Assembly: GCF_006483455.1 (NCBI RefSeq)
Contig: NZ_PPPU01000013.1
Coordinates: 62,001-126,000, forward strand
DNA: 64,000 bases
Direction of reading: 5' to 3'
Source: Methylomonas koyamae
GTDB taxonomy: Bacteria > Pseudomonadota > Gammaproteobacteria > Methylococcales > Methylomonadaceae
The translations under genes and the position numbers were made by a program. Shown here in pieces: positions 1-64,000 of this stretch (position 1 is the first letter of the stretch; every line of letters begins with the position of its first letter). The notes under the pieces were generated by a model, which saw only the letters and a list, made by a program, of their open reading frames with translations, was not told where the DNA came from and searched no databases.

Positions 1-33
1 AGACCATCGTAACCGCTATGACTCATTAATCAA

Positions 34-111
34 CCCCGCAAGGGAGGTTCGCTTCCCTACCGGGGGCGCACGCCTTCTATTTCGGGAGTCACTCTTAAAT
101 CAGGAGGCAGT
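34..111 (+). promoter_or_regulatory. Structured 5' leader A
   Basis: The first of ten related leaders. A CCCC/GGGG outer helix (34-37 with 62-65) encloses a seven-pair helix (41-47 with 52-58) closed by a TTCG tetraloop. Further on, GCCTTCT (72-78) can pair over seven positions, one of them G-U, with AGGAGGC (102-108), which holds the Shine-Dalgarno sequence of the ATG at 112. The third pairing seen in other copies (5' hairpin with anti-SD) is weak here. Confidence 0.6.
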
Positions 112-1053
112 ATGTACCAACAGTATTCCGTCGCCGATACCTTCGGCGTATCCGCACCGGCCTCGATGACCGTCGAAGGCTTTGTCCCGGCAAATAATCC
201 ATTCGTGCCGGTCCAAAAACCGTATGTGTTTCGGCGCGAGCCATTGCGCGACGTCCTGGCGTTCTTTCGGAATCCGAATGGCGATGGACTGTATATCACC
301 GGACCCACGGGCTCCGGTAAAACCTCGTTGGTTGAGCAAGCCGCCGCCCGCTTACACTGGGGTGTGCATGCCGTTGCCGGTCATGGCCGGCTTGAGTTCA
401 ACGATTTGTTGGGCCAATTCGTCTTAACCGGCAACGGCACGATGAAATGGACCGACGGCCCGTTGACCAGCGCCGTGCGCCACGGCCACGTGCTCTTGCT
501 CAACGAAATCGATGCGACCGACCCGGCCGAGTTGCTGGGTTTGAACGATATCGTCGAAGGCAAACCGCTGATGATTGCGGCCACCGACGAAGTCGTCATG
601 CCGCACCCGAAGTTCCGTCTGGTTGCAACCGGCAACAGTGCCGGCGCCGGCGACCAGTCGGGCTTGTATCAAGGGGTGATGCGTCAAAGCGTGGCCTTTA
701 TGGACCGCTTTCGTTTGATGGAAGTGGGCTATCCGGAACCGGACGACGAAATGAGTATGCTGGAACGCACGGTCCCGACCATGCCCCTGAGCATTCGGGA
801 ACGCATGATTCAGCTGGCCAACGAGATCCGCAAGGTCTTTATTGGCGGCAGCGATTCGTCTGGTCTGCTCTCGATCACCATGTCGACCCGCAGCTTGTTG
901 CGTTGGGCCCAGCTCAGTGCCAACTACAAAGGTTCCCCGAACGCCCTGGCCTATGCCTTGGATCGGGCGCTGGTTCTGCGGGGGGATGCGGCCGAACGCG
1001 AGGCCATCCATCGGTTGGCGCAAGACGTGTTCGGCAGCGATTGGCAGGTGTGA
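112..1053 (+). CDS. MoxR/CobS-like AAA+ ATPase
   Basis: A 313-residue AAA+ ATPase. It has a Walker A motif GPTGSGKT at residues 64-71, a Walker B segment HVLLLNEID at 126-134, a sensor-1-like VATGN at 171-175 and a DRF near 198-200. This arrangement resembles MoxR and the CobS subunit of cobaltochelatase, which remodel a partner carrying a VWA domain; a VWA protein is encoded at 2897-4660. There is no CobN-like chelatase subunit in the window, so cobalamin synthesis is unlikely and a plasmid-specific remodelling role is more plausible. The start follows a strong AGGAGG. The stop lies one base before the next gene, so the two are probably co-translated. Confidence 0.85.
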   Translation: MYQQYSVADTFGVSAPASMTVEGFVPANNPFVPVQKPYVFRREPLRDVLAFFRNPNGDGLYITGPTGSGKTSLVEQAAARLHWGVHAVAGHGRLEFNDLLGQFVLTGNGTMKWTDGPLTSAVRHGHVLLLNEIDATDPAELLGLNDIVEGKPLMIAATDEVVMPHPKFRLVATGNSAGAGDQSGLYQGVMRQSVAFMDRFRLMEVGYPEPDDEMSMLERTVPTMPLSIRERMIQLANEIRKVFIGGSDSSGLLSITMSTRSLLRWAQLSANYKGSPNALAYALDRALVLRGDAAEREAIHRLAQDVFGSDWQV

Positions 1054-1054
1054 C

Positions 1055-1510
1055 ATGTCGGTGCTGTATTGGCAAGTCGAATGCCGCGCACCGCAACCGG
1101 TCGTCTTTGCCGTAAACCACGCCTTACATCAGTGGCGATCTTGTATCGACCGCTGGCAGCAAGACCTTGGTTTGAGTTATGTGGGTTGGCCGGATTGGGA
1201 CTCGCTGCTGCGTTTAAGTGAAATCGGCCGCGGCTTTGACACCAGCGGCCAAATACACCCGGAACACGGCATTGCCCCCTGGTTATGGCTAACGGCGTTG
1301 AAAAAAGCCGGCTTCGTCGGCATCGACGTGGGCATTGTCACCGATGCGTCTCGCGAAACCTCGACCAACTTACACCAGGAATCCGAGGTGTTACAGCTAT
1401 TCGGTACCGACCTAGTGCAGATCCGGCCTGTGGCTGAAGCGCTAGGCTTGCTGTTGCCGTCCTTGGATCTGGTTGCCGCTTTAGGCGAAATGGACAGTGA
1501 CTGGTTTTAA
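1055..1510 (+). CDS. Hypothetical protein, partner of the AAA+ gene
   Basis: A 151-residue protein I do not recognise. It is soluble and rich in Trp and Leu, with no signal peptide or membrane segment. The ATG at 1055 follows the upstream stop by one base and there is no leader of its own, so it is probably translationally coupled to the AAA+ ATPase and may act with it. An upstream in-frame extension exists but would lie inside the ATPase gene, so the coupled start was preferred. Confidence 0.65.
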   Translation: MSVLYWQVECRAPQPVVFAVNHALHQWRSCIDRWQQDLGLSYVGWPDWDSLLRLSEIGRGFDTSGQIHPEHGIAPWLWLTALKKAGFVGIDVGIVTDASRETSTNLHQESEVLQLFGTDLVQIRPVAEALGLLLPSLDLVAALGEMDSDWF

Positions 1511-1533
1511 CCGGTCACGGTTTTTACTTTTTT
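1509..1533 (+). terminator. Weak terminator-like hairpin
   Basis: AACCG (1509-1513) and CGGTT (1518-1522) form a five-pair stem with a GTCA loop, followed by a T-rich run interrupted by AC. It begins inside the stop codon of the upstream gene. The stem is short, so it may be only partly effective. Confidence 0.35.
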
Positions 1534-1557
1534 GAACCCGCCTTTCAACAGGCTTTA

Positions 1558-1620
1558 TCAACCCGGAAGGGGCTTACACTGCCCTCCGGGGCTGTCGTAG
1601 GCCTCTTTTAAGGAGGCACT
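1558..1620 (+). promoter_or_regulatory. Structured 5' leader B, SD-sequestering switch
   Basis: CCCGG (1562-1566) pairs with CCGGG and the inner AGGG with CCCT. GCCTC (1601-1605) pairs with GAGGC (1613-1617), burying the AAGGAGG Shine-Dalgarno sequence before the ATG at 1621. AAGGGGCTTAC (1567-1577) can instead pair with GTAGGCCTCTT (1597-1607) over eleven positions, including two G-U pairs, which would free the ribosome site. The two states are mutually exclusive, so this is the clearest switch of the family. Confidence 0.72.
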
Positions 1621-2814
1621 ATGACGCAGTGTAATCAAATATTGGACCGTGTGGTCTTGATCAAAATCCAAGCCAACATCTACGGCGCGCGGAAAAAATT
1701 GCGCAAAGAAGATCTGGTACTGGCCGACGGCAGTGAATTACCGCCCGAGGACTTGGCCAGCTTAGGCTCGAAACGTTTGCTCGATCCCGACCAGTTGGCG
1801 GACTTCAATCGCTTGAAAAAAGCGGCGGAACGCCACTGTTTACGGGTCGGCACCCGCTTCATGGGCGGTTTTGTGGTGCCGGTCGAACACGCGGACGCCA
1901 TCGTGAGCGAGCTGGAAAAAGTCGCTCAGGAATTCGTGGTTAATAAAGCGAAGTTCCTGGCCGGCTACGACGACGCCGTGCGCGATTGGATCAAAAAGCA
2001 TCCGAGCTTTGCCGGCATTATCGAAAAGGCGATCGACCCTATGGCGTACGTGGCCACGAAGTTGGGTTTCGACTTCATGGTGGTCGCCATCCGACAACCG
2101 GAAGCCTCCAGCCAGAAAGATGTGGCACGGCTGGAACAGCAAATCGATTCGATCGGCGGCCAGTTGTTTCACGAAGTGGCCAACGACGCCGAGTTATTGC
2201 TGGAACAATCCTTGATCGGAAAAGATCAGGTCACCCGGAATGCGTTGCGGCCGATTAAGCGGATTCGCGACAAACTGGATGGCTTGAGCTTTTTGGATTA
2301 TCGCGTGGCACCGATCGTCACCTGGATCGATGGCGTACTGCAAGAAATCCCCAATCGCGGCGCGATCGAGGGGGCCTTGCTGCAGGAGATCATGGCAATG
2401 ACCATGCTATTGGCCGATCCCGACAAGCTTCGCCGTCACGGTGAAGGCTTGTCGTCGAACCCGTCCAAGGTAACGAACGACGAAGACGCGGATGACGTGT
2501 TGTCGTCAGGGCATCCGGCATCGCCGATATCGGCAGCCGTGCTCGCCCCAGTGCAAACCAGCCTGCTCGAACCGAAGGAGCCGCCCATGGTGGACCCGGA
2601 CGATCTGTTTGCCGGCTTGTTAGACGATCTGTTTACCGACGATGACGGTGAAGGCGAAGCTCACTCCTTTGCCGACATCGCTTCGCGGCCGGCTCTGCCC
2701 GTTGCAACGCCAGCGTTGGCTGCGCAAGCGTACGGATCCGACAACGAACCAGAAACCCACGGCACCGACGAATCCGAACTACCGGCGGAAGCGGTTACCG
2801 AATTCTGGTTCTAA
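1621..2814 (+). CDS. DUF3150 family protein
   Basis: A 397-residue protein. Its first half (for example LDRVVLIKIQANIYGARKK near the start) resembles DUF3150, a family of unknown function often found beside MoxR and VWA genes on conjugative elements and in phages; this assignment is from recall. The last 130 residues are acidic, Pro- and Ala-rich and probably disordered, ending in FWF. It is soluble with no signal peptide. It lies between the AAA+ ATPase and the VWA protein, each with its own leader, and probably works with both. The ATG is placed by the adjacent AAGGAGG. Confidence 0.75.
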   Translation: MTQCNQILDRVVLIKIQANIYGARKKLRKEDLVLADGSELPPEDLASLGSKRLLDPDQLADFNRLKKAAERHCLRVGTRFMGGFVVPVEHADAIVSELEKVAQEFVVNKAKFLAGYDDAVRDWIKKHPSFAGIIEKAIDPMAYVATKLGFDFMVVAIRQPEASSQKDVARLEQQIDSIGGQLFHEVANDAELLLEQSLIGKDQVTRNALRPIKRIRDKLDGLSFLDYRVAPIVTWIDGVLQEIPNRGAIEGALLQEIMAMTMLLADPDKLRRHGEGLSSNPSKVTNDEDADDVLSSGHPASPISAAVLAPVQTSLLEPKEPPMVDPDDLFAGLLDDLFTDDDGEGEAHSFADIASRPALPVATPALAAQAYGSDNEPETHGTDESELPAEAVTEFWF

Positions 2815-2825
2815 GCGTTTTTTAA

Positions 2826-2896
2826 TCACCCTATCGGGGCAATGCAACACGCCCCTCGTGGCTGTGGCTTGCCCCTTGTTTTTTAAGGAGCAAGCC
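2826..2896 (+). promoter_or_regulatory. Structured 5' leader C
   Basis: GGGGC (2836-2840) pairs with GCCCC (2851-2855). GGCTTGC (2866-2872) pairs perfectly with GCAAGCC (2890-2896), which overlaps the AAGGAG Shine-Dalgarno sequence of the ATG at 2897. GGGGCAA (2836-2842) can instead pair with TTGCCCC (2869-2875), breaking the inhibitory helix. Confidence 0.68.
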
Positions 2897-4660
2897 ATGC
2901 ATCAAACTTTAGAACGCGCGTTTCCCATTGTGGCGGCCGCGATCGGCAACCGCTTTGGCATTTCGGTCGCGGTCGGCGGTACTGAAGCCTACACCGACGG
3001 CCAATCGATACAACTACCGGGCTACAACGGGTCCGATCCGCAGTACCAGAACTACGCGTGGGGCTATCTGGCCCACGAAGCGGCGCATGTTCGGTATTCG
3101 GACTTTCAGCTCGATTTTGGTGACTCGGTCCTGCGCCGGCGCCTCTGCAACGCGATCGAAGACGTGCGCATTGAGCATGAACTGGCCAAGGTCTATCCGG
3201 GCACCCGCTTGACCCTGGCAAGGATGGTGGAACAGATGTTGACCGAAGGTCGCTTAACGGCCCAGACCGCATCCGATCATCCCGGCAATGTCCTGTTCGG
3301 CTACATTCTGAAACGGCTTCGGGCCAAGGTGTTGGGTCAAACGATACTCGAACCCTTAGTCGACGCCACCCGAGAGGCCTTGCGTGCATGTTTTCCACGC
3401 GGCACTTTGATTCGCTTGGAAGGCTTATTGTCGGAAGTACCGGAGGGTTTAACCTGTGAACGCGACTGTCTGGATCTGACCGATCGGATTTTGGCGATGC
3501 TCGAAGAGGAATGTGCGAAACCAGCGGCTACCGCGTCTGACGACCAGTCGGATACGGACCCGGAGGATGACAACACCCGTCAATCCGACACGGACTCGGC
3601 AAAGGACGATCAACCCTCGTCCGATTCGGACGCAGAGAACGAGCAAAACGGCAGCAACCCGGAAGATTCTGCACCGTCCGATCAGGACGGCGACCCCGGA
3701 AACGGTTCGGCGAACTCGCCCAACCCACCATCCGGAACTGAGGAGCCGGCCAACCAAGACAGCGCGGAGCGAACGTCCTTAATGGACCAGCTCAACACGC
3801 TATCCGAGCAAGACCTGGAACAGGATTGGTTCGAGACGGCGAAATCGCAACTGGGTTTGGCGCCGGATTCGGCCGGAAAATGTACGCTACCGGTCGGGCT
3901 GTTTCCGAAAGGCAGTCGGCTAGTCGGCCAAGCTTTGGCAAACCGGGTGGAGCAGAACAGCAAAGCTCTGCGCGTCGCGTTGCAAAGTGCGGTGCAATCC
4001 CACCGCCAAAATCGGCCGCAAGCCGTGCGAAACGGTCGGCGTATTGATCCTCGCCGCTTAACCAAACTCGCGTTGGGCGATACACGGGTGTTTTGCCGAT
4101 CCAGGCAGCGAGTTGCGCCCAATTGTGCGGTGCATATCTTGTTGGACAAATCCGAAAGCATGGGCGAAACCCTTGTCATTCAGGGCGAAAAAGTGAGCTT
4201 GCTGACCCTGGCCCTGGAAGCGTCGATGGCCTTAGTCCTTGCGCTGGAGAGCATTCAAGGCGTCAATCCGGCGATCACCGCCTTTCCCGGCGCCGACGAT
4301 GACTCGGTGCACCAGCTGTTAAGGCACGGCGAAAAAATCCGCGACAGTTTGGGACGTTTTTCGGTATTTTCGGCCTATACCACGCCGATGACGCAAGCCG
4401 TTTGGTTTGCCGCGGCGCAATTGCTGCAATGCCGCGAACCGCGCAAACTGCTGCTAATGGTGACCGACGGCGTACCCAACGATTTACCGGGCACGCTGTC
4501 GATCTTAAAGCGTTGCCGTGACAGCGGCATCGAAACCCTCGGCATAGGCTTAGGGGTGGAGGTCGGCCATTTGTTTCCGGTCGCTCTCACCATTCATAAC
4601 CTGACTGAATTGAGGCCTCAGCTGTTCGCACTGTCCAAAGCCATGCTATTGGCGGCGTGA
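2897..4660 (+). CDS. CobT-like VWA protein with HEAAH motif
   Basis: A 587-residue protein starting at the ATG behind leader C; an 85-residue upstream extension overlaps the previous gene and lacks a ribosome site. The N-terminal part carries LAHEAAHVR (HEAAH, residues 60-64), a zinc-peptidase-like motif. An Asp/Ser/Asn-rich acidic linker covers roughly residues 210-300. The C-terminal third is a von Willebrand A domain with a MIDAS motif DKSES (417-421) and a VTDG segment near 521. This layout is that of CobT-like proteins that pair with CobS/MoxR ATPases, one of which is encoded at 112. Without CobN, a cobalt-insertion role is doubtful. The HEAAH could be catalytic or structural. Confidence 0.82.
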   Translation: MHQTLERAFPIVAAAIGNRFGISVAVGGTEAYTDGQSIQLPGYNGSDPQYQNYAWGYLAHEAAHVRYSDFQLDFGDSVLRRRLCNAIEDVRIEHELAKVYPGTRLTLARMVEQMLTEGRLTAQTASDHPGNVLFGYILKRLRAKVLGQTILEPLVDATREALRACFPRGTLIRLEGLLSEVPEGLTCERDCLDLTDRILAMLEEECAKPAATASDDQSDTDPEDDNTRQSDTDSAKDDQPSSDSDAENEQNGSNPEDSAPSDQDGDPGNGSANSPNPPSGTEEPANQDSAERTSLMDQLNTLSEQDLEQDWFETAKSQLGLAPDSAGKCTLPVGLFPKGSRLVGQALANRVEQNSKALRVALQSAVQSHRQNRPQAVRNGRRIDPRRLTKLALGDTRVFCRSRQRVAPNCAVHILLDKSESMGETLVIQGEKVSLLTLALEASMALVLALESIQGVNPAITAFPGADDDSVHQLLRHGEKIRDSLGRFSVFSAYTTPMTQAVWFAAAQLLQCREPRKLLLMVTDGVPNDLPGTLSILKRCRDSGIETLGIGLGVEVGHLFPVALTIHNLTELRPQLFALSKAMLLAA

Positions 4661-4746
4661 GCGGTTAGGTGACTTGAATCGTGTCGATGCGTGGCCAGAA
4701 CTTCATTCTTGATGAAGTCCTGCCCGTATCGACACCCTTCCCTATT

Positions 4747-4832
4747 GCACGCCCGGCCGGATCGGGCTACAGTGGGTGCGTGCGATATCAGCCGGTTTTT
4801 TCATGCGTCGTCCGCGACGGGACATGAAAAAA
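4747..4832 (+). other. Structured RNA-like region without an obvious gene
   Basis: GCACGCCC (4747-4754) can pair with the GGGTGCGTGC further on. It is followed by a long hairpin: TTTTTTCATG (4796-4805) with CATGAAAAAA (4823-4832), and an inner CGTCG/CGACG stem with a TCCG loop. Its position and composition resemble the other leaders, but only a 36-codon reading frame follows. It could be a leader for a tiny gene, an orphan leader left after gene loss, or a small RNA. Confidence 0.4.
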
Positions 4833-4934
4833 TCGACTTCATGCGTTCTTTCGAGAATGCTGATTCCGGCTTCTGCCGGCGTTCCGTCTTCAGGCGGCGA
4901 GCAAAATCCGTTTTGCTTGTATCGGTTGCGTTAA
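4824..4934 (+). CDS. Possible 36-residue peptide
   Basis: A small frame beginning MKKSTSCVLSRML and ending at a TAA at 4932. The ATG lies in the 3' arm of a strong hairpin, and the only upstream purine tract (ACGGGAC) is a weak ribosome site. It is supported only by the structured region before it, which resembles leaders of real genes. No family is recognised. Confidence 0.22.
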   Translation: MKKSTSCVLSRMLIPASAGVPSSGGEQNPFCLYRLR

Positions 4935-4970
4935 TGCCGATCCTTAATCGGGCTTGTTACAAGCCTTTAT

Positions 4971-5048
4971 CCATCCCGCTTCGGGCGCCACCGCCCGAAC
5001 CGGGTCGTGCGTTTGAAGCATGTTCTTCCATTGCGGAAGGAGGTTTCA
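4971..5048 (+). promoter_or_regulatory. Structured 5' leader D
   Basis: CCCG (4975-4978) pairs with CGGG (5001-5004) around an inner TTCGGGCG/CGCCCGAA helix (4980-4987 with 4992-4999). CTTCC (5025-5029) pairs with GGAAG (5035-5039), covering part of AAGGAGG before the ATG at 5049. GCTTC (4978-4982) can pair with GAAGC (5015-5019). The long release pairing seen in leaders B and G is not obvious here. Confidence 0.58.
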
Positions 5049-5555
5049 ATGCACTTCATTTTAGGCACCATCATTCTTGCCCTATTCATCCTGGCCATCC
5101 GGGTGATCTGGCATACTCTCAAGTCCGCCCGGCTCTGGTTTAGCCAGCACTGGGCGTTATGGCAAAGCGCACGCTTGCGCCAAGCTTCGGTAATGCCTGC
5201 CCTACTACCACCCCGCTTTACCGCACAAAACAGCCTGCCGGCAACGGATTGGGAAACCTTATCCCAAACCGTAAGGCAGGGTATTTTGGAACGCAACAAC
5301 CGTCCGACCTACCGGCTCGAAGCACTCGATATCGAGCTGCAGGTTAAACAGAAAACCCAAGCGATTATGCTTGCGGACATTGAAATAGCCAATTTGCAAC
5401 TCAGTTTGGCCGAAACGCAGGCGTTGCTCGCACAACCGGCGAAAAAGCGCCGCAAAACGCAGGTGGAAGGACCGGCTAAACGGCCGAATCCAGTCTCTGA
5501 ATTGCGCAAAGCGCTTGGCAGCGGCAAAAGTACCCCGCATTCGGCCGTACATTAA
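5049..5555 (+). CDS. Single-pass membrane protein, unknown
   Basis: A 168-residue protein starting MHFILGTIILALFILAIR, a single N-terminal membrane segment, followed by a basic cytoplasmic part. Residues about 90-130 look alpha-helical and may form a coiled coil; the C-terminus is Lys/Arg-rich. No family is recognised. The ATG is fixed by a perfect AAGGAGG six bases upstream and by leader D. Confidence 0.65.
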   Translation: MHFILGTIILALFILAIRVIWHTLKSARLWFSQHWALWQSARLRQASVMPALLPPRFTAQNSLPATDWETLSQTVRQGILERNNRPTYRLEALDIELQVKQKTQAIMLADIEIANLQLSLAETQALLAQPAKKRRKTQVEGPAKRPNPVSELRKALGSGKSTPHSAVH

Positions 5556-5562
5556 TCGGCGG

Positions 5563-5916
5563 TCAGTGCAGCCTGGTATCCGAAGGCAGGTGGAATACGT
5601 TGTTGCTCTTCAGTTCCCGCTCGATATCGAGCCCGAGCTGAGGCGCAATCTCAACGATCGTCTCCTGCCGGAGCGTGCGGATGCGGGCTAACAGCGGTCC
5701 TGCAACCTTGGGATCGCGCAGCTTGATTAACACACCGACTTCGGCATCGTTCAAATCCGCCAGGATTTTTCGATACAAATCGAAGTGGCGTTTGCCGGGC
5801 CCCACCAGAATCGCCATTGGTTTTGGTTCGGGTTGCGGCCTGGGTTTAGGTGGTGGATCGATGATTCGATCCAGCCACTTCACCCAGTTCACTAATCGGG
5901 TCACTATCGGGTTCAT
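5563..5916 (-). CDS. Hypothetical protein, opposite strand
   Basis: A 117-residue frame on the minus strand, ending eight bases from the convergent gene at 5555. It has a Pro-rich stretch (about residues 20-33) and a helical C-terminal half rich in Leu, Asp and Glu. An AAGG precedes the start at moderate distance. It lacks the leader found before the plus-strand genes. Codon use looks genuine, but no family is recognised. Confidence 0.5.
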   Translation of the reverse strand: MNPIVTRLVNWVKWLDRIIDPPPKPRPQPEPKPMAILVGPGKRHFDLYRKILADLNDAEVGVLIKLRDPKVAGPLLARIRTLRQETIVEIAPQLGLDIERELKSNNVFHLPSDTRLH

Positions 5917-6008
5917 CGTCGTACCTTGAAAAAAGGAAGCGTACGCAGACCTTACAACGACTTATTTAAAGTGCAACCGTTTGCCCGCGCGGCCGGCGGT
6001 TTTTTATT

Positions 6009-6069
6009 CACCCTGGCGGGACTCCATCCTGCAGGGTGGCGGTTCCCGCCGATCACGGAGGGTATTGCT
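6009..6069 (+). promoter_or_regulatory. Structured 5' leader E, pseudoknot
   Basis: CACCCT (6009-6014) pairs with AGGGTG (6033-6038), and GGCGGGA (6015-6021) pairs with TCCCGCC (6044-6050). The four segments interleave, which is the topology of an H-type pseudoknot. ACCCT (6010-6014) could alternatively pair with AGGGT (6059-6063) at the GGAGG ribosome site of the ATG at 6070, so a switch is also possible here. Confidence 0.62.
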
Positions 6070-6651
6070 ATGTCATTCTTACCAGCTCCGGTTTCGGAGA
6101 TTCTGTATCTGAACCAATACCGTTGTCCCTATTGCCAGATCGAATGGGACGACGAATGGAATGGCGCCTGCAACGACCGTTGCCCATCGTGCAATGCCGA
6201 AATCTCACCTTACCACAGCGAGGTGCTGACCGAGGAGAACCCATCACCGGCCTACGCCGTGACGTACACCCTCGATTACAAGCACCGGGTGGTGGTCGGC
6301 ATCGTCGCAGAGTCGGCAGACGGCGCGCAAGCGGTTGCCGAAGCCGCCTTCGACGACGGTACCATCTGGGACGACACCCCGGAAATGCCGCTGTTGTTCG
6401 ACGACTTCGAGGAAGTCGACGGCAAAACCCTGCGTTGGCAGGTCGAAGCGGTCGACGTCTGGCCCAAGGCCGATGCCTCGGTGGTGAAGCTACGTCAAGA
6501 ACGCACCGCGATGGCGGTGTGCCGCGGTCTGATCGACGCCTACCAGCGCGGTAAAGATGCCGGCGGCAGTATCGATTGGGACGATTTGGACCAATTGTTA
6601 ACGTTAGCTAAACAAGCACTGGGGTTGTCTGATTCAGACCCAGCCGCTTAA
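6070..6651 (+). CDS. Zinc-ribbon protein, unknown role
   Basis: A 193-residue soluble protein. Near the N-terminus it carries CPYC followed about 18 residues later by CPSC, a likely structural zinc ribbon. The middle is acidic with several Trp, and the C-terminal 45 residues are helical. No family is recognised. The ATG at 6070 is preferred over upstream in-frame starts because of the GGAGG and leader E. Confidence 0.65.
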   Translation: MSFLPAPVSEILYLNQYRCPYCQIEWDDEWNGACNDRCPSCNAEISPYHSEVLTEENPSPAYAVTYTLDYKHRVVVGIVAESADGAQAVAEAAFDDGTIWDDTPEMPLLFDDFEEVDGKTLRWQVEAVDVWPKADASVVKLRQERTAMAVCRGLIDAYQRGKDAGGSIDWDDLDQLLTLAKQALGLSDSDPAA

Positions 6652-6696
6652 ACATCCTTCGGCTTTTCGCGGTATCCGCGGCGAGCCTCATTATCA

Positions 6697-6758
6697 ATCC
6701 CTGCGGGAATGTCTGTTCCCGACCGGGGCGTGGCATTCCCCTTTTTTTGGAGAATGTC
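6697..6758 (+). promoter_or_regulatory. Structured 5' leader F, SD-sequestering switch
   Basis: CGGGAA pairs with TTCCCG inside a CCC/GGGG outer stem. GGCATTCCCC (6732-6741) pairs with GGAGAATGTC (6749-6758), which contains the ribosome site. GGGAATGTC (6705-6713) can instead pair with GGCATTCCC (6732-6740) over nine positions. Leader H before 9301 has nearly the same sequence. Confidence 0.7.
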
Positions 6759-8528
6759 ATGAGAGACCCCTTTCAATATTATGCCTCGACGGAAGCGCTG
6801 AGTATCCGGGCTTGGGCAAAGTTCAGGGACACCAGATTTGTGCGGGTCCTGGATCCATCGGCCGGCGAAGGGCATTTGCTCAAAGCCAAGCCATTCAAAC
6901 AGTACCAACGGGTACCGATTGATTGCGTCGAAATCGACATCCGTAAGCATGCCGTGTTGCGGGAACAAGGCTACACCGTGGTGGGCTTGGATTTCCTGCA
7001 GTTTCAAAACGGCAGCGGTTACTCGCACTGCATTATGAACCCGCCCTTTGCAGCCGGTGCTCAGCACGTGCTGAAGGCATGGGACATCATGTTCGACGCT
7101 GAAATCGTCGCCATTCTCAATGCCGAAACCCTACGGAATCCGTTTTCGAAAGAACGCCAGCTGTTAGTGCGTTTGATCGAACAGCATGGCGAGGTGGAGT
7201 TCTTATCGGACATGTTCGCCGGCGAGGATGCCGAACGCAAAACCAACGTCGAAATTGCCCTGATCTGGTTGAAAAAAACCTCAACCTTTGAACGGGACAT
7301 TCTCGGCAATATTCTGGACGACTTGCGCCAGGATCGAAGGGAAGCGGAGGAGTTGGCCAGCGCATTTCATGTGCCTCATGAATTGGCCTTACCTACTGCT
7401 TTTATCGATAACGCGGTATTGATGTTCGATGCCGCGTTTGAAGCCACACGGCAGGCTGTATTCAGTGAAGCCCGTGCCAGCCGCTATCGAGCCATGCTGG
7501 GCAAAACCCTTGGCGAGCTGAGTGGTGGCGGGCTACACACTGTAGACGATTCGTCATTGGATGCGGTGAAGCAGACGCTATTCGAACGGTATCAAGATCT
7601 GAAAAATCGAGCATGGAGCAACATTCTGCGTTCGACTCAGGTCACGTCACGATTGTCATCGACGGCGCAAAAACGTTTGGAATCGGATTTCGAAACGATC
7701 AAGTCTTTGGAATTTACCGTAGCGAATATTTACGGCTTTCTGCAAGGCATCATCGATCAGCAAGGTGAAATTCAACTGAGCATGGTCTGCGATGTGTTCG
7801 ATCTGATCACGCGCTACCACAGCGACAATGCAGTGTATTACATGGGGTGGAAATCCAATGATAAACACCGCACGCTGGGGATGCGGATCAAGACCACACG
7901 CTTTGTACTGCCAGGGCATAAAGTCGAGTCCTACCACACAGGTCTTGACTGGAATTCGGAGCAACTTCTAGCCGATTTCGACAAGGTATTTGCCTTGCTC
8001 GACGGCAAGACCGAAGCGGAAGTGAGTTTGGTATCGGTGTTTAGGCAGCATTTCAGTGCGCTTAAGCAGGGTGAGCGGATCAGCAGTAATTACTTTGACG
8101 TTCGCTACTATCCGGGCGCCGGAACCATCCATTTTTTTCCGAAAAGCAAAACCTTGATCGACCGCATGAACCGTTGGGTTGGCTGTCGGCGACGTTGGTT
8201 ACCCCCGGTGGATACCCAAGCCGGTCCAGGTTTCTGGCAGCAGTTCGATCAGGCGGAATCGCTCGATCGGGCGTTTCATGCCGAGGTGAATAAACAGTGT
8301 CCAAGCGGTACCAGACACTTACGCTTCGATCCCTTTTGGGCCATCAAATACGGCGGCGAGTCGGAACGGGAACAAGGCAACACCCTTTTAACCCAGGCGA
8401 TGAGCACGGTGCTGGCCAGCCGTGGGATCGATCCGGATGCGATGTTGACGAATGAACCCGCCAACCGCAATTTGCTGGAATGGATTGATTCCTTGGAGTC
8501 CACTCAAGATCTGCCTTTGGCGTCGTAA
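6759..8528 (+). CDS. DNA methyltransferase with DUF4942-type C-terminus
   Basis: A 589-residue class I SAM-dependent methyltransferase. Motif I is DPSAGEG (residues 32-38) and the catalytic motif IV is NPPF (94-97), the form typical of N6-adenine or N4-cytosine DNA methylation. The long C-terminal part has the look of DUF4942, a domain often fused to plasmid and ICE methyltransferases (from recall). No restriction nuclease lies next to it, so it may be an orphan methylase that protects or marks the element. Translation starts after GGAGAA behind leader F. Confidence 0.8.
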   Translation: MRDPFQYYASTEALSIRAWAKFRDTRFVRVLDPSAGEGHLLKAKPFKQYQRVPIDCVEIDIRKHAVLREQGYTVVGLDFLQFQNGSGYSHCIMNPPFAAGAQHVLKAWDIMFDAEIVAILNAETLRNPFSKERQLLVRLIEQHGEVEFLSDMFAGEDAERKTNVEIALIWLKKTSTFERDILGNILDDLRQDRREAEELASAFHVPHELALPTAFIDNAVLMFDAAFEATRQAVFSEARASRYRAMLGKTLGELSGGGLHTVDDSSLDAVKQTLFERYQDLKNRAWSNILRSTQVTSRLSSTAQKRLESDFETIKSLEFTVANIYGFLQGIIDQQGEIQLSMVCDVFDLITRYHSDNAVYYMGWKSNDKHRTLGMRIKTTRFVLPGHKVESYHTGLDWNSEQLLADFDKVFALLDGKTEAEVSLVSVFRQHFSALKQGERISSNYFDVRYYPGAGTIHFFPKSKTLIDRMNRWVGCRRRWLPPVDTQAGPGFWQQFDQAESLDRAFHAEVNKQCPSGTRHLRFDPFWAIKYGGESEREQGNTLLTQAMSTVLASRGIDPDAMLTNEPANRNLLEWIDSLESTQDLPLAS

Positions 8529-8610
8529 TTAAGCCTCTTTAGCAAAATATGTTCTGCCGACGTTGACCGTCGTCAGGCATCGCTGACGAGGCTTTGAACA
8601 TTTTTGATAA

Positions 8611-8680
8611 CCCTTCCGGAGAAAGTCCACCCCGGAAGGGGACGGCTTTCTCCACGTTTTAAGATTCCGGGAGAAAGCCC
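8611..8680 (+). promoter_or_regulatory. Structured 5' leader G, SD-sequestering switch
   Basis: CCCTTCCGG (8611-8619) pairs perfectly with CCGGAAGGG (8632-8640). GGCTTTCTCC (8644-8653) pairs perfectly with GGAGAAAGCC (8670-8679), hiding the ribosome site. GGAGAAAGTC (8618-8627) in the first hairpin can pair with the same GGCTTTCTCC over ten positions. The first hairpin thus carries a near copy of the Shine-Dalgarno segment and competes for the anti-SD strand. Confidence 0.74.
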
Positions 8681-9154
8681 ATGTTATTCATTCGAGGAAC
8701 CAATAATCGTTATCGTATGGCCGATGAACAGGATGTCATCTTGGAGGCCATTCAGATCTACAACCGCACGTTCAGTCGAGGCGAAGCCTTGACCAGTCCG
8801 GACGATGCGAAGGACTGTATCAAATTGAAGTTGGCGCCATACGAGCACGAAGTATTTCTGTGTTTGTTCTTGGACAATCAACATCGCGTTATCGCTTGCG
8901 ATGAATTGTTCCGGGGGACGATTGACGGCGCTAGCGTGTATCCGCGCGAAGTGGTCAAAGTTGCGCTGCGCCATAATGCGGCAGCTCTGATTATGGCGCA
9001 TAACCACCCGTCGGGGATTAGCGAACCTAGTCGGGCCGATCGCGCGATTACAGCAAAACTTAAAGAAGCCTTGGCCTTGATTGACGTTCGCGTACTTGAT
9101 CACTTCATCGTCGGCGAAACCGTGTATTCATTCGCTGAGCATGGCTTATTGTGA
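8681..9154 (+). CDS. radC: RadC family JAB/MPN protein
   Basis: A 157-residue protein with the JAMM signature: Glu in HEVF near residue 57, HNHPSG at 107-112, then Ser117 and Asp120. It matches the C-terminal metalloprotease-like domain of RadC and lacks the N-terminal helix-hairpin-helix of the chromosomal form. Short RadC proteins like this are common on plasmids, ICEs and prophages, often near anti-restriction genes; their reaction is not settled. Leader G precedes it, and GGGAG sits before the ATG. Confidence 0.88.
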
Positions 9155-9217
9155 AAAGGTATTGGCGTCAAGCTTACTCCTCGATTAAGCCAAAGACCGA
9201 CCCTATTTTAAGTTAAC

Positions 9218-9300
9218 TACTGGTCTCACCAGTACCTTACCCTGCGGGAATACCTGTTCCCGACTGGGGCGTGGTGTTCCCGCTTCAACTGGAGAACATC
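9218..9300 (+). promoter_or_regulatory. Structured 5' leader H with extra hairpin
   Basis: A perfect seven-pair hairpin TACTGGT/ACCAGTA (9218-9234) precedes the leader. CGGGAA/TTCCCG forms hairpin 1. GGTGTTC pairs with GAACATC beside the GGAGAA ribosome site (9291-9296). GGGAATACC (9246-9254) can pair with GGTGTTCCC (9273-9281) over nine positions. Compared with leader F, the changes TGTC to TACC and GGCA to GGTG keep the pairing. Confidence 0.7.
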
Positions 9301-9924
9301 ATGCGAAATCCCATTATTGAACAGACCAGTCACGGAAAGACAGTTCGCTATCAGCGTCTGCCGTCCGGCACCTGTTATCACGAGGACACACGACAAGACG
9401 TCATCGATCTACTTGAGGAGGTCCAGGGTACGCAACGGAAAATCCGTTTGTACTATGGCGACCCGGCAACGGGACAGTCCTGGTTCGACGAGAACGATGT
9501 CATCGGCCGAATCGGTCGATCTAGCGGCAACATCAAGGTGCCGTTGCTGATCGAACCCGGTGAAATCGGTGGTCCGGCTATTTTGGACCACTGCATCGTG
9601 CGGATTGACAGTCCGTTTCGGACCCTTTACCAGCACCCGACCTTTCGGGTCGGCGACGTTGCCATCCAAAAAGGGGTCCACGTCGATTATCCGTGGTCGG
9701 TCACGATCGACGGCCAAGTCCATGCTGGCTTTGTAAACAAACGGCGGGCAAATGCGTTTGCTGCCTTCATTCAAGGCCAACGCTTTGCCTTGCCCGTCGA
9801 CAAGCACGGGTTAATCGAGTGCGAAAACGACGATTTACCCTGGCAAGTTTGGGTGAACGACCGGCAGAAGGCCGCTTTTTTGTCTGAAGCTGAAGCGACG
9901 CGGTATTGGCACGCACTGCAGTAA
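9301..9924 (+). CDS. Conserved plasmid/ICE hypothetical protein
   Basis: A 207-residue soluble protein. The segment around IRLYYGDPATGQSWFDEND and the following GRIGRS resembles a protein I recall from many conjugative elements, of unknown function. The C-terminal 70 residues hold a second small module with several Trp and basic residues. The ATG is placed by GGAGAA behind leader H. Confidence 0.65.
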   Translation: MRNPIIEQTSHGKTVRYQRLPSGTCYHEDTRQDVIDLLEEVQGTQRKIRLYYGDPATGQSWFDENDVIGRIGRSSGNIKVPLLIEPGEIGGPAILDHCIVRIDSPFRTLYQHPTFRVGDVAIQKGVHVDYPWSVTIDGQVHAGFVNKRRANAFAAFIQGQRFALPVDKHGLIECENDDLPWQVWVNDRQKAAFLSEAEATRYWHALQ

Positions 9925-9950
9925 CCGGGCGCGATTGACATTGTATTTAA

Positions 9951-10012
9951 CCCCGACGGGTACCCTACCCGTTTGGGTGAGGCTTGTCGGGACATTTTCT
10001 GAGGAGAAAACC
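9951..10012 (+). promoter_or_regulatory. Structured 5' leader I
   Basis: ACGGGT (9956-9961) pairs with ACCCGT (9967-9972). CCCGAC can pair with GTCGGG (9986-9991). TTTTCT (9995-10000) pairs with AGAAAA (10005-10010), leaving GAGG in the loop, so the ribosome site is at the tip of a small hairpin. The arrangement differs in detail from leaders B, F, G and H. Confidence 0.58.
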
Positions 10013-11986
10013 ATGACAGACCACCGACAAATCCCTGGCGATGCCATTAAACGCACCGTACAGCAATCGTTGACAAACCGCGACTGGATCGCACTTGACA
10101 GTGTGGCCATTGCCACCAAGTGCTACGCCACCGCGGTCGGACCGAAGAAAGCTTATGTCTATTTAACCCTTTGGGGATGCGAATGGGTATTGACGGCCGA
10201 CTATGAAAGTCAAGGTCGTAACATCCTGGAGCCTCTCCGCGTGACTGTGCCTGACACGGCCGATGTTGAAGATATTCGGCATTGGACGGTCAGGTTTTCG
10301 GAGGAAATCGACGCAAGGGTAGCTGAAAGCTACGCCGTCCGTCTGATCCGGAACCAACCGCAAAAGCGGCCCTTCCCGCTCGGTATCACCGTGGCAACGC
10401 CCGGTGCGGTAGCCCTGCTGCAAAAGACGCTGCTCGATCCAGGCCACTTGCTCTCACGCCACGCCTGCGGCGATTGGGGTGATCTATGCGACGAGGATCG
10501 TGCATTAAACGAAGCCGCATTGGCAGAAGGCGGACGGTTGATGTCGGTTTACCAAATTTCCGGACAGGACACCGTCTGGGTCATTACCGAACACGCCTTT
10601 GGCGTCGGTTTTCTATCCGCGATCTTCGCCTGCCGGCACCTGGGGTTATCCAGTAAAGGCGGGTGTTTTTCGGTCGATACCGATCATATCCTGGGGTTTC
10701 AACCGGTGGAGGTTTCGCCGGTGACCGATTGGAACGGTCTGACCGAAATCCGGCTGGTCGATATCGACCCAGGTAAACTCAAAAATACCCTGGAGGAATT
10801 AGCGGCCGGTTTTCCAATTCCGGTGCATTTTAACGGAGTCTCGCTACCGCGACCCAACGCCATCGATTCTATCGGGGCGGCGGAGTTTGTGGCATCGCCG
10901 GTCGGCGAAATTCGCTTGATCAACCTGATCGATTCGTATCGGTATTACCGGGATTGCTTGGTGTATTTGCAAGGCCTACCGGTATATCGAGGCCACTATT
11001 ACCGTATCGGAGACACCAGCCACCTTGGCAATATCGTGCATCTGGATAGCGCTCAATTCATGGCCCGCTTACCGGATCGCGACAAATTGGTGGATGAAGC
11101 CGATGTGATTAAGCTGATCCATGAGGCGATCGCCGCGGCGGTCGAAAGCCAGCTCATGGCACTGAAAACGGCCTTGAGCGCGGACGATTTCCTGACCTAC
11201 TACCCGGTGCTACGCGAGTGCGGCTTGATACACTTACTCAACGATGTCGACCAACTGCCCAAAGCGCTAGTCTCCCGCATCCAACGGCCGCCGGTCTGCG
11301 ATACCGACCTGTTTGGCGACTTTCTGGAAATGGTTGACCAACCAATTACCCAGTCCGCCGTCAAAAGCGGACAAGTGCAATTGGTGACGATTGACGACGA
11401 TCTCCAGTCCGATGGGGCCTTGCGATACCTGCTGGCTTGGAAAAAGGGCTGGGTGCTTATCGATAACCGATTCGACGCCGGGCATTGGGTACAGCCCTAC
11501 CTGCGGCACTTGAGCCAAGAAGAAGTGCGGAGTGAGATCCTTGAGGAGTCACATCGCGCGCAATTTCAAGGCATCTGGGTTTGGGTGACCGCGGTGTTTT
11601 GCCGGGCTTACCGGATTCGGATCGGCGCCGATAGTGTTGATATCGACGCACACGGTGCTTATACCGGCAACGAGCAAGACGATATCGTCCTGATTCCCTG
11701 CCAGGAAAAGTGGGGTGACGTGCTGGAACAGGTGTCGCGTTTCTGCGAGAACGACGATGACTATCAAGGTTCCTGTCACGATCAGGACGTCGAGCAATTC
11801 GGCTGCTTCATCGTGGCGAATACCGCCGATGATCCCGCCGACGCGTTGAAACGGCTGATGCCGGATCTAACCGGATGCAAAGTGTTGCACGGCAACCGAT
11901 TCGTGGTGGAGATTGCCCCTGATGGACATCTGGCAGCCGTTTCGATAGCGGAACACGCTTTAACCGACCTCGAACGGCCGTCATGA
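10013..11986 (+). CDS. Chimeric plasmid protein with GHKL-like segment
   Basis: A 657-residue protein. Residues about 115-190 match what I recall of the short plasmid-related protein family (PLGITVATPGAVALL, then HACGDWGDLCDED and VWVITE), usually a free-standing protein of about 100 residues. Directly after VWVITE comes AFGVGFLSAIFACRHL, which looks like the G2 box of Hsp90/GyrB-type GHKL ATPases, and the rest could be the tail of such an ATPase. The N-box and G1 box expected before it are missing. The simplest reading is a fusion by deletion of two adjacent genes. The frame is open throughout and has leader I, so it is probably expressed. Confidence 0.65.
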   Translation: MTDHRQIPGDAIKRTVQQSLTNRDWIALDSVAIATKCYATAVGPKKAYVYLTLWGCEWVLTADYESQGRNILEPLRVTVPDTADVEDIRHWTVRFSEEIDARVAESYAVRLIRNQPQKRPFPLGITVATPGAVALLQKTLLDPGHLLSRHACGDWGDLCDEDRALNEAALAEGGRLMSVYQISGQDTVWVITEHAFGVGFLSAIFACRHLGLSSKGGCFSVDTDHILGFQPVEVSPVTDWNGLTEIRLVDIDPGKLKNTLEELAAGFPIPVHFNGVSLPRPNAIDSIGAAEFVASPVGEIRLINLIDSYRYYRDCLVYLQGLPVYRGHYYRIGDTSHLGNIVHLDSAQFMARLPDRDKLVDEADVIKLIHEAIAAAVESQLMALKTALSADDFLTYYPVLRECGLIHLLNDVDQLPKALVSRIQRPPVCDTDLFGDFLEMVDQPITQSAVKSGQVQLVTIDDDLQSDGALRYLLAWKKGWVLIDNRFDAGHWVQPYLRHLSQEEVRSEILEESHRAQFQGIWVWVTAVFCRAYRIRIGADSVDIDAHGAYTGNEQDDIVLIPCQEKWGDVLEQVSRFCENDDDYQGSCHDQDVEQFGCFIVANTADDPADALKRLMPDLTGCKVLHGNRFVVEIAPDGHLAAVSIAEHALTDLERPS

Positions 11987-12273
11987 CCTCGAAATTCGTC
12001 TTCGACGCGCAAACGCTGGATACGGAGCCTGGCCATCCCGAGTCGCCCTTTTCGCCGCCGGCGGATTGGACGGGCGACGACGACGCCTATTTGACCTGGC
12101 TGAGAAGCCAATTCAAGGCCAGTCCTTGGGTTAGACAACGGTTAGGTTTGGCGGCCAGACGTTACGCAAAACAACAGCCTTTAGACTTTCGAGGCCGGTT
12201 CGGCGCGCTATTGCCGACTGTCCTCGATAGCATTCTGAGGAAAATACACGCCGAGCAGTCTGTCGGCGATTAA
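11983..12273 (+). CDS. Small hypothetical protein
   Basis: A 96-residue protein whose ATG overlaps the previous stop (ATGA), implying translational coupling. The N-terminal 35 residues are Pro-, Asp- and Ser-rich; the rest is basic and helical and could bind nucleic acid. No family is recognised and it has no leader of its own. Confidence 0.6.
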   Translation: MTSKFVFDAQTLDTEPGHPESPFSPPADWTGDDDAYLTWLRSQFKASPWVRQRLGLAARRYAKQQPLDFRGRFGALLPTVLDSILRKIHAEQSVGD

Positions 12274-12276
12274 CCC

Positions 12277-12310
12277 CATCCCCCTGACGATCGCGTTAGG
12301 GGGATGTTTT
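12277..12310 (+). terminator. Rho-independent terminator
   Basis: CATCCCCC (12277-12284) pairs with GGGGGATG (12299-12306), followed by TTTT. It lies directly after the operon ending at 12273. Confidence 0.7.
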
Positions 12311-12339
12311 AACGCTTAACGCGATTCAATCGCAATCCG

Positions 12340-12415
12340 CCCGGACGGGAAACAGCTTCCCGGTCTGGGGGCTTGTTTTCCCGACGGTTTTTCATAACAA
12401 TTCGAGGAAACCAGC
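12340..12415 (+). promoter_or_regulatory. Structured 5' leader J
   Basis: CCCGGAC (12340-12346) pairs with GTCTGGG (12363-12369) around an inner GGGAA/TTCCC stem. GGTTT (12386-12390) pairs with AAACC (12408-12412) across the GAGGAAA ribosome site. GGGAAA (12347-12352) can pair with TTTCCC near 12377-12382, with bulged T residues if extended. Confidence 0.62.
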
Positions 12416-13048
12416 ATGAACACACACTCTCCACACTCTACGGAACCAGCGATGACGTTACAATCCAGCGAGTCTTTCATGACCGAGGCGCAATACCTCG
12501 CGAGCGAGCGCGTGTCCGAAACTAAACACGAATATCTCGATGGCCGGGTTCTGGCCATGGCCGGCGCGAATCACAACCATTCGCGGATTTCAGCCAACGT
12601 GCTTGGCGAGTTTCGCAGTCATTTAAAAGGCCGGCCTTGCGAGGCGTTCATGGCCGATACCAAGGTGAAAGCCGGTCAGAACTACTTTTATCCGGATGTC
12701 GTAGTGGATTGTACGAATGCGGCCGGCGATGAGGATTTTCTAACGTCGCCCCTGCTGATTGTCGAAGTGCTATCGAATTCGACTCGTAAAATCGATACCA
12801 CTAAAAAGTTGCTTTACTACATCAATATTCCAGCACTTGAGGAATATGTGCTGATCGAACAGGATATCGTCTCGATCATCGTGATGCGCCGGAAACGCGA
12901 CTGGCGTTCGGAGTATTATTATCTGGGGGATCACGTCACGTTCGATTCGATTCAACTGACCTTGTCCGTGGAAGCGATTTACGAGCGCGTGGACAATGAC
13001 GATCTAATACAATTTGAACAGGCGAAGTTTGATACCGATCATCAATAG
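12416..13048 (+). CDS. Uma2 family putative nuclease
   Basis: A 210-residue protein of the Uma2/DUF820 type, a PD-(D/E)XK nuclease-like fold. The conserved elements are HEYLDGRV near residue 38, YPDVVVDC at 92-99 (PD) and LIVEVLS at 114-120 (EVL). The family is very common in cyanobacteria and filamentous bacteria, and its substrate is unknown. The start at 12416 is preferred over two internal in-frame ATGs because GAGGAAA and leader J precede it. A strong terminator follows. Confidence 0.82.
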   Translation: MNTHSPHSTEPAMTLQSSESFMTEAQYLASERVSETKHEYLDGRVLAMAGANHNHSRISANVLGEFRSHLKGRPCEAFMADTKVKAGQNYFYPDVVVDCTNAAGDEDFLTSPLLIVEVLSNSTRKIDTTKKLLYYINIPALEEYVLIEQDIVSIIVMRRKRDWRSEYYYLGDHVTFDSIQLTLSVEAIYERVDNDDLIQFEQAKFDTDHQ

Positions 13049-13062
13049 TCGCCTTCGATTTT

Positions 13063-13088
13063 AGCCCCTGAATAAGGGGCTTTTTTTT
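13063..13088 (+). terminator. Strong rho-independent terminator
   Basis: AGCCCC pairs with GGGGCT around a TGAATAA loop, followed by a run of T. It closes the 1-13 kb gene block. Confidence 0.88.
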
Positions 13089-13213
13089 CAATTCGAAGGG
13101 TTTTGTTTGTTGGGCTATGCAAATGACCGATACTTTAAATCTGTGCTGTATATAGTCCACAACGAACTAAAGCTGCCATTGTTAGAGAAATTGAACGCCG
13201 CCTGCATTAGTTA

Positions 13214-13600
13214 CTAACCGCTCAACAAATTCCAGTTATTCGGCAAGGCTACTGCAGTTATTACAATAAAATTGTCGGTGTGAGGCATGTATATGGCAAT
13301 GCAGTGAGGGTACCCGTCCGGCATTTCTGCCAACATAATGAACTCGGTAAGAAAAATGGCCTTGATAGGCTCGACTGTTTTGTATTGAAAATGTTTTTTC
13401 TCGATTGCTGCATCGTTATATTCGTTAAAAATGGCATCAAGGAATCGTTCTGTCGGAATCAACTCTGCTCTCCTATAAGTCGGCCGGGACACTCCAAAGC
13501 CTTGGATAACAGTGCATACTAAAAACAAAAAAATGCAACACAGAACCAAAATAGTGGTCATAGCCACATAACAATACTCAACAACGACCGTCGCTACCAC
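13214..13600 (-). CDS. Membrane-anchored hypothetical protein
   Basis: A 128-residue frame from a GTG at 13600. An alternative ATG at 13561 would give 115 residues starting MTTILVLCCIFLFLVC. One hydrophobic N-terminal segment suggests a membrane anchor or signal peptide; the rest looks like a small globular domain. No family is recognised and no strong ribosome site marks either start. Confidence 0.45.
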   Translation of the reverse strand: MVATVVVEYCYVAMTTILVLCCIFLFLVCTVIQGFGVSRPTYRRAELIPTERFLDAIFNEYNDAAIEKKHFQYKTVEPIKAIFLTEFIMLAEMPDGYPHCIAIYMPHTDNFIVITAVALPNNWNLLSG

Positions 13601-13645
13601 GCCGGTTGATTCGCTTCGGGGCTAGGCGGAATACAAGGCGCTCAT

Positions 13646-13978
13646 ATGCACGTGAAAAAACATGAAACGTTTACCATCCCCAAAAAACCCTTTATTTGTC
13701 TTGGATTGCTACTGATTGGCAGTCAGGCAGGTGTCTATCTGGCTGAAGACTTTTTAATGAAAAATAACCATCTTATTGGGTATATCGTAATTTTCATTCT
13801 TGGATATGGTTGCCTGGTTTTCGCCATGATTTTTTACAAGCTATACCATGTTACATGTCCAAGTTGTCTTGGAAAGACGATAACAAAAAATTCAAGAAAA
13901 GAAGTTCCAGACAGTTGGAGCGCATACTGTCGCAAATGCAATGTGCTTTGGGATTTAGGTATTGCCAATGGTGACTAA
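13646..13978 (+). CDS. Two-helix membrane protein with zinc ribbon
   Basis: A 110-residue protein with two membrane segments (about residues 16-34 and 43-66) followed by CPSC and, about 30 residues later, CRKC, which probably bind zinc on the cytoplasmic side. No family is recognised. GC content is lower than in the 1-13 kb block. Confidence 0.55.
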   Translation: MHVKKHETFTIPKKPFICLGLLLIGSQAGVYLAEDFLMKNNHLIGYIVIFILGYGCLVFAMIFYKLYHVTCPSCLGKTITKNSRKEVPDSWSAYCRKCNVLWDLGIANGD

Positions 13979-14322
13979 ATAGCCGGACGATTAATATTCA
14001 GAAAACGGAGATTCGCCGGCTTGAATACGATGAAGATGGTTGCATTTTCGAGTAGAAAATCGATAGTTATAGTATCCCTCGGCGCTCCTTATCGTTTCCT
14101 CAAACAACGCATCAATCTTGTCTCGCACTACCCTTCTACGTCGCCATTGCTCTTTGCCTGGAAATGAAAGAACCGAATTTAGGATTAATTCTTCCAACGC
14201 TGGCCAGCGCCTAAAGGCCAGAAAAATTTTTTGTCGGCTTTCGGCTTTCGGCTTTCGGCTTTTTTTCCGAATCCTGTTGCTACAGATTTTGAGCATAGCT
14301 CTGACGACAATCCACCGAACTA

Positions 14323-14643
14323 TCACTCCTCGTTGAGAAGTATCATAGGCACATTCCTAGCACTGTGTAAAACTAGCAGGACGTCAATATGGTTTTCCCG
14401 TTCGAGATAAAATACCAAGTGTTTTTCAAACCCTTCAACTGGCCAAAAACGTAAACCGCTCAGCATGGGTAGGTGGGCATACCGCCGCGAACCAATCCCA
14501 GGTTGTTCGCGAATGCGATCAAAAGTTTGCTGTGTGGCCTCCAGAAAGCGCAGCGCCGCGTGGGGGTTGTCGCGGGCGATATAATCCGCCAAAGCGTCGA
14601 TTTCTGTGTCGGCCAACGGGCGGACACGAACGGGTTTTGTCAT
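14323..14643 (-). CDS. parE: ParE/RelE family toxin
   Basis: A 106-residue protein of the ParE/RelE superfamily. It has the typical start RPLADTEIDALADYIA, a conserved GSRRY near the middle, RFWPVEGFEKHLVFY, and a C-terminal VLHSARN. ParE members inhibit gyrase while RelE members cut mRNA; which applies cannot be read here. Its start overlaps the antitoxin stop by four bases, so antitoxin and toxin are translated together. Confidence 0.88.
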   Translation of the reverse strand: MTKPVRVRPLADTEIDALADYIARDNPHAALRFLEATQQTFDRIREQPGIGSRRYAHLPMLSGLRFWPVEGFEKHLVFYLERENHIDVLLVLHSARNVPMILLNEE

Positions 14644-14891
14644 TGCCCCGGATGCTTCTGCTGGAGAGCCTCGCGTTTAGCCTTCCAATAGGCATCATCA
14701 ACGGCAACGGCGGGGCCGGATTCCAAGCCTTCCGCCATGAGCGCGACAATCCGTAGCTCAGCCTGTTGAACCTGATCCTTACGAATCAAGGTGCGGACAT
14801 ACTCGCTGGAGGTGCTATAACCGTGTTCTTGCACCTGTTCATCAACAAATTCCTTCAGGGGTTCGGGGAGGGAAATATTCATCGTGGCCAT
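14640..14891 (-). CDS. parD: ParD-like ribbon-helix-helix antitoxin
   Basis: An 83-residue ribbon-helix-helix protein (MATMNISLPEPLKEFVDEQV, then GYSTSSEYVRTLIRKD) of the ParD type. The N-terminal half should bind the operon's operator as a dimer and the C-terminal half should neutralise the toxin. It is the first gene of a two-gene minus-strand operon. A block shared with 25.7 kb lies just upstream and may hold the promoter. Confidence 0.88.
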   Translation of the reverse strand: MATMNISLPEPLKEFVDEQVQEHGYSTSSEYVRTLIRKDQVQQAELRIVALMAEGLESGPAVAVDDAYWKAKREALQQKHPGQ

Positions 14892-14894
14892 TGT

Positions 14895-14965
14895 TCGACC
14901 TTAGTAATGGATTCTGTTGCCGATCATGGCAAACTTTGCCAAATGAGTCCAGCAAAAGTCTGTCA
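14895..14965 (+). repeat. Upstream block shared with 25.70-25.77 kb
   Basis: A stretch of about 70 bp containing GATCATGGCAAACTTTGCC and then GTCCAG closely matches 25701-25770, in the same orientation. In both places a minus-strand gene starts at its left edge. GGCAAA/TTTGCC forms a small inverted repeat. Confidence 0.6.
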
Positions 14966-14989
14966 CCCAGCCAGTCGACTGGCTGGCTC

Positions 14990-15110
14990 TCCGCCTGATT
15001 TAATTTGCAGTTAAAGTGGACCCACAGAAATGGATTGATGGCCTGAGCGAATAAATCCAAGCTAATTTGCATTTAATTTGAGCCGAAATCGGCGATATAT
15101 TTGAGTTCGA
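14990..15110 (-). repeat. IS21-like end repeats, first copy
   Basis: It contains the motif AATTAAATGCAAATTA and relatives (TTTAACTGCAAATTAAA), read on the minus strand, followed outward by GCCGATTTCGGCTC. The same set occurs inverted at 18.69-18.84 kb. Multiple subterminal repeats are typical of IS21-family ends; that assignment is inference. Confidence 0.5.
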
Positions 15111-15909
15111 TCATTTTTCATTGCGAGCCGTTACATTTAGTGGTCGCTATACGTCGTCGTGCAAACTTGTTGCGCGTTGCAATTTACCGTCTTTTTCACC
15201 TTGGTCACTCGCTTAATTTCAGGTGTTGCAATCGGTTGCTCGACGGCCAGTGTGGCCGGTCGAATTGGGACCGGGGACATAACAGGCGCCCTGACTATTT
15301 GTTCCGGTGAAGAACCATTGGCCACCAGCGTCATCCTGTTATGGCTTTGGGTAATGGTGAAATATTTCAAGGTGTTCATGCCAACTAAGACTTCATCCAG
15401 ATGCTGGTTGATCGTCGCATCGAGATTTCTGATTTCCGCATTGCCAATTTTCAGGCTATTGATTTGGGTCAGCCGATCAATCACCTGTCCACCCGCGGTA
15501 TTGCTATTAATGGGCCTGCCGACCGGTAGATCAGCGGCATCGGCAAAGCGCGCTGGAATGGAGGTCATGGTCGCGCCGGTATCGATCAAAAAAGGCATCG
15601 GCACATTATTGATCAACACGGTTCCCCGGAAATGTCCTTGTCGATCGGCCGCTATTTCAAGCCCCCCAGAAATAGGCATAGCAACCGGAGTGTTCCCCGT
15701 CGGAATTGAAATAGTCGGCGATACTGGATGGTGTGCGGCTCGCAGCCTTAGAAGCTTATCGGTGCCCAACCAGAGGCTGAAAAGTATCATGGCCGGCGTT
15801 AAGAGGTATTTTAAGTTCCCAGAAGACCGGTTGGTCGGTGGGTAATCCCCCCTGAAAAAAGCAGCACTTAAAAGTAGAATTTTCTCGTAACAGACGAAGG
15901 AAGTTTTAC

Positions 15910-16176
15910 ATGAAGACCTCACGATTTAGTGACAGCCAGATTCTGTCGATTTTGAAGCAAGCGGAAGCCGGCACGCCAGTACCGGAGATCTGCCGCGAAC
16001 ACGGCATCAGTTCCGCGACGTTTTACAAATGGCGTTCCAAATATGGCGGCATGGATGCGTCCTTGATGGCGCGCCTGAAAGAACTGGAAGACGAAAACCG
16101 GCGGCTGAAGAAAATGTACGCAGAGGAACGCTTGAAGGCTGAAATCATCAAGGAAGCCCTGGAAAAAAAGGTCTAA
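15910..16176 (+). CDS. IS3-family transposase OrfA
   Basis: An 88-residue helix-turn-helix protein ([19 protein letters not shown]) with a C-terminal leucine-zipper-like helix. It ends just after an A-AAA-AAG slippery heptamer at 16164-16170. OrfB lies in the -1 frame with no stop between, so a -1 frameshift would make the active OrfAB transposase. Confidence 0.92.
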
Positions 16177-16196
16177 CGCCATCTTGCCGCCGCGAG

Positions 16197-16997
16197 ATGG
16201 CGCAACTCATGATTCAGGCCAAGCGGGCCAGTCTTCGCTTGGTGTGTTCGGCTTTAGGTATCAGCCAGAGCGGTTATCGCTATCAGTCCAAGCTCTCGAC
16301 GGAAAACGCCGAAATTGCCGACTGGCTGCTACGCCTGACCGACACCCACCGCACCTGGGGCTTTGGATTATGTTACTTGTATTTGCGCAACGTGAAAGGC
16401 TTTCGCTGGAATCACAAGCGGGTCTATCGGATTTATCGAGCGTTGGAACTTAACCTGAGGATCAAGCCCAAGAAGCGTTTAGTGCGGGAAACACCGCGGC
16501 CCTTGGTCGTCCCGGAGCGGATCAACGCCGTTTGGTCGATGGATTTCATGCATGACCAACTCGCTGATGGGCGGGCGTTTCGCTTGCTCAATGTCATTGA
16601 CGACTTTAATCGGGAAGGTTTGGGGATAGAAGTGGATTTCTCGTTACCGGCCCTGCGGGTCACCCGCACCTTGGATCGCATCATTGAATGGCGGGGCAAA
16701 CCCGAGTCGATCCGCTGTGACAATGGACCGGAATATATCAGCGAAACGTTAAAAACGTGGGCTGAGCAACACGGTATTCGGATCGACTATATCCAACCGG
16801 GCAACCCGCAACAGAATGCCTACGTTGAACGCTACAACCGAACCGTGCGCTACGAATGGCTGGCCCAGTACCTATTTGAATCGATCGGGCAGGTTCAGGA
16901 TTTTGCCGAACGCTGGTTATGGACCTACAATCATGAACGGCCCAATATGGCCATCGGCGGAATGACGCCCAAACAAAAATTGGCACTTGCCGCTTAA
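16197..16997 (+). CDS. IS3-family transposase OrfB
   Basis: A 266-residue rve-type integrase domain with DDE residues in [18 protein letters not shown] and [10 protein letters not shown]. The first ATG is 16197, but the frame is open back to the slippery site, and expression as an OrfAB fusion is expected. It looks intact. Confidence 0.93.
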
Positions 16998-17146
16998 CCT
17001 CTACTTTTAGACTCTGCTCAAAATGGGGGGATTACCGGTGGTGGACGGTGTCGGCGCAAATTGTCGAAGTCAGAAACGTTTGCTTTTGATGCCGCCTGAT
17101 GTCTTTCCCAGTAATAGTCTCGATCTTGTATGCCCATAATACGTCC

Positions 17147-17551
17147 TTAAGGCTGTAACGCCCGCCATAATGTGCCGATAACCCGACAAGAAGCTTCATC
17201 TGAAGAATGAGTCCCGCACGCAGCGAGCAAATAACTGTCCGCCTGATGCAACCAAGCATTCCGGATCAGTAGACCAAGACTAAAATGGAGGTCACACAAA
17301 TCCTCCTCGGTCATTGCCGCGATAGTTCGTTTATCTTCCTCACGCAAAATCAATAGCAATCTCTCAATCGCATCGGAAAGTGTAGTGGGCTGGCTGTCCA
17401 GTTTAACTTTGAAAGCTGACCAAGTGAAAACCGATTGGAACGATCCCAGCAGTAGTGGCAAGTTAAATTTTTTAGATGCATGTTGCCGCAAATTCCTCTC
17501 GGCTGCTACGATGCAAGTCACAATCTGAGGAATGACCACGGTACTTGCCAA
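17147..17551 (-). CDS. DUF6794-like hypothetical protein
   Basis: A 134-residue protein. The segment DAIERLLLILREEDKRTIAAM followed by LHFSLGLLIRNAW and a C-terminal ASCRVIGTLWRAL resembles DUF6794 as I recall it, an all-helical family of unknown function. It ends ten bases upstream of the split protease gene on the same strand, so the two may have formed an operon. Confidence 0.55.
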   Translation of the reverse strand: MASTVVIPQIVTCIVAAERNLRQHASKKFNLPLLLGSFQSVFTWSAFKVKLDSQPTTLSDAIERLLLILREEDKRTIAAMTEEDLCDLHFSLGLLIRNAWLHQADSYLLAACGTHSSDEASCRVIGTLWRALQP

Positions 17552-17586
17552 GCGACACCATTAAAAATGCCCACCTTTCAGGTACT

Positions 17587-17738
17587 ACTGCAAAATCACC
17601 AAAGAGGCAGCCAAAGCGAAAGAAGGTACCCTACTTGGCAATACTGGCAGCATTTGCAGCTTTGATTATGCCAAGCCGGGTAAATCATTAGCTGAGAAAT
17701 GGCTGGCATTTTTATCCACGACGTCAGGTAACCATTAA
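17587..17738 (+). pseudogene. Fragment of an unrecognised gene
   Basis: An open frame without a start reads YYCKITKEAAKAKEG and later LAEKWLAFLSTTSGNH before a TAA at the end. Composition looks coding, but the beginning is missing. It converges on the hsdM remnant. Confidence 0.3.
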
Positions 17739-18676
17739 CCCAACACCCCGGCAATCTCCCGAAAACAAGCCAACCCAGCCTCCACATTGTCGATAATCTC
17801 GGCGGCGATGTCGTCCGGTTCCGGCAGATTATCCAGGTCGGCCAGCGATTTATCCTTGAGCCAGAAAATGTCCAGACTGGTCTTATCCCGCGCCAGAACT
17901 TGCTCATAGCTGAACTTGCGCCAGCGGCCTTCGGGGTTATTTTGTTCGTGCCAGGTTTCGCTGCGCTGGTGGCGGTTGGCCGGGTTGTAGCAGGCGATAA
18001 AATCCTGCAAATCCTCAAACCGCAGCGGCTTCTTTTTCAGGGTGTGATGAATATTGGTGCGGTAATCGTAGTACCAGATTTCCTTGGTCCATGGGTTGGG
18101 GCTGGCCTCGCGGTTATCGAAGAAAAGCACGTTCGCCTTGACGCCGTTGGCGTAGAAAATGCCGGTCGGCAGCCGCAAAATGGTGTGTAGATCGGTATTC
18201 TGCATCAGCTTTTTGCGCACCAACTCGCCGGCGCCGCCTTCGAACAACACGTTATCCAGCACCACCACCGCCGCGCGGCCACTGATTTTCAGCAGGCTGC
18301 GAATGTGCTGCACAAAATTAAGCTGCTTGTTGGATGTGGTTGCCCAAAAATCCTGGCGGTTATAAGTCAGATCGTCCTTTTCCTGCTCGCCTTCCTCGTT
18401 GGTAAAAGTCATGCTGCTTTTCTTACCAAACGGCGGATTAGCCAGCACGTAATCGACGGCTTCTGCCGGTGGCGCCACCAAGGCATCGTTGGATGAAATG
18501 GCGCTATTGCCGTCGATCTCGCCGATGTTATGCAAAAACATATTCATCAAGCACATGCGGCGGGTGTTGGCGACGATTTCGTTACCGTAAAAGGTTTCGT
18601 GTTTTAAGAATGCCAACTTCTTTTTATCCAGCGGGTAGTTGGCTTTTAAAAAGTCATAGGTGTAATGGCTTGCATT
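17735..18676 (-). pseudogene. hsdM: hsdM, type I methyltransferase, 5' truncated
   Basis: About 310 codons of the C-terminal part of an N6-adenine methylase subunit. It has motif IV NPPFGKKSSM, then DLTYNRQDFWATTSNKQLNF and LRLPTGIFYANGVKANVLFF, all typical of HsdM. The frame is open upstream to YDFLKANYPLDKKKLAFL, and then similarity stops near 18670 at the inverted end repeats. The N-terminus with SAM-binding motif I is missing and no hsdS or hsdR is present, so it is probably non-functional. Confidence 0.8.
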
Positions 18677-18679
18677 TGA

Positions 18680-18840
18680 AAACGGTTCGACTCGTATTTA
18701 TTGCCGATTTCGGCTCAAATTAACTGCAACTGAAAATCCCGCTAGGCTCAGATTATCTGCAAATGAGCTTGCATTTATCGGTGCCGGCTCGTAATTCATT
18801 TCCGCAGGCTCACTTTACTTGCAAATGAAAGCCGCTTCGA
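18680..18840 (+). repeat. IS21-like end repeats, second copy
   Basis: Contains GCCGATTTCGGCTCAAATTA, then AATTAACTGCAACTGA, GATTATCTGCAAATGA and TACTTGCAAATGAAA. It is an inverted counterpart of 14990-15110. Its left edge coincides with the truncation point of hsdM, so the insertion or deletion that removed the hsdM 5' end was probably made by this element. Confidence 0.5.
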
Positions 18841-19030
18841 CTCGCACATGTCCTGATGACCCTCTTCAACCGCACTGTTAGTAGCAGGCGTATTTCCTTT
18901 CCTTTTTGAATACACGCTGTACCGTAGTACAGTTTGAGGCCACCGAGCTCAAATGATAAATTCGTCACAAATTTTGCTTAAATATAACCTTTTTGCATTT
19001 CTAGCACATAGCCATATTGATTAGGAGAAT
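18841..19030 (+). other. Intergenic region before PEP-CTERM-like gene
   Basis: No gene is seen. AT content rises toward 19030, where TTAGGAGAAT gives the ribosome site for the ATG at 19031. A promoter probably lies here, but no convincing -35/-10 pair could be chosen. Confidence 0.3.
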
Positions 19031-19681
19031 ATGATGAAGAGATTTAACCGCTTGCCGATTTTTTTGGCCTGTCTGCTCGGGATTTTAAGTAGCACCAATA
19101 CCCACGCAACGGACCTCAATGTCTCCATCGACACATCTACGGTATTCGGCGAATCCGCAATCATCTATTTCGACTTCATCAGCGGCGGCAATTCCATCGG
19201 TAATTTAAGTTCAATTACATCCTTTGCCACTGATGGCATTCTTGGTGCCACATCAGTTCAAGGCGATGTAACAGGCGACTTACTATCAACTGTAGCCTTA
19301 AATACGACTTCGAACTTTTTCAATGAATTTGCTCAGGGTATAACCTTTGGCAATCACCTGTCATTTAATGTGAACTTTACTGAAAATGCGCCTGATCCAT
19401 TAGGCACACCGGATGCATTTTCTATTTTTGCCTATGATGGTTTAGGCAACACACTCCCTATTACCACCGATCCAACGGGTAGCAACGCACTATTCCTATT
19501 CAATATTGACGGTAGCACTAACGGCAATTTGAATGTTTACACACTGCTAGATGGCAGCAGTCCATGGCAAGTTACACCTTTAACTTCTGTGCCCCTACCT
19601 TCGGCGGCTTGGCTGTTGGTGTCCGGGTTAATGGGCATGGGATTGGGCACCAAGAGAAACAGCAAAGTGCACTTATCGTAG
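19031..19681 (+). CDS. Secreted PEP-CTERM-like protein
   Basis: A 216-residue protein with an N-terminal signal peptide (cleavage near NTHA/TDL), a Ser/Thr/Gly-rich beta domain, and a C-terminal VPLPSAAWLLVSGLMGMG followed by basic residues. That tail is the VPLP variant of a PEP-CTERM sorting signal, handled by an exosortase that is not in the window. The body contains FFNEFAQGITFG and TTDPTGSNALFLFNIDG, matched by the protein at 23615, so the two are paralogues, probably of the NF038129-like group (recall). Likely role: surface or extracellular matrix. Confidence 0.75.
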   Translation: MMKRFNRLPIFLACLLGILSSTNTHATDLNVSIDTSTVFGESAIIYFDFISGGNSIGNLSSITSFATDGILGATSVQGDVTGDLLSTVALNTTSNFFNEFAQGITFGNHLSFNVNFTENAPDPLGTPDAFSIFAYDGLGNTLPITTDPTGSNALFLFNIDGSTNGNLNVYTLLDGSSPWQVTPLTSVPLPSAAWLLVSGLMGMGLGTKRNSKVHLS

Positions 19682-19705
19682 TAAAAATTATTCAATAAAT
19701 GACTA

Positions 19706-20716
19706 GGGAACGTCCTAGATCGAACAAGCTTTCACCCGGAGCAGAAGCATGCGGCACTGGAAGAGACCATCAACATCGACACCACCGTCCAGGAAAAGAA
19801 CATCACCTATCCGACTGACGGCAAACTGGCGATCAAAATCATCAATCGCCTGAACAAATTGGCCAAAGCTTACGGCATTCAACAACGCCGCACCTATCAA
19901 AAAGAAGTCAAAGACTTACGCCTGAAACTGCGCCACTTTCGCCACGTCAGTCGCCGCGCCAAAGCCAAGAAAGCCTTGAAACGCCTGCGCACCATTGCTC
20001 ATGCCTTAATCCGGGAACTGCGAAGAACCTTGCCGTGCTACGCCTTGTTCGAGCGGCACCAGAAAGAGTTTCTGTTCTACGAGCGCGTACTGAATCAGCA
20101 ACCCAAAGCCCACGACAAAATCTATTCATTGCATGAACCGGATGTGTACTGCATCGGCAAAGGCAAGGATCACAAGCCCTACGAATACGGAAACAAAGTC
20201 TCGATAGCCGCGACGGCCAACTCCAACGTCATCGTCGGCGTGGTCAGCCATGCGCAAAACCTGCATGACAGTAAAACCTTGCCAGAGGTTCTGGCGCATT
20301 GCCAAGCCAGTCGCGGCAAGGCTGTCAAAGCCGGCGTCTGCGATCGAGGCTATCGCGGTCCCAAGTCCGTTGGTGAGACGCAGATCATTTTGCCCGCACC
20401 ACCTTTGAAGCGCGACAACCGCTACCAGCAAGACAAAAAACGCAAGCGCTGCCGACGCCGCGCGGCGATAGAACCCATCATCGGTCATCTCAAAGCCGAC
20501 TTTCGTTTAAGCAGAAACTTCTTCAAAGGCGTCATCGGCGACCACATCAACGTGTTGATGGCGGCTGTCGCTTGGAATTTCAGCCTCTGGATGAGGCTGT
20601 TTTTTACCCTGCGGATACACGGCATCACCACCCCAGTCGCCATCAAGCGACTACTCGCCGCCTGGCAATGGCAAATCTTTCGCAACCGACCTGAGGCTTT
20701 ACCTTTTAGCATCTGA
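19706..20716 (+). pseudogene. IS5-family transposase, 5' truncated
   Basis: The frame is open from about 19706, shortly after the upstream stop, through ...TVQEKNITYPTDGKLAIK to the end, but the N-terminal domain is missing. The conserved DDE region includes CDRGYRGPKSVGETQIILP and AAIEPIIGHLKADFRL. A 285-residue piece could start from a TTG at 19859 but would lack the DNA-binding part. Confidence 0.82.
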
Positions 20717-20776
20717 GAATCACGAAGGGCTAATCAGACAATAGCCAGGAATCTTTTTTCAGGATCGACTACATAT

Positions 20777-20811
20777 AAAAATATCCTCATTAATTAACAG
20801 AGGATATTTTT
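20777..20811. terminator. Bidirectional terminator
   Basis: AAAAATATCCTC (20777-20788) pairs perfectly with GAGGATATTTTT (20800-20811). The T-rich outer arms on both strands suit termination of the transposase remnant and of the minus-strand gene ending at 20838. Confidence 0.8.
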
Positions 20812-20837
20812 ATAAACATAACATATAATTTTATTTT

Positions 20838-23543
20838 TTATTGATCTTTTTGAAAAATGAAAGGACGGTAATAGCTATCATAAACTATTTGTAGTTTGCC
20901 ATTATTTGTTTGCAAATAAGCGCCGGAGGTAAAACCATTAGCAAATTTTAGTGATATAGAGCTTCCGTATGTTTCCCAGTGCGTCTTACTTGGCTCAGGA
21001 GTTCTCTGAACTAATTGACCACCACCATACATCTCGATGTCAAAAGTACCATCGTTATATAGAATAAGGCTAGAAGTAGCGTCATAAATTGGATATTGTC
21101 CGTAAAGCCTGATTTTATCAGGATTACATCCTAGTGATATTAATTTAGAGTAAGTATCGACTACAAATCCGAAATATCCTGTTATATACTCAGTACATTG
21201 ATATTGATCTTCTTGTTTTAAACAATCAGGATAAGTACCTGCTTGAAAGTAATAATCCTTACATACAGAACCACTACCCGAATGAAATAAAATAAGATGA
21301 TATGTTCCTGCTGCTAATGGGTTAAAAAAAACATTAACATTTTTTGGCTTTCCATCCATAGTAATCGTACACGTGCCACTGTTGCCATCTGGCGCAATAG
21401 ATTGAGAAGCACAGTCGCCTGACCAGCTTGAAACGATATATCCAGAGTCAGGTTTTGCTGTCAGAGTTACACTTCCGGAATTTGAAAATGATGAAGAACA
21501 ATTCTGGTCGCTACCAGTTTTACAGGTAATTCCTTCTGGTGTCGATGTTACTGTCCCTTTACCTGTGCTTCCTTTTGTTGCGTCAACTGTGACAACAGAA
21601 GCTTTAATTTGCCATTCAACTAAACTATGACAATAATTTAATCGGAATGAACACATTTCAAGGTTAACTGTTACCTTATTCTTTGTAATCATGTCAGTGA
21701 CGGAGCCGACTCCCTGTGCCGCTTTTTCAATAGCTGTTCCCAATGAAATAGGTCCAGAGTTATAGTCGATTTGAGCGACAGAAGAAATTATACTTAACAT
21801 TGAACCGTTTGGTCCTGATGGGAGTGGTTCTAAGTTGGCTCCAGAGAACCCATATTGATTAACACCGATTGCTGATTTTCTCCAGTTTATAGGTAATTGT
21901 ATAAGATCAGTTGCTGATAATGTGTTGAGTGTGGATTGATCTTTGCCATTAACACGTAATTTCAAATATAATGTTAATCCTTTATTGGCGCTATCAATAT
22001 TTTTTAAAATAGTGTCTGCATTCAAAATAAGTGGCAGACTATCGCTTGGATCACTTGGCAACAGATATTGACTCATATCATTTAGAAGTAATGGTCTAGG
22101 ATCGATAGGTGTAACTATCCCTAAACCACCTGGCTCATCCAGTCCTACTTCAAAATGTAAATGGGGTTTATTGCAAGTTGCTGTTGCTCCACTTTTAGCA
22201 ATTAATGTCCCGCCAGGAGCAGAATCAGGCTCATGAGCAATGATTTCAGATAAGTGCCGATAGTATGTATAAAAATCATCACCATGGTTAAGAACTATTG
22301 TCTTTCCATGTTCGCCACATTTTATTGCACTTTCTTGACCATCGTTAAGTACTGTCGTGTTATTTCCTTCAACACTATATACTGGTGTTCCAGTTATAAC
22401 TGCTAAATCCACACCTTTATGCGCTGTGTTAGTGGCTTTTCGCAATAACTGATACCCACTAACAAATAGATCAAAAGCACTTACGTTCATCTGTGGCAGT
22501 GGAGTTCTTGCATCGAACGCAAAAGATGTTCCACCATTTTGCATTGAAAGGCTTGCTTGGAAATTAATCGTATTAGAGGAGCTTATATCGATGGCGGCAC
22601 TAGCATCTGGTTTGATGCTGTATTGTGGAACGTTTAATAATTCTCTAATTTTATCTGAGCTGTTTGGTAATTTTGTGACTAGGGCTATTTCAATGATCGG
22701 ATCGTTAGGATCAAATGGGACAGGTGAAAATGCTGATGGGTCAAGAGTTGAGCATACTGCATCCTGATTTCCGCAAACATTTGCTTCTAAAAGCTCTAAA
22801 GTATCGATGATGTCACCCTCATCATTGTCTACTTTGATATATGACGCGTATTTAAAAACGTTAGGTGATGTTGCGATATTTGTTGGAAGTGACTGAATTA
22901 GTTGTACTGGCTGTCCTAAAGGTGTTGATGATTTAATTCTCAGCTGCGTAATATTATATGGTTTATAGCCAGGCAAATTATTTATAAGATTTGTCAGAAT
23001 AGGCGATGAAACTTTTGAAATTTGTATTGCATTATTTGAGAATGTATTGGGCGGAATATGAAGTGTAGCCACTCCAGGCAATGTTATATCACCACCGGCG
23101 CTATCAATTATGGTAGTAACTTGGTCAGAGGTTATGGATGGAGTTATATATGCAAAAATTTGTACCGAATAATTAATGGCCTTATTATTAGGATTATTGA
23201 ATGCCAAAATAATATTATTAACAACGGCTGAAGGAGCCAAAGTTCCATTTGTAACATTTACACTAATTTGAGGATTCCCATTAGCATCTGTTGCAGTGGC
23301 ATTAGCTAGTGTAACTCCAGCTGGTAAGCCTGTTATTGAAATTGCTAAAGGGCCTTGTACTGGTATGGTTGTATTAGTAATGGTTAGTGTAGAATTATAA
23401 GTCTTAGTTGTTCTATTGAGCACAAACCCAGATTTCATAATCTGCATCTGACCTGTCACGTCAATTGGTATTTTTTGAACAGTCGCGAAGCTTAGGCTCG
23501 ACCAACTTAATATTGCTATCAATAATAGTATGACACGTCCCAT
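20838..23543 (-). CDS. Large secreted M23 (LytM-like) peptidase
   Basis: A 901-residue protein with a signal peptide (LLLIAILSWSSLSFA). The first 350 residues are beta-rich and Ser/Thr/Asn-rich. The middle carries an M23 zinc peptidase signature: HKGVDLAV, then YYRHLSEI and HLHFEVGLDEPGG. A repeat-like module follows (SSFSNSGSVTLTAKPDSGY, SGDC), as in InlB B-type or Big-like domains, then a C-terminal Tyr-rich domain. It probably cuts peptidoglycan or a related surface polymer. The gene is more AT-rich than the flanking GC-rich blocks, a sign of transfer. The GAGAGG before the ATG supports the start. Confidence 0.82.
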   Translation of the reverse strand: MGRVILLLIAILSWSSLSFATVQKIPIDVTGQMQIMKSGFVLNRTTKTYNSTLTITNTTIPVQGPLAISITGLPAGVTLANATATDANGNPQISVNVTNGTLAPSAVVNNIILAFNNPNNKAINYSVQIFAYITPSITSDQVTTIIDSAGGDITLPGVATLHIPPNTFSNNAIQISKVSSPILTNLINNLPGYKPYNITQLRIKSSTPLGQPVQLIQSLPTNIATSPNVFKYASYIKVDNDEGDIIDTLELLEANVCGNQDAVCSTLDPSAFSPVPFDPNDPIIEIALVTKLPNSSDKIRELLNVPQYSIKPDASAAIDISSSNTINFQASLSMQNGGTSFAFDARTPLPQMNVSAFDLFVSGYQLLRKATNTAHKGVDLAVITGTPVYSVEGNNTTVLNDGQESAIKCGEHGKTIVLNHGDDFYTYYRHLSEIIAHEPDSAPGGTLIAKSGATATCNKPHLHFEVGLDEPGGLGIVTPIDPRPLLLNDMSQYLLPSDPSDSLPLILNADTILKNIDSANKGLTLYLKLRVNGKDQSTLNTLSATDLIQLPINWRKSAIGVNQYGFSGANLEPLPSGPNGSMLSIISSVAQIDYNSGPISLGTAIEKAAQGVGSVTDMITKNKVTVNLEMCSFRLNYCHSLVEWQIKASVVTVDATKGSTGKGTVTSTPEGITCKTGSDQNCSSSFSNSGSVTLTAKPDSGYIVSSWSGDCASQSIAPDGNSGTCTITMDGKPKNVNVFFNPLAAGTYHLILFHSGSGSVCKDYYFQAGTYPDCLKQEDQYQCTEYITGYFGFVVDTYSKLISLGCNPDKIRLYGQYPIYDATSSLILYNDGTFDIEMYGGGQLVQRTPEPSKTHWETYGSSISLKFANGFTSGAYLQTNNGKLQIVYDSYYRPFIFQKDQ

Positions 23544-23614
23544 AATCGACCTCTCATTATTTTATATGTCGAACACCTAAGTGATTATAAAATTTACTAT
23601 TTTTATAATATTTT

Positions 23615-24295
23615 TTAATCAAAAATAAGTTTTTTATATTTTATATTAATAATGTAAATAATAAAAATACCAATAACCACCAACCATAATATAGGAGGCT
23701 CTGACACTGTATTAGTATTAGGGTTTATTTGTTGGATTGACCAAGTGACTTGATTGATGGTGTTAGGATTTGCTGCATATACACTCAGGTTTCCAGTTGA
23801 TGTGCCGTCTATATTCAACAAAAATAGAGAATCCGCTCCAGTTGGATCACTGGTATTGAACAATGGCATATATGACTTATCAAGTAAAAATAATGATAGA
23901 GCGTCAGGAATTGAACCTGAAAACTCTTGTGTAACTGTTAGGTAAAATGTAATCGAATTCCCCAAAGAGATAGGCTGTATGATTTCGTTAAAAAACGACG
24001 TATTCTGAAGGAATGCGTTACTTGTTAAATCACCTGTTGCATCCCCACTAAGCATAGCTGTCCCTGATGATATTGAGCCGTCAGTAAGAAAGTCAAAAAT
24101 GATAACCGTATTAAGAGTGGGGCTATCGCCAGGAATTAAGTCAAAAGCAATCAACGCGTCTGTATTAGCAAATAATGACGTGTTGACGGTTGCGCTGTAG
24201 GTTGTGGATGCCGCATGAACGGGTGATGAAATAAATAGAACTGTACATGTAACTATCAATAAGACTTGTCTGATGATTAAGCTGAGTTGCCTCAT
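23615..24295 (-). CDS. Secreted PEP-CTERM-like protein, paralogue
   Basis: A 226-residue protein with a signal peptide (TCTVLFISSPVHA) and a beta domain sharing SFFNEIIQPISLGNSITF and DPTGADSLFLLNIDG with the protein at 19031. The C-terminus is VSEPPILWLVVIGIFIIY followed by Lys residues, a plausible PEP-CTERM sorting signal. It lies just upstream of the M23 peptidase gene on the same strand and may be co-transcribed. A good ribosome site (GGAGAAAAC) is present. Confidence 0.75.
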   Translation of the reverse strand: MRQLSLIIRQVLLIVTCTVLFISSPVHAASTTYSATVNTSLFANTDALIAFDLIPGDSPTLNTVIIFDFLTDGSISSGTAMLSGDATGDLTSNAFLQNTSFFNEIIQPISLGNSITFYLTVTQEFSGSIPDALSLFLLDKSYMPLFNTSDPTGADSLFLLNIDGTSTGNLSVYAANPNTINQVTWSIQQINPNTNTVSEPPILWLVVIGIFIIYIINIKYKKLIFD

Positions 24296-24419
24296 TACGT
24301 TTTCTCCATATCAAAATACTAGAGTTATTGTTGTGAAACGTAACACAGAATATGCATTTCTCAAAGGTATATACAATGCACAGAAGTACTACTGGTTTTA
24401 GACCTATTGGTTGCTTTTT

Positions 24420-24668
24420 TCATCTAATAAGTCCAGCGTGATGACACAGCTGAATCCACAGCTTATGAGGTATGTTCGTTTCATTGTTCATCCACTTTCG
24501 AATTGTTCTAGCGCCATTCTTTTTTAGGTTAAGTTCCTTTGCAGCGACACTACAGCTAAATCCGGCAAGTTTTAAAGCTTCGGCAACTTCTTGGCCGGTT
24601 GGTACTGTCCAGGAAGGACTGAACGGTTGTAGGCATTCTTGCCTGATCGTATTTGTTGAATTGCTCAT
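24420..24668 (-). CDS. Small HTH protein, plasmid type
   Basis: An 82-residue protein. VPTGQEVAEALKLAGFSCSV, then AAKELNLKKNGARTIRKWM and IPHKLWIQLCHHAGL, match a small helix-turn-helix family I recall from plasmids and ICEs. It lies beside the iteron array at 24764-25220 and reads away from it, so it may regulate copy number or the lost replication gene. Confidence 0.6.
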   Translation of the reverse strand: MSNSTNTIRQECLQPFSPSWTVPTGQEVAEALKLAGFSCSVAAKELNLKKNGARTIRKWMNNETNIPHKLWIQLCHHAGLIR

Positions 24669-24763
24669 TTACGATTAATTAAAAGATTAATTAAGATTAG
24701 AAGAATAAGGCCGGTAAAAAATTGAAATAACCTATAAAAAACAATAAGATGGAAAACTCATAT

Positions 24764-25220
24764 GCCCCCTATTCCTACCTAGGAGTGTGCAAAAATATAT
24801 AAAACCAAACTTCCTGCCCCCTAACAGGTTGGTGAAAAACCATATTTGAGACGCTAATTTTGCTCAATCGAACCAGCATTTAGTAGGAAAGCAGCTTCAT
24901 CGCCACTAAATATAGAGTCATTCAAAGCCAAAAAAGAGTTTTTCACCAACCTGCTAAACCTACCTATGTCGCCCCTTATACCTACCGGAAAAAAATTAAC
25001 CCGCCCCTTATACCTACCGGAGACCTAGGCAACATGCCCCCTATACCTACTTGAATGGCTATTTGAATTGCAGTGAACTTTATAAAGAATTGATGTCCGC
25101 CCCCTAAACCTACTGCATTCCGCTCCCTATACCTACCGAAAAACAAGGTTACTCGCCCCTTATTCCTACCTGTAATTTCTGGTTTATGGTTAGGAAATTA
25201 TCCCGCCCCCTAAACCTACT
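24764..25220 (+). repeat. Iteron array 1, putative replication origin
   Basis: Nine direct repeats of GCCCCYTAWWCCTACYKG, all in one orientation: 24764, 24816 (split by a MITE), 24971, 25003, 25036, 25099, 25122 (one mismatch, GCTCCC), 25155 and 25205. The flanking DNA is AT-rich. Spacing is irregular (about 23-65 bp). This is the layout of an iteron-type oriV or its copy-control locus. No rep gene lies directly beside it; the nearest is at 33369, so either that Rep acts here or the cognate gene was lost. Confidence 0.75.
24825..24953 (+). mobile_element. 129-bp MITE inserted in an iteron
   Basis: Perfect 16-bp terminal repeats CAGGTTGGTGAAAAAC and GTTTTTCACCAACCTG, with a 4-bp CTAA duplication at 24821-24824 and 24954-24957. 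Removing the MITE and one CTAA restores GCCCCCTAAACCTACC, a perfect iteron. Confidence 0.88.
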
Positions 25221-25333
25221 TATTAACGGCTGTAGTTGTCTGACCGCCAGATTGAAGTTGTAACCTCTTATTAGATGCTTTCATGTCTTTAATAAACTCA
25301 GATGCAGGATAAAAGGTATAGACAACGTCTAAT

Positions 25334-25409
25334 TGTAGCGGCTTGCAATCGAAAACCCACAAACCAGCAATCAGCGCAATTTTCGACCGGAATTAACTGC
25401 AACTGACGG
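25334..25409 (+). repeat. Left inverted repeat of the 3.4-kb unit
   Basis: Starts TGTAGCGGCTTGCAATCG. Two further GATTATTTGCAACTGAA copies lie inside, near 25422 and 25487. Confidence 0.7.
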
Positions 25410-25513
25410 GCGCTCAAACCGAGATTATTTGCAACTGAACCTGCAATCGTTGTCGCAAACCTGCAATCATCCGCCGTAAACCAGGATTATTTGCAACTGA
25501 AACCCTAGCGAAT

Positions 25514-25708
25514 TCAGATCGGTAATCCAGCCAAGCGCATGCGATCCAGTAACTCGCTGGCACGAACCGGATCAAGTTGGTTAGCGAACAGCGCTTTGAT
25601 TTCAGCAGGTTTGGCGTCGAAGTTCTGCACCAATTCCCGTAGACCATAGCCTTGCCGGGTGATAGTGGCCTCCATATCGTCCAAATGCTCGCCATGGGTC
25701 GACCTCAT
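25514..25708 (-). CDS. Small hypothetical protein in the mobile unit
   Basis: A 64-residue frame from an ATG at 25708. The segment GYGLRELVQNFDAKPAEIKA followed by LDPVRASELLDRMRLAGLPI looks like a small helical, possibly HTH, domain. Translation would start inside a block shared with 14895-14965. No family is assigned. Confidence 0.4.
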   Translation of the reverse strand: MRSTHGEHLDDMEATITRQGYGLRELVQNFDAKPAEIKALFANQLDPVRASELLDRMRLAGLPI

Positions 25709-25770
25709 TAATGGACTCTGCCTTCGATCATGGCAAATTTTGCCAAAGCCGTCCAGTAAAATCCGGCCTC
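25701..25770 (+). repeat. Upstream block shared with 14.90-14.97 kb
   Basis: Second copy of the block containing GATCATGGCAAATTTTGCC. See 14895-14965. Confidence 0.6.
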
Positions 25771-25908
25771 TTATCTCGACCAAATTCGAACCCATTTACT
25801 ATTGATAACGTATTTTATCAATAGTAATATACCGACAAAAATCCCGTGAGCTGAGCAACATTGACACTTGTTGTTACTCAGTGTAAATAAGTGGCATGAG
25901 GTGCCACC

Positions 25909-26202
25909 ATGAAACAAACTGACACACTATCAAAGACCATCAGCACCGGCATCAAGCTGGACGAGACTCTTCATGCTCGACTGAAGCTACTGAGCCAGGC
26001 CAAAGACCGAACGCCTCACTGGCTGATGAAGGCCGCCATCGAGGAATATGTCGAACGCGAAGAAGCGTATGAGCGTGAAAAGCGCGAAGACATGGAGCGT
26101 TGGCAGAAATACCAACAAACCGGCCATGCCATACCAAATGAAGCCGTCGATGCCTGGCTCTCATCCTGGGGAAGCGAAAGTGAGCTATCGTGTCCCAAAT
26201 AG
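25909..26202 (+). CDS. Ribbon-helix-helix antitoxin
   Basis: A 97-residue protein. An N-terminal RHH segment (GIKLDETLHARLKLLSQ, then WLMKAAIEEYVEREE) is followed by an acidic-basic helix that likely wraps the toxin. It is the first gene of a three-gene operon and overlaps the toxin gene by 13 bases. Confidence 0.82.
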   Translation: MKQTDTLSKTISTGIKLDETLHARLKLLSQAKDRTPHWLMKAAIEEYVEREEAYEREKREDMERWQKYQQTGHAIPNEAVDAWLSSWGSESELSCPK

Positions 26203-26480
26203 TCTGGCTTCCCGACGCCTTGATGGATGTCGAGCGCTTGCGGGCATTCCTTCAAGAAAAGAATCCAAAGGCTGCCGCGCGCGCCGGGCAAACGTTACGC
26301 GATGGGGCCAGCGCTCTTGCTGGCTTCCCCCAGATTGGACGCCCCATGAATGATGGATCGGAGCGTCGAGAACTCTTTTTGCCGTTCGGCGCCGGCGCCT
26401 ATGTTCTGCGTTACCGGATTAATGGCGATACTGTCGTCATTATTCGGGTTTGGCATAGCAAGGAAAAGCGGGAGGCTTGA
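26190..26480 (+). CDS. RelE/ParE family toxin
   Basis: A 96-residue RelE/ParE-fold toxin starting at a GTG (MSQIVWLPDALMDVERLRAF), with GRPMNDGSERRELFLPFG and a C-terminal TVVIIRVWHSKEKRE that contains the usual basic end. It is translationally coupled to both neighbours: it overlaps the antitoxin gene, and its TGA overlaps the recombinase ATG. Confidence 0.85.
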   Translation: MSQIVWLPDALMDVERLRAFLQEKNPKAAARAGQTLRDGASALAGFPQIGRPMNDGSERRELFLPFGAGAYVLRYRINGDTVVIIRVWHSKEKREA

Positions 26481-27448
26481 TGGACCGGCCCGATAAAGCG
26501 ATCACGCTTTCCTCCACCAGCAACCGGCTCCTGACCGCCGAAGACTTCCGCCGGCTGTCCGACGTACCGCCCGAGGTCGAGTGGTTCGCCAACCTGACCA
26601 ATCCGCAAACCCGCCGCGCGTACCAAAATGCCGTTGAAGACTTCATGCGTTTCACTGGCATCCAACGACCGGAAGAATTCCGCGACGTGGCCCGAGCGCA
26701 TGTCATCGCCTGGCGGGATGATTTGGGTAACCGGGTTTTGAACGGTACCACCATTCGGCACCGGTTATCGGCCTTGTCCTCGCTGTTTGATTATCTGTGC
26801 GACAAAAACGCAGTGATTCATAACCCGGTTAAAGGTGTCAAACGACCCAAAGTCGATAGCGGCGAAGGCCGGACACCGGCACTGGGCGACCACCAAGCCC
26901 GCGAACTGTTGGATGCTCCAGAAGGCGATACGCTAAAAAACAAGCGAGACCGGGCTATCCTGGCGACACTGCTCTATCACGCCCTGCGCCGTGACGAGCT
27001 GTGCAAGCTCAAGGTTAAAGACTTCAAACATGAGCGACGCGGCGTGCCGCATTTAAAAGTCTCCGGCAAAGGCGGCAAAACCCGCTATGTGCCGCTGCAC
27101 CCTGCGGCAAGCGCCCTGGTGCATGACTATCTTGAACTAGCCGGACATGCAGGAGATGAAAACGGCGCCCTGTTTCGACCAGTCAGTCACAACACGAAAG
27201 ACAATGGCGGCAAGTCGATCACCGCCGATGGCGTCTATAAGATCGTGCGGACCTATTCAGCACAGCTTGGCTTTGAAATCGGAGCGCATTCGCTGCGGGC
27301 GACGGCGGCCACGAATGCCCTTGATCACCAGGCCGACATAGCTAAGGTTCAGGAATGGCTGGGCCACGCCAATATCTCAACAACGCGCATTTACGATCAC
27401 CGGAAAACTCGGCCCGAGGATAGTCCGACGTTTAAGGTGAGTTATTGA
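26480..27448 (+). CDS. Tyrosine recombinase (XerC-like)
   Basis: A 322-residue site-specific recombinase. The catalytic set is visible: Arg in ALRRDELCKL (about residue 168), Lys in SGKGGKTRYV, HSLRATAATN (about 270), LGHANISTTRIY with the nucleophilic Tyr near 304. The N-terminal SAM-like DNA-binding domain is present. GGAGG precedes the ATG, which overlaps the toxin stop as TGATG. Coupling to a toxin-antitoxin pair suggests a self-stabilising recombinase cassette. Confidence 0.88.
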   Translation: MDRPDKAITLSSTSNRLLTAEDFRRLSDVPPEVEWFANLTNPQTRRAYQNAVEDFMRFTGIQRPEEFRDVARAHVIAWRDDLGNRVLNGTTIRHRLSALSSLFDYLCDKNAVIHNPVKGVKRPKVDSGEGRTPALGDHQARELLDAPEGDTLKNKRDRAILATLLYHALRRDELCKLKVKDFKHERRGVPHLKVSGKGGKTRYVPLHPAASALVHDYLELAGHAGDENGALFRPVSHNTKDNGGKSITADGVYKIVRTYSAQLGFEIGAHSLRATAATNALDHQADIAKVQEWLGHANISTTRIYDHRKTRPEDSPTFKVSY

Positions 27449-27644
27449 TTGGCAGACAAATTTATTGGATACGCAAAGCCAACCCTTGACCATCGCTTGA
27501 AACACCAGGCCTTGCTATTGTCATTCTAAAAATCTGATATGACCCGATCATCGCCAGACGCTTACGAAACTTAGAACCTTCACGCGCAAAAATGTCGACG
27601 TAACGAGAAATAGATTTGTAGGCTACATATTGAGGGTTGTCAAT

Positions 27645-28095
27645 ATGTGCGGTCGCTACAACCTCACGGCAACGCCGGAAAGCATAGCTGAACATTTTCA
27701 GTTGCCACGTTTGCCGCGCTTTCAACCCAGCTACAACATTACACCTGCGCAAAAGATCCTGTGCATCGTTGAGCTAGACGACCAATCGTTGAAATCGGTA
27801 AACCTGTTTTGGGGCTTAGTGCCGTCATGGTCTAAGGATGATAAAAACAGCCATCACCTGATCAACGCCCGTGCGGAAGCCATCAGAGAAAAACCCAGTT
27901 TTCGCGCAGCCTTCCATAAACGCCGTTGCTTAATTGTCGCAAACGGATTTTATGAGTGGCAGAAATTGGAATAGCACAAACAAGCCTTTCATATTCACCG
28001 CCAAGACAATCAGTTATTTGCCTTTGCTGGGCTTTGGGAACATTGGGAGCACGAAGCAAAAACGCTCTATTCCTGTACCATCATCACGACCGCAG
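27645..28095 (+). pseudogene. SRAP domain (YedK/HMCES-like), broken
   Basis: Begins MCGRYNLTATPESIAEHF with the catalytic Cys2 of SRAP proteins, which crosslink abasic sites in single-stranded DNA. It continues through NARAEAIREKPSFRAAF and NGFYEWQKLE, then an in-frame TAG. The same frame goes on with FAFAGLWEHWEHEAKTLYS and is cut off near 28095 by a transposase fragment. A 109-residue product is possible but truncated. Confidence 0.78.
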
Positions 28096-28122
28096 CTATC
28101 TCCAATATATTGTATTGTCCCC

Positions 28123-28434
28123 ATGCGCGGCGCCGACATCACTCAAGAAGACCTGTTCAGTTACCGAACCCTGGAAAGCCGAATTCCGAAGAAGCACCCC
28201 TTGCGCAAGCTGCGCAAAGTCGTCGACCTGTTACTCGCCACGCTCAACGACGAGTTCGACGCGCTCTACGCCCGTCGCGGTCGAGATTCCATTCCGCCGG
28301 AACGCCTACTGCGGGCGAGTTTGTTGCAAGTGCTATTTTCCATCCGCTCGGAGCGGCAGTTGGTGGAGCATACCCCCATGGTGGAAGCCGTTCAATCATC
28401 GCGTCCGTACTCAGTCCGATCTGAATTTTACTGA
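28123..28434 (+). pseudogene. IS5-family transposase, N-terminal fragment
   Basis: Starts MRGADITQEDLFSYRTLES and includes IPPERLLRASLLQVLFSIRS, typical of the N-terminal domain of IS5-family transposases. Similarity stops after QLVEHT and a stop follows shortly. The DDE domain is absent. Confidence 0.78.
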
Positions 28435-28656
28435 CTCACGAATTTAGTTGCTTTCACGGCATATTTCCCGATCACGGAATCCGAACAACGTCCTTCGAAG
28501 TGATCCGCGCTGACGGCGACTGCGACAACACAGCCCCCCTTGAAGGCATTTGTGATTGATAGGAAAAGGAGAGTTGCTGTCCTTGGACAACGCCATTCCC
28601 CAATAAATTACCTAAGGGTCCTGATATTGAATTTATATAAACCAAACCTTCCGACT

Positions 28657-28732
28657 CCATCAGTTGCAGCTAATTCCGGTCAAAAAATGCTCTAATTTCA
28701 GGTTTGCGGGTTGTCGATTGCAAGCCGCTACA
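28657..28732 (-). repeat. Right inverted repeat of the 3.4-kb unit
   Basis: Minus-strand copy of the left repeat, starting TGTAGCGGCTTGCAATCG from 28732. Confidence 0.7.
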
Positions 28733-29778
28733 CATACGCCGTGGCCTATCTCCTTAATTTTGGCGGTTTTGGTTTACTGCAGTTGTGTACCGTCCGTCCC
28801 AATTTTGACTCAGCAAGCCCGTCTTTCGCTCAAGCACGCGTGATTGGCTGATTCCCGCGGTTGCTCTGGCTTCCGTACGTTTGTAGACATAAATACAAAA
28901 TAATTTATTCAGTGTTTCACTGAAATAATTTACTATTACGAAGAACAACTACTGATTATTATCCTTATCAGCAGTAGCCGCATTAAACCTTGATATATTT
29001 GTGTAGTCTTATAACCAAGTGAATATCAAAAGAATTCTGCGGCCCTCCCCCGTTTTAACGACCAATCTAGCTCCGGTTACTCCGAATAAATGCGAAAGCC
29101 CTCTTATCTGGCCCCCTGCCTATTTCATGACAGTCCGTCAAATATGTCGCCGCAAGCCGCACGGGGCCAGAGAGCGGTGCTGCATTAGGTTTTGATATTG
29201 ACACCTATTCGATCGGCTAATCCGAAAAGTGTGTCGTAAGCTTCGGCGTCGCCCAACAAGCTGCGTGAATTCCTTTCCGACTTAATAGGAATGCAGTTAC
29301 CAAAATCCACGACAGCGCGTGTGGAATCGTCTTGCCTGGATATTCGGCACAGCCCTTGGATTTGTGGACAGTGATGATGGAAGACCTCGGCCCACTTGCT
29401 GTGGCCGGATATTGGTCCTTCTCGGTATCGATGAGTTGAAACTACTGATTGACCATAACAGTTGAATGAACCTGGTCAACTAACTTGCCATTTTCGAAGT
29501 TCTTAAAACCTGCTGTGTAAGGGACATCGTGAAACACTCTCTCTATGCAAGCACATTTCATCGCCGTCCCACCTTACAGCGCGGGAAAGGTTTACACAAT
29601 TTATCTTGAATAGGACTAAAACGCACATTCCCATGTATGCTCGGATCGGATTGGCGCTTAGATGGAGCCTGTGGAAAACCTCACTCTTCGTAAGCGAGAT
29701 GACCGTAACATGAAGCTGATGTGGTGGACTGGGTGCGAAAACTTTTCCTCATCGACAGGTAACGGAGAAGCTCATCCT
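28733..29778. other. No convincing gene
   Basis: Only short frames without family resemblance or ribosome sites are seen. The region may be decayed mobile DNA. A junction near 28733 marks the end of the 3.4-kb unit. Confidence 0.4.
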
Positions 29779-30350
29779 TTAACTATGCGCCAGTTCCTGA
29801 ACCTCGTCCATGGCAGCCTCGGCCACCCGCTCCGGCGCCGAGGCCAACAAATTCTGAGGTCGATTGCCCTCAAAAAGCTGTTGTCCGTGTGAATCCAGTA
29901 TGCTGTTCCTGTGGCCTTTAAAGATTCCAATGATCTTGGCCATGACTTTTATTGGCGGCAAGCCTCCCGCACTGTCCAGCCTGTAATCCGGAAAATAATC
30001 GACGCCGCCATGGTTTATCGCAAAATTCATTCCCTGCTTTTTCCATTTATTAGGCTGAGCGCTCGAAGTTCGTGTACTCAATCCTGCCAGTTGCGCGATG
30101 TTGGCGGAAAGGTCGGCAACGCTAATGTGCCGTGCCGGACAGAGGCGCCTGCTTCTTGGTATAAGCCTATCCATTTACGCAGCAGATTGGCATTGATGCC
30201 GTGTTCTAGCGCGATCTTGGCAACCGATAGTCCCGGTTGCAAACAGATTCGGACCAGTTCCCGTTTCGCTTCCGGATCATAAAGACATCGGCCATCTCGC
30301 CCGTGTCCTGCAATCAATGGGCGCGATAAGCGAGTAGTGTGCTCCTTCAT
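29779..30350 (-). pseudogene. IS66-type OrfA (TnpA) remnant
   Basis: From 30350 down, MKEHTTRLSRPLIAGHGRDG and LVRICLQPGLSVAKIALEHG then INANLLRKWIGLYQEAG match the helix-turn-helix OrfA of IS66-family elements. A frameshift follows, and another frame (SAQPNKWKKQ) continues without clear similarity. OrfB and OrfC are not seen. A short inverted repeat AGTGTCCAC/GTGGACACT lies just upstream near 30354-30380. Confidence 0.6.
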
Positions 30351-30380
30351 AAGTGTCCACCTGATTATAAGTGGACACTA

Positions 30381-30848
30381 TCTTCACTTCTTTCGAGCAA
30401 GTGATATAGACGCTGTCTACAGATCGCCTACCAGTCAACTAATCACTACTTTTCATTACAGCCCTACGTGCTCGCACAAGCATGGCAGCCTCCTTAAGCA
30501 TTCGTGGAGATGGCGGAATCGCGGCACCAAGACCTCGGCCAAAGCCTGGAAAACATTTGGCTCGATGTGACCGAACGCGAACACGACAACGCGGCCTGCA
30601 TACGAATGCTTGAATTTATTTGGGAATACCGACTATGGTCGATATTCGCGGGTGGTTTGCAACGATGGCCATGCCCTACTCCTTTGCGAAGATAATAGGG
30701 TTCTATAGTTATTTCTAATAACCTTAATACATCCCCTCTGCCAAGTAGCTCAACTGACTTGATCTAGAATAAAGCAATGCACTTCATCACCTACACTTAT
30801 CGCCGATCTTCTGGTAAACGAATGTTTCGGAAGAAACTCAATCCATAG
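30381..30848. other. No convincing gene
   Basis: Short frames only, for example 30504-30695, with no recognisable family. It separates the IS66 remnant from the partition operon. Confidence 0.4.
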
Positions 30849-31232
30849 TCATTCAGGCTTTTGGAAAAAGCCTATTAACCGCCTGTTAATGGCCGCCCGA
30901 ATAATTGTAGATTGATTGGCATTAAGACTGGGATTCTGCAATGCTACTCGATGAGCTTCCATATTGATTTTTGCAACTAATTCGTCTGGAATACTGAATA
31001 CATCTTGTGAATTTGGTTTGACAACCAATTCGGAAAGCAAAGCCCCTTCCCATCCATTCTTTGCTAATAAGGATTGTATTGCTTCGACAACCCATTTACT
31101 TTTCTGGCGCATGTTATAACCATCTGCCAATATCTTGGCTGGTAACGACAATTTAAGAGTCGCTGGTAGCTTTACAGTGACTTTCCTAATTGATGCATTT
31201 GCCTTGATACCCTGGGGACGAACATCAGCCAT
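30849..31232 (-). CDS. Third gene of the partition operon
   Basis: A 127-residue basic protein overlapping the parB stop by eight bases (TGA inside the ATG region), so it is coupled to parAB. Segments RKVTVKLPATLKLSLPAKIL and ASIRK suggest a beta-strand/helix DNA-binding protein; a second half DELVAKINMEAHRVALQ ends in AAINRRLIGFF and may be a second RHH-like unit. It is a candidate for a centromere- or palindrome-binding regulator. Function is inferred from position only. Confidence 0.6.
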   Translation of the reverse strand: MADVRPQGIKANASIRKVTVKLPATLKLSLPAKILADGYNMRQKSKWVVEAIQSLLAKNGWEGALLSELVVKPNSQDVFSIPDELVAKINMEAHRVALQNPSLNANQSTIIRAAINRRLIGFFQKPE

Positions 31233-32280
31233 TTTTTTCTATCCAATAGTCTAAAAATCTTGCAAAGGCTTTCTTTACACTTTTAGGATCATCCCAGTTT
31301 AGAGCCTTGAACTCTTCCAAATGATCGTCGTCGACGTTAGCTAGAACCAACGATTTCAGAGCATTTAGATTTGTCGTGTGCCCCAGGGAAACCTTTGCCG
31401 TATTGCCACGCCCTCCTCTTTCACCAAACCATTGGCGAAATTGATGAGCTCGTTGGTGAGAGTCCGCTTTAGCTAATTCCAGTAACCTGGCAAACGATGC
31501 GTTTCCCTCAATAACGAATTGGATGACCTGTCTAACGTATTCATCATTTCGCGTTTGGACTACGTTCATCCACTCATAAGCTTGTGATCTCGAAAGTCCT
31601 AAGGTATCAACCAAATCACGCCACCGGACCGCCCTTCCTTTCTCTTCTTGATGCGCTGAGAACTTTATTAGCCATCGTAATTTGTCACCAATTGATAAAT
31701 CATCGCGTTGAACATTATCGATGATACCCAGGCGTTCTACCGTTTGTGCTTGTGGTTTACGTAAAAATACTTTTACGGTAATTCGTTCAACATGCAAGAG
31801 GGTTAAATCCGGTTCCGGATTGATTGTCAACTCATGGACCCTATTCTCCTGCTCATCTATGATGGTTTCCAGGTGAAATAGACCAAAAATAGCAGCCATC
31901 GTTCGACGTTGCCCACCCATTAACTGAACGTGTTTTCCAGGCAATGCAAATGCAATTGGTGGATTAAGCAAACCAAATTCCTTTAAGCTCATTGCCAAAG
32001 TGATAATCCCTTCTAATTCCTCGGTTTTGTTCATTCGATACGGATCATCCTCTTGGATATATCCACGATATATGTCACTGAGCGTTAAATGAAATGTCCT
32101 TGGCTGATCTTCCCATAGCTGAATATCTGCCAGCGGTACTTGCCGTAATTCGTATTCTTGCTGTTTTGCATTTTCAGCTGCCGCAATTTGCGCGGCGACT
32201 TTTGAGATCGTACCAGGTTGTACGCCTACTGCATTTCTCTTTAAAAGCCCTGGCTTTCTGGGTAGTCCTTCTTCGGTCAT
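31225..32280 (-). CDS. parB: ParB-like partition protein
   Basis: A 351-residue protein with the ParB/Srx N-terminal fold (VPLADIQLWEDQPRTF, then LKEFGLLNPPI and MGGQRRTMAAIFGLF) and a central helix-turn-helix (VDTLGLSRSQAYEWMNVV). It should bind centromere sites and activate ParA. The ATG overlaps the parA stop by four bases. The N-terminal 60 residues are basic and may contact ParA. Confidence 0.85.
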   Translation of the reverse strand: MTEEGLPRKPGLLKRNAVGVQPGTISKVAAQIAAAENAKQQEYELRQVPLADIQLWEDQPRTFHLTLSDIYRGYIQEDDPYRMNKTEELEGIITLAMSLKEFGLLNPPIAFALPGKHVQLMGGQRRTMAAIFGLFHLETIIDEQENRVHELTINPEPDLTLLHVERITVKVFLRKPQAQTVERLGIIDNVQRDDLSIGDKLRWLIKFSAHQEEKGRAVRWRDLVDTLGLSRSQAYEWMNVVQTRNDEYVRQVIQFVIEGNASFARLLELAKADSHQRAHQFRQWFGERGGRGNTAKVSLGHTTNLNALKSLVLANVDDDHLEEFKALNWDDPKSVKKAFARFLDYWIEKNG

Positions 32281-33185
32281 TGGAAGATCCTCTCAAAAAT
32301 TACTTTGCAAAATTGTTCTGCCTCATTTCGAGCAGGTGTATTTTCGTGCATCTCAAAGAGTGATCGCGGGTTCGCAAAGGTTGAAGAACTATTAGCATAT
32401 GTCTGTAAATAACGCATAGGTGGGTTAATTAACTTGTCCCCTAATACTTCATTCTGAATTAGCTGTTCCATTGTTTTTCTTTGGGCAGCTGACTGTGGAT
32501 CGTATTTTGTTGCCAGGATACCAATCAATTGTAATTTATTGGTATCTCGCACCTGATTCTCTGCTTGCCATAGTTGTGCCATATCAGCCATGCCGGCAAC
32601 GGAATCTTCTTGCATTTCTGTCGGTATTAATAAGTGGGTGGCTGCACGAGCTGCTGATGCTGTTAATGCGGAGGTTTGGGGTGGGGTATCGATAATGACG
32701 AGATCGAACTCGTCTTGGTAATACTCCATCGACAACATAGCCCTCATATGCTCCACAACGGCTTCTTGAATACTATTCCTCTCAACTTGCTCGAGAAAGG
32801 ATGTCAATTCTCTTTTGTGTGATGGGATAAAACTTAGAGTAGGGTGATCTGTGGGATAAGGTTCTGCGTATCCTAATCTGAAAAATTCCGCGATGGACCA
32901 ATATCCTGGTGGTGCATATGGTAATTCGTCCCATGTCGGATCCTTAGGATCAAAATTTGGATGAAAAGGTGGCGTACCGCCGTCTTCTGTCATCTGTACA
33001 AACCTTGCGGAGAAATTGCATTGTGGATCAATGTCAATGCCCAGCACTCGTTTCCCTTCACGGACGCTGTACTCTGTCAACAACTTTGACAAAGTTGTCT
33101 TTGCTACTCCACCTTTATGATTACCGATTGTGAGTACTTTCAGTTTTGCGTAATCCGGTATAGTTGTGATCTGTTCTGCTGCCAT
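32277..33185 (-). CDS. parA: ParA-like partition ATPase
   Basis: A 302-residue deviant-Walker ATPase: GNHKGGVAKTT near residue 22, Walker A' DIDPQCNFSARF near 50, and FDLVIIDTPPQTSALT as Walker B. There is no N-terminal HTH, so it resembles the shorter ParA type, and the small third gene or ParB may supply operator binding. It is divergent from the rep-like gene, with the palindrome at 33223 between them. Confidence 0.9.
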   Translation of the reverse strand: MAAEQITTIPDYAKLKVLTIGNHKGGVAKTTLSKLLTEYSVREGKRVLGIDIDPQCNFSARFVQMTEDGGTPPFHPNFDPKDPTWDELPYAPPGYWSIAEFFRLGYAEPYPTDHPTLSFIPSHKRELTSFLEQVERNSIQEAVVEHMRAMLSMEYYQDEFDLVIIDTPPQTSALTASAARAATHLLIPTEMQEDSVAGMADMAQLWQAENQVRDTNKLQLIGILATKYDPQSAAQRKTMEQLIQNEVLGDKLINPPMRYLQTYANSSSTFANPRSLFEMHENTPARNEAEQFCKVIFERIFQ

Positions 33186-33222
33186 TTTGCTTTCACCCTA
33201 TTTTTTAGAGTCGATTCCTAAG

Positions 33223-33238
33223 TGTCCGGTACCGGACA
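33223..33238. promoter_or_regulatory. 16-bp palindrome TGTCCGGTACCGGACA, copy 1
   Basis: A perfect palindrome between parA and the rep-like gene. It is flanked on the minus strand by two TTAGGAAT copies (one on each side). Likely an operator or partition site shared by the divergent genes. Confidence 0.72.
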
Positions 33239-33297
33239 GTTCTATTCCTAACTGTACTATACGCTTGATAGTACCACACTGCTTAGTGTATTGTACA

Positions 33298-33326
33298 TTG
33301 ACCAATTAGTATTTTACGATCATACT
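33298..33326 (+). promoter_or_regulatory. Candidate promoter of the rep-like gene
   Basis: TTGACC (33298-33303), 17 bases, then CATACT (33321-33326), a plausible sigma-70 promoter 43 bases before the start at 33369. Confidence 0.4.
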
Positions 33327-33368
33327 TGTTACTAGATATACCGTTTGAGACCTATATTGGAGTTATGA

Positions 33369-34463
33369 ATGGCAGCTTCGCAATCAAAAATGGACAAATT
33401 CCTTGCTAAGCGAAATGCGGAGTCGAAACAACGGCAAAAGGATTTATTCGACGCTGAAAAAGAACAGGCAATTGATTTAGTGACGATGAACACAATAGTC
33501 AAAGAAGCTACACCTATGCTGCCTGTTGAAAATCGAAAAAAAATAAAGGGGATCGGTAGAAAGTTAGTGAAGGCTGCTGATGCACGTTTACTAGAAGCAG
33601 AGCAATTAGGTTTATTCACTTCATTATCTGTTTCAGATACGAATGCCATCCCAACCCTTTTAGCGCGTTTACCAATTTTTGTTCCCATTCCAGCACGTTG
33701 TCAGCGCAACATGCTTGATAAAGATTTGGCATTTGCGTTTGAAACGCCATTTGGTCGGGGCAGACGTTTTGGACCACCAGTGACTATCGAGGACGAAGAT
33801 GTTTTATTCGCAATGCTTCAGTTATCGGGTAGGCGCTTAATTGGGCAGGGATCAAAATTACCAGTTCCTCTTAACGATTCATCATGGCTAAACGATGAGC
33901 GGGGAAACCTAACTGTCCAGGTTATGATCGCAACAGTAGGACAGATCAATAAAGAACTTGGTATCAATGATTCGGGTCTGAATTACAAAGCAACTATTGA
34001 ATCAATAAGAAGGCTTGCCCACGTCAGCATCGAACTGGAAACACGAAAAAAGGATTTATACCTTGGAGAAAGTTGGGATGGCCAAACGATCAGACTAGTC
34101 GATATTCAATGGCGTGCTTATGAAGAAGACGGGTTGATATTTGCTCAATTCTCACCGCTTATGGTTAAGTGGCTTAGGGAACAGGCGACCTTTCATAACT
34201 GGAAAATGCGCCGGCAGATATCTTCAGCAAACGGTAGGGCACTTTATCGTTTTCTTTGCACCCAAGGTAACTATTATAAAAAAGAACTTGAATACATAGC
34301 GGATGTGATCCATTGGCATGGTGATCGTTCCCGTTTACGGCCGCGTATGGAAGCAGTATTAAAGCAACTTCGTGACCAGTTTGATTGGTGCGATTTTGTC
34401 ATACACGGCACAGGAAGAAGTGAACCTTTTGTCCTTGAATTTTCAAGGCGGCGGAAGAATTAA
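33369..34463 (+). CDS. Putative plasmid replication initiator
   Basis: A 364-residue basic protein beginning with a Lys/Glu-rich helical region (about residues 1-65). The body contains DEDVLFAMLQLSGRRLIG, a segment YKATIESIRRLAHVSIEL that could be a winged-helix recognition part, and MRRQISSANGRALYRFLCT followed by a second helical DNA-binding-like part. Together with position (divergent from parAB, next to spaced repeats) this suggests a Rep protein with two winged-helix domains. No sequence family was assigned with certainty. Confidence 0.62.
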   Translation: MAASQSKMDKFLAKRNAESKQRQKDLFDAEKEQAIDLVTMNTIVKEATPMLPVENRKKIKGIGRKLVKAADARLLEAEQLGLFTSLSVSDTNAIPTLLARLPIFVPIPARCQRNMLDKDLAFAFETPFGRGRRFGPPVTIEDEDVLFAMLQLSGRRLIGQGSKLPVPLNDSSWLNDERGNLTVQVMIATVGQINKELGINDSGLNYKATIESIRRLAHVSIELETRKKDLYLGESWDGQTIRLVDIQWRAYEEDGLIFAQFSPLMVKWLREQATFHNWKMRRQISSANGRALYRFLCTQGNYYKKELEYIADVIHWHGDRSRLRPRMEAVLKQLRDQFDWCDFVIHGTGRSEPFVLEFSRRRKN

Positions 34464-35670
34464 ATGAACGAATATTTAGTTTTTCCGACCTGAAGAGGAT
34501 CTCTTTGTGATGGATATGGCTTAGGCTTTGCCCATCTATATAAGAATAGGTTGGATGGTGGTATTCACTCTTTAAGGACTGCTCTAGTCATAAAATTTCT
34601 GAATCTGCCAAACGTTAAATCCCTCGTTAACTTCAAACAGAACAGAGCAGGGCATACGTTATATGTTTCAAAGCTCCCGCGACCATCCATTCGGTACTCT
34701 CGGACAATTTTGAATGCACATAGCAGATACTCCATTTATTCGTAATACTGAGTAAGAACGTTATCAACTCTAGAAGTGTCCGGTACCGGACAAAATTTTG
34801 ACTTAAGAATTTCTTAAATTTCTACCCAAATTTGACCTCGTCACCTGCCTGAAGCAAAGAGCATCTCTTGGCACTCCGGCTGCGACAGCCTGAGCACTAC
34901 TGTGGGTTCTTGGCTTAAGACCCTAATCGCACGTGAAATCTCCGCACAAGCTAATCCGCCATGTCTGTACCCGTAGTGCATTGATTGCGCCGACCAGATA
35001 CGCGATTTCTCTCAAACTCATTTCACATACCTTAATTGCGCTTGAGTTCGCCCATTCTCTTTGGCGACACGGGCCCAACGTGAATAATTCCAGCGGTTTT
35101 TTGCGTAGAGTAACTCTGAACTGTCCGGTATACCAAGCGAGTTTGCTCAATTGTCGCTGGAACTCATACCAGCATTGATTTCGGGTGGCCGTGTCTGGCC
35201 CTAACGCGCTTTCCCAGTTCCTTGAACAGTTTATGGACCTGCAGCCCTTCCATACACACTACGCGGCATATTAACTGTCGCTTAAAGCAGTACCTATAAA
35301 GATGGCGGAAGCACTCTAATTGGCCACCAGTTTCACTAATTTGTCAGGAAAGCAAAGCGAGAGCGAGTGAAGTTAAAGTAAATTCTGAAAGGAATAGCAC
35401 AGGGCGGACTTTCGGTTGTGAAAACTAGGGGCTCGCCAAACATCGTCGATGTGGTGCGAGATACAATGCTTTAATCCACCTGCGGGGTCAAAGTCGAATT
35501 GACGCTGATGGCTAGGGGTACCGAAGGCAACCAATGTAGAATTCTGATTTTCGATCCTTGTATGGGTGAAAATCTTATCAACTAGAAGAGGTCACTTGCC
35601 GATTTTGCTCAGTTGCTTTCTTCGTGTACTGAAACTACGGTGAAATAAAGGCTCGTTAAGTTTGGGTTAG
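34464..35670. other. No convincing gene; second palindrome inside
   Basis: Only short frames are seen. It holds the palindrome at 34777 and a region of mixed, decayed-looking sequence between 34840 and 35670. Confidence 0.4.
34777..34792. promoter_or_regulatory. 16-bp palindrome, copy 2
   Basis: Perfect TGTCCGGTACCGGACA, about 310 bp after the rep-like gene. Confidence 0.7.
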
Positions 35671-35800
35671 CAGGCTGTTGAATTTGTATCTTTGGCACTT
35701 TAGGGACTCTATATCTAGTGGCCTTCTTTGCAACAGTCAACAATATGTAGTCAATTTTGTCACTGCGCAAACGTCTATCAACCAGTTTTTCAACAGCCTG
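35671..35800. mobile_element. 130-bp MITE-like element, divergent family
   Basis: Ends CAGGCTGTTGAA and TTCAACAGCCTG. The flanks are TTAG on the left and CTAA on the right, so no matching duplication is seen. It is related to the 129-bp MITEs by size, end type and YTAR-type target. Confidence 0.6.
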
Positions 35801-36157
35801 CTAATTAAGCATATCCTTCATGTAGTCCTACTACGGAGAAAGAAATTGAAATTTTATACTTCATCGACCTCTATTGAGTACGTATCTTGTTGATTTTAAT
35901 TCACATAGGAGCAAATTGAGCTCAATTGAAGGGGTTAGAAAGTATCTTAATGTAGCGACACTACGGAGACAAAGTAGAAATTGGGTCCTACGAAAATTCG
36001 ATATCTCAAATTAGAGTACTAGTTAAATCAATGGGTTACAGCTTAATTCTTCACGAATAGAGCACTCATCAGAGGTTACCTGAGCTTTAATTTAGAATAT
36101 TCATTATTTCTTATATGTAGCAATACTACGGAGATTTGTTGTGATCCTTAGTTAAAA

Positions 36158-36173
36158 TGTCCGGTGCCGGACA
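36158..36173. promoter_or_regulatory. 16-bp palindrome, copy 3 (one base changed)
   Basis: TGTCCGGTGCCGGACA, between two ACTACGG repeats. Confidence 0.6.
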
Positions 36174-36472
36174 GAAGGTATCTATACTGATTAAATCGTA
36201 CCAACAAAAAAATGCGAAGTTAAGAGGATCAAACAGAACCAATTTGCAACGAATTCGATCTCGCCCCAACTCTACTTTTATGTCGTACTACTATGGAATA
36301 AGTAGTTGATATCGCCTAACTTTGCGGGAAATTGTCTCTTGGAGGTTGAAGGTCCTAAAATTTAGCAGGGGTACATCTGAGTTGAAATTGGACATTTTTT
36401 ATGTAGTGCTACTACGGTAGTAAGACAAGTAGAGGTTACTGTGCGTTATTCAAGAGTTCGGCATGACGTTGA

Positions 36473-36488
36473 TGTCCGGTACCGGACA
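36473..36488. promoter_or_regulatory. 16-bp palindrome, copy 4
   Basis: Perfect TGTCCGGTACCGGACA, between two ACTACGG repeats. Confidence 0.7.
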
Positions 36489-36689
36489 TGGCACCAAAAG
36501 AAATACTAGATAAGTAGGGTATTGATATTCATGTAGCATGACTACGGTAAATAATTGGCTAAACCCCTGTAAAAAACGCAAGGATACAAACGATCCTTCA
36601 TGTCGTTATACTACGGAGAAAGCAGTGGGTTTTGTAGACAATTGTTGCGTTGGGCAGGGCAGGGAGCTATCGTCAAATCTGGTGTTCAA

Positions 36690-37755
36690 GGCTAGATCAA
36701 GCGGCAATCTGGTCTGTGGTTTCTAGTTCGATGCCGTCCTTGAAAGGGACACCGGTAATTACTTTGGCGAGATAATCGAATCCTCGTTGCCGTCGCCAGG
36801 TTTTCTCGGCAGCTTGCCCCAATTTGAATAGCATGTGCAGCATCCCCGCTCGCGAAAGACAGCCCTTGGCCCGCGTGGTTCGGTGGCGGATGGTGGCAAA
36901 GGTGGATTCAATTGGGTTGGTCGTTCGGATGCTTTGCCAGTGTTGGGCCGGAAAGTCATAGAACGCCAGCAGTTCATGCCGATCTTTGTACAAACACTCC
37001 ACTGCCTTGGGATATTTGGCCTCAAACAGCGTGGCGAACTGATCGAATGCCTGCTCAGCATGCTGTTGGGTGTCAGCCTGCCAGATGTAGTAGAGTGATT
37101 GCTTCATCTTCGGCTGTACCGATTGCGGCACCCGGTTCAGCACATTGTTCATCTTGTGTACCCAGCAGCGTTGCTGCCGGGTGTCGCTGTAGACTTCGTC
37201 CAGCGCCGTCCAGAAGCCCATGGCACCATCGCCAATGGCCAACTTAGGGCTATTCATGCCACGAGTCTTCAACCCCAGTAGCACTTCCCGCCAACTCTGA
37301 GCCGATTCGCGGACGCCGTCGTCAATGGCCAGAAAGCGTTTTTCGCCGCGTTCGTTAACGCCAATGATGACTAAGGCACATAGTTTGGCGTCTTCCGCCC
37401 GCAGGCCACTATAGATACCGTCAGCCCACACATAAACCCATTGATCGTGGTCCAGACGACTGGTTCGCCAAGCGTCATATTCTGCGCCCCATTCCTGTTT
37501 TAAACGCGCCACGGTGCTGGCCGACAAACCCTTGGCTTCAGTGCCCACCAACACTTCCAGCGCCGCTTCCATTTCACCGGTCGAGATACCCTTTAAGTAC
37601 AACCAAGGCAAGGCCGCCGCCAAGGAGCGGGTTTTGCGCACATAAGGCGGCACCAGGGCGGAACGGAATGTCGTCGCCTGCCCATCTTTCGCCCTGACCT
37701 TTGGCACTTTCACCGATTCTCTTCAACTCTAAACACCAGATTCAGTTATAGCTCC
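36690..37755 (-). mobile_element. IS256-family element in the repeat array
   Basis: AATCTGGT is shared between the two edges (about 36707 on the plus strand, and 37730 on the minus strand as AATCTGGTGTTTAGAG), consistent with terminal repeats. No clear target duplication was found. The element separates repeats 1-7 from 8-10. Confidence 0.65.
36697..37713 (-). CDS. IS256-family transposase, probably N-terminally short
   Basis: A 338-residue Mutator-type transposase starting at a GTG (MKVPKVRAKDGQATTFRSAL). It contains ISTGEMEAALEVL, then YVWADGIYSG (first Asp), IGDGAMGFW (second Asp) and RTTNPIESTFATIRHRT (Glu). Full-length relatives carry about 80 more N-terminal residues, so an internal deletion may have removed the start; activity is uncertain. 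Confidence 0.82.
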   Translation of the reverse strand: MKVPKVRAKDGQATTFRSALVPPYVRKTRSLAAALPWLYLKGISTGEMEAALEVLVGTEAKGLSASTVARLKQEWGAEYDAWRTSRLDHDQWVYVWADGIYSGLRAEDAKLCALVIIGVNERGEKRFLAIDDGVRESAQSWREVLLGLKTRGMNSPKLAIGDGAMGFWTALDEVYSDTRQQRCWVHKMNNVLNRVPQSVQPKMKQSLYYIWQADTQQHAEQAFDQFATLFEAKYPKAVECLYKDRHELLAFYDFPAQHWQSIRTTNPIESTFATIRHRTTRAKGCLSRAGMLHMLFKLGQAAEKTWRRQRGFDYLAKVITGVPFKDGIELETTDQIAA

Positions 37756-38610
37756 CAGGGCAGGGCAGACGTCCTAATGTTGTAAGACAATTGCAGTTAA
37801 CGGTTTTAGCCTTAGGGACTTTCCAACAACCTCTGATTTTGGCAGAAACAGCAATATAACCTATTGATTTTATTCTGGTATAATTAAGGGAAATAGGTTT
37901 TTCGATGTTTCCCTTGTGTGAACATGAATCGTAATTAAGGTAGGCTTGATGTCGCGACACTACGGATGACTCTGGTCCCTAATCATTAAAGAATCCATGC
38001 GGAAACTAGAAATTAGTGCTTTCCTTATGCTTCTGGGATGGGATCACCTTAAATGTCGAATGCGAGGTTTAACTTAATGTCGTTAGACTACGGAGTTAGA
38101 AATTAGCTGTAGGGCGATTTATTGATACTGCTCCGCAATATATTCCATGTCATCTTTGTGTTCTCTGAAGTGGGTATCAAAGTCAACTCAAATTGGATTT
38201 AACGAAATTATTTTGGTTTTACCCGCCGATGACTGCGGCGGTACTAAGAAAGACTTCTTTTGTACTATAAAAAGACTATTGACTGAATCAAGAGATTTTT
38301 ATGTTTGTTTTTCAGGAAGTTAGTAACTAAATCCTTTTTTTCCATGTTACCCTTTAACGGAATTGGTGGCGTGTTACTACGGTCTTAATGATTAAAAAAA
38401 ACGGAAATAATGACCGAAAAGCACGAAACTAATGAAGTTTTAATACGGAATCTTGTGGAAAACTATCAGGGGCTGTTGATAACTATTGGGCATTTTCGAT
38501 ACTACATGGTTAAGGAATAAGAGATTTCATTGTATCCGGTGATGCCTAGCAGGCTGGAGAAAAACTCCAAAAGCCAAGCAATTCAAGACCGATAACTGCT
38601 GGTACCGGTT
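37756..38610. other. Non-coding, with repeats 8-10
   Basis: No gene is supported. A MITE-type end (GCAGGCTGGAGAAAAACTC) occurs near 38550 without its partner. Confidence 0.45.
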
Positions 38611-38617
38611 GCAAGCT

Positions 38618-38842
38618 TCGCAAGTCAATTTATGCGAAAGCCAGGCAACGTTGCAGGCCGGACACGGCATTTTCTATCAGCAACTGGACGCTAGTTTTTC
38701 TCCCAGCCGGCAATTATCTTCAACCTGTTCACCATTTCCTCGACGGTCAGTTATACGCTGGACGTATTTGGTGGCGAGCGCCGCAGTGTGGAAAGTCTGG
38801 AGGCGCAGAAGGAGTTACAACGCTATACCGCGCTGGCGACCT
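38618..38842 (+). pseudogene. Outer-membrane factor fragment, relic
   Basis: Nearly identical to part of the NodT-type gene at 57669-59195 (about 57944-58193). Examples are GCGAAAGCCAGGCAACGTTG and the ACACGGCAT region. About 40 bases present at 57.97-58.07 kb are missing, and a stop follows the copied segment. It is a remnant of a second copy of the efflux locus. Confidence 0.82.
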
Positions 38843-39120
38843 AAGGGAAGCGATGCTGCTAAAAATGCTTGACAACATCGTTTTATTGCCTGAGGCTTGG
38901 ATATTAACCATCGAACTGGTGTTGTCTTTGTTACTACCACTTGGCTTGCTTTTGGCTGAGCGTGGTATCTATGGTTGCTGTTTTTTGAGTGTATTGTCCT
39001 TTCTGTGGCATTTGCTGAAAATATTGGAAGCGGAGAAAACCTGCAAGGCCTCGCGAAACGGCGTCAAGTCATAGCGACTTTCCGGTTATGTTGGGTCTGA
39101 ATATTGCGAAACACTATCCG
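38843..39120 (+). pseudogene. Acyltransferase fragment, relic
   Basis: Directly after the outer-membrane factor fragment comes a degenerate copy of about 62540-62760 of the acyltransferase gene, with frameshifts. It reads LPLGLLLAERGI and later IAKHYPVLT, matching LPLGLLLAERGI and IAKHYTALT there. The genes that lie between these two at 57-62 kb are absent. Confidence 0.75.
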
Positions 39121-39275
39121 GTGCTTACCAACTTTGTAAGTCGTCGCAAACCTGGGACCGATAATTTACCATCTTCATGGGCTTGGATCAGCAATATAAT
39201 AAGCCGCTTCAGCGATCCATTGGTGCCGAAAATTACAATCGGGCAATCGCGATGCAGAGCGAGTCTTCATATGAA

Positions 39276-39491
39276 TTAGGCCCAATCGGTGTCATCCATG
39301 TCATCGAAATAGTCGCCACTGAATGTCGATGGCTGACCCCAACCAGACGAGTGATAACTCATCAAGTTCTCAATGCCTTGAAATAAGAATGAACCGGCGA
39401 CTACACCGGCAGCAGTAGTAGCCACATTACTTAAGAAGCTTGACCCAACACCTGAACCCGCCGTTTGTGGAGGATTACCGCAGGCTTTCAA
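39276..39491 (-). pseudogene. DUF2076-like C-terminal fragment
   Basis: The frame SSFLSNVATTAAGVVAGSFL followed by FQGIENLM resembles the C-terminal hydrophobic helix of DUF2076 proteins. The N-terminal part is absent and the fragment abuts a transposase fragment. Confidence 0.5.
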
Positions 39492-39822
39492 GCGTTACGG
39501 CAGACCGGACATCGTCAACACCGACCAAGGCAGCCAGTTCACCGCCAAGGCGTTTGTCGATGCCGTGAAAGGCCAGGGCTGCCAGCTCAGCATGGACGAT
39601 CGGGGCGCCTGGCGGGATAATGTCTTGGTGGAAAGACTATGGCGATCGGTCAAGTACGACAGGGTTTACCTGCACGTTTACGATTCAGTCGGTCAAGCCC
39701 GCGCCTCAATTCTGGATTATTTCGAGTGGTACAACCACGAACGACCGCATTCCAGTTTGGAACGAAAAACACCGCATCAGGCGTATAACGATGGCTTGCT
39801 AATCCTCAAGTTGGCTGCCTAA
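39486..39822 (+). pseudogene. IS3-family OrfB, C-terminal fragment
   Basis: Reads GRPDIVNTDQGSQFTAKAF, then DDRGAWRDNVLVERLWRSV and YNHERPHSSLERKTPHQAY. It carries the second Asp and the Glu of the DDE triad but lacks the first Asp region. It differs from the complete element at 15.8 kb and from the truncated one at 52.9 kb. Confidence 0.82.
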
Positions 39823-40262
39823 ACCATGGTAGGCATTTCACTTTAAATTCCGGTTTCGCTCTTCAAACGAATGGGGCCACTTCTAAGAACACTTTGCGTA
39901 AACCCTAAGCAAAGCGGTGTATCCGAGAGCGAATTCAGCGATTACTAAGCACTGGTTGGTTTTAAAGAAAGTCGCAAGGGCAGGTCTAATCGGGGCGGTA
40001 ATTTCCGAAGAAGGCATTACACTTGGCGATATCATTGTGGCAATGAAAGATCACCTTGCTGACTCGATCAATAAACCGATTAGTCGCTTAATGATGTCGG
40101 CGGTCAAAGTCTTGCGCAATAGAACGTAACGGTCAGTTTTTACATTTTAGCCAAGCCATGAGTGATCTATGAAGATACCAGTCGATAGCTTGACCCACCC
40201 GCACTATTGGGCGAATCGTATTCAAACGCCGCCATGGATTACCGGACTGTTGGCTGTATGCT
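39823..40262. other. No clear gene; a 70-residue frame at 39917
   Basis: A frame at 39917-40129 reads AGLIGAVISEEGITLGDIIV but has no start context or recognised family. A short ATG frame at 40169 ends at the start of the next gene and might be a frameshifted N-terminus of it. Confidence 0.3.
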
Positions 40263-41444
40263 ATGGGTAGATCCGAATTGTGGCAACGAATTGAAGCATT
40301 TAATCAGGAGCGGGACGCTGAACGTTTAGCCCTTAAATACCAAGCTATGCGTCATGACAGCTTTGCTTTTTTGCGTGCCACAGCCCATTTGTTCTATGCA
40401 GACTGGCCTAAAAATTCCAGCCTTAACGATGCTCCGTTAGCATGGATTTGTGGGGATCTGCACCTGGAAAACTTTGGTACCTATCGAGGTGACAACCGGC
40501 TGACTTATTTCGATATCAATGATTTTGATGAAGCCTTGTTAGCACCTTGCACGCAGGATTTAACTCGTTTTCTTTGCAGTTTGTTGGTGGCGGCAAAAAC
40601 CTTGAATATTGAGGAAAGCCAGATTTTAGCCTTGTGCCAAGATTTCTTGGGCCACTATAGCCGAGAACTTCGTGAATGCAAACCTCGCTGGATTGAGCGA
40701 GCTACTGCCAAAGGCATGATAAGGGATTTACTCAAAAACCTTAAACACCGCACCCATTCAGACCTGTTACAGGAGCGAACCGTTAAACAGGATGGGCACA
40801 GGTTTTTAAAACGTGACAACCTCAAGGCCATGGACGCCTCTCAGGCTGAACAGCAAAAGATCGAATCGCTAATTACGCAGTTTACCGCAACGCAACCCAA
40901 TCCAGAATTCTTCACCATATTGGATGTCGCTAAGCGCATTGCCGGACTTGGAAGCTTGGGTTTGGAACGTTATGTTGTTCTCATTAAGGGTTCGAAACAG
41001 CATTATTTGCTCGATATGAAATATCAACCGGGTTCGTCCCTTGCACCCTATACAATCGTGTCGCAACCCAGATGGAGAAATGAAGCGGAGCGGGTGGTGA
41101 AATTGCAGCATCGAGGGCAAGCGATTGCACCGGCTTTTTTAGCGGCTATCCAAGATGGTGATCGATCCTACGTCATCAAAGAGCTTATGCCGAACCAAGA
41201 CCGATTGAAACTCGAGCACTGGCACGGCAGATTTCGCCGTTTAGAAAAAGTGGTGAATTCAATGGCTCAACTTGTCGCATGGTTACATATTCGTACAGGT
41301 GGTTGGCAAGGTTCTGCCATTGCCGATCAATGGCAAGCTTTCGGCAGTCGCACCGATTGGCAGGATGCCGTGCTTGATTATGCATTTGGATATAGTCGTC
41401 AAGTACACAGGGATTGGTTGACCTTTAAATCAAATAGCCTTTAG
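40263..41444 (+). CDS. DUF2252 family protein
   Basis: A 393-residue protein of the DUF2252 family, kinase-like in fold and of unknown function. Family hallmarks are DSFAFLRATAHLFYADW, ICGDLHLENFGTYRGDN (resembling a catalytic loop HxxN) and YFDINDFDEALLAP. The start at 40263 has little ribosome-site support; a frame from 40169 in another phase (MKIPVDSLTHPHYWANR) could be the original N-terminus lost through a frameshift. The SulP transporter follows after 48 bases and may be co-expressed. Confidence 0.78.
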   Translation: MGRSELWQRIEAFNQERDAERLALKYQAMRHDSFAFLRATAHLFYADWPKNSSLNDAPLAWICGDLHLENFGTYRGDNRLTYFDINDFDEALLAPCTQDLTRFLCSLLVAAKTLNIEESQILALCQDFLGHYSRELRECKPRWIERATAKGMIRDLLKNLKHRTHSDLLQERTVKQDGHRFLKRDNLKAMDASQAEQQKIESLITQFTATQPNPEFFTILDVAKRIAGLGSLGLERYVVLIKGSKQHYLLDMKYQPGSSLAPYTIVSQPRWRNEAERVVKLQHRGQAIAPAFLAAIQDGDRSYVIKELMPNQDRLKLEHWHGRFRRLEKVVNSMAQLVAWLHIRTGGWQGSAIADQWQAFGSRTDWQDAVLDYAFGYSRQVHRDWLTFKSNSL

Positions 41445-41492
41445 TTTTCCGATCAACGCAGATCGGAACTATGCGTAAAATGAGTAATTGCG

Positions 41493-43118
41493 ATGTTTAA
41501 ATGCCGCTTTTTAATTGCCGATTTTGTTGCCGGTCTTTCCGTCGCTTTTATTTTGCTGCCAGAAGCCGTTGCATATGCCGCTATTGCCCATTTGCCGATT
41601 CAAGCAGCGGTCACCGGCGCTATTGTCGGTTTGATCAGTTATGCTTGGTTCGGTGGCAGTGCGTTCGCCGTGGTTGCACCAACCTCATCCGCGGCTGCCT
41701 TATTGGCGGCAGTCGTATCGTCATTTCATCCTGAAAACAAGTCTATTGCGGCAAGTTTAGGCATAGCGCTTGTGATATTGACAGGATCGGGATTGTTAGC
41801 TTTTGCCAAATTGAGATTGGGCAAACTTTCGGCTTTTGTGTCCAGACCTGTGCTGCATGGCTTTTCATTTGCCTTAGCCCTCACCATTATCATCAAACAG
41901 TTACCGAAACTTTTGGGAATGACGGTACACGCCAATGCTCCGTTCCCCATTCTTGTCGAGTTAATAGAATACCACCGTGATGTCTCGATCTGGACTACGC
42001 TCATAGGCTTGGTGGCTTTGATCTTATTGATCATACTTAAGCGCTGGCCGGTCTTGCCGAGTGCGTTTTTAGTTCTGATTGCAGGTATATTTCTAAGTAA
42101 AAATTGCAATCTAAACGCAATGGATGTCGCGATTGTCGGAACTGTAACGATCAACACACCCGCGTTAAATTTACCGGATGTACCGCTGGAGCAGTGGCTT
42201 CAATTAGCGGAGATGGCCCTTGGCTTATTGATTATCATTGTTGCTGAATCCTGGGGCAGTATTCGCAGTCTGGCCCTAATTCACGGTAAACCAGTTGAAC
42301 CGAACCAAGAATTGTCGGCATTAGGTATAGCCAACCTGTTTTCTGGATTGTTGCAAGGCATGCCGGTTGGGGCCGGGTTTTCTGCCAGTGCCGCAAATGA
42401 AGCTGCCGGTGCGAAAACCAAACTGGCTGGGATATTTGCAGCGATTGTCCTATTGTTCATGGCCGTGTTCGGCCAACACTGGATCGGCGCAATACCTGAA
42501 ACGCTGGTGGCTGCGGCAGTGATCAGTGCATTGAGTCATGCCTTGAATCCCAAAGCCTTAATAACCCTTTGGCGAATGAATCGCGATCAATATTTGGCAT
42601 CGGCAGCCGTCATAGCCGTATTGGCTTTCGGTGTATTACATGGCATGTTGATCGCAATTGGTTTGTCACTGGCCTCAGCAATACGCACTTTTAGCCAGCC
42701 GATGGTGAGGGAATTGGCTGAGCTTGATGATACCAGAGATTATGTCGATCTCATGAATCATCCAACCGCTAAAAAGCATGATCAGATTCTGATATTACGT
42801 CCAGAAGAGCCTTTGTTTTTTGCGAGTGTCGAAGGCATTTTGAGTGAAGCAAACAGAAGATTATCGGCACGCAATGACATCGAAGTTCTGATTATCAGCC
42901 TTGAGGAAAGCGCGAATCTGGATAGCACGGCAGCAGAATGTTTGGTCGAGTTTGTCGACCAACTTCAACAGCAGCAAATACTACTGCTATTGGCTCGAGT
43001 TAAAGACCCAATCAGTCAATTATTAATCAATATAGCCGAGATAAAATTTAAAGACAGAATGTTCTGGAGTGTTAACGATGCGGTCGTGTCTGCGGAAAAA
43101 TACCTTAAATGCGTTTAG
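41493..43118 (+). CDS. SulP/SLC26 anion transporter with STAS domain
   Basis: A 541-residue inner-membrane protein with about 12 membrane segments, starting with FVAGLSVAFILLPEAVAYA (the SulP signature) and containing APTSSAAALLAAVV and GMPVGAGFSASAANEAAGAK. The last 110 residues form a STAS domain with SLEESANLDSTAAECLVEF, where the Ser is the typical regulatory site. The substrate may be sulfate, bicarbonate or another anion; it cannot be read from sequence. Confidence 0.88.
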   Translation: MFKCRFLIADFVAGLSVAFILLPEAVAYAAIAHLPIQAAVTGAIVGLISYAWFGGSAFAVVAPTSSAAALLAAVVSSFHPENKSIAASLGIALVILTGSGLLAFAKLRLGKLSAFVSRPVLHGFSFALALTIIIKQLPKLLGMTVHANAPFPILVELIEYHRDVSIWTTLIGLVALILLIILKRWPVLPSAFLVLIAGIFLSKNCNLNAMDVAIVGTVTINTPALNLPDVPLEQWLQLAEMALGLLIIIVAESWGSIRSLALIHGKPVEPNQELSALGIANLFSGLLQGMPVGAGFSASAANEAAGAKTKLAGIFAAIVLLFMAVFGQHWIGAIPETLVAAAVISALSHALNPKALITLWRMNRDQYLASAAVIAVLAFGVLHGMLIAIGLSLASAIRTFSQPMVRELAELDDTRDYVDLMNHPTAKKHDQILILRPEEPLFFASVEGILSEANRRLSARNDIEVLIISLEESANLDSTAAECLVEFVDQLQQQQILLLLARVKDPISQLLINIAEIKFKDRMFWSVNDAVVSAEKYLKCV

Positions 43119-43138
43119 GCTGAACCCAGACCAATTAA

Positions 43139-43400
43139 CAAATTGGTGAAAAACTCATTTTTGGTTTTGAGGAAGTCTATGTTTATTGGCAATTAATCCT
43201 TAACAGGTTGGTGAAAAACCATATTTCAGACGCTAATTTTGGTCAGCTTAATCAATATATAGTGTCTGCAGTATCATACTTCAACTAAATACAGACTGAG
43301 TCAGGGTCAAAAATGAGTTTTTCACCAGCCTGTTAACCCACTAAATATCAGTTCGATTAAGCATAAATAGCGTCTGAATTATGGTTTTTTCACTAACACG
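43139..43400 (-). mobile_element. MITE with another MITE nested inside
   Basis: The outer parts 43139-43199 and 43337-43400, plus one TTAA, join to a 129-bp copy in the opposite orientation to the inner one. Its ends are degenerate (CAAATTGGTGAAAAAC on the left). The flanks are TTAA and TTAG. Confidence 0.72.
43204..43332 (+). mobile_element. 129-bp MITE, inner copy
   Basis: Ends CAGGTTGGTGAAAAAC and GTTTTTCACCAGCCTG, with a TTAA duplication on both sides (43200-43203, 43333-43336). Length equals the copies at 24825 and 52040. Confidence 0.85.
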
Positions 43401-43485
43401 TTAGCGATGCTTCAACCAGTTTCTTTTAGAGCGCGCATCCCTGCGCGAAGATTCCTAATACTCTACATAAACTGTGTTTAAATCA

Positions 43486-44721
43486 CTACGGATTCACTCG
43501 AACCCAAGAAAAAGGGCCAAAGGCTGAATCACTTTCCGTATATTTTCCTTTTGGATCAACCGTCAAGCGCAGGTACTCTAGCGGGAAATAACTGCCATGC
43601 ACTACAACCCTGTGAAAATTTGCGACATTGTATCCATGTGGCTGATTATCATAACTATCATCGGTACAAGCGGCTTCGGCACCATTCGAGGCTTCAATAA
43701 GGCAAGGCGCGTTGTCTACGAGCGGATTATCTGAACGATAATTGTGAGAGTCGCCATTCAACAATAGAACTGGTTTGCCAAATGCCGCCGTGTGAGCTGC
43801 GATGCTGTCGATAAACGGCTTGTATTTGGCGATATGCTGCGCTGCTGGTAGTGTGCCGTCAAGGTCCCACATGTCGGCTTGTTCTGCAATAACGATTGCT
43901 TTGATACCGTCAGCTTCGGCTTTCGCAAATGCGGCATCTAACCAACGAATATCAGCAGCAGTCCTTTGCGCAACTTCCTGTATTTGCTCTCCGGTTTTAG
44001 TTGTGGCTCCAAACCAATTGTCGTCATCATTGTTTGAACCACCAGGGATGTTCACGGTGACGAACAAAACACCTGATTGTTCCCACATCACGTTTTCAAC
44101 ATACTCTGCATCTTTAGGGTAAGCAGGGTCGTACCCCTGAGCTTGAGAAATAACTTTCTTTTCATGCTTGCCAAGCGTTTCGCCAGGTTTGCTGAAGAAC
44201 ATCGAACGGATCAGTGCCAAATTAGCTACTGGATTACCATTGGCGTAATCAACGTAGTTGCCATTTGAATCTTTTACATTGCCACCTTCTTTGGATTTTT
44301 GACAGTCGGTCCATTCATTATCGCCTGGCGTGTAGACGAGAGGATTTTTAAACTGAGTCCAAAGATCCAAAACGGTTCGATTATAAGACAACGTGCAGTA
44401 TTGGCTGCCTGAGTGAATGTCACCTACGTGCAATACCAAACGGACTTTTGGATCATCGTTGATGGCTTTGATGAAAGCTGGTGTGGCCTCGATTTGTCTT
44501 GGATCGCCAGGATTTGGGCCGTCCTTGGTGTCGGGTCTTATGTTCGGCTGGTCGGCTGGACACTCTCCTGCTTTGCAACCATAAGGAGAATCGCCGAAGA
44601 CCGCGATAGCAAAGGCGTTTTTTGAATGCGCGTCAAACGATTTATCATCATCTGCGATAGCAGGGCTGATTGCATTTAGTCCGCAAACCAGCAATGCAGT
44701 TGAGGTTAATATTTTTTTCAT
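43486..44721 (-). CDS. Secreted calcineurin-like phosphoesterase
   Basis: A 411-residue protein with a signal peptide (LLVCGLNAISPAIA). Metallophosphoesterase motifs occur in order: FGDSPYG (residues 42-48), HVGDIHSG, TPGDNEW, and LLNGDSHNY. These supply the Asp, His and Asn ligands for a two-metal centre. It probably acts in the periplasm or outside the cell on phosphate esters. The start is well placed, with AGGAAAA before the ATG. Confidence 0.82.
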   Translation of the reverse strand: MKKILTSTALLVCGLNAISPAIADDDKSFDAHSKNAFAIAVFGDSPYGCKAGECPADQPNIRPDTKDGPNPGDPRQIEATPAFIKAINDDPKVRLVLHVGDIHSGSQYCTLSYNRTVLDLWTQFKNPLVYTPGDNEWTDCQKSKEGGNVKDSNGNYVDYANGNPVANLALIRSMFFSKPGETLGKHEKKVISQAQGYDPAYPKDAEYVENVMWEQSGVLFVTVNIPGGSNNDDDNWFGATTKTGEQIQEVAQRTAADIRWLDAAFAKAEADGIKAIVIAEQADMWDLDGTLPAAQHIAKYKPFIDSIAAHTAAFGKPVLLLNGDSHNYRSDNPLVDNAPCLIEASNGAEAACTDDSYDNQPHGYNVANFHRVVVHGSYFPLEYLRLTVDPKGKYTESDSAFGPFSWVRVNP

Positions 44722-44960
44722 TGGTATTTTCCTGTTGAGATAGCGATCAGATTTGCTAAAGATATCTGAGCAGTAAGATTTCTTTTTCTACTCAAATTAA
44801 CGAACTAAAGCTCCCCAACGCTACATCACAAAAATTACAGGCCAATGACAATAAATCTCATTGTGAGCGCACGGCAATCGCACTTAAATTCCTTTGATCA
44901 AGCGCAGCAAATAGTCATTCTTTACAGTTATGCAATTAATCACTTTTTGGCGCGCATGTT

Positions 44961-45395
44961 TTATTGCATGGCATTGATCAATCGAGCACACTTTGTGTAA
45001 TATTCGCCGCCTTCCCAAGCCAACGTCACCAAACTGATTGCCTTGATATCGGTATCGGTCGAAGGATCGGCAATCAGCGACAATTGCGTTTGCCAATACC
45101 AATTAACCGATTCTACAGATTTTGTACAATCTCCCAAAGGAGATATGACATCGCCAAATAAATTTTCCGCTTTTGCACGTAGCGATTTTAACAACTCGGA
45201 GAGTTCTTCTCGTTTCAAACTACTTTTTAACACAATCCCGTCACGGGTCATGTCTTGTGCGTCGCTAAATTCATTTAGCCATTTTTCTGCATCGGCTTTG
45301 TTCGGCGCTTTATACGAAAAATAATTGTCCGCATTGGCGGTAGAGCAAAATACCAAGATACTTCCCACCAGAAGTTTTTTCATTGCATATCTCAT
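44961..45395 (-). CDS. Small secreted protein, unknown
   Basis: A 144-residue frame from 45395; the second Met at residue 5 (KKLLVGSILVFCSTANADN) gives a cleaner signal peptide. The mature part has three or four helices and two Cys (GDCTKS, TKCAR) that may form a disulfide. No family is recognised. Confidence 0.55.
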   Translation of the reverse strand: MRYAMKKLLVGSILVFCSTANADNYFSYKAPNKADAEKWLNEFSDAQDMTRDGIVLKSSLKREELSELLKSLRAKAENLFGDVISPLGDCTKSVESVNWYWQTQLSLIADPSTDTDIKAISLVTLAWEGGEYYTKCARLINAMQ

Positions 45396-45442
45396 TAATA
45401 GGTTGATCGATTTCTTTGGATAACTGACTGAACTTGGTTTAT

Positions 45443-45627
45443 GGCATTTACTGCTCTTTTAGCAGGTTGTTTAAAACAGTTGCTTAGACGTTAGTCGGGC
45501 GGCAAACCGCCTGCATATAATGGTAATTCAAAATGTAATGTCATAATGCGCCAAATTCTAAGTCTCCGATGCTAAAACAATTCTTTTCAAAAAATGGAGT
45601 TTCTTATTTTAAGAGCAGTAAATGGCC
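45443..45627. repeat. Inverted-repeat element of about 185 bp
   Basis: GGCATTTACTGCTCTT (45443-45458) matches AAGAGCAGTAAATGGCC (45611-45627) in inverse with one base inserted. No target duplication is obvious. A single MITE-like end TTAGCAGGTTG lies just inside the left arm. Confidence 0.5.
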
Positions 45628-45754
45628 TCTCTTAACTAAAGCCCCACTTCGAAAATCCTGGCCTATGATTGCCTGAACGTCGCAAGATGGCCACTCAGTA
45701 CCCGATTTAGACCATAGTATGAAAATTTTATGATGATGCTATCCAGGTGCGCCT

Positions 45755-46663
45755 TTACCCTTTGTTACATCCACGTGGGATGACCCAAGAAGCATCTGGT
45801 TTATCGTGCTTGGCGTAATCCGAAACCGGAATGGTTTCGCCGCTCACCCGCTCGATTTCGTCGACAGTGACTAGATAACGATCCAGGTTTTTCTTCGTGG
45901 CATTGGTGCTGTTTGGGACGATCCAAGCAATGGCTCGTTCATCTTGGCCAGTGCCACGAATCACCACCTTCCAAAATGCATCCGGAGTTTTGACACCATG
46001 CGATTTGACGAAATAGTCATCTGCTGGATTGTCACCCCAGATGACGCCACCAATGACATGGAGTTCGTCGATGTCACGGTAACATTCGATAATTTCCTCG
46101 GTGCGTTCCCAGGCACCCCTGTTCATCTGCTGCGTTTGCGGCAAGATGTTGGTCATAAAATTGGTTTGCTTAATTGCTTCGTCTGAATAATCGAGATGGT
46201 TCGCCGGTACTTGATGTCCTCGGTCATAACCATGGCCGTATGCTTTTGCCGATGTTTGCTGGCATTCAGCCGGTACATTGGGATCAAGGAAGAAATCCGG
46301 GTACCGTTTAAAATTTCCGGAATCCCTTTGTGCGGTGTACCGGAACTTGACCGGGCCACGTTTCGAGCAATCCAGCCAGACCGTAAAACCCTGGTAATCC
46401 AGTTTGAGAATGGGATATGCCGTCGCTACCAAATTCGTTGATGTTGATCTTGGTACGACTATCGGTAAATTCGGTTGGGCGACTGGTTTCGTGGTTTCTA
46501 ATGCCTTAGATGCTCGTTCGGGATGGCAGTGATATTCGCCGGTTTTGCGGTTGGTGTGACAGCCTTCACCATTGACCCCGCCGGGATGCGCGGAAACGGG
46601 CGTTTGAACGGCCAGAGCCAGGATGCTGGCGGCCAACCAATATCCAGCGGTTTTGATGTTCAT
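45755..46663 (-). CDS. Secreted DNA/RNA non-specific endonuclease
   Basis: A 302-residue protein with a signal peptide (SILALAVQTPVSA). A short Cys/His motif (GCHTNRKTGEYHCH, residues 34-47) is followed by an endonuclease G-type domain with DRGHQVPANH (147-156), where the His is catalytic, and TNFMTNILPQTQQMNRGAW, which supplies the Asn for metal binding. It is probably a periplasmic or exported nuclease for nutrient use, DNA uptake control or defence. Confidence 0.85.
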   Translation of the reverse strand: MNIKTAGYWLAASILALAVQTPVSAHPGGVNGEGCHTNRKTGEYHCHPERASKALETTKPVAQPNLPIVVPRSTSTNLVATAYPILKLDYQGFTVWLDCSKRGPVKFRYTAQRDSGNFKRYPDFFLDPNVPAECQQTSAKAYGHGYDRGHQVPANHLDYSDEAIKQTNFMTNILPQTQQMNRGAWERTEEIIECYRDIDELHVIGGVIWGDNPADDYFVKSHGVKTPDAFWKVVIRGTGQDERAIAWIVPNSTNATKKNLDRYLVTVDEIERVSGETIPVSDYAKHDKPDASWVIPRGCNKG

Positions 46664-46874
46664 ACAGACGCTCCAAGCGGGGATAAAAAGAGATCGATAA
46701 GCTTATCACCGCCTCACATTCCTGATCCAATCTTAGACAATTTCAATCAATTTTCTCAACCGAGGACTCCAACTTCAACTGCTTGCCGTTCGGATAATCG
46801 GGGATATTAGCGAGCAGTGTGGGCTACCTTGTCCTGGTGTTGATTAATGGATGTGTTTCATTTCGTTACAGCGC

Positions 46875-47129
46875 CTAAGCGTGATGGTTGATTGTAATGC
46901 GGACACCGATAGACGCCGCCAACGCTTCCATTTTCGCGATGACTTGATCGCGTTGTTCGGCTTGCCACGCTGGCTGGTAATGATTTGGTTCCTGAGACGG
47001 TATTGACGCCTCGGGTGTTAGATTTGCGCCCCTCTTAAGACGCTGCTGTTGCGATAAAAAATAGGCTTGATAGGACCAGTTAGATTGTGCTTTTCGGGGT
47101 TCGGGTTTTACGGAAATGGGTTGTTTCAT
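46875..47129 (-). CDS. Small hypothetical protein
   Basis: An 84-residue protein, basic and Gln-rich in its first two-thirds, with QRDQVIAKMEALAASIGVR as a predicted C-terminal helix. No family is recognised. It lies 67 bases downstream of the next minus-strand gene and may share its transcript. Confidence 0.45.
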   Translation of the reverse strand: MKQPISVKPEPRKAQSNWSYQAYFLSQQQRLKRGANLTPEASIPSQEPNHYQPAWQAEQRDQVIAKMEALAASIGVRITINHHA

Positions 47130-47196
47130 GGAACTGCGTTCTAAAATGTGTCGAATCTAGGCCGTGATGGGTACGACCGGACCACATTTCAATGGC

Positions 47197-47739
47197 TCAG
47201 TGAACCGACGTATTCTGAAGGGAACTGGCGGCGTCATAAAGCGCGTCGAACAACTGCACCGTGGTGAAGATCATGGTTTTGGCTAAGCGCACCGCGTCTT
47301 TCGAGCCACACGGTTGCTGATCGATAGCGGCATGTAAAAACTTCAACAGTCCCGTTTGACGTTCCTGGTCAAAGGCATGGTCTGGATCGCTTGGCTTTGC
47401 CTGCTTCATCGCCATTTTCATTTCTTTATCCAGCCGTTCGGCGCGTTGTTCAAACCAGCGATTGCCGACCAGACGATGATCGGGGGCTTTGCCAAATGCC
47501 TGCTCATAAACGGCGATGACATCAAAGCACAGATCCATAAATAAATGGGCCATCGCTTGATCCAAGTCGACCATCACCGACGGAAACACACTCAAGATCG
47601 TTTGCGCAAAGGCCGGTTGACGGGTTTGGAATCGTTCCAAAATAGCCCGGCCTGCCTGTTCGTCTTGGCTTCTGGCGTATTGAAGCGCTGCAAAGAGTTG
47701 CTGGTCGGAGAGTTCTTGCATGATGATGGGCTGGCTCAA
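47197..47739 (-). CDS. Hypothetical helical protein
   Basis: A 180-residue, all-helical soluble protein. It starts either at TTG 47739, which has an AGGCGG before it, or at ATG 47721 (MQELSDQQLFAALQYARSQD). No family is recognised. The protein at 46875 follows it. Confidence 0.55.
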   Translation of the reverse strand: MSQPIIMQELSDQQLFAALQYARSQDEQAGRAILERFQTRQPAFAQTILSVFPSVMVDLDQAMAHLFMDLCFDVIAVYEQAFGKAPDHRLVGNRWFEQRAERLDKEMKMAMKQAKPSDPDHAFDQERQTGLLKFLHAAIDQQPCGSKDAVRLAKTMIFTTVQLFDALYDAASSLQNTSVH

Positions 47740-48021
47740 AACCGCCTATGAAATCATCACTGCCTCAGCGATGCAAGCCATTCAAAACCGGCAAGCGTCA
47801 AATGACGCGACGGGTTATTCGGTGTGCTAGTTATTCACAGTTTCTGTGGATAAGATTGTGACAAAACCGTGCCCTGACAAGGCTATTCGTTGAGCGACAA
47901 CGACTTGATTCAGATTGACTAAGATTTAGTCAATGCTCTCGATGGCTTGGCTTGGACCATGTGCTAGTCGCCGCGCAAAACCAATTATTTAATCAAAATG
48001 CAATTTGTTTTTGACCTTAGA

Positions 48022-48171
48022 TCAATGCGTCGACGGCAACTCGGGACTCCGCCAGGCTTCCAAGACAAAGGCAGCTAATTCGGTAATGCACAAGCGCATC
48101 AGCTGAAACCCTGCGATAAGCAGAATGGCTGCAGAAAAAAGCACGGTCATAGTAACTAATAAAGCTTTCAT
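48022..48171 (-). CDS. 49-residue membrane protein
   Basis: An ATG at 48171 follows GGAGGGCTT. The product MKALLVTMTVLFSAAILLIA starts a single membrane segment followed by a short amphipathic tail ending in SPELPSTH. A good ribosome site and clear hydrophobic profile support a real small protein. No family is known to me. Confidence 0.5.
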   Translation of the reverse strand: MKALLVTMTVLFSAAILLIAGFQLMRLCITELAAFVLEAWRSPELPSTH

Positions 48172-48715
48172 AAGCCCTCCATCAAACCCAACATGTTGGC
48201 AATGGCGCGCATTCTTTCAGTTTTCATTGAATTTTCAAGTCGATACGGCGCAACAAGCTGTTGCGTGACTAAGGCGATTCGGCTCACTTCAATGAGTTGC
48301 CTAACAAACTTGAGGTGAAATATTTTTGGAAATGGCCTGTGCGGGGCACAGCCTTACAGGCGCCTAGTGGCCCGCGGTTGCTTGAAGGCCGATGTGCAAA
48401 CCCATCAAGTTTTTCCTCCTTACTCTCTGTTTGGCAGGTTATCACCGAATGTGTCTCAGCTGATCGAATATGCAGTCTTTGGGATAGTGTCTCTCCTCGT
48501 GTTCGCTATTCTAGAGTATTGCAATAGGCTATGGGGGGCGTAAGGGGGAGGCGTATGACGACTAATCCGAGTCGCATACCAACGCATGCTTAACGACATC
48601 ACCAAGATTTTATGCCTAACTGGCTGACTTTGTTGTTTAGATTTGGCTAATCGTGGATGATGGCTGTGCTAATGCACCGTCAGAGTTTCAATTAGCCATT
48701 TTGGAGAGGAAAAAT
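48172..48715. other. No convincing gene
   Basis: Short frames only. A TTGGAGAGG ribosome site at the right end serves the next gene. Confidence 0.35.
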
Positions 48716-50692
48716 ATGCCTACTTCACAACAACATGTTAATACCGATACCCCACTCGGAGCGAATTTGATCGCTGATGGCGCTACCTTTCGTACTTGGG
48801 CGCCTTCCGCGCTGGAAGTTTATGTTGCCGTCAACCACACCGGGCAAAATTCATCTATCGATTCCCTGAAATCACCTGAAAACCTTTTAATTAAGGATGC
48901 CAACGGTTATTGGGGCAGATTTGTTCCAGGTGTCCGGGCGGGTGATCTCTACCGTTTCTATGTGGTCGGCACGGGTAGCAAAGGATTCAAACGCGATCCT
49001 TACGCGCGCGAGCTTGAATTCGACGGCTATCCGGATTGTGATTGCATCGTATGCGAGCCAGCGAATTACCAGTGGCATGATGTGGACTTCCATCCCCCGG
49101 CCTTCAACGACCTAATCGTTTATCAGTTTCATATCGGCGTGTTTTATGCCAAGGACGATAACGGCAACGATATTAGGCAACACAGGGTCAACAAGATTCT
49201 AGATGTAATAGACCGAATCGAATACTGGGTGGATCTTGGCGTGAATGCGGTAATGCCGCTGCCGTTTCAAGAATACCAGGGTGAAAACAGCTTGGGTTAT
49301 AACGGTACGGATCTTTTTTCGCCGGAAATGGATTATTGCGTAAGAAAGAACGACCTTGCTCTCTACCTAGCGAGGGTTAACCGGCTTTTGACGGCCAAGG
49401 GATACGATCCATTACCGGCAAATCAAATCGAAGGGCAAATCAATCAATTCAAAGTATTCATCGATCTCTGCCATCTCTACGGGATCGCAGTGATTACCGA
49501 TGTGGTCTACAACCATGCTGGTGGTGGATTCGACGACCAGAGCATCAAATTCTTCGATCGCCAACCTTACACGAGCGACAACAATAGCCTTTATTTTACC
49601 GATCAGGACCATGCGGGGGGGCGTGTCTTCGCCTTTTGGAAAAAAGAGGTCCGGCAATTTCTGATTGACAACGCCACAGCCTTAGTCAAGGAATATCACG
49701 TAGATGGTCTGCGCTACGATCAAGTCACGGTCATCGCGGACAGTGGCGGTTGGAATTTCGCTCAGGATTTGGCAAATACCGTTCGTTTTATCAAACCAAG
49801 CGCAGTCCAAATTGCCGAATACTGGGGTAACGAACGCTGGAAGGGTGTGGCTGCTTTGCCTGACGGGATGGGTTTCGATGTTGGTTACAGTGACGTGCTG
49901 CGGGATTCCTTGCGCGAAGTGATTGCGGAAACCATGGGCGGCTCAGTGGCGCGGGTTAACTTGGATAAACTGCGTGACGCACTTTACTTTACCCATAAAA
50001 ATCCCGGCCGTTGGACGGCGTTTCAATGTATCGAAAATCACGACCTGCTGGATTTCAATCATGCTGGGAGAGACCGACAGCCGCGTATCGCCGCACTCGC
50101 TGATCCCAGTAATGCTCGCTCTTGGTACGCGCGCAGCCGAGCCAAAGTGGCGACCGGCTTGCTTTTGACAGCACCGGGAATACCGATGATCTTCATGGGG
50201 CAAGAGTTTCTGGAAGATAAATATTGGACCGACTGGCCCGGCCGTCCGGAATTGCTAATCTGGTGGGAAGGGCTGGAAGGTAAGGACAAGGTCATGTCGG
50301 ACCAGCATAGATTTACCCGGGAGTTGATGTGGCTGCGCCGGAAATACCCGGCTTTGCGGGGCGAAGGCTTGAATGTGCACCATGTGCATAATGACAACCG
50401 CGTCATCGCTTTTCAGCGTTGGTTACCCAGGGGCGGCCGAGATGTGCTCATCGTCGCCAGCCTTAACGAAAGGACTTTTTATAATCGTAGCTATCGCGTC
50501 GGATTTCCCGGCGGCGGTCATTGGCAAGAGGTTTTCAATAGCGATATCTACGACGAATGGTTTAATCCGAATGTACAAGGAAACTTTGGCGGTGTTATGG
50601 CCGACGGTCCACCGTGGGATGGTATGCCCAGCTCCGCACAAATCACGCTTCCAGCCAACAGCCTACTGGTATTCGCCAGGGACAATGCCTAA
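48716..50692 (+). CDS. GH13 alpha-amylase family enzyme with N-terminal CBM48
   Basis: A 658-residue protein. The N-terminal 110 residues resemble the CBM48/E-set of branching and debranching enzymes (GATFRTWAPSALEVYVAV). The (beta/alpha)8 barrel shows all four GH13 regions: DVVYNHAGGG; VDGLRYDQVT with the nucleophile Asp; AEYWG with the acid/base Glu; and IENHD. It is shorter than standard GlgB (about 730) and lacks its N-terminal extension. Branching, debranching or trehalose-releasing specificity cannot be told apart. The start at 48716 uses GGAGAGG; an in-frame ATG 63 bases upstream lacks one. Confidence 0.85.
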   Translation: MPTSQQHVNTDTPLGANLIADGATFRTWAPSALEVYVAVNHTGQNSSIDSLKSPENLLIKDANGYWGRFVPGVRAGDLYRFYVVGTGSKGFKRDPYARELEFDGYPDCDCIVCEPANYQWHDVDFHPPAFNDLIVYQFHIGVFYAKDDNGNDIRQHRVNKILDVIDRIEYWVDLGVNAVMPLPFQEYQGENSLGYNGTDLFSPEMDYCVRKNDLALYLARVNRLLTAKGYDPLPANQIEGQINQFKVFIDLCHLYGIAVITDVVYNHAGGGFDDQSIKFFDRQPYTSDNNSLYFTDQDHAGGRVFAFWKKEVRQFLIDNATALVKEYHVDGLRYDQVTVIADSGGWNFAQDLANTVRFIKPSAVQIAEYWGNERWKGVAALPDGMGFDVGYSDVLRDSLREVIAETMGGSVARVNLDKLRDALYFTHKNPGRWTAFQCIENHDLLDFNHAGRDRQPRIAALADPSNARSWYARSRAKVATGLLLTAPGIPMIFMGQEFLEDKYWTDWPGRPELLIWWEGLEGKDKVMSDQHRFTRELMWLRRKYPALRGEGLNVHHVHNDNRVIAFQRWLPRGGRDVLIVASLNERTFYNRSYRVGFPGGGHWQEVFNSDIYDEWFNPNVQGNFGGVMADGPPWDGMPSSAQITLPANSLLVFARDNA

Positions 50693-51183
50693 CTTGCTTG
50701 TCGAATATATGATATTCGATTAGTTCGGAGGATATATTAATCATTGAGATTGGAGTGATCCGCTGGTGTGTATTCCGATTAAAATCCAGCCAGATTTTGA
50801 CCGCCTTGAATCTACCATAACCGGTTGGTGACGATGCTCGCGTAATTTCTCGTTGCTCGCGTCAGCGATCGACCGCTTTTTGGCGAGTAGCTTGCATCCC
50901 CGTCGGCTCGACCCGGCCACTTTGAGACGTTCAAACAGAACAAAAGGCAAAAGCTCTTCCGGCAGGGTTTGCAAGTAAACCTGTCACCGGTCTTTACTCT
51001 GCACAATGCTAAATGAAGGGGTTCGGAGTTGATGATTTAGCTTAAAAAGCGCATTTTTTCTGAAATGTCTTAATATATCAACTACAACAAATAAAACGTC
51101 AAACACACAATGTGGATTCCTGATAAGACAATAGATAAACGGCAAAAAAATGGTCATTCGTTACAGCTACGATTATCTTAATA
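50693..51183. other. No convincing gene
   Basis: Weak frames on both strands at 50741-51006 without recognisable similarity. AT content rises toward 51184. Confidence 0.35.
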
Positions 51184-51969
51184 ATGATCGGTTTTTTAGA
51201 TGGATTTACTGGAACTGAAGTTCGTCTTACACCAATATATTTTGTGCCAGTTATATTAGCCGGAATTAGCTTGAACCAAGTCAATGCCTATATATTTGCC
51301 ATAGGTTGTTCCGTTGTATGGGGAATTTCTAATTTTCATGGTGGTCTTCGTTTCAGTTCTGAATGGATTTGGGTATGGAACTTAACTATTCAAGCGGTTG
51401 CATTCGTTATCGTATTGGAATTAGTGCGTCAATTACAAAACGAAAGAATTAAAGCTCATGAAATGTCAATGACTGACACCTTGACTGGAATCCCCAACGC
51501 TCGCGGGTTTTACGAACAATCACATTCGTTGGTATCTTTCTGTCATAGGCAGCAAATGCCCATCGTGTTGGCTTATATTGATCTAGACAACTTTAAGACT
51601 GTAAATGATAAGGAAGGACATCAGCGTGGAAATGACATTCTTAAAATTATCGCCCAAATAATGAAGTCAACATTTAGGGCTAGCGATGTAATTTCAAGGC
51701 TTGGTGGAGACGAGTTTGCAGTAATTTTGCCCAATACTGAGGTATCTGAGGCTCACGAGGTTCTTGAAAGATTTAGAGTAACAACTATGAAAGAAATGAA
51801 TATCGCAGGAAATAGCGTCAGTACAAGCATAGGTGCTATAGCCTACAGTAACTCTCCGTTAGACCTAGAGGCGATGATCAAGACTGCAGATCAAATTATG
51901 TACGATGTAAAACACACAGGAAAGAATCAGGTTTCCATAAAGAAATTCTATGTAAATGACAGTGCTTAA
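51184..51969 (+). CDS. Membrane-bound diguanylate cyclase
   Basis: A 261-residue protein with two or three N-terminal membrane segments (about residues 16-80) and a GGDEF domain. RLGGDEF is at 172-178 and an RASD inhibitory site lies five residues before it at 165-168. It should make cyclic di-GMP from two GTP and be feedback-inhibited. The frame is open upstream to a stop at 51136 with no other ATG, so the membrane part may be incomplete or start at a rare codon. Confidence 0.85.
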   Translation: MIGFLDGFTGTEVRLTPIYFVPVILAGISLNQVNAYIFAIGCSVVWGISNFHGGLRFSSEWIWVWNLTIQAVAFVIVLELVRQLQNERIKAHEMSMTDTLTGIPNARGFYEQSHSLVSFCHRQQMPIVLAYIDLDNFKTVNDKEGHQRGNDILKIIAQIMKSTFRASDVISRLGGDEFAVILPNTEVSEAHEVLERFRVTTMKEMNIAGNSVSTSIGAIAYSNSPLDLEAMIKTADQIMYDVKHTGKNQVSIKKFYVNDSA

Positions 51970-52039
51970 TTTCTCCTTTTAAGAACGCTATTACGTATTT
52001 AGCTGACAGTCACATAAGTAAGTTTCATAGGCTGCTTAG

Positions 52040-52168
52040 CAGGTTGGTGAAAAACTCTTTTTTGCCTTTGAATGACTTTATATTTAGTGACGATGAGGCT
52101 ATTTTTCCACTAAATGCTGGTTCGATTGAGCAAAATTAGTGTCTGAAATATGGTTTTTCACCAACCTG
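52040..52168 (-). mobile_element. 129-bp MITE
   Basis: Nearly identical in reverse to the copy at 24825. The ends are CAGGTTGGTGAAAAAC/GTTTTTCACCAACCTG, with a TTAG duplication at 52036-52039 and 52169-52172. Confidence 0.88.
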
Positions 52169-52463
52169 TTAGGGTCGTGATGCGACCAACTGCTCCTCAG
52201 ATTCATCGACGGAAAGCGGTCATTGGATTCCGATACCTGAAAGCTGCCGTTTGCCACAGTGTTCATTGCCTCTATGCGGTGTATAGCCGGTCAATAAACT
52301 TTTTAAACCAAAGCGGTTTGAACAGGAAAATATATAAAAATACCAATGCAGATACCGGGAAAGGGCTAAAGTCAAGGGTCATCATGACCAGGATGACCAA
52401 TAGCCATTTCATCTTCCACAGTAATGATGGGCGTTTCATTACAACAACATCGCATTCATAGCG

Positions 52464-52757
52464 TTAGTTGAAGTGATAGAACTGGTCATTTAGATAACGA
52501 CCAACCTCGTCAATGTCAGCCCTTTTCCAGTCTAAAGCTAAAGTATGCTGCCACCGGGTTACTTCGGCAACCAGGCTTTTCCAATCGGTTGCCAATGTTT
52601 TGTTTCGCCAATGAACTTGCTGAGTATGGCATTCCCGGCAATGGTTTTCATAAAGCATGGCGCCCCTGTTGCTAACCAACTCCGTTTTATCATCTGAAAA
52701 CGCTAGATCAGCCAAGGATAAAAAGAAGAGCAGCCCAATCAAGTATCGTCGAATCAT
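52464..52757 (-). CDS. Small c-type cytochrome
   Basis: A 97-residue protein with a signal peptide (LLFFLSLADLAFS) and one CRECH haem-binding motif (residues 40-44). The C-terminus (DIDEVGRYLNDQFYHF) fits a class I cytochrome c fold, though the usual distal Met is not obvious. It probably acts in the periplasm. Confidence 0.75.
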   Translation of the reverse strand: MIRRYLIGLLFFLSLADLAFSDDKTELVSNRGAMLYENHCRECHTQQVHWRNKTLATDWKSLVAEVTRWQHTLALDWKRADIDEVGRYLNDQFYHFN

Positions 52758-52893
52758 TTCAATCTCCAGTTTAGATTTGGCCGCTAGTAGTCAACACCTT
52801 CAAATTGCAACACAAAATACCTTCCAATATTTCAAGCAAGTTATTTTAATTCCTCGACGTGTAGTGGTCTAATAAAACTGGACACCGGAATAG

Positions 52894-53222
<329 letters not shown>

Positions 53223-53223
<1 letters not shown>

Positions 53224-53590
53224 AGCACCAAGTGCTTCGCCAGTTAACGGAGGAGAAGGCCGTGACGGTACAGCAGGGTTGCCAATTGCTGGTGTCAGTC
53301 GTTCAGGGCTTTATGCGGCCCGGCAACGAGCTCGGCAGCCTCAAGGCCATTGCGACACGCGGGTTCGGTTGCGTCATCTGTTCGACGCGACGGGCCAATG
53401 CTATGGCAGCCGTCGCCTGCGCAAAGAGCTGGCGGCGGCAGGTATCGAGATCGGCCGGTACCGCGTGCGCCGCCTGATGAAGGAACTTCAGCTCAAGCCG
53501 ATCTGGAAACCCAAGTTCGTCCATACCACCGACAGTAACCGTGTCTTCTTTGTCCATGCCAATCGGACGATAAAAGTTCAAACTTTATAG
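53223..53590 (+). pseudogene. IS3-family OrfB, N-terminal fragment
   Basis: Starts KHQVLRQLTEEKAVTVQQGC. A frameshift then leads to GVSRSGLYAARQRARQ and GSRRLRKELAAAGIEIGRY, and the sequence ends after RVFFVHANR. The catalytic domain is missing. Confidence 0.78.
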
Positions 53591-53775
53591 GGCCCTATCT
53601 GTAATCGACAATTGCTCAGTGCGAGTATCGACGTGAATTAGTATTTAACGTATAAAAATTGAGTGAATACCTTGAACGGAGTAATCATTTTCATGTCTAC
53701 CGGATCGAATTGCGTGTAGCTTACTGAATCAAAGTTTCGTAACCCTTGCTAAATCTGGAATAAACGGAGGAAGTT

Positions 53776-54171
53776 ATGAAAACGCCAGCCCTATCCACAT
53801 TTATCCTACTGATCGGAATATTAAGCAGTAGCGCCGTTTTCGGCCGGGGACATGGCGGCGGTTTTGGTCACTACGGTGGTGGAGGCGGTCATTATGGCCA
53901 TGGTGGCGGCATCTACTTCGGGTTGGGTTATCCCTACTATGGATATTATGGCTACGGTTACCCCTATTATTATCCACCGGCATATTATCCCCCCGCCGTG
54001 GTGACCGTCCCCAGCAGTCCGCCGGTATATATCCAGCAGCAACCGGCACCAAGCAATCAAGCCGATACCTCGGGCTATTGGCATTATTGCGGTAACCCGG
54101 AAGGTTATTACCCTTACGTGCAGGAATGTCCCGGTGGCTGGCAATTGGTCGAGCCCACGCCGCCGCGTTAA
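53776..54171 (+). CDS. Gly/Tyr/Pro-rich secreted protein
   Basis: A 131-residue protein with a signal peptide (STFILLIGILSSSAVFG). A Gly/His-rich stretch is followed by Tyr/Pro-rich repeats, then a conserved-looking end YWHYCGNPEGYYPYVQECPG with two Cys. Such proteins are common in gammaproteobacteria and likely sit in the cell envelope. GGAGG precedes the ATG. Confidence 0.72.
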   Translation: MKTPALSTFILLIGILSSSAVFGRGHGGGFGHYGGGGGHYGHGGGIYFGLGYPYYGYYGYGYPYYYPPAYYPPAVVTVPSSPPVYIQQQPAPSNQADTSGYWHYCGNPEGYYPYVQECPGGWQLVEPTPPR

Positions 54172-54183
54172 AGGAGAATTGAT

Positions 54184-54711
54184 ATGTCATATTTAGTCAG
54201 GTTAATGCCGGTTTCACTGTTGGCCTTGGCCGCCGGCTGCGCCAGCTTACCCAACGGTCCCAGCGTCATGGTTTTGCCGGGAAGTGGGCTATCGTTCGAA
54301 CAATTTCGTGCCGACGACGCACTTTGCCAACAATACGCTTATGGCCAAATCGGCGGCACTTCACCCAATCAGGCCGCGGTCGCTAGTGGCGTCTCCACGG
54401 CCGCAGTCGGGACTGCGGTGGGCGCTGCGGCGGGAGCAACCATCGCTGGCGGTGGTGGCGCCGCAGTTGGCGCCGGGGCCGGCCTGGCCGCCGGCAGTAT
54501 GGTAGGTGCGGACGCTGCCAGCAGTTCCCGATACGGCACGCAACAGCGTTTTGACGTCGCCTACATTCAATGCATGTACGCTAAAGGCCATCAAGTTCCG
54601 GTTTCCGGGCAGTTTTCCAACCCGGCGCCGCAACCGACCGTGATCAAACCCAATGCTGCCGCGATTCCACCTCCCCCCCCTGGTTCACCACCCCCGCCGC
54701 CACCTCGTTAA
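54184..54711 (+). CDS. Glycine-zipper lipoprotein
   Basis: A 175-residue lipoprotein with lipobox LAAGC (Cys20 after processing). An acidic first domain is followed by a Gly/Ala-rich glycine zipper (AAVGTAVGAAAGATIAGGGG) that could insert into a membrane. The tail is rich in Pro (IPPPPPG). It starts 13 bases after the previous gene, so the two are co-transcribed. Confidence 0.75.
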   Translation: MSYLVRLMPVSLLALAAGCASLPNGPSVMVLPGSGLSFEQFRADDALCQQYAYGQIGGTSPNQAAVASGVSTAAVGTAVGAAAGATIAGGGGAAVGAGAGLAAGSMVGADAASSSRYGTQQRFDVAYIQCMYAKGHQVPVSGQFSNPAPQPTVIKPNAAAIPPPPPGSPPPPPPR

Positions 54712-54747
54712 GCCCTGAGTGCTGAGGCGAGGAAGAGCTGGACCGAT

Positions 54748-55884
54748 ATGAAAGGCATACTGAAGATTGCATTTAAATTGTTGGTCAACGACAAGAGCAA
54801 ATTTGCAGCCTTGTTGATCGGCATCACCTTCGCCGTGTTTCTGATGGTGCAGATGACCTCCATCTTCGCCGGAGTGTTGAAAAACGCCTCCGCCACGGTG
54901 ATCAACATTGGGGCCAAAATCTGGGTGATGGATCCGGCGGTCACCACGGTGGCCAGCAGCATTCCGATGCCGGATTACGTGCTAGATGCGGTGCGCAGCA
55001 TCGACGGCGTCAAATTTGCGGTGCCGTTGTTTTCCGGCGGTGCCACGGTCAAACTGCGTAGCGGCGCTTACCAGGCCGTTACGGTTCTGGGCCTGGACGA
55101 TACCAGTTTGTTCGGAAGACCGGAATTGTTGGAAGGGCAGATCGAAGATGTGTTTGCGGAAAACGGCTTTATCGTCGTCAAGGACGTGGAATTTCAGAAG
55201 CTGGAGAATCCGGTGATCGGCACTGAGTTCGAACTGAACCAGCATCGCGGCGTCATCGTCGGCATCGCCAAGGTGGCATCCAACGGCTTGTTCGGAACGC
55301 CGACCCTTTACACCACCTACAACCGCGCCATTCAATATATTCCTTCCGCCCGCTTCACCATGTCCTATGTGCTGGTCGAGCCCAAGACCGTCCAGGGCGT
55401 CGAGGTGATCAAACAGTCCGTTACGCAAATGGGCTATCGGGCTGTAACCAGCGACGAGTTTCGCGACAGTATTTCGACCTATTACAAATACAAAACCGGC
55501 CTGGGCACCAATATCCTGTTCATGACGGTGATTAGCTTCGTGGTGGGGCTGTCGATTTCCGGCCAAACCTTTTATACCTTCATCCTGGAAAATCTCGACA
55601 AATTCGGCGCTTTGAAAGCCATCGGCGCCAAAAGCCATGAACTGATTGCGATGATCGTGTTTCAGGCCGGATTCACCGCCTTGACCGGTTATGGCCTCGG
55701 GGTGGGGTTATGCGCGCTGATGATTGCGCTGGCCAAGCTGCGGCTACCCAACTACGCCAGCCTAATCACCTACAGCAACCTGGGCGTCGCCTTTGTCATG
55801 GTGCTGATCATCGCCGTGATTTCCAGTTATATTGGCGTGCGCAAGGTGTTGAAGATCGAACCCTTCGACGTGTTCCGGGGTTGA
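54748..55884 (+). CDS. devC: ABC transporter permease, DevC/FtsX type
   Basis: A 378-residue permease with one N-terminal membrane segment, a large periplasmic domain and three C-terminal segments, the DevC/MacB/FtsX layout. The segment LDKFGALKAIGAKSHELIAM is the cytoplasmic coupling region of FtsX-like permeases. It is the first gene of a five-gene operon coupled by overlaps (55886, 56584, 57669 and 59188). Confidence 0.85.
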   Translation: MKGILKIAFKLLVNDKSKFAALLIGITFAVFLMVQMTSIFAGVLKNASATVINIGAKIWVMDPAVTTVASSIPMPDYVLDAVRSIDGVKFAVPLFSGGATVKLRSGAYQAVTVLGLDDTSLFGRPELLEGQIEDVFAENGFIVVKDVEFQKLENPVIGTEFELNQHRGVIVGIAKVASNGLFGTPTLYTTYNRAIQYIPSARFTMSYVLVEPKTVQGVEVIKQSVTQMGYRAVTSDEFRDSISTYYKYKTGLGTNILFMTVISFVVGLSISGQTFYTFILENLDKFGALKAIGAKSHELIAMIVFQAGFTALTGYGLGVGLCALMIALAKLRLPNYASLITYSNLGVAFVMVLIIAVISSYIGVRKVLKIEPFDVFRG

Positions 55885-55885
55885 G

Positions 55886-56587
55886 ATGTCGAGGATCGCG
55901 ATTAGCGCCCGACAATTGGTGAAAACCTTCGGCGAGGGCGATGCCAAAACGTATGCAGTCCGGGGCGTCGATTTTGATACCTGTTTTGGCGAGATTTTTT
56001 TTCTGGTTGGCCCGTCGGGAAGCGGCAAAACCACTTTGTTGAGCATGATTTCCGGCATTCTGAAACCCGATAGCGGTAGCGTCTCGATCGACAACACCGA
56101 GATCTGGAATCTGGAAAAAGACCACTTGGCGGACTTTCGCCTGAATCGCATCGGTTTCGTATTTCAGGATTATCACCTGTTTCCACGCCTGACCACCGTG
56201 GAAAACGTTGCCATTCCGTTGATTCTGAAACGGTGGGATTGGGATCAAGCCATCGCCGAAGCAATGGCTTATCTGGAGGTCGTCGGCCTCAAATCGCGCG
56301 CCGATCTACCGCCGTTCAAACTCAGTGGTGGCGAGCAACAACGGGTCGCTATCGCTCGCGCCATGGTCAGCCAGCCGGATCTTCTGATCTTCGACGAACC
56401 GACCGCATCGCTGGATGGCGATTCCGGCCGAAAAATCATGGCTTTTATCAAGAGTCAGATCGTCAGCGACCAACGCTGTATTTTAGTGGTGACGCACGAC
56501 AACCGGATTTTCGAGTACGCGGATCGCATCATGCAAATGGAAGACGGCCGGGTTACTGCCATTGATGCCAATGGGGCTCTCAGATGA
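55886..56587 (+). CDS. devA: ABC transporter ATPase, DevA/LolD type
   Basis: A 233-residue ABC ATPase with Walker A GPSGSGKTT, signature LSGGEQQRVAIARAM, Walker B LLIFDEPTASLDG and H-loop VVTHDNRIF. It powers the permease encoded just upstream, one base away. The substrate is probably a lipid, glycolipid or peptide moved to the outer membrane. Confidence 0.92.
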   Translation: MSRIAISARQLVKTFGEGDAKTYAVRGVDFDTCFGEIFFLVGPSGSGKTTLLSMISGILKPDSGSVSIDNTEIWNLEKDHLADFRLNRIGFVFQDYHLFPRLTTVENVAIPLILKRWDWDQAIAEAMAYLEVVGLKSRADLPPFKLSGGEQQRVAIARAMVSQPDLLIFDEPTASLDGDSGRKIMAFIKSQIVSDQRCILVVTHDNRIFEYADRIMQMEDGRVTAIDANGALR

Positions 56588-57672
56588 ACAATAAAATAAT
56601 CTTTATCCTCTCTGCCATCGGCGTTTCGGTAGGCCTGGCCAGCGCTTATTGGTATGGCAGCGAGAAGAAAACGCCGCCGCCGGTGTTCAATCCGGCGCCA
56701 AATCCTTATGCCAAGGGCATTTACGCCAACGGTATCGTCGAAAGTTTTCAACTCAACGGCGAAAACGTCAGCCTCTATCCCGAGGTTAACGGCGTCGTTA
56801 GCCAGATTCTGGTCAGCGAAGGGCAATCCGTGAACAAAGGCGATCCCTTGCTGATCTTGAACGATGCCGTGCAAAAAGCCACCACCGAACAACTCAAGGC
56901 GCAGGCCGACGCCGCCCTCGTGGTGCTGGAAGAACTCAAGGCCCAACCGCGCAAGGAAGTTCTGGCCGTGACCAAGGCGCAAATGCAGGCCGCCGAGGCT
57001 GGTTTGAACAGCGCCAGGGTGCAAATGGAAAAACAGCAAAAGTCTTTCGATTTGAACCCGCAATCGGTCAGCCGCGATGTACTTGATAACGCCATCAACG
57101 CCGCCAAGGTGGCGCAAGCCAACTTCGACGTGGCGCGCAACCAGTACGAACTGACCAAGGCCGGCGCCTGGATGTACGACATTGAAAATCAGGACCAGCA
57201 ACACCAAACCCTGTATCAATCCTATCTGGCCGCCAATGCCTTGCTGGCCAAATACACCATCAAAGCTCCCACCGACGGCGTGGTGCTATCGATCAAGGCA
57301 GCGGTCGGCAGTTACGTCTCGCCGCAAGGGATTTACGGGGCTTACACCCAGGACTCGAATAATCCGGTATTGATCATGGGTGCGACGCAAAATCAGCTGG
57401 CGGTCCGTTGCTATATCGACGAAATTTTGATTCCCAAATTGCCCAGCCCGGAACGCATGACCGCGAAAATGTTCATTCGCGGCACCAATACCAGCATTCC
57501 GCTGGAGTTCGTCCGGATTCAGCCCTACGTTTCGCCGAAAGTCCAGTTGTCGGACCAGCGCAGTGAACGGGTCGATGTGAGGGTGTTGCCGGTGATCTTC
57601 CGCTTCGACAAAAGCCCTGACATGGCGGTTTACCCGGGGCAACTGGTCGATGTCTATGTGGGGGAAAAATGA
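56584..57672 (+). CDS. devB: Periplasmic adaptor, HlyD/DevB type
   Basis: A 362-residue membrane-fusion protein with an N-terminal membrane anchor, a biotinyl-lipoyl-like part (EGQSVNKGDPLLILNDAVQK), a long helical hairpin (about residues 90-200) and a beta-barrel domain. It overlaps the ATPase stop by four bases. It links the permease to the outer-membrane factor encoded next. Confidence 0.85.
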   Translation: MNNKIIFILSAIGVSVGLASAYWYGSEKKTPPPVFNPAPNPYAKGIYANGIVESFQLNGENVSLYPEVNGVVSQILVSEGQSVNKGDPLLILNDAVQKATTEQLKAQADAALVVLEELKAQPRKEVLAVTKAQMQAAEAGLNSARVQMEKQQKSFDLNPQSVSRDVLDNAINAAKVAQANFDVARNQYELTKAGAWMYDIENQDQQHQTLYQSYLAANALLAKYTIKAPTDGVVLSIKAAVGSYVSPQGIYGAYTQDSNNPVLIMGATQNQLAVRCYIDEILIPKLPSPERMTAKMFIRGTNTSIPLEFVRIQPYVSPKVQLSDQRSERVDVRVLPVIFRFDKSPDMAVYPGQLVDVYVGEK

Positions 57673-59195
57673 AGGCTCGCTACGGCTTGCCCCTGTTGTT
57701 GCTAATTGGCGGTTGCATGTTGGGGCCGGATTTCGAACGGCCGCAGCCGCCTGACGTTGCCGGTTATCTGGCCGGTGAGAATCCGGCGAGCACGATTGCC
57801 GCCGGCGGCGTGGCGCAACGATTTGAGCTGGGTAGCGGGTTAGCCGGCGATTGGTGGCAATTGTTCAAGTCTGCGAAACTCGACGGCATTGTCGAAGCGG
57901 CGATTGCCAATAATCTCAGTTTGCAGGCCGCGGAAGCCAATTTACGCCAAAGTCAGGCAACGTTGCAGGCCGGACACGGCATCTTCTATCCGCAACTGGA
58001 CGCCAGCTTTTCTCCCAGTCGGCAAAAGTTTTCGTCGGCACGATTTGGCGGCTCACAGCCGGGAACTATCTTCAACCTGTTCACCATTTCCTCGACGGTC
58101 AGTTATACGCTGGACGTATTTGGCGGCGAGCGCCGCAGTGTGGAAAGTCTGGAGGCGCAGAAGGAGTTACAACGCTATACCGCGCTGGCGACCTATCTGA
58201 GCCTGACCGGCAATATCGTCAACACGGTGATTGCCAGCGCTGCTTATCAGGCCGAAATCGAAGCCACCCAACAACTCATCGAGTTGTTGCACAAGCAAAT
58301 CGCCGTCGCCGAAGCCCAAGTCAGCGCTGGCATCAGCCCCTATCTGAATCTGTTGAGTCTACGTACCCAATTGGCCAGCGTTGAAGCGAGTTTGGCGCCG
58401 CTAAAGCAAAAGCGCAGTCAAACTGAGCATTTGCAAGCCAGTCTTTCCGGTGTGCCGCCAGGCAATTGGAACGCACCGGATATCAAACTGGAAGACTTGA
58501 CGTTGCCTGCCGACATTCCACTTAGTTTGCCTTCGGAACTGGTACGGCAACGTCCGGACATTTTGTCCGCCGAAGCGCAACTACACAGCGACAGTGCCAA
58601 AATCGGCGTTGCGACGGCGTCGTTGTTTCCGACCATCAGTCTCAGCGGTTCCTATGGCTACAATAATCATTCGCTGGCGGAATTATTTATCAGCAACGGC
58701 AACATGTGGGCGATGGCCGCCAACTTTGCACAACCCTTGTTCCACGGCGGCACGCTGTGGTTCAACCGCAAGGCCGCCATCGAGGCCTATCAGGGGGCGC
58801 TGGCCAACTACAAGCAGACCATCATTACTGCCTTCGCGCAAGTGGCAGATGTCTTGAATGCCTTGCAACACGACGCTGAAACACAGGTCGCGCAAGCTGA
58901 AGCGGTCAGCAACGCCGAAGCCTTGATGCGCCTGATCGACGCCAATTACCAGGCCGGTTTGGTCAATTATCTGCAAGTGCTTACCGTGAATAGCCAATAC
59001 CAACAAGCCAGGATTGCCTATCTGCAAAGTTTGGGGCAACGCCTGCAGGATACCGTGGCGTTGTTTTTGGCTCTGGGCGGCGGTTGGCAGCATGGTGCAA
59101 TTCATATTCAGGATATGGAAACGGATCAGGCAATACTTGAGGATCGTGCGATGAACACTCAAACCGCCAAACCTTTGGAGAACGGTCATGAATAA
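57669..59195 (+). CDS. NodT-type outer-membrane factor
   Basis: A 508-residue lipoprotein of the TolC/NodT family with lipobox LIGGC, NNLSLQAAEANLRQSQATLQ and SLPSELVRQRPDILSAEAQL, the typical repeat signatures. It overlaps the adaptor gene by four bases. A decayed partial copy of it lies at 38618-38842. Confidence 0.9.
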   Translation: MKARYGLPLLLLIGGCMLGPDFERPQPPDVAGYLAGENPASTIAAGGVAQRFELGSGLAGDWWQLFKSAKLDGIVEAAIANNLSLQAAEANLRQSQATLQAGHGIFYPQLDASFSPSRQKFSSARFGGSQPGTIFNLFTISSTVSYTLDVFGGERRSVESLEAQKELQRYTALATYLSLTGNIVNTVIASAAYQAEIEATQQLIELLHKQIAVAEAQVSAGISPYLNLLSLRTQLASVEASLAPLKQKRSQTEHLQASLSGVPPGNWNAPDIKLEDLTLPADIPLSLPSELVRQRPDILSAEAQLHSDSAKIGVATASLFPTISLSGSYGYNNHSLAELFISNGNMWAMAANFAQPLFHGGTLWFNRKAAIEAYQGALANYKQTIITAFAQVADVLNALQHDAETQVAQAEAVSNAEALMRLIDANYQAGLVNYLQVLTVNSQYQQARIAYLQSLGQRLQDTVALFLALGGGWQHGAIHIQDMETDQAILEDRAMNTQTAKPLENGHE

Positions 59196-60126
59196 AATTT
59201 TCAACAAAATCCCGGTTGTAATGTTGGTGCTGACAGTCTGCATGAGTACCGTTAACGCTGACGCCAGCATCAAGCCTGGAGCAACAGCGTCACCGGTCGA
59301 TAGATTGTCGACCGCTATCAAGCATAAAACCATCCAGGAAAAAACGCCGCCGATCGCGCCTGAAGCCTTAGAAATAAAGACTTACATAGAAAAGGCCATC
59401 ATTGCTTTGAATAATCAAACCCCGGAAAACGCCAGTTCTATTTTGCGGGCGGTCAGCAGCAAACTCGAAGCGATCAAAACCAAAAATCCAGACCTGGCTT
59501 TGTTGCCGGTTCGTGTTGACGTCAAGGTGCTGGATTTCGATGGTTCCAGCGCGGAAATCAAACAGACCATCAATAGAGTGGAAAACTTGCTTAAACAAAA
59601 CCGGCTGCAAGATGCCAGACGATTCATGGCGGTTATGGCGAGCGAAATTCGCGTTGATACCCTCAGCATTCCACTGGATAGCTTTGCCGCCGAGGTTAAA
59701 CAGGTTTTACCGTTGATCGAATCCGGAAAAATCGATCAGGCCGCGGCTGATCTCAATCAGGCGCTGGATACTTTGGTAGTTTCGACCGAGGTGATTCCGT
59801 TGCCACTGCTGCGGGCCGAGGAGTTATTGACCGTTGCCGCCCAACTGGAACACAGGGATGATTTAACAAAAGAAATGAACCGGGAACAGATAGAACAATT
59901 CACCGATGCCGCGAAAAACCAATTGGAACTGGCTCAGCTGTTGGGTTACGGCGACAAGGATAACTACAAAGCGCTTTATAAAGAAATTGATTCGATTCGT
60001 AAGGTATTATTTTCAGAGAAATCAGCGGCGGCCTGGCAAACAATGAAGGATACCTTCGCGGATTTGAAGTATGAATTAAAAGATCTATACCAGACCGAGG
60101 TGCATTCCGGGCTGACCAGGAAATAA
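59188..60126 (+). CDS. YfdX family protein
   Basis: A 312-residue secreted protein with a signal peptide (LTVCMSTVNA). The segments NNQTPENASSILRAVSSKLE and LPVRVDVKVLDFDG and the helical rest resemble YfdX, a stress-related periplasmic family of uncertain biochemistry. Its start overlaps the outer-membrane factor gene by eight bases, which ties it to the export operon. Confidence 0.8.
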   Translation: MNKIFNKIPVVMLVLTVCMSTVNADASIKPGATASPVDRLSTAIKHKTIQEKTPPIAPEALEIKTYIEKAIIALNNQTPENASSILRAVSSKLEAIKTKNPDLALLPVRVDVKVLDFDGSSAEIKQTINRVENLLKQNRLQDARRFMAVMASEIRVDTLSIPLDSFAAEVKQVLPLIESGKIDQAAADLNQALDTLVVSTEVIPLPLLRAEELLTVAAQLEHRDDLTKEMNREQIEQFTDAAKNQLELAQLLGYGDKDNYKALYKEIDSIRKVLFSEKSAAAWQTMKDTFADLKYELKDLYQTEVHSGLTRK

Positions 60127-60238
60127 AGACCGATCGAATCCAAATCATTCCAATCAAAGAATTTAAAAAATCATTCATAGATTGAATGTCGCATTGGTTT
60201 ATTAGATGCCACAAAATCAACTCTAGGGAGTTCCGATC

Positions 60239-60457
60239 ATGAAATCACCGATCGCCATGTTTTTTTCGGCTTTTATTTTATCGGGCTGCGTCGTGGCGCC
60301 ACCTCCTGTCGTGCAAGTGGCGCCAGTTCCCGCTGGAGTGACTTACATCGGGCCGAACTATCCATTACCGGGGCCGGGTTATGCCTGGCAATACCATCCG
60401 CAGAATGGTTGGGGCTGGTTCCATCCCCGTTTTGGGTGGCATCGTGGCTGGAGATGA
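60239..60457 (+). CDS. Small Pro/Trp-rich lipoprotein
   Basis: A 72-residue protein with lipobox LSGC and a Pro/Val-rich part, ending in HPQNGWGWFHPRFGWHRGW. Similar tails occur in small envelope proteins. GGGAG precedes the start. Confidence 0.65.
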   Translation: MKSPIAMFFSAFILSGCVVAPPPVVQVAPVPAGVTYIGPNYPLPGPGYAWQYHPQNGWGWFHPRFGWHRGWR

Positions 60458-60495
60458 TTGTTTGCATTCTTTCATTCAAATGGGGATCAGAAGTT

Positions 60496-60681
60496 ATGCA
60501 TATCAATGATTTACGCATTTCCACGCGTCGTAGTGGACAAAGTCGTCGTGTTGCGGACTGGAGGATAACCACTTGTCCGTTTGGATCGCTTGAATGGCAG
60601 GAAAATATCAAAAGGGAACCTCTAAAAATTCAAATTTCCGACTTTTCCGCAGATGTAAGTCATTGGAATTACTTGAAATGA
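60496..60681 (+). CDS. Small basic protein
   Basis: A 61-residue frame starting MHINDLRISTRRSGQSRRV. It is probably cytoplasmic and basic in its first half. The ribosome site is weak (GGATCAGAAG) and no family is recognised; a longer start overlaps the previous gene. Confidence 0.35.
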   Translation: MHINDLRISTRRSGQSRRVADWRITTCPFGSLEWQENIKREPLKIQISDFSADVSHWNYLK

Positions 60682-60715
60682 TTCTTTGAAAAATCAATTT
60701 TTAGATGTCCCCAAA

Positions 60716-60907
60716 ATGCATTATCTGGCTTGGTCAGCATCGGATCGCCGGCAGACGGATAGGCGAGATCACGATAGGCGCGAATTTGACCGGCGTCAGC
60801 AACAGACGATCGAACATACTTACGCTCAAAGCAAACATCCAAAACTGGTGCTGACTCGAGAAGAAAAAATGCTGATCGAAGACCTGTTTCTTTGCGACTT
60901 CGAATAA
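60716..60907 (+). CDS. Small Arg/Asp-rich protein
   Basis: A 63-residue frame starting MHYLAWSASDRRQTDRRDHD, with a DRR repeat followed by LTREEKMLIEDLFLCDFE. DRR-rich starts are seen in some small cyclic di-GMP-related or PilZ-adjacent proteins, but no domain is evident. A start at TTG 60686 is possible. Confidence 0.45.
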   Translation: MHYLAWSASDRRQTDRRDHDRREFDRRQQQTIEHTYAQSKHPKLVLTREEKMLIEDLFLCDFE

Positions 60908-61053
60908 CCGATTTATTATCCAGTTGGTTTGCAGTAAGGACAAAATATCTATGAAAACCGGTTTATTCCTGTTGAGTTGCAAGCGTATCGATAAGACGGA
61001 GTCACCCAGGCTTTTTCAGTCTAGGATTTCTTAACTTTCACTAAAAATCGGCT

Positions 61054-62067
61054 ATGCAATTTAGTTTTGTTATTTGGTTTTGCATGTTGCTCTCAATGTC
61101 CCGGGCATGGGCACAGGAGCAGCCATTGGAAGTCGGCCGGGGCGAGCGCTTGTTAGTGCTCGCCCCGCATCCAGACGACGAGGCGTTGAGCTCGGCCGGA
61201 TTGATTCAGCGGGTATTTGCCAATGGCGGTTCGATTCGAGTCGCGGTTGTTACCTCAGGCGATGCTTACGTCGATGCGGTGAAAATGGACACCGGCAAAA
61301 AGAAGTTGTCGCCGGGGGATTATCTGGCGTTTGGCGAAAAGCGCTTGGAGGAGTCGCGTCGGGCGGCGCAAATTTTGGGCAAAGGTTTCCTTCACCTGGA
61401 TCTACTGGGTTTTTCTGACGGTGCCCTTTACGACTCATTGGTTTCGCACTGGCGACGCACTAGCCCTTTTCGCTCGAATTTTACTGGCTTTGATCACGTA
61501 CCCTATCGCGACAGTACAGACTGGGGTTATGCCCAAGATGGTAAGGACTTGCTGAATGAACTGGTCGCAATATTGAAAGAAACTCAACCGACGATCATCA
61601 GTTTTCCGGATGTAATGGAAGACGACTCCGATCATGCCGGCTTGGGGATGTTTGCTTTATTGGCCGTACATGAATGGTTGGAACAATCACCCACCGTGCG
61701 AATCCATCCCAAATTGTTGGCTTATTTGGTGCATTGGCCGCATTGGCCCAAAGGTTCGGACTGGGGAATCGCTCAAGACTGGACTAACGAGCCGATGCAT
61801 CTGCCGGAAAACTTGCCGCTGCGGGGACACAAAAGGGTTTGTCTCGGCTTAACCAAACGGGAAATTGGCGTCAAGCACGATGCCATTGCGCAATACGCCA
61901 CTCAACAGCGCATCATGGCGGATTTTCTGTCGTCGTTCGTGCGCAGCAGTGAGTGCTTTACTCAGCTGGCGCCTAATAACACCAATCGGATAGAGGCCGT
62001 GGTTGAACATTGGCAGCATGCCCGCAAAGTGTTTAACAACCACCCGTTGGACCGGCGCAAAATTTAG
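61054..62067 (+). CDS. PIG-L family deacetylase
   Basis: A 337-residue protein with a signal peptide (LLSMSRAWA) and the PIG-L/LmbE motif HPDDE (residues 39-43), which holds the zinc ligands and catalytic Asp, plus a later DDSDHAGLGMFA with the third ligand. It probably removes an N-acetyl group from a sugar in the periplasm. The acyltransferase gene follows it directly, suggesting a common pathway in envelope polysaccharide modification. Confidence 0.82.
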   Translation: MQFSFVIWFCMLLSMSRAWAQEQPLEVGRGERLLVLAPHPDDEALSSAGLIQRVFANGGSIRVAVVTSGDAYVDAVKMDTGKKKLSPGDYLAFGEKRLEESRRAAQILGKGFLHLDLLGFSDGALYDSLVSHWRRTSPFRSNFTGFDHVPYRDSTDWGYAQDGKDLLNELVAILKETQPTIISFPDVMEDDSDHAGLGMFALLAVHEWLEQSPTVRIHPKLLAYLVHWPHWPKGSDWGIAQDWTNEPMHLPENLPLRGHKRVCLGLTKREIGVKHDAIAQYATQQRIMADFLSSFVRSSECFTQLAPNNTNRIEAVVEHWQHARKVFNNHPLDRRKI

Positions 62068-62092
62068 ATTTTGGATCTCAGAGCTGATTGCC

Positions 62093-63232
62093 GTGACTCA
62101 CAAACATCATGTCGCTTATTTAGACAGCATGCGCGGATTGGCCGCAATGGCCGTCATCAGTGAACATTACGTGATTGCGTATGGTCTGCCGTGCCAGGCA
62201 CAACGTTGTCAGCAAATTTTAGACACGCCTCCCTTCAACTTTTGGTGGGATGGTGGCGCAGCGGTATCGATGTTTTTTGTGTTGAGCGGCATGGTGTTGT
62301 CTTTGAAATACTTTCGTTCAGGCCTTCACCCCGATTTGACGCATTTCAATTTGCTGAATTACATCTTGGCGCGCCTTTCTCGACTTTGGCCGCCTTACTT
62401 GGCGGTGTTGGCGCTTAGCGGGTTGCTCTATCTCAAAGCGAGCGATATTCCGTTTGATTCGATAATACTGCCCGCGAACGCATGGTTAACCGAGATGTGG
62501 AGGGCCAATCCATTGACCCCACAACAAATGATTAGCGAAGCGATGTTGTTAAAAATGCCGGATAACATCATCTTGTTGCCTCAGGCTTGGACTTTGACTA
62601 TTGAGTTAGTGTTATCCTTGCTGCTGCCATTGGGCTTGCTTTTAGCCGAGCGGGGTATTGTATGGTTACTGTTTTTCTCTGGATTAGCAGTAACCTTGCT
62701 GGGCGTATCGCCCTTTCTGTGGCATTTTCTGATTGGTCTAATGATTGCTAAACACTATACCGCGCTTACAGGCTATTTGGGCATGAAACGCTGGCGACGC
62801 TGGTTGGTTTTACTGATAGCGATCGTTTTTTATACATCAGGTGGGCTATTCCAACATTTGGACATCAGGGAAAGCATTGTCTGGGCAAGCTCAGGGTTTG
62901 GGGCTGCGTTGATCCTTTTATTTGCGTCAAGCTCCGAAAACACGCAAGCAGTTCTAACACATCCCATCCTTAGGCAGATTGGCAGGGTGTCATACAGCGC
63001 CTATTTGATTCACATGCTGATCTTGCTATGTGTTACTCCGCGAATCTTGCATTGGTTGGAGCCAATACTGGTTGGCCATTTGGCATTATGGTTGGGCGGT
63101 TATCTGATGTCTGTGATAGTGATTCTGGGGCTTTCGGTGATTGGATACTATTTCTTGGAAATTCCCAGCATTTCATTGGGGCGCCGTATAACCAACTTCA
63201 AGGATTGGTTGAAGACCAATACGGTTTTTTGA
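62093..63232 (+). CDS. Acyltransferase 3 family membrane protein
   Basis: A 379-residue protein from a GTG at 62093, with about ten membrane segments. It has the family signature YLDSMRGLAAMAVISEHYV, FFVLSGMVLSLKYFRSG and a later PFLWHFLIGLMIAKHY. It should O-acylate a polysaccharide or lipid. The start is uncertain, since the frame is open upstream into the PIG-L gene. A degenerate piece of it lies at 38843-39120. Confidence 0.8.
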   Translation: MTHKHHVAYLDSMRGLAAMAVISEHYVIAYGLPCQAQRCQQILDTPPFNFWWDGGAAVSMFFVLSGMVLSLKYFRSGLHPDLTHFNLLNYILARLSRLWPPYLAVLALSGLLYLKASDIPFDSIILPANAWLTEMWRANPLTPQQMISEAMLLKMPDNIILLPQAWTLTIELVLSLLLPLGLLLAERGIVWLLFFSGLAVTLLGVSPFLWHFLIGLMIAKHYTALTGYLGMKRWRRWLVLLIAIVFYTSGGLFQHLDIRESIVWASSGFGAALILLFASSSENTQAVLTHPILRQIGRVSYSAYLIHMLILLCVTPRILHWLEPILVGHLALWLGGYLMSVIVILGLSVIGYYFLEIPSISLGRRITNFKDWLKTNTVF

Positions 63233-63525
63233 TACCAATCCTTTCGGTAGTCATTTTCGGATTGGATTTTGCCTCCCTTTTAATAAAGCCAATTAACAGT
63301 TCTCGATTGACCGGTTTATGTCATCTTATGATCGTCCGGGAGCTAACTGAGTATGACTGCCGTTGGATGCGGTCGTCAAAGACTGCTTTGTAGACTCCCG
63401 TTTCAAAAATCTGGATTTGGCCGACTGGCGGCTCTGGAGAAACACGACAGGCAAAAATGGGTCGGTTTTGCTCGTTCGTTTCTGTCAGAGCAAGTTCGGC
63501 CAATTTGAGCCCTTAGGTAGGATGG
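63233..63525. other. No convincing gene
   Basis: Short frames only. It may be a decayed junction between the envelope block and the next module. Confidence 0.35.
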
Positions 63526-63825
63526 CTAAAGAACGTTCCTCACCTGCGGAAGGAAGTTGTAGAGGTCGGACTTGCGGTGTCTTTCAGCATCGAAAATATC
63601 GATGGCAGTATTCATCGGAACGATGTTTTTTAATACCAGATTAGATAAAACAGAACGCAAGGCTAAAAGTTTCACCAATCGCTCATCCTCAGGATGCGCT
63701 TTAGCTAAATTTTCGTTTTTGGTCTCCAAGGAAGGATCGAGACAAAAGTATTTTGGTTTGTCTTCAGGCCAAAGCTTTTCATCACCCTCTGCAAAGGCCA
63801 CACTGGAAAAGATCCACAGTGCCAA
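63526..63825 (-). CDS. Small secreted protein, 5' end uncertain
   Basis: A 99-residue frame from a TTG at 63825, preceded in frame by further hydrophobic codons back to a TAG at 63858-63856, so the signal peptide (LALWIFSSVAFA) may begin earlier at a non-ATG codon. The rest (LVKLLALRSVLSNLVLKNIV) is helical. Similar position to conjugation accessory genes is a guess. Confidence 0.4.
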   Translation of the reverse strand: MALWIFSSVAFAEGDEKLWPEDKPKYFCLDPSLETKNENLAKAHPEDERLVKLLALRSVLSNLVLKNIVPMNTAIDIFDAERHRKSDLYNFLPQVRNVL

Positions 63826-63855
63826 CTGTGATTGACGCCAAGATTGCGCGTTAGC

Positions 63856-64000
63856 CTAAATCGGGGCAATACAACGCCCATCATCATGCCGTGGATTATT
63901 GACCCAATCGCCAATCGGTGTCGCAACCATGTTGGAGTAGGCGGGGTCATTGAGCAACCGATAGGCATCAGCCGCATCCGCAGCTTTGTTGAGCCAGTCG
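63856..64000 (-). CDS. C-terminal part of a gene cut by the window edge
   Basis: A frame entering from the right edge ends with NMVATPIGDWVNNPRHDDGR, CIAPI and a TAG. Its start lies beyond the window. The next frame follows closely, suggesting one operon. Confidence 0.45.
   Translation of the reverse strand, partial: DWLNKAADAADAYRLLNDPAYSNMVATPIGDWVNNPRHDDGRCIAPI

Follow-up and report, generated by a model that had tools for sequence, protein, structure and literature searches.

A family of leaders with two strands complementary to one anti-Shine-Dalgarno strand precedes recombination and DNA-processing genes of conjugative elements

What is a leader of one and the same plan doing before nearly every gene or operon start of a plasmid gene block, when the genes that follow are unrelated to one another? 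The question is raised by a 64,000-nucleotide stretch of Methylomonas koyamae DNA (the window; bases 62001-126000 of the 241-kb contig C4 in a genome of 4.54 Mb), in which a first-pass annotation had listed ten such leaders. A plasmid collection contains three Methylomonas plasmids that match the first 8 kb of the window from end to end, at 94.6-96.2 percent, and a fourth plasmid that does so at 79.8 percent over 84 percent; one of the matching Methylomonas plasmids is of the MOBH type. The gene block occupies 1-13 kb of the window and extends upstream to a RecT-family gene, which is bet in annotated relatives, and a YqaJ exonuclease gene. It represents an ssb-bet-exo-ATPase-DUF3150-vWA module, of which R997 and an IncC plasmid also have annotated copies. 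A promoter scan of the block returned 4 sites compared to 6.7 expected. The products identified by Pfam in the window part of the block are:

112..1053, + strand, AAA ATPase with AAA_5 and CbbQ_C domains (CobS/NorQ-like; the CbbQ/CobS-type ATPase)
1621..2814, + strand, DUF3150 protein (E=1.7e-95)
2897..4660, + strand, CobT-like protein with a vWA domain
6759..8528, + strand, DUF4942 protein, whose N-terminal region matches PHROGs families, some of them named DNA methyltransferase
8681..9154, + strand, RadC-like JAB protein (E=1e-45)
12416..13048, + strand, Uma2-family protein, a putative restriction endonuclease (E=6e-25)

A leader plan repeated along the block

The leaders share an architecture in which a hairpin about 60-80 nt before the start has two stems, the outer one (P1) reading CCC...GGG and the inner one (A:B) GGG...CCC. 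A strand downstream of the hairpin (C) pairs with the ribosome-binding site (D), and a side-by-side comparison of the leaders revealed a second sequence to which C is complementary, namely the 5' strand of the hairpin together with its loop (A). A covariance model of the kind proposed in the first-pass annotation was built from 48 leaders of 11 elements (model R1), five of the 48 coming from the window. The ten leaders of the window, with the E-values of their model matches, are:

28..114, + strand, leader 1, before the CbbQ-type AAA ATPase gene; hairpin 34-65; E=3.6e-4, not in the training set
1556..1623, + strand, leader 2, before the DUF3150 gene; hairpin 1562-1590; E=3.6e-7, in the training set
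2823..2899, + strand, leader 3, before the CobT/vWA gene; hairpin about 2828-2862 (by eye); E=1.5e-7, not in the training set
4969..5051, + strand, leader 4, deviant; hairpin 4975-5004; match shifted (4969-5022), E=0.083
6003..6072, + strand, leader 5; hairpin 6009-6038; E=1.1e-7, in the training set
6693..6761, + strand, leader 6, before the DUF4942 gene; hairpin 6699-6728; E=2.3e-11, in the training set
8605..8683, + strand, leader 7, before the radC-like gene; hairpin 8611-8640; E=8.9e-7, not in the training set
9234..9303, + strand, leader 8; hairpin 9240-9269; E=9.1e-12, in the training set
9945..10015, + strand, leader 9, deviant; hairpin 9951-9977; E=7.4e-8, in the training set
12334..12418, + strand, leader 10, before the Uma2 gene; hairpin 12340-12369; E=3.7e-4, not in the training set

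All ten leaders listed in the first-pass annotation are thus present, and when 147 kb were searched with the model, nine of them matched at E<=3.7e-4 and the tenth (hairpin at 4975) at E=0.083. One position had to be corrected, as the structure placed at 9218 is a separate small hairpin and the family hairpin of that leader lies at 9240-9269. The stated absence of leaders at the touching genes 1055 and 11983 and at the minus-strand gene 5563-5916 agrees with the lack of any model match there at E<=1. Four more leaders are located just upstream of the window, before genes starting at C4 58155, 59268, 60918 and 61510, bringing the total on this element to 14; the leader of the Methylomonas RecT/Bet gene (C4 58083-58157) is in the training set. 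When the whole 4.54-Mb genome was searched at E<=1, the model produced 14 matches, 13 in the block (leader 4 being absent) and one at another place on this contig, where it precedes a gene of 102 aa. A different repeated structure stands directly before three of the 14 Methylomonas leaders, and its copy in the window has no Rfam match.

Leaders were also assessed by fixed criteria (hairpin <=-10, A:C <=-9 and C:D <=-9 kcal/mol, with the hairpin 48-92 nt before the start). These hold for 13/14 leaders of this element and for 10/420 dinucleotide-shuffled upstream regions. The leader before 2897 falls short because the hairpin finder picked another hairpin; the covariance model recognises it at E=1.5e-7.

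Competition of two strands for one partner

The shared complementarity is readily seen in leader 6, where A (GGGAATGTC) and D (GGAGAATGTC) have GAATGTC in common and each fits C (GGCATTCCC). Throughout the family, A and D compete for this single anti-Shine-Dalgarno strand: the A:C and C:D duplexes overlap on C by half or more of the shorter footprint in 90/93 qualifying leaders (counted with L030, L062, L063, L064 and L065 left out). In the same set, C:D pairs at least three of the four nucleotides of the GGAG-like Shine-Dalgarno (SD) core in 85/93 leaders and at least two in 92/93, in keeping with the second helix that the first-pass annotation had drawn over the SD sequence, and extends to the AUG in 51/93.

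Covariation was measured by setting the A:C and C:D duplexes of each leader against mixed duplexes, in which the two strands come from different leaders on one element, a design meant to keep the common GGG/CCC core from influencing the result. Leaders were picked on the upstream hairpin alone, which kept 89 of 115 tested starts, and L030 (three leaders) and L044 (two) had too few leaders to be included. For this element (G000, n=13), A:C amounts to -15.3 kcal/mol within a leader and -9.1 kcal/mol for non-cognate pairs, and C:D to -14.0 versus -9.0 kcal/mol; in both cases 0/20000 permutations were as good. Both duplexes are likewise significant in L027, L029, L042, L043, L045 and L046, with at most 20/20000 permutations as good. 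Pooled within-locus permutation over 178 leaders from 20 loci (8 of the 17 annotated loci plus untrained model loci, so that 12 of the 20 were unused for training; groups with fewer than four leaders left out) gave z=-21.4 for A:C, z=-17.7 for C:D and z=-14.6 for the hairpin loop alone with C, compared to z=-2.6 and z=-1.9 for the controls A:D and B:D. The proposal that the pairings are kept while the sequences differ is therefore borne out by strong covariation. In a fixed-window cognate test, whose windows partly overlap A:B, C:D was not significant in L044, L046 and L030, nor was A:C in L030. Mimicry of D by A is significant only in this element and L029, and not in L027, L042, L043, L045 and L046, so that copying of the SD by A is not general, whereas the shared complementarity to C is.

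Covariation in homologues, on which the first-pass annotation had staked its reading, was also evident in alignment columns. Across 101 model matches unused for training, the modelled structure scores 0.244 versus 0.170 (0/500 shuffles), in an alignment fitted to that structure. The A:C columns, a helix outside the model, score 0.299 versus 0.250 (1/500 shuffles; next register 0.296), the first A:C register tried on this alignment having been non-significant (31/500). Single-column mutual information failed to pick out the helices, which we attribute to pairing registers that shift between leaders. Together, the model matches and the covariation uphold the earlier view that a single RNA-structure family stands before genes of one element that are otherwise unrelated. 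Furthermore, among leaders picked on the hairpin only, the sense strand gives a more stable A:C than the antisense strand does, by a margin greater than that of non-cognate pairs (p=1.5e-11); the same holds for C:D (p=0.003), and this bias points to a single-stranded sense molecule.

Folding predictions place the two duplexes in an order. RNA ending after the hairpin is predicted to form A:B, RNA ending after C to form A:C, and RNA that includes D to form A:B together with C:D. This order held in 74/94 untrained leaders compared to 6/94 with C shuffled, while 20/94 depart from it, and it held in 12/13 tested leaders of this element; the hairpin criterion of the test dropped 7 of the 101 untrained matches and leader 3. 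A separate folding run on 8 of the 17 annotated loci reproduced the last two steps in 63/73 and 67/73 leaders, respectively. Two leaders of the window deviate in their predicted folds: leader 4 has a strong C:D, but its A:C fails to beat A:B, and the full-length ensemble of leader 9 contains just 1.6 expected C:D pairs, although this leader was counted as in order. All of these are nested equilibrium predictions, made without pseudoknots, kinetics or proteins, and P1 could in principle persist alongside A:C as a pseudoknot.

Distribution and relation to known RNAs

The search of plasmids and islands carried the family well beyond this plasmid. At E<=5e-4, the model found 101 sites in 16 loci that had not contributed to its training. 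Every one of the 101 ends on ATG, and 100 open an ORF of at least 40 aa or one that is open to the locus end. Seven of the sites contain a stretch of at least 45 nt that matches a training leader, with identities no higher than 89 percent. By the fixed criteria, 96/217 starts across 17 loci qualify, compared to 80/6510 in shuffles. Leaders were found on R997, an SXT/R391-family element, on pCAR1, which is IncP-7, on an IncC plasmid, and on Azospirillum, Azonexus, P. putida, Methylobacter and Marinobacter records. Carriers of the family thus include SXT/R391-type, IncC and pCAR1-type elements as well as other islands.

Among 398 sampled genomes of the phylum, 27 match the model at E<=1e-3, some of which may hold training or related sequences, and all nine genomes with DUF3150 over the cut-off are among these 27. 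Four genomes (G250, G282, G416 and G418) have at least three model matches each without a DUF3150 match, and in three of the four the leaders precede DUF3577, RadC, DUF3560 and ArdC genes. On R997, the criteria hold at 6/11 module starts and at 0/47 other starts (58 annotated starts were taken, those left out being mostly genes that touch the preceding one), which indicates that the leader marks one gene set and not the whole element. If each ORF beyond the block is given up to 12 candidate starts, 9/150 on the Methylomonas contig itself satisfy the criteria; the sole site that the model finds outside the block is not among the nine. Two enterobacterial plasmids that also carry the gene module had no qualifying start (0/14 in L062, 0/12 in L065), so the module works there without the leaders, and none of 9 starts qualified in pSTY.

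With Rfam 15, we obtained no match in the 64-kb window at the gathering threshold or in 1-13000 at E<=5, and among the matches listed at E<=5 in L029, L042, L046, L081, L083, L084 and L085 none overlaps a leader. The first-pass annotation had named the STAXI motif (RF01728) as an example of similar elements that may already be catalogued. STAXI, as presented in the motif's description (PMC2864571), is found near SSB, antirestriction and integrase genes, similar to the leaders, and consists of two or three tandem pseudoknots, often with UUCG loops. Each leader here has instead a single hairpin and one helix at the ribosome-binding site, and given also the lack of an Rfam match in the window, this identity was rejected. 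The radC RNA motif (RF01754), described in the same article (Weinberg et al. 2010, PMC2864571), resides on the same kind of islands as the leaders, but is a separate structure upstream of them and has no match in the window. We found 11 radC RNAs in 5/398 genomes, eight of which are followed by a leader match within 20 nt (one only at E=0.015), one by a leader at 127 nt and two by none; in L081 and L083, the RF01754 matches lie directly before the leaders, beside but not over them.

The closest precedent is a strong translational attenuator before SXT bet, also present in IncA/C, to which a passage in a 2015 review (PMC4542580) ascribes hindered bet translation despite high transcription. Family leaders occupy the same gene and place on R997 (L068 10450-10518, in the training set) and on the IncC plasmid (L047 11088-11170, E=4.9e-8, untrained). 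That passage (PMC4542580) describes the attenuator before bet only, without other genes or three-way pairing. Apart from this bet attenuator, the leaders constitute an undescribed RNA family as far as the above Rfam searches and searches of the open-licence literature show.

A proposed translational switch and its alternatives

In order to rationalise these observations, we consider it probable that the leaders are default-off, cis-acting translational switches common to recombination and establishment genes, a model built on the predicted folds. The upstream hairpin A:B is closed by the conserved AACCC...GGG stem, and C, complementary both to A (5' strand and loop) and to D (the SD sequence, often through the AUG), serves rival helices, with A:C and C:D contending for the same bases. 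The finished mRNA would favour A:B plus C:D and hide the ribosome site, whereas C held by A would leave that site free. As the third helix, A:C, is mutually exclusive with the other helices, each leader can be regarded as a switch. Because C is made before D, a new transcript would have a window in which D is free: the folding order predicts a nascent mRNA that passes through a C-occupied, D-free state via A:C, then refolds into a closed finished form. This nascent window could last if a ribosome or some factor keeps the leader open.

We infer action of the RNA in translation and a default-off state in cells; the best support for a negative effect on translation comes from the published attenuator, in the passage on SXT bet (PMC4542580), at a site that a family member occupies. 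On many conjugative elements this plan recurs before genes for recombination and DNA processing, each time with a sequence private to the leader, which suggests that a single type of post-transcriptional brake restrains this gene set. The genes concerned (RecT/Bet, exonuclease, SSB, RadC, ArdC) fit the suggestion of the first-pass annotation that expression may be coordinated, for example during transfer or entry.

The alternative that survives best, possible but in our judgement doubtful, is a family of protein operators, in which an RNA-binding protein of the plasmid recognises the AACCC...GGG hairpin and represses or activates, leaving the private pairing to set only the baseline. Such a protein would account for the pattern of conservation, since both the closing stem of the hairpin and the AA in front of it show strong conservation while loop, C and D vary, and the absence of leaders from L062 and L065 despite the same genes is as expected if the factor is missing there. 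A constant binding site, however, needs no leader-private A:C complementarity, and no candidate protein emerged.

We regard it as improbable that the leaders are transcription attenuators in which A:C followed by a U-run acts as an intrinsic terminator and A:B as the antiterminator. A:C is indeed the predicted fold when the RNA ends after C, and at least five of the 9 nt that follow A:C are T in 36/96 qualifying leaders, including 12/12 on the Methylobacter plasmid L029 and 6/13 on this element. Yet the U-run is found in 0/10 Azospirillum L043 leaders and 1/14 P. putida L046 leaders, a terminator scan of 1-13000 was near chance (18 vs 15.8), and termination leaves unexplained why C pairs, with private covariation, with the ribosome site. 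The occurrence of the U-run, which depends strongly on the element, suggests that termination is at most a local addition.

A lower probability still attaches to elements that work as ssDNA during transfer, as ssDNA promoters or protein-binding hairpins, and not as mRNA leaders. The downstream genes are DNA-processing and establishment genes, as this reading would have it, and the strand bias alone cannot separate ssDNA of that strand from RNA; it is the pairing of C with at least 2 of the 4 SD core nucleotides in 92/93 leaders, and the location of a published translational attenuator at the SXT bet member (in the review passage on bet, PMC4542580), that speak for RNA.

Leader-peptide attenuation as in erm and cat, where a ribosome that stalls exposes the SD, likewise relies on helices that exclude one another and mask the SD, but was rejected as scarcely credible because a short upstream ORF with its own SD ends in the leader in 2/96 cases compared to 51/1920 in shuffles.

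The default-off switch can be set against known systems. In erm and cat translational attenuators, mutually exclusive helices decide access to the SD; the leaders share the competing helices and differ in having no leader-peptide signal. Translation of the MS2 maturation gene, through its leader, and of hok mRNA depends on the order of RNA folding, to which the predicted folding order here would be akin. Those are single systems, whereas here ten of the 17 loci have 5 to 14 qualifying private copies each.

The predicted order, with D free in nascent RNA and the finished mRNA closed, lends itself to a further and tentative reading, namely that the leaders form an RNA timer. Refolding in the order of transcription would let only fresh mRNA be translated, giving a pulse of recombination, anti-restriction and DNA-processing proteins on arrival or induction of the conjugative element and silence once it has settled, without a protein repressor.

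The leaders may thus decide when the recombination proteins of plasmids and mobile islands are made, and the private copies of one switch in each element would be a natural example of orthogonal RNA design. If the timer holds true, this gene set would be expressed as a pulse when a newly arrived or induced element starts transcription.

A second repeated element and the radC RNA

Leader 4, a deviant member of the leader family in the window, and two of the leaders located just upstream of the window are each preceded by another repeated structured element, roughly 100 nt long. Hairpins form around CGTTCCGTCTTCAGGCGGCG, and the element ends near GGGTGCGTCAAnCCC.

Copies of the second repeated element
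4855-4950 of the window, window copy
~17960-18060 of L004, further copy
~725-815 of L005, further copy

More copies were found in L027, L028, L032, L034, L036, L037, L039 and L041. In a count of 14 copies that excludes L028, the covariance model trained on 48 leaders gave a match within about 150 nt downstream in nine, two of these matches being weak (E=0.083 and E=0.058), and the remaining five are followed by a similar hairpin judged by eye only. Searching window positions 1-13000 against Rfam (E<=5) returned no match for the window copy. The element occupies the position held in other islands by the radC RNA (RF01754), of which one island, L083, carries four inside 9 kb, with a leader directly 3' of each.

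radC RNAs of L083
3002-3157
3804-3960
4928-5086
11440-11577

Leaders and upstream sequences outside the block

About 33 kb from the plasmid gene block, the gene of a 102-aa protein without a Pfam match carries its own family leader (leader model, E=1.4e-5), and DUF1173 and ParB-type genes are among the next genes on its strand.

4585-4893 of L003 (24585-24893 of contig C4), minus strand, gene of the 102-aa protein

Just 3' of the block, two neighbouring ORFs were assigned by eye as a putative transposase pair.

15910-16997 of the window, putative IS3-type transposase ORF pair

Plasmids L062 and L065 contain the same gene module without leaders; AT-rich stretches lie upstream instead, in which a TTTAAATCTATTAA-like string recurs by eye.

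Near-identical leaders of the IncC plasmid

In L047, the sequence ahead of the ATPase gene and that ahead of the DUF3150 gene are identical across the hairpin and most of strand C and differ only at the Shine-Dalgarno side.

~8497-8575 and ~13332-13410 of L047 (the IncC plasmid), near-identical leaders

Judged from sequence, this pair perhaps arose by a recent leader duplication.
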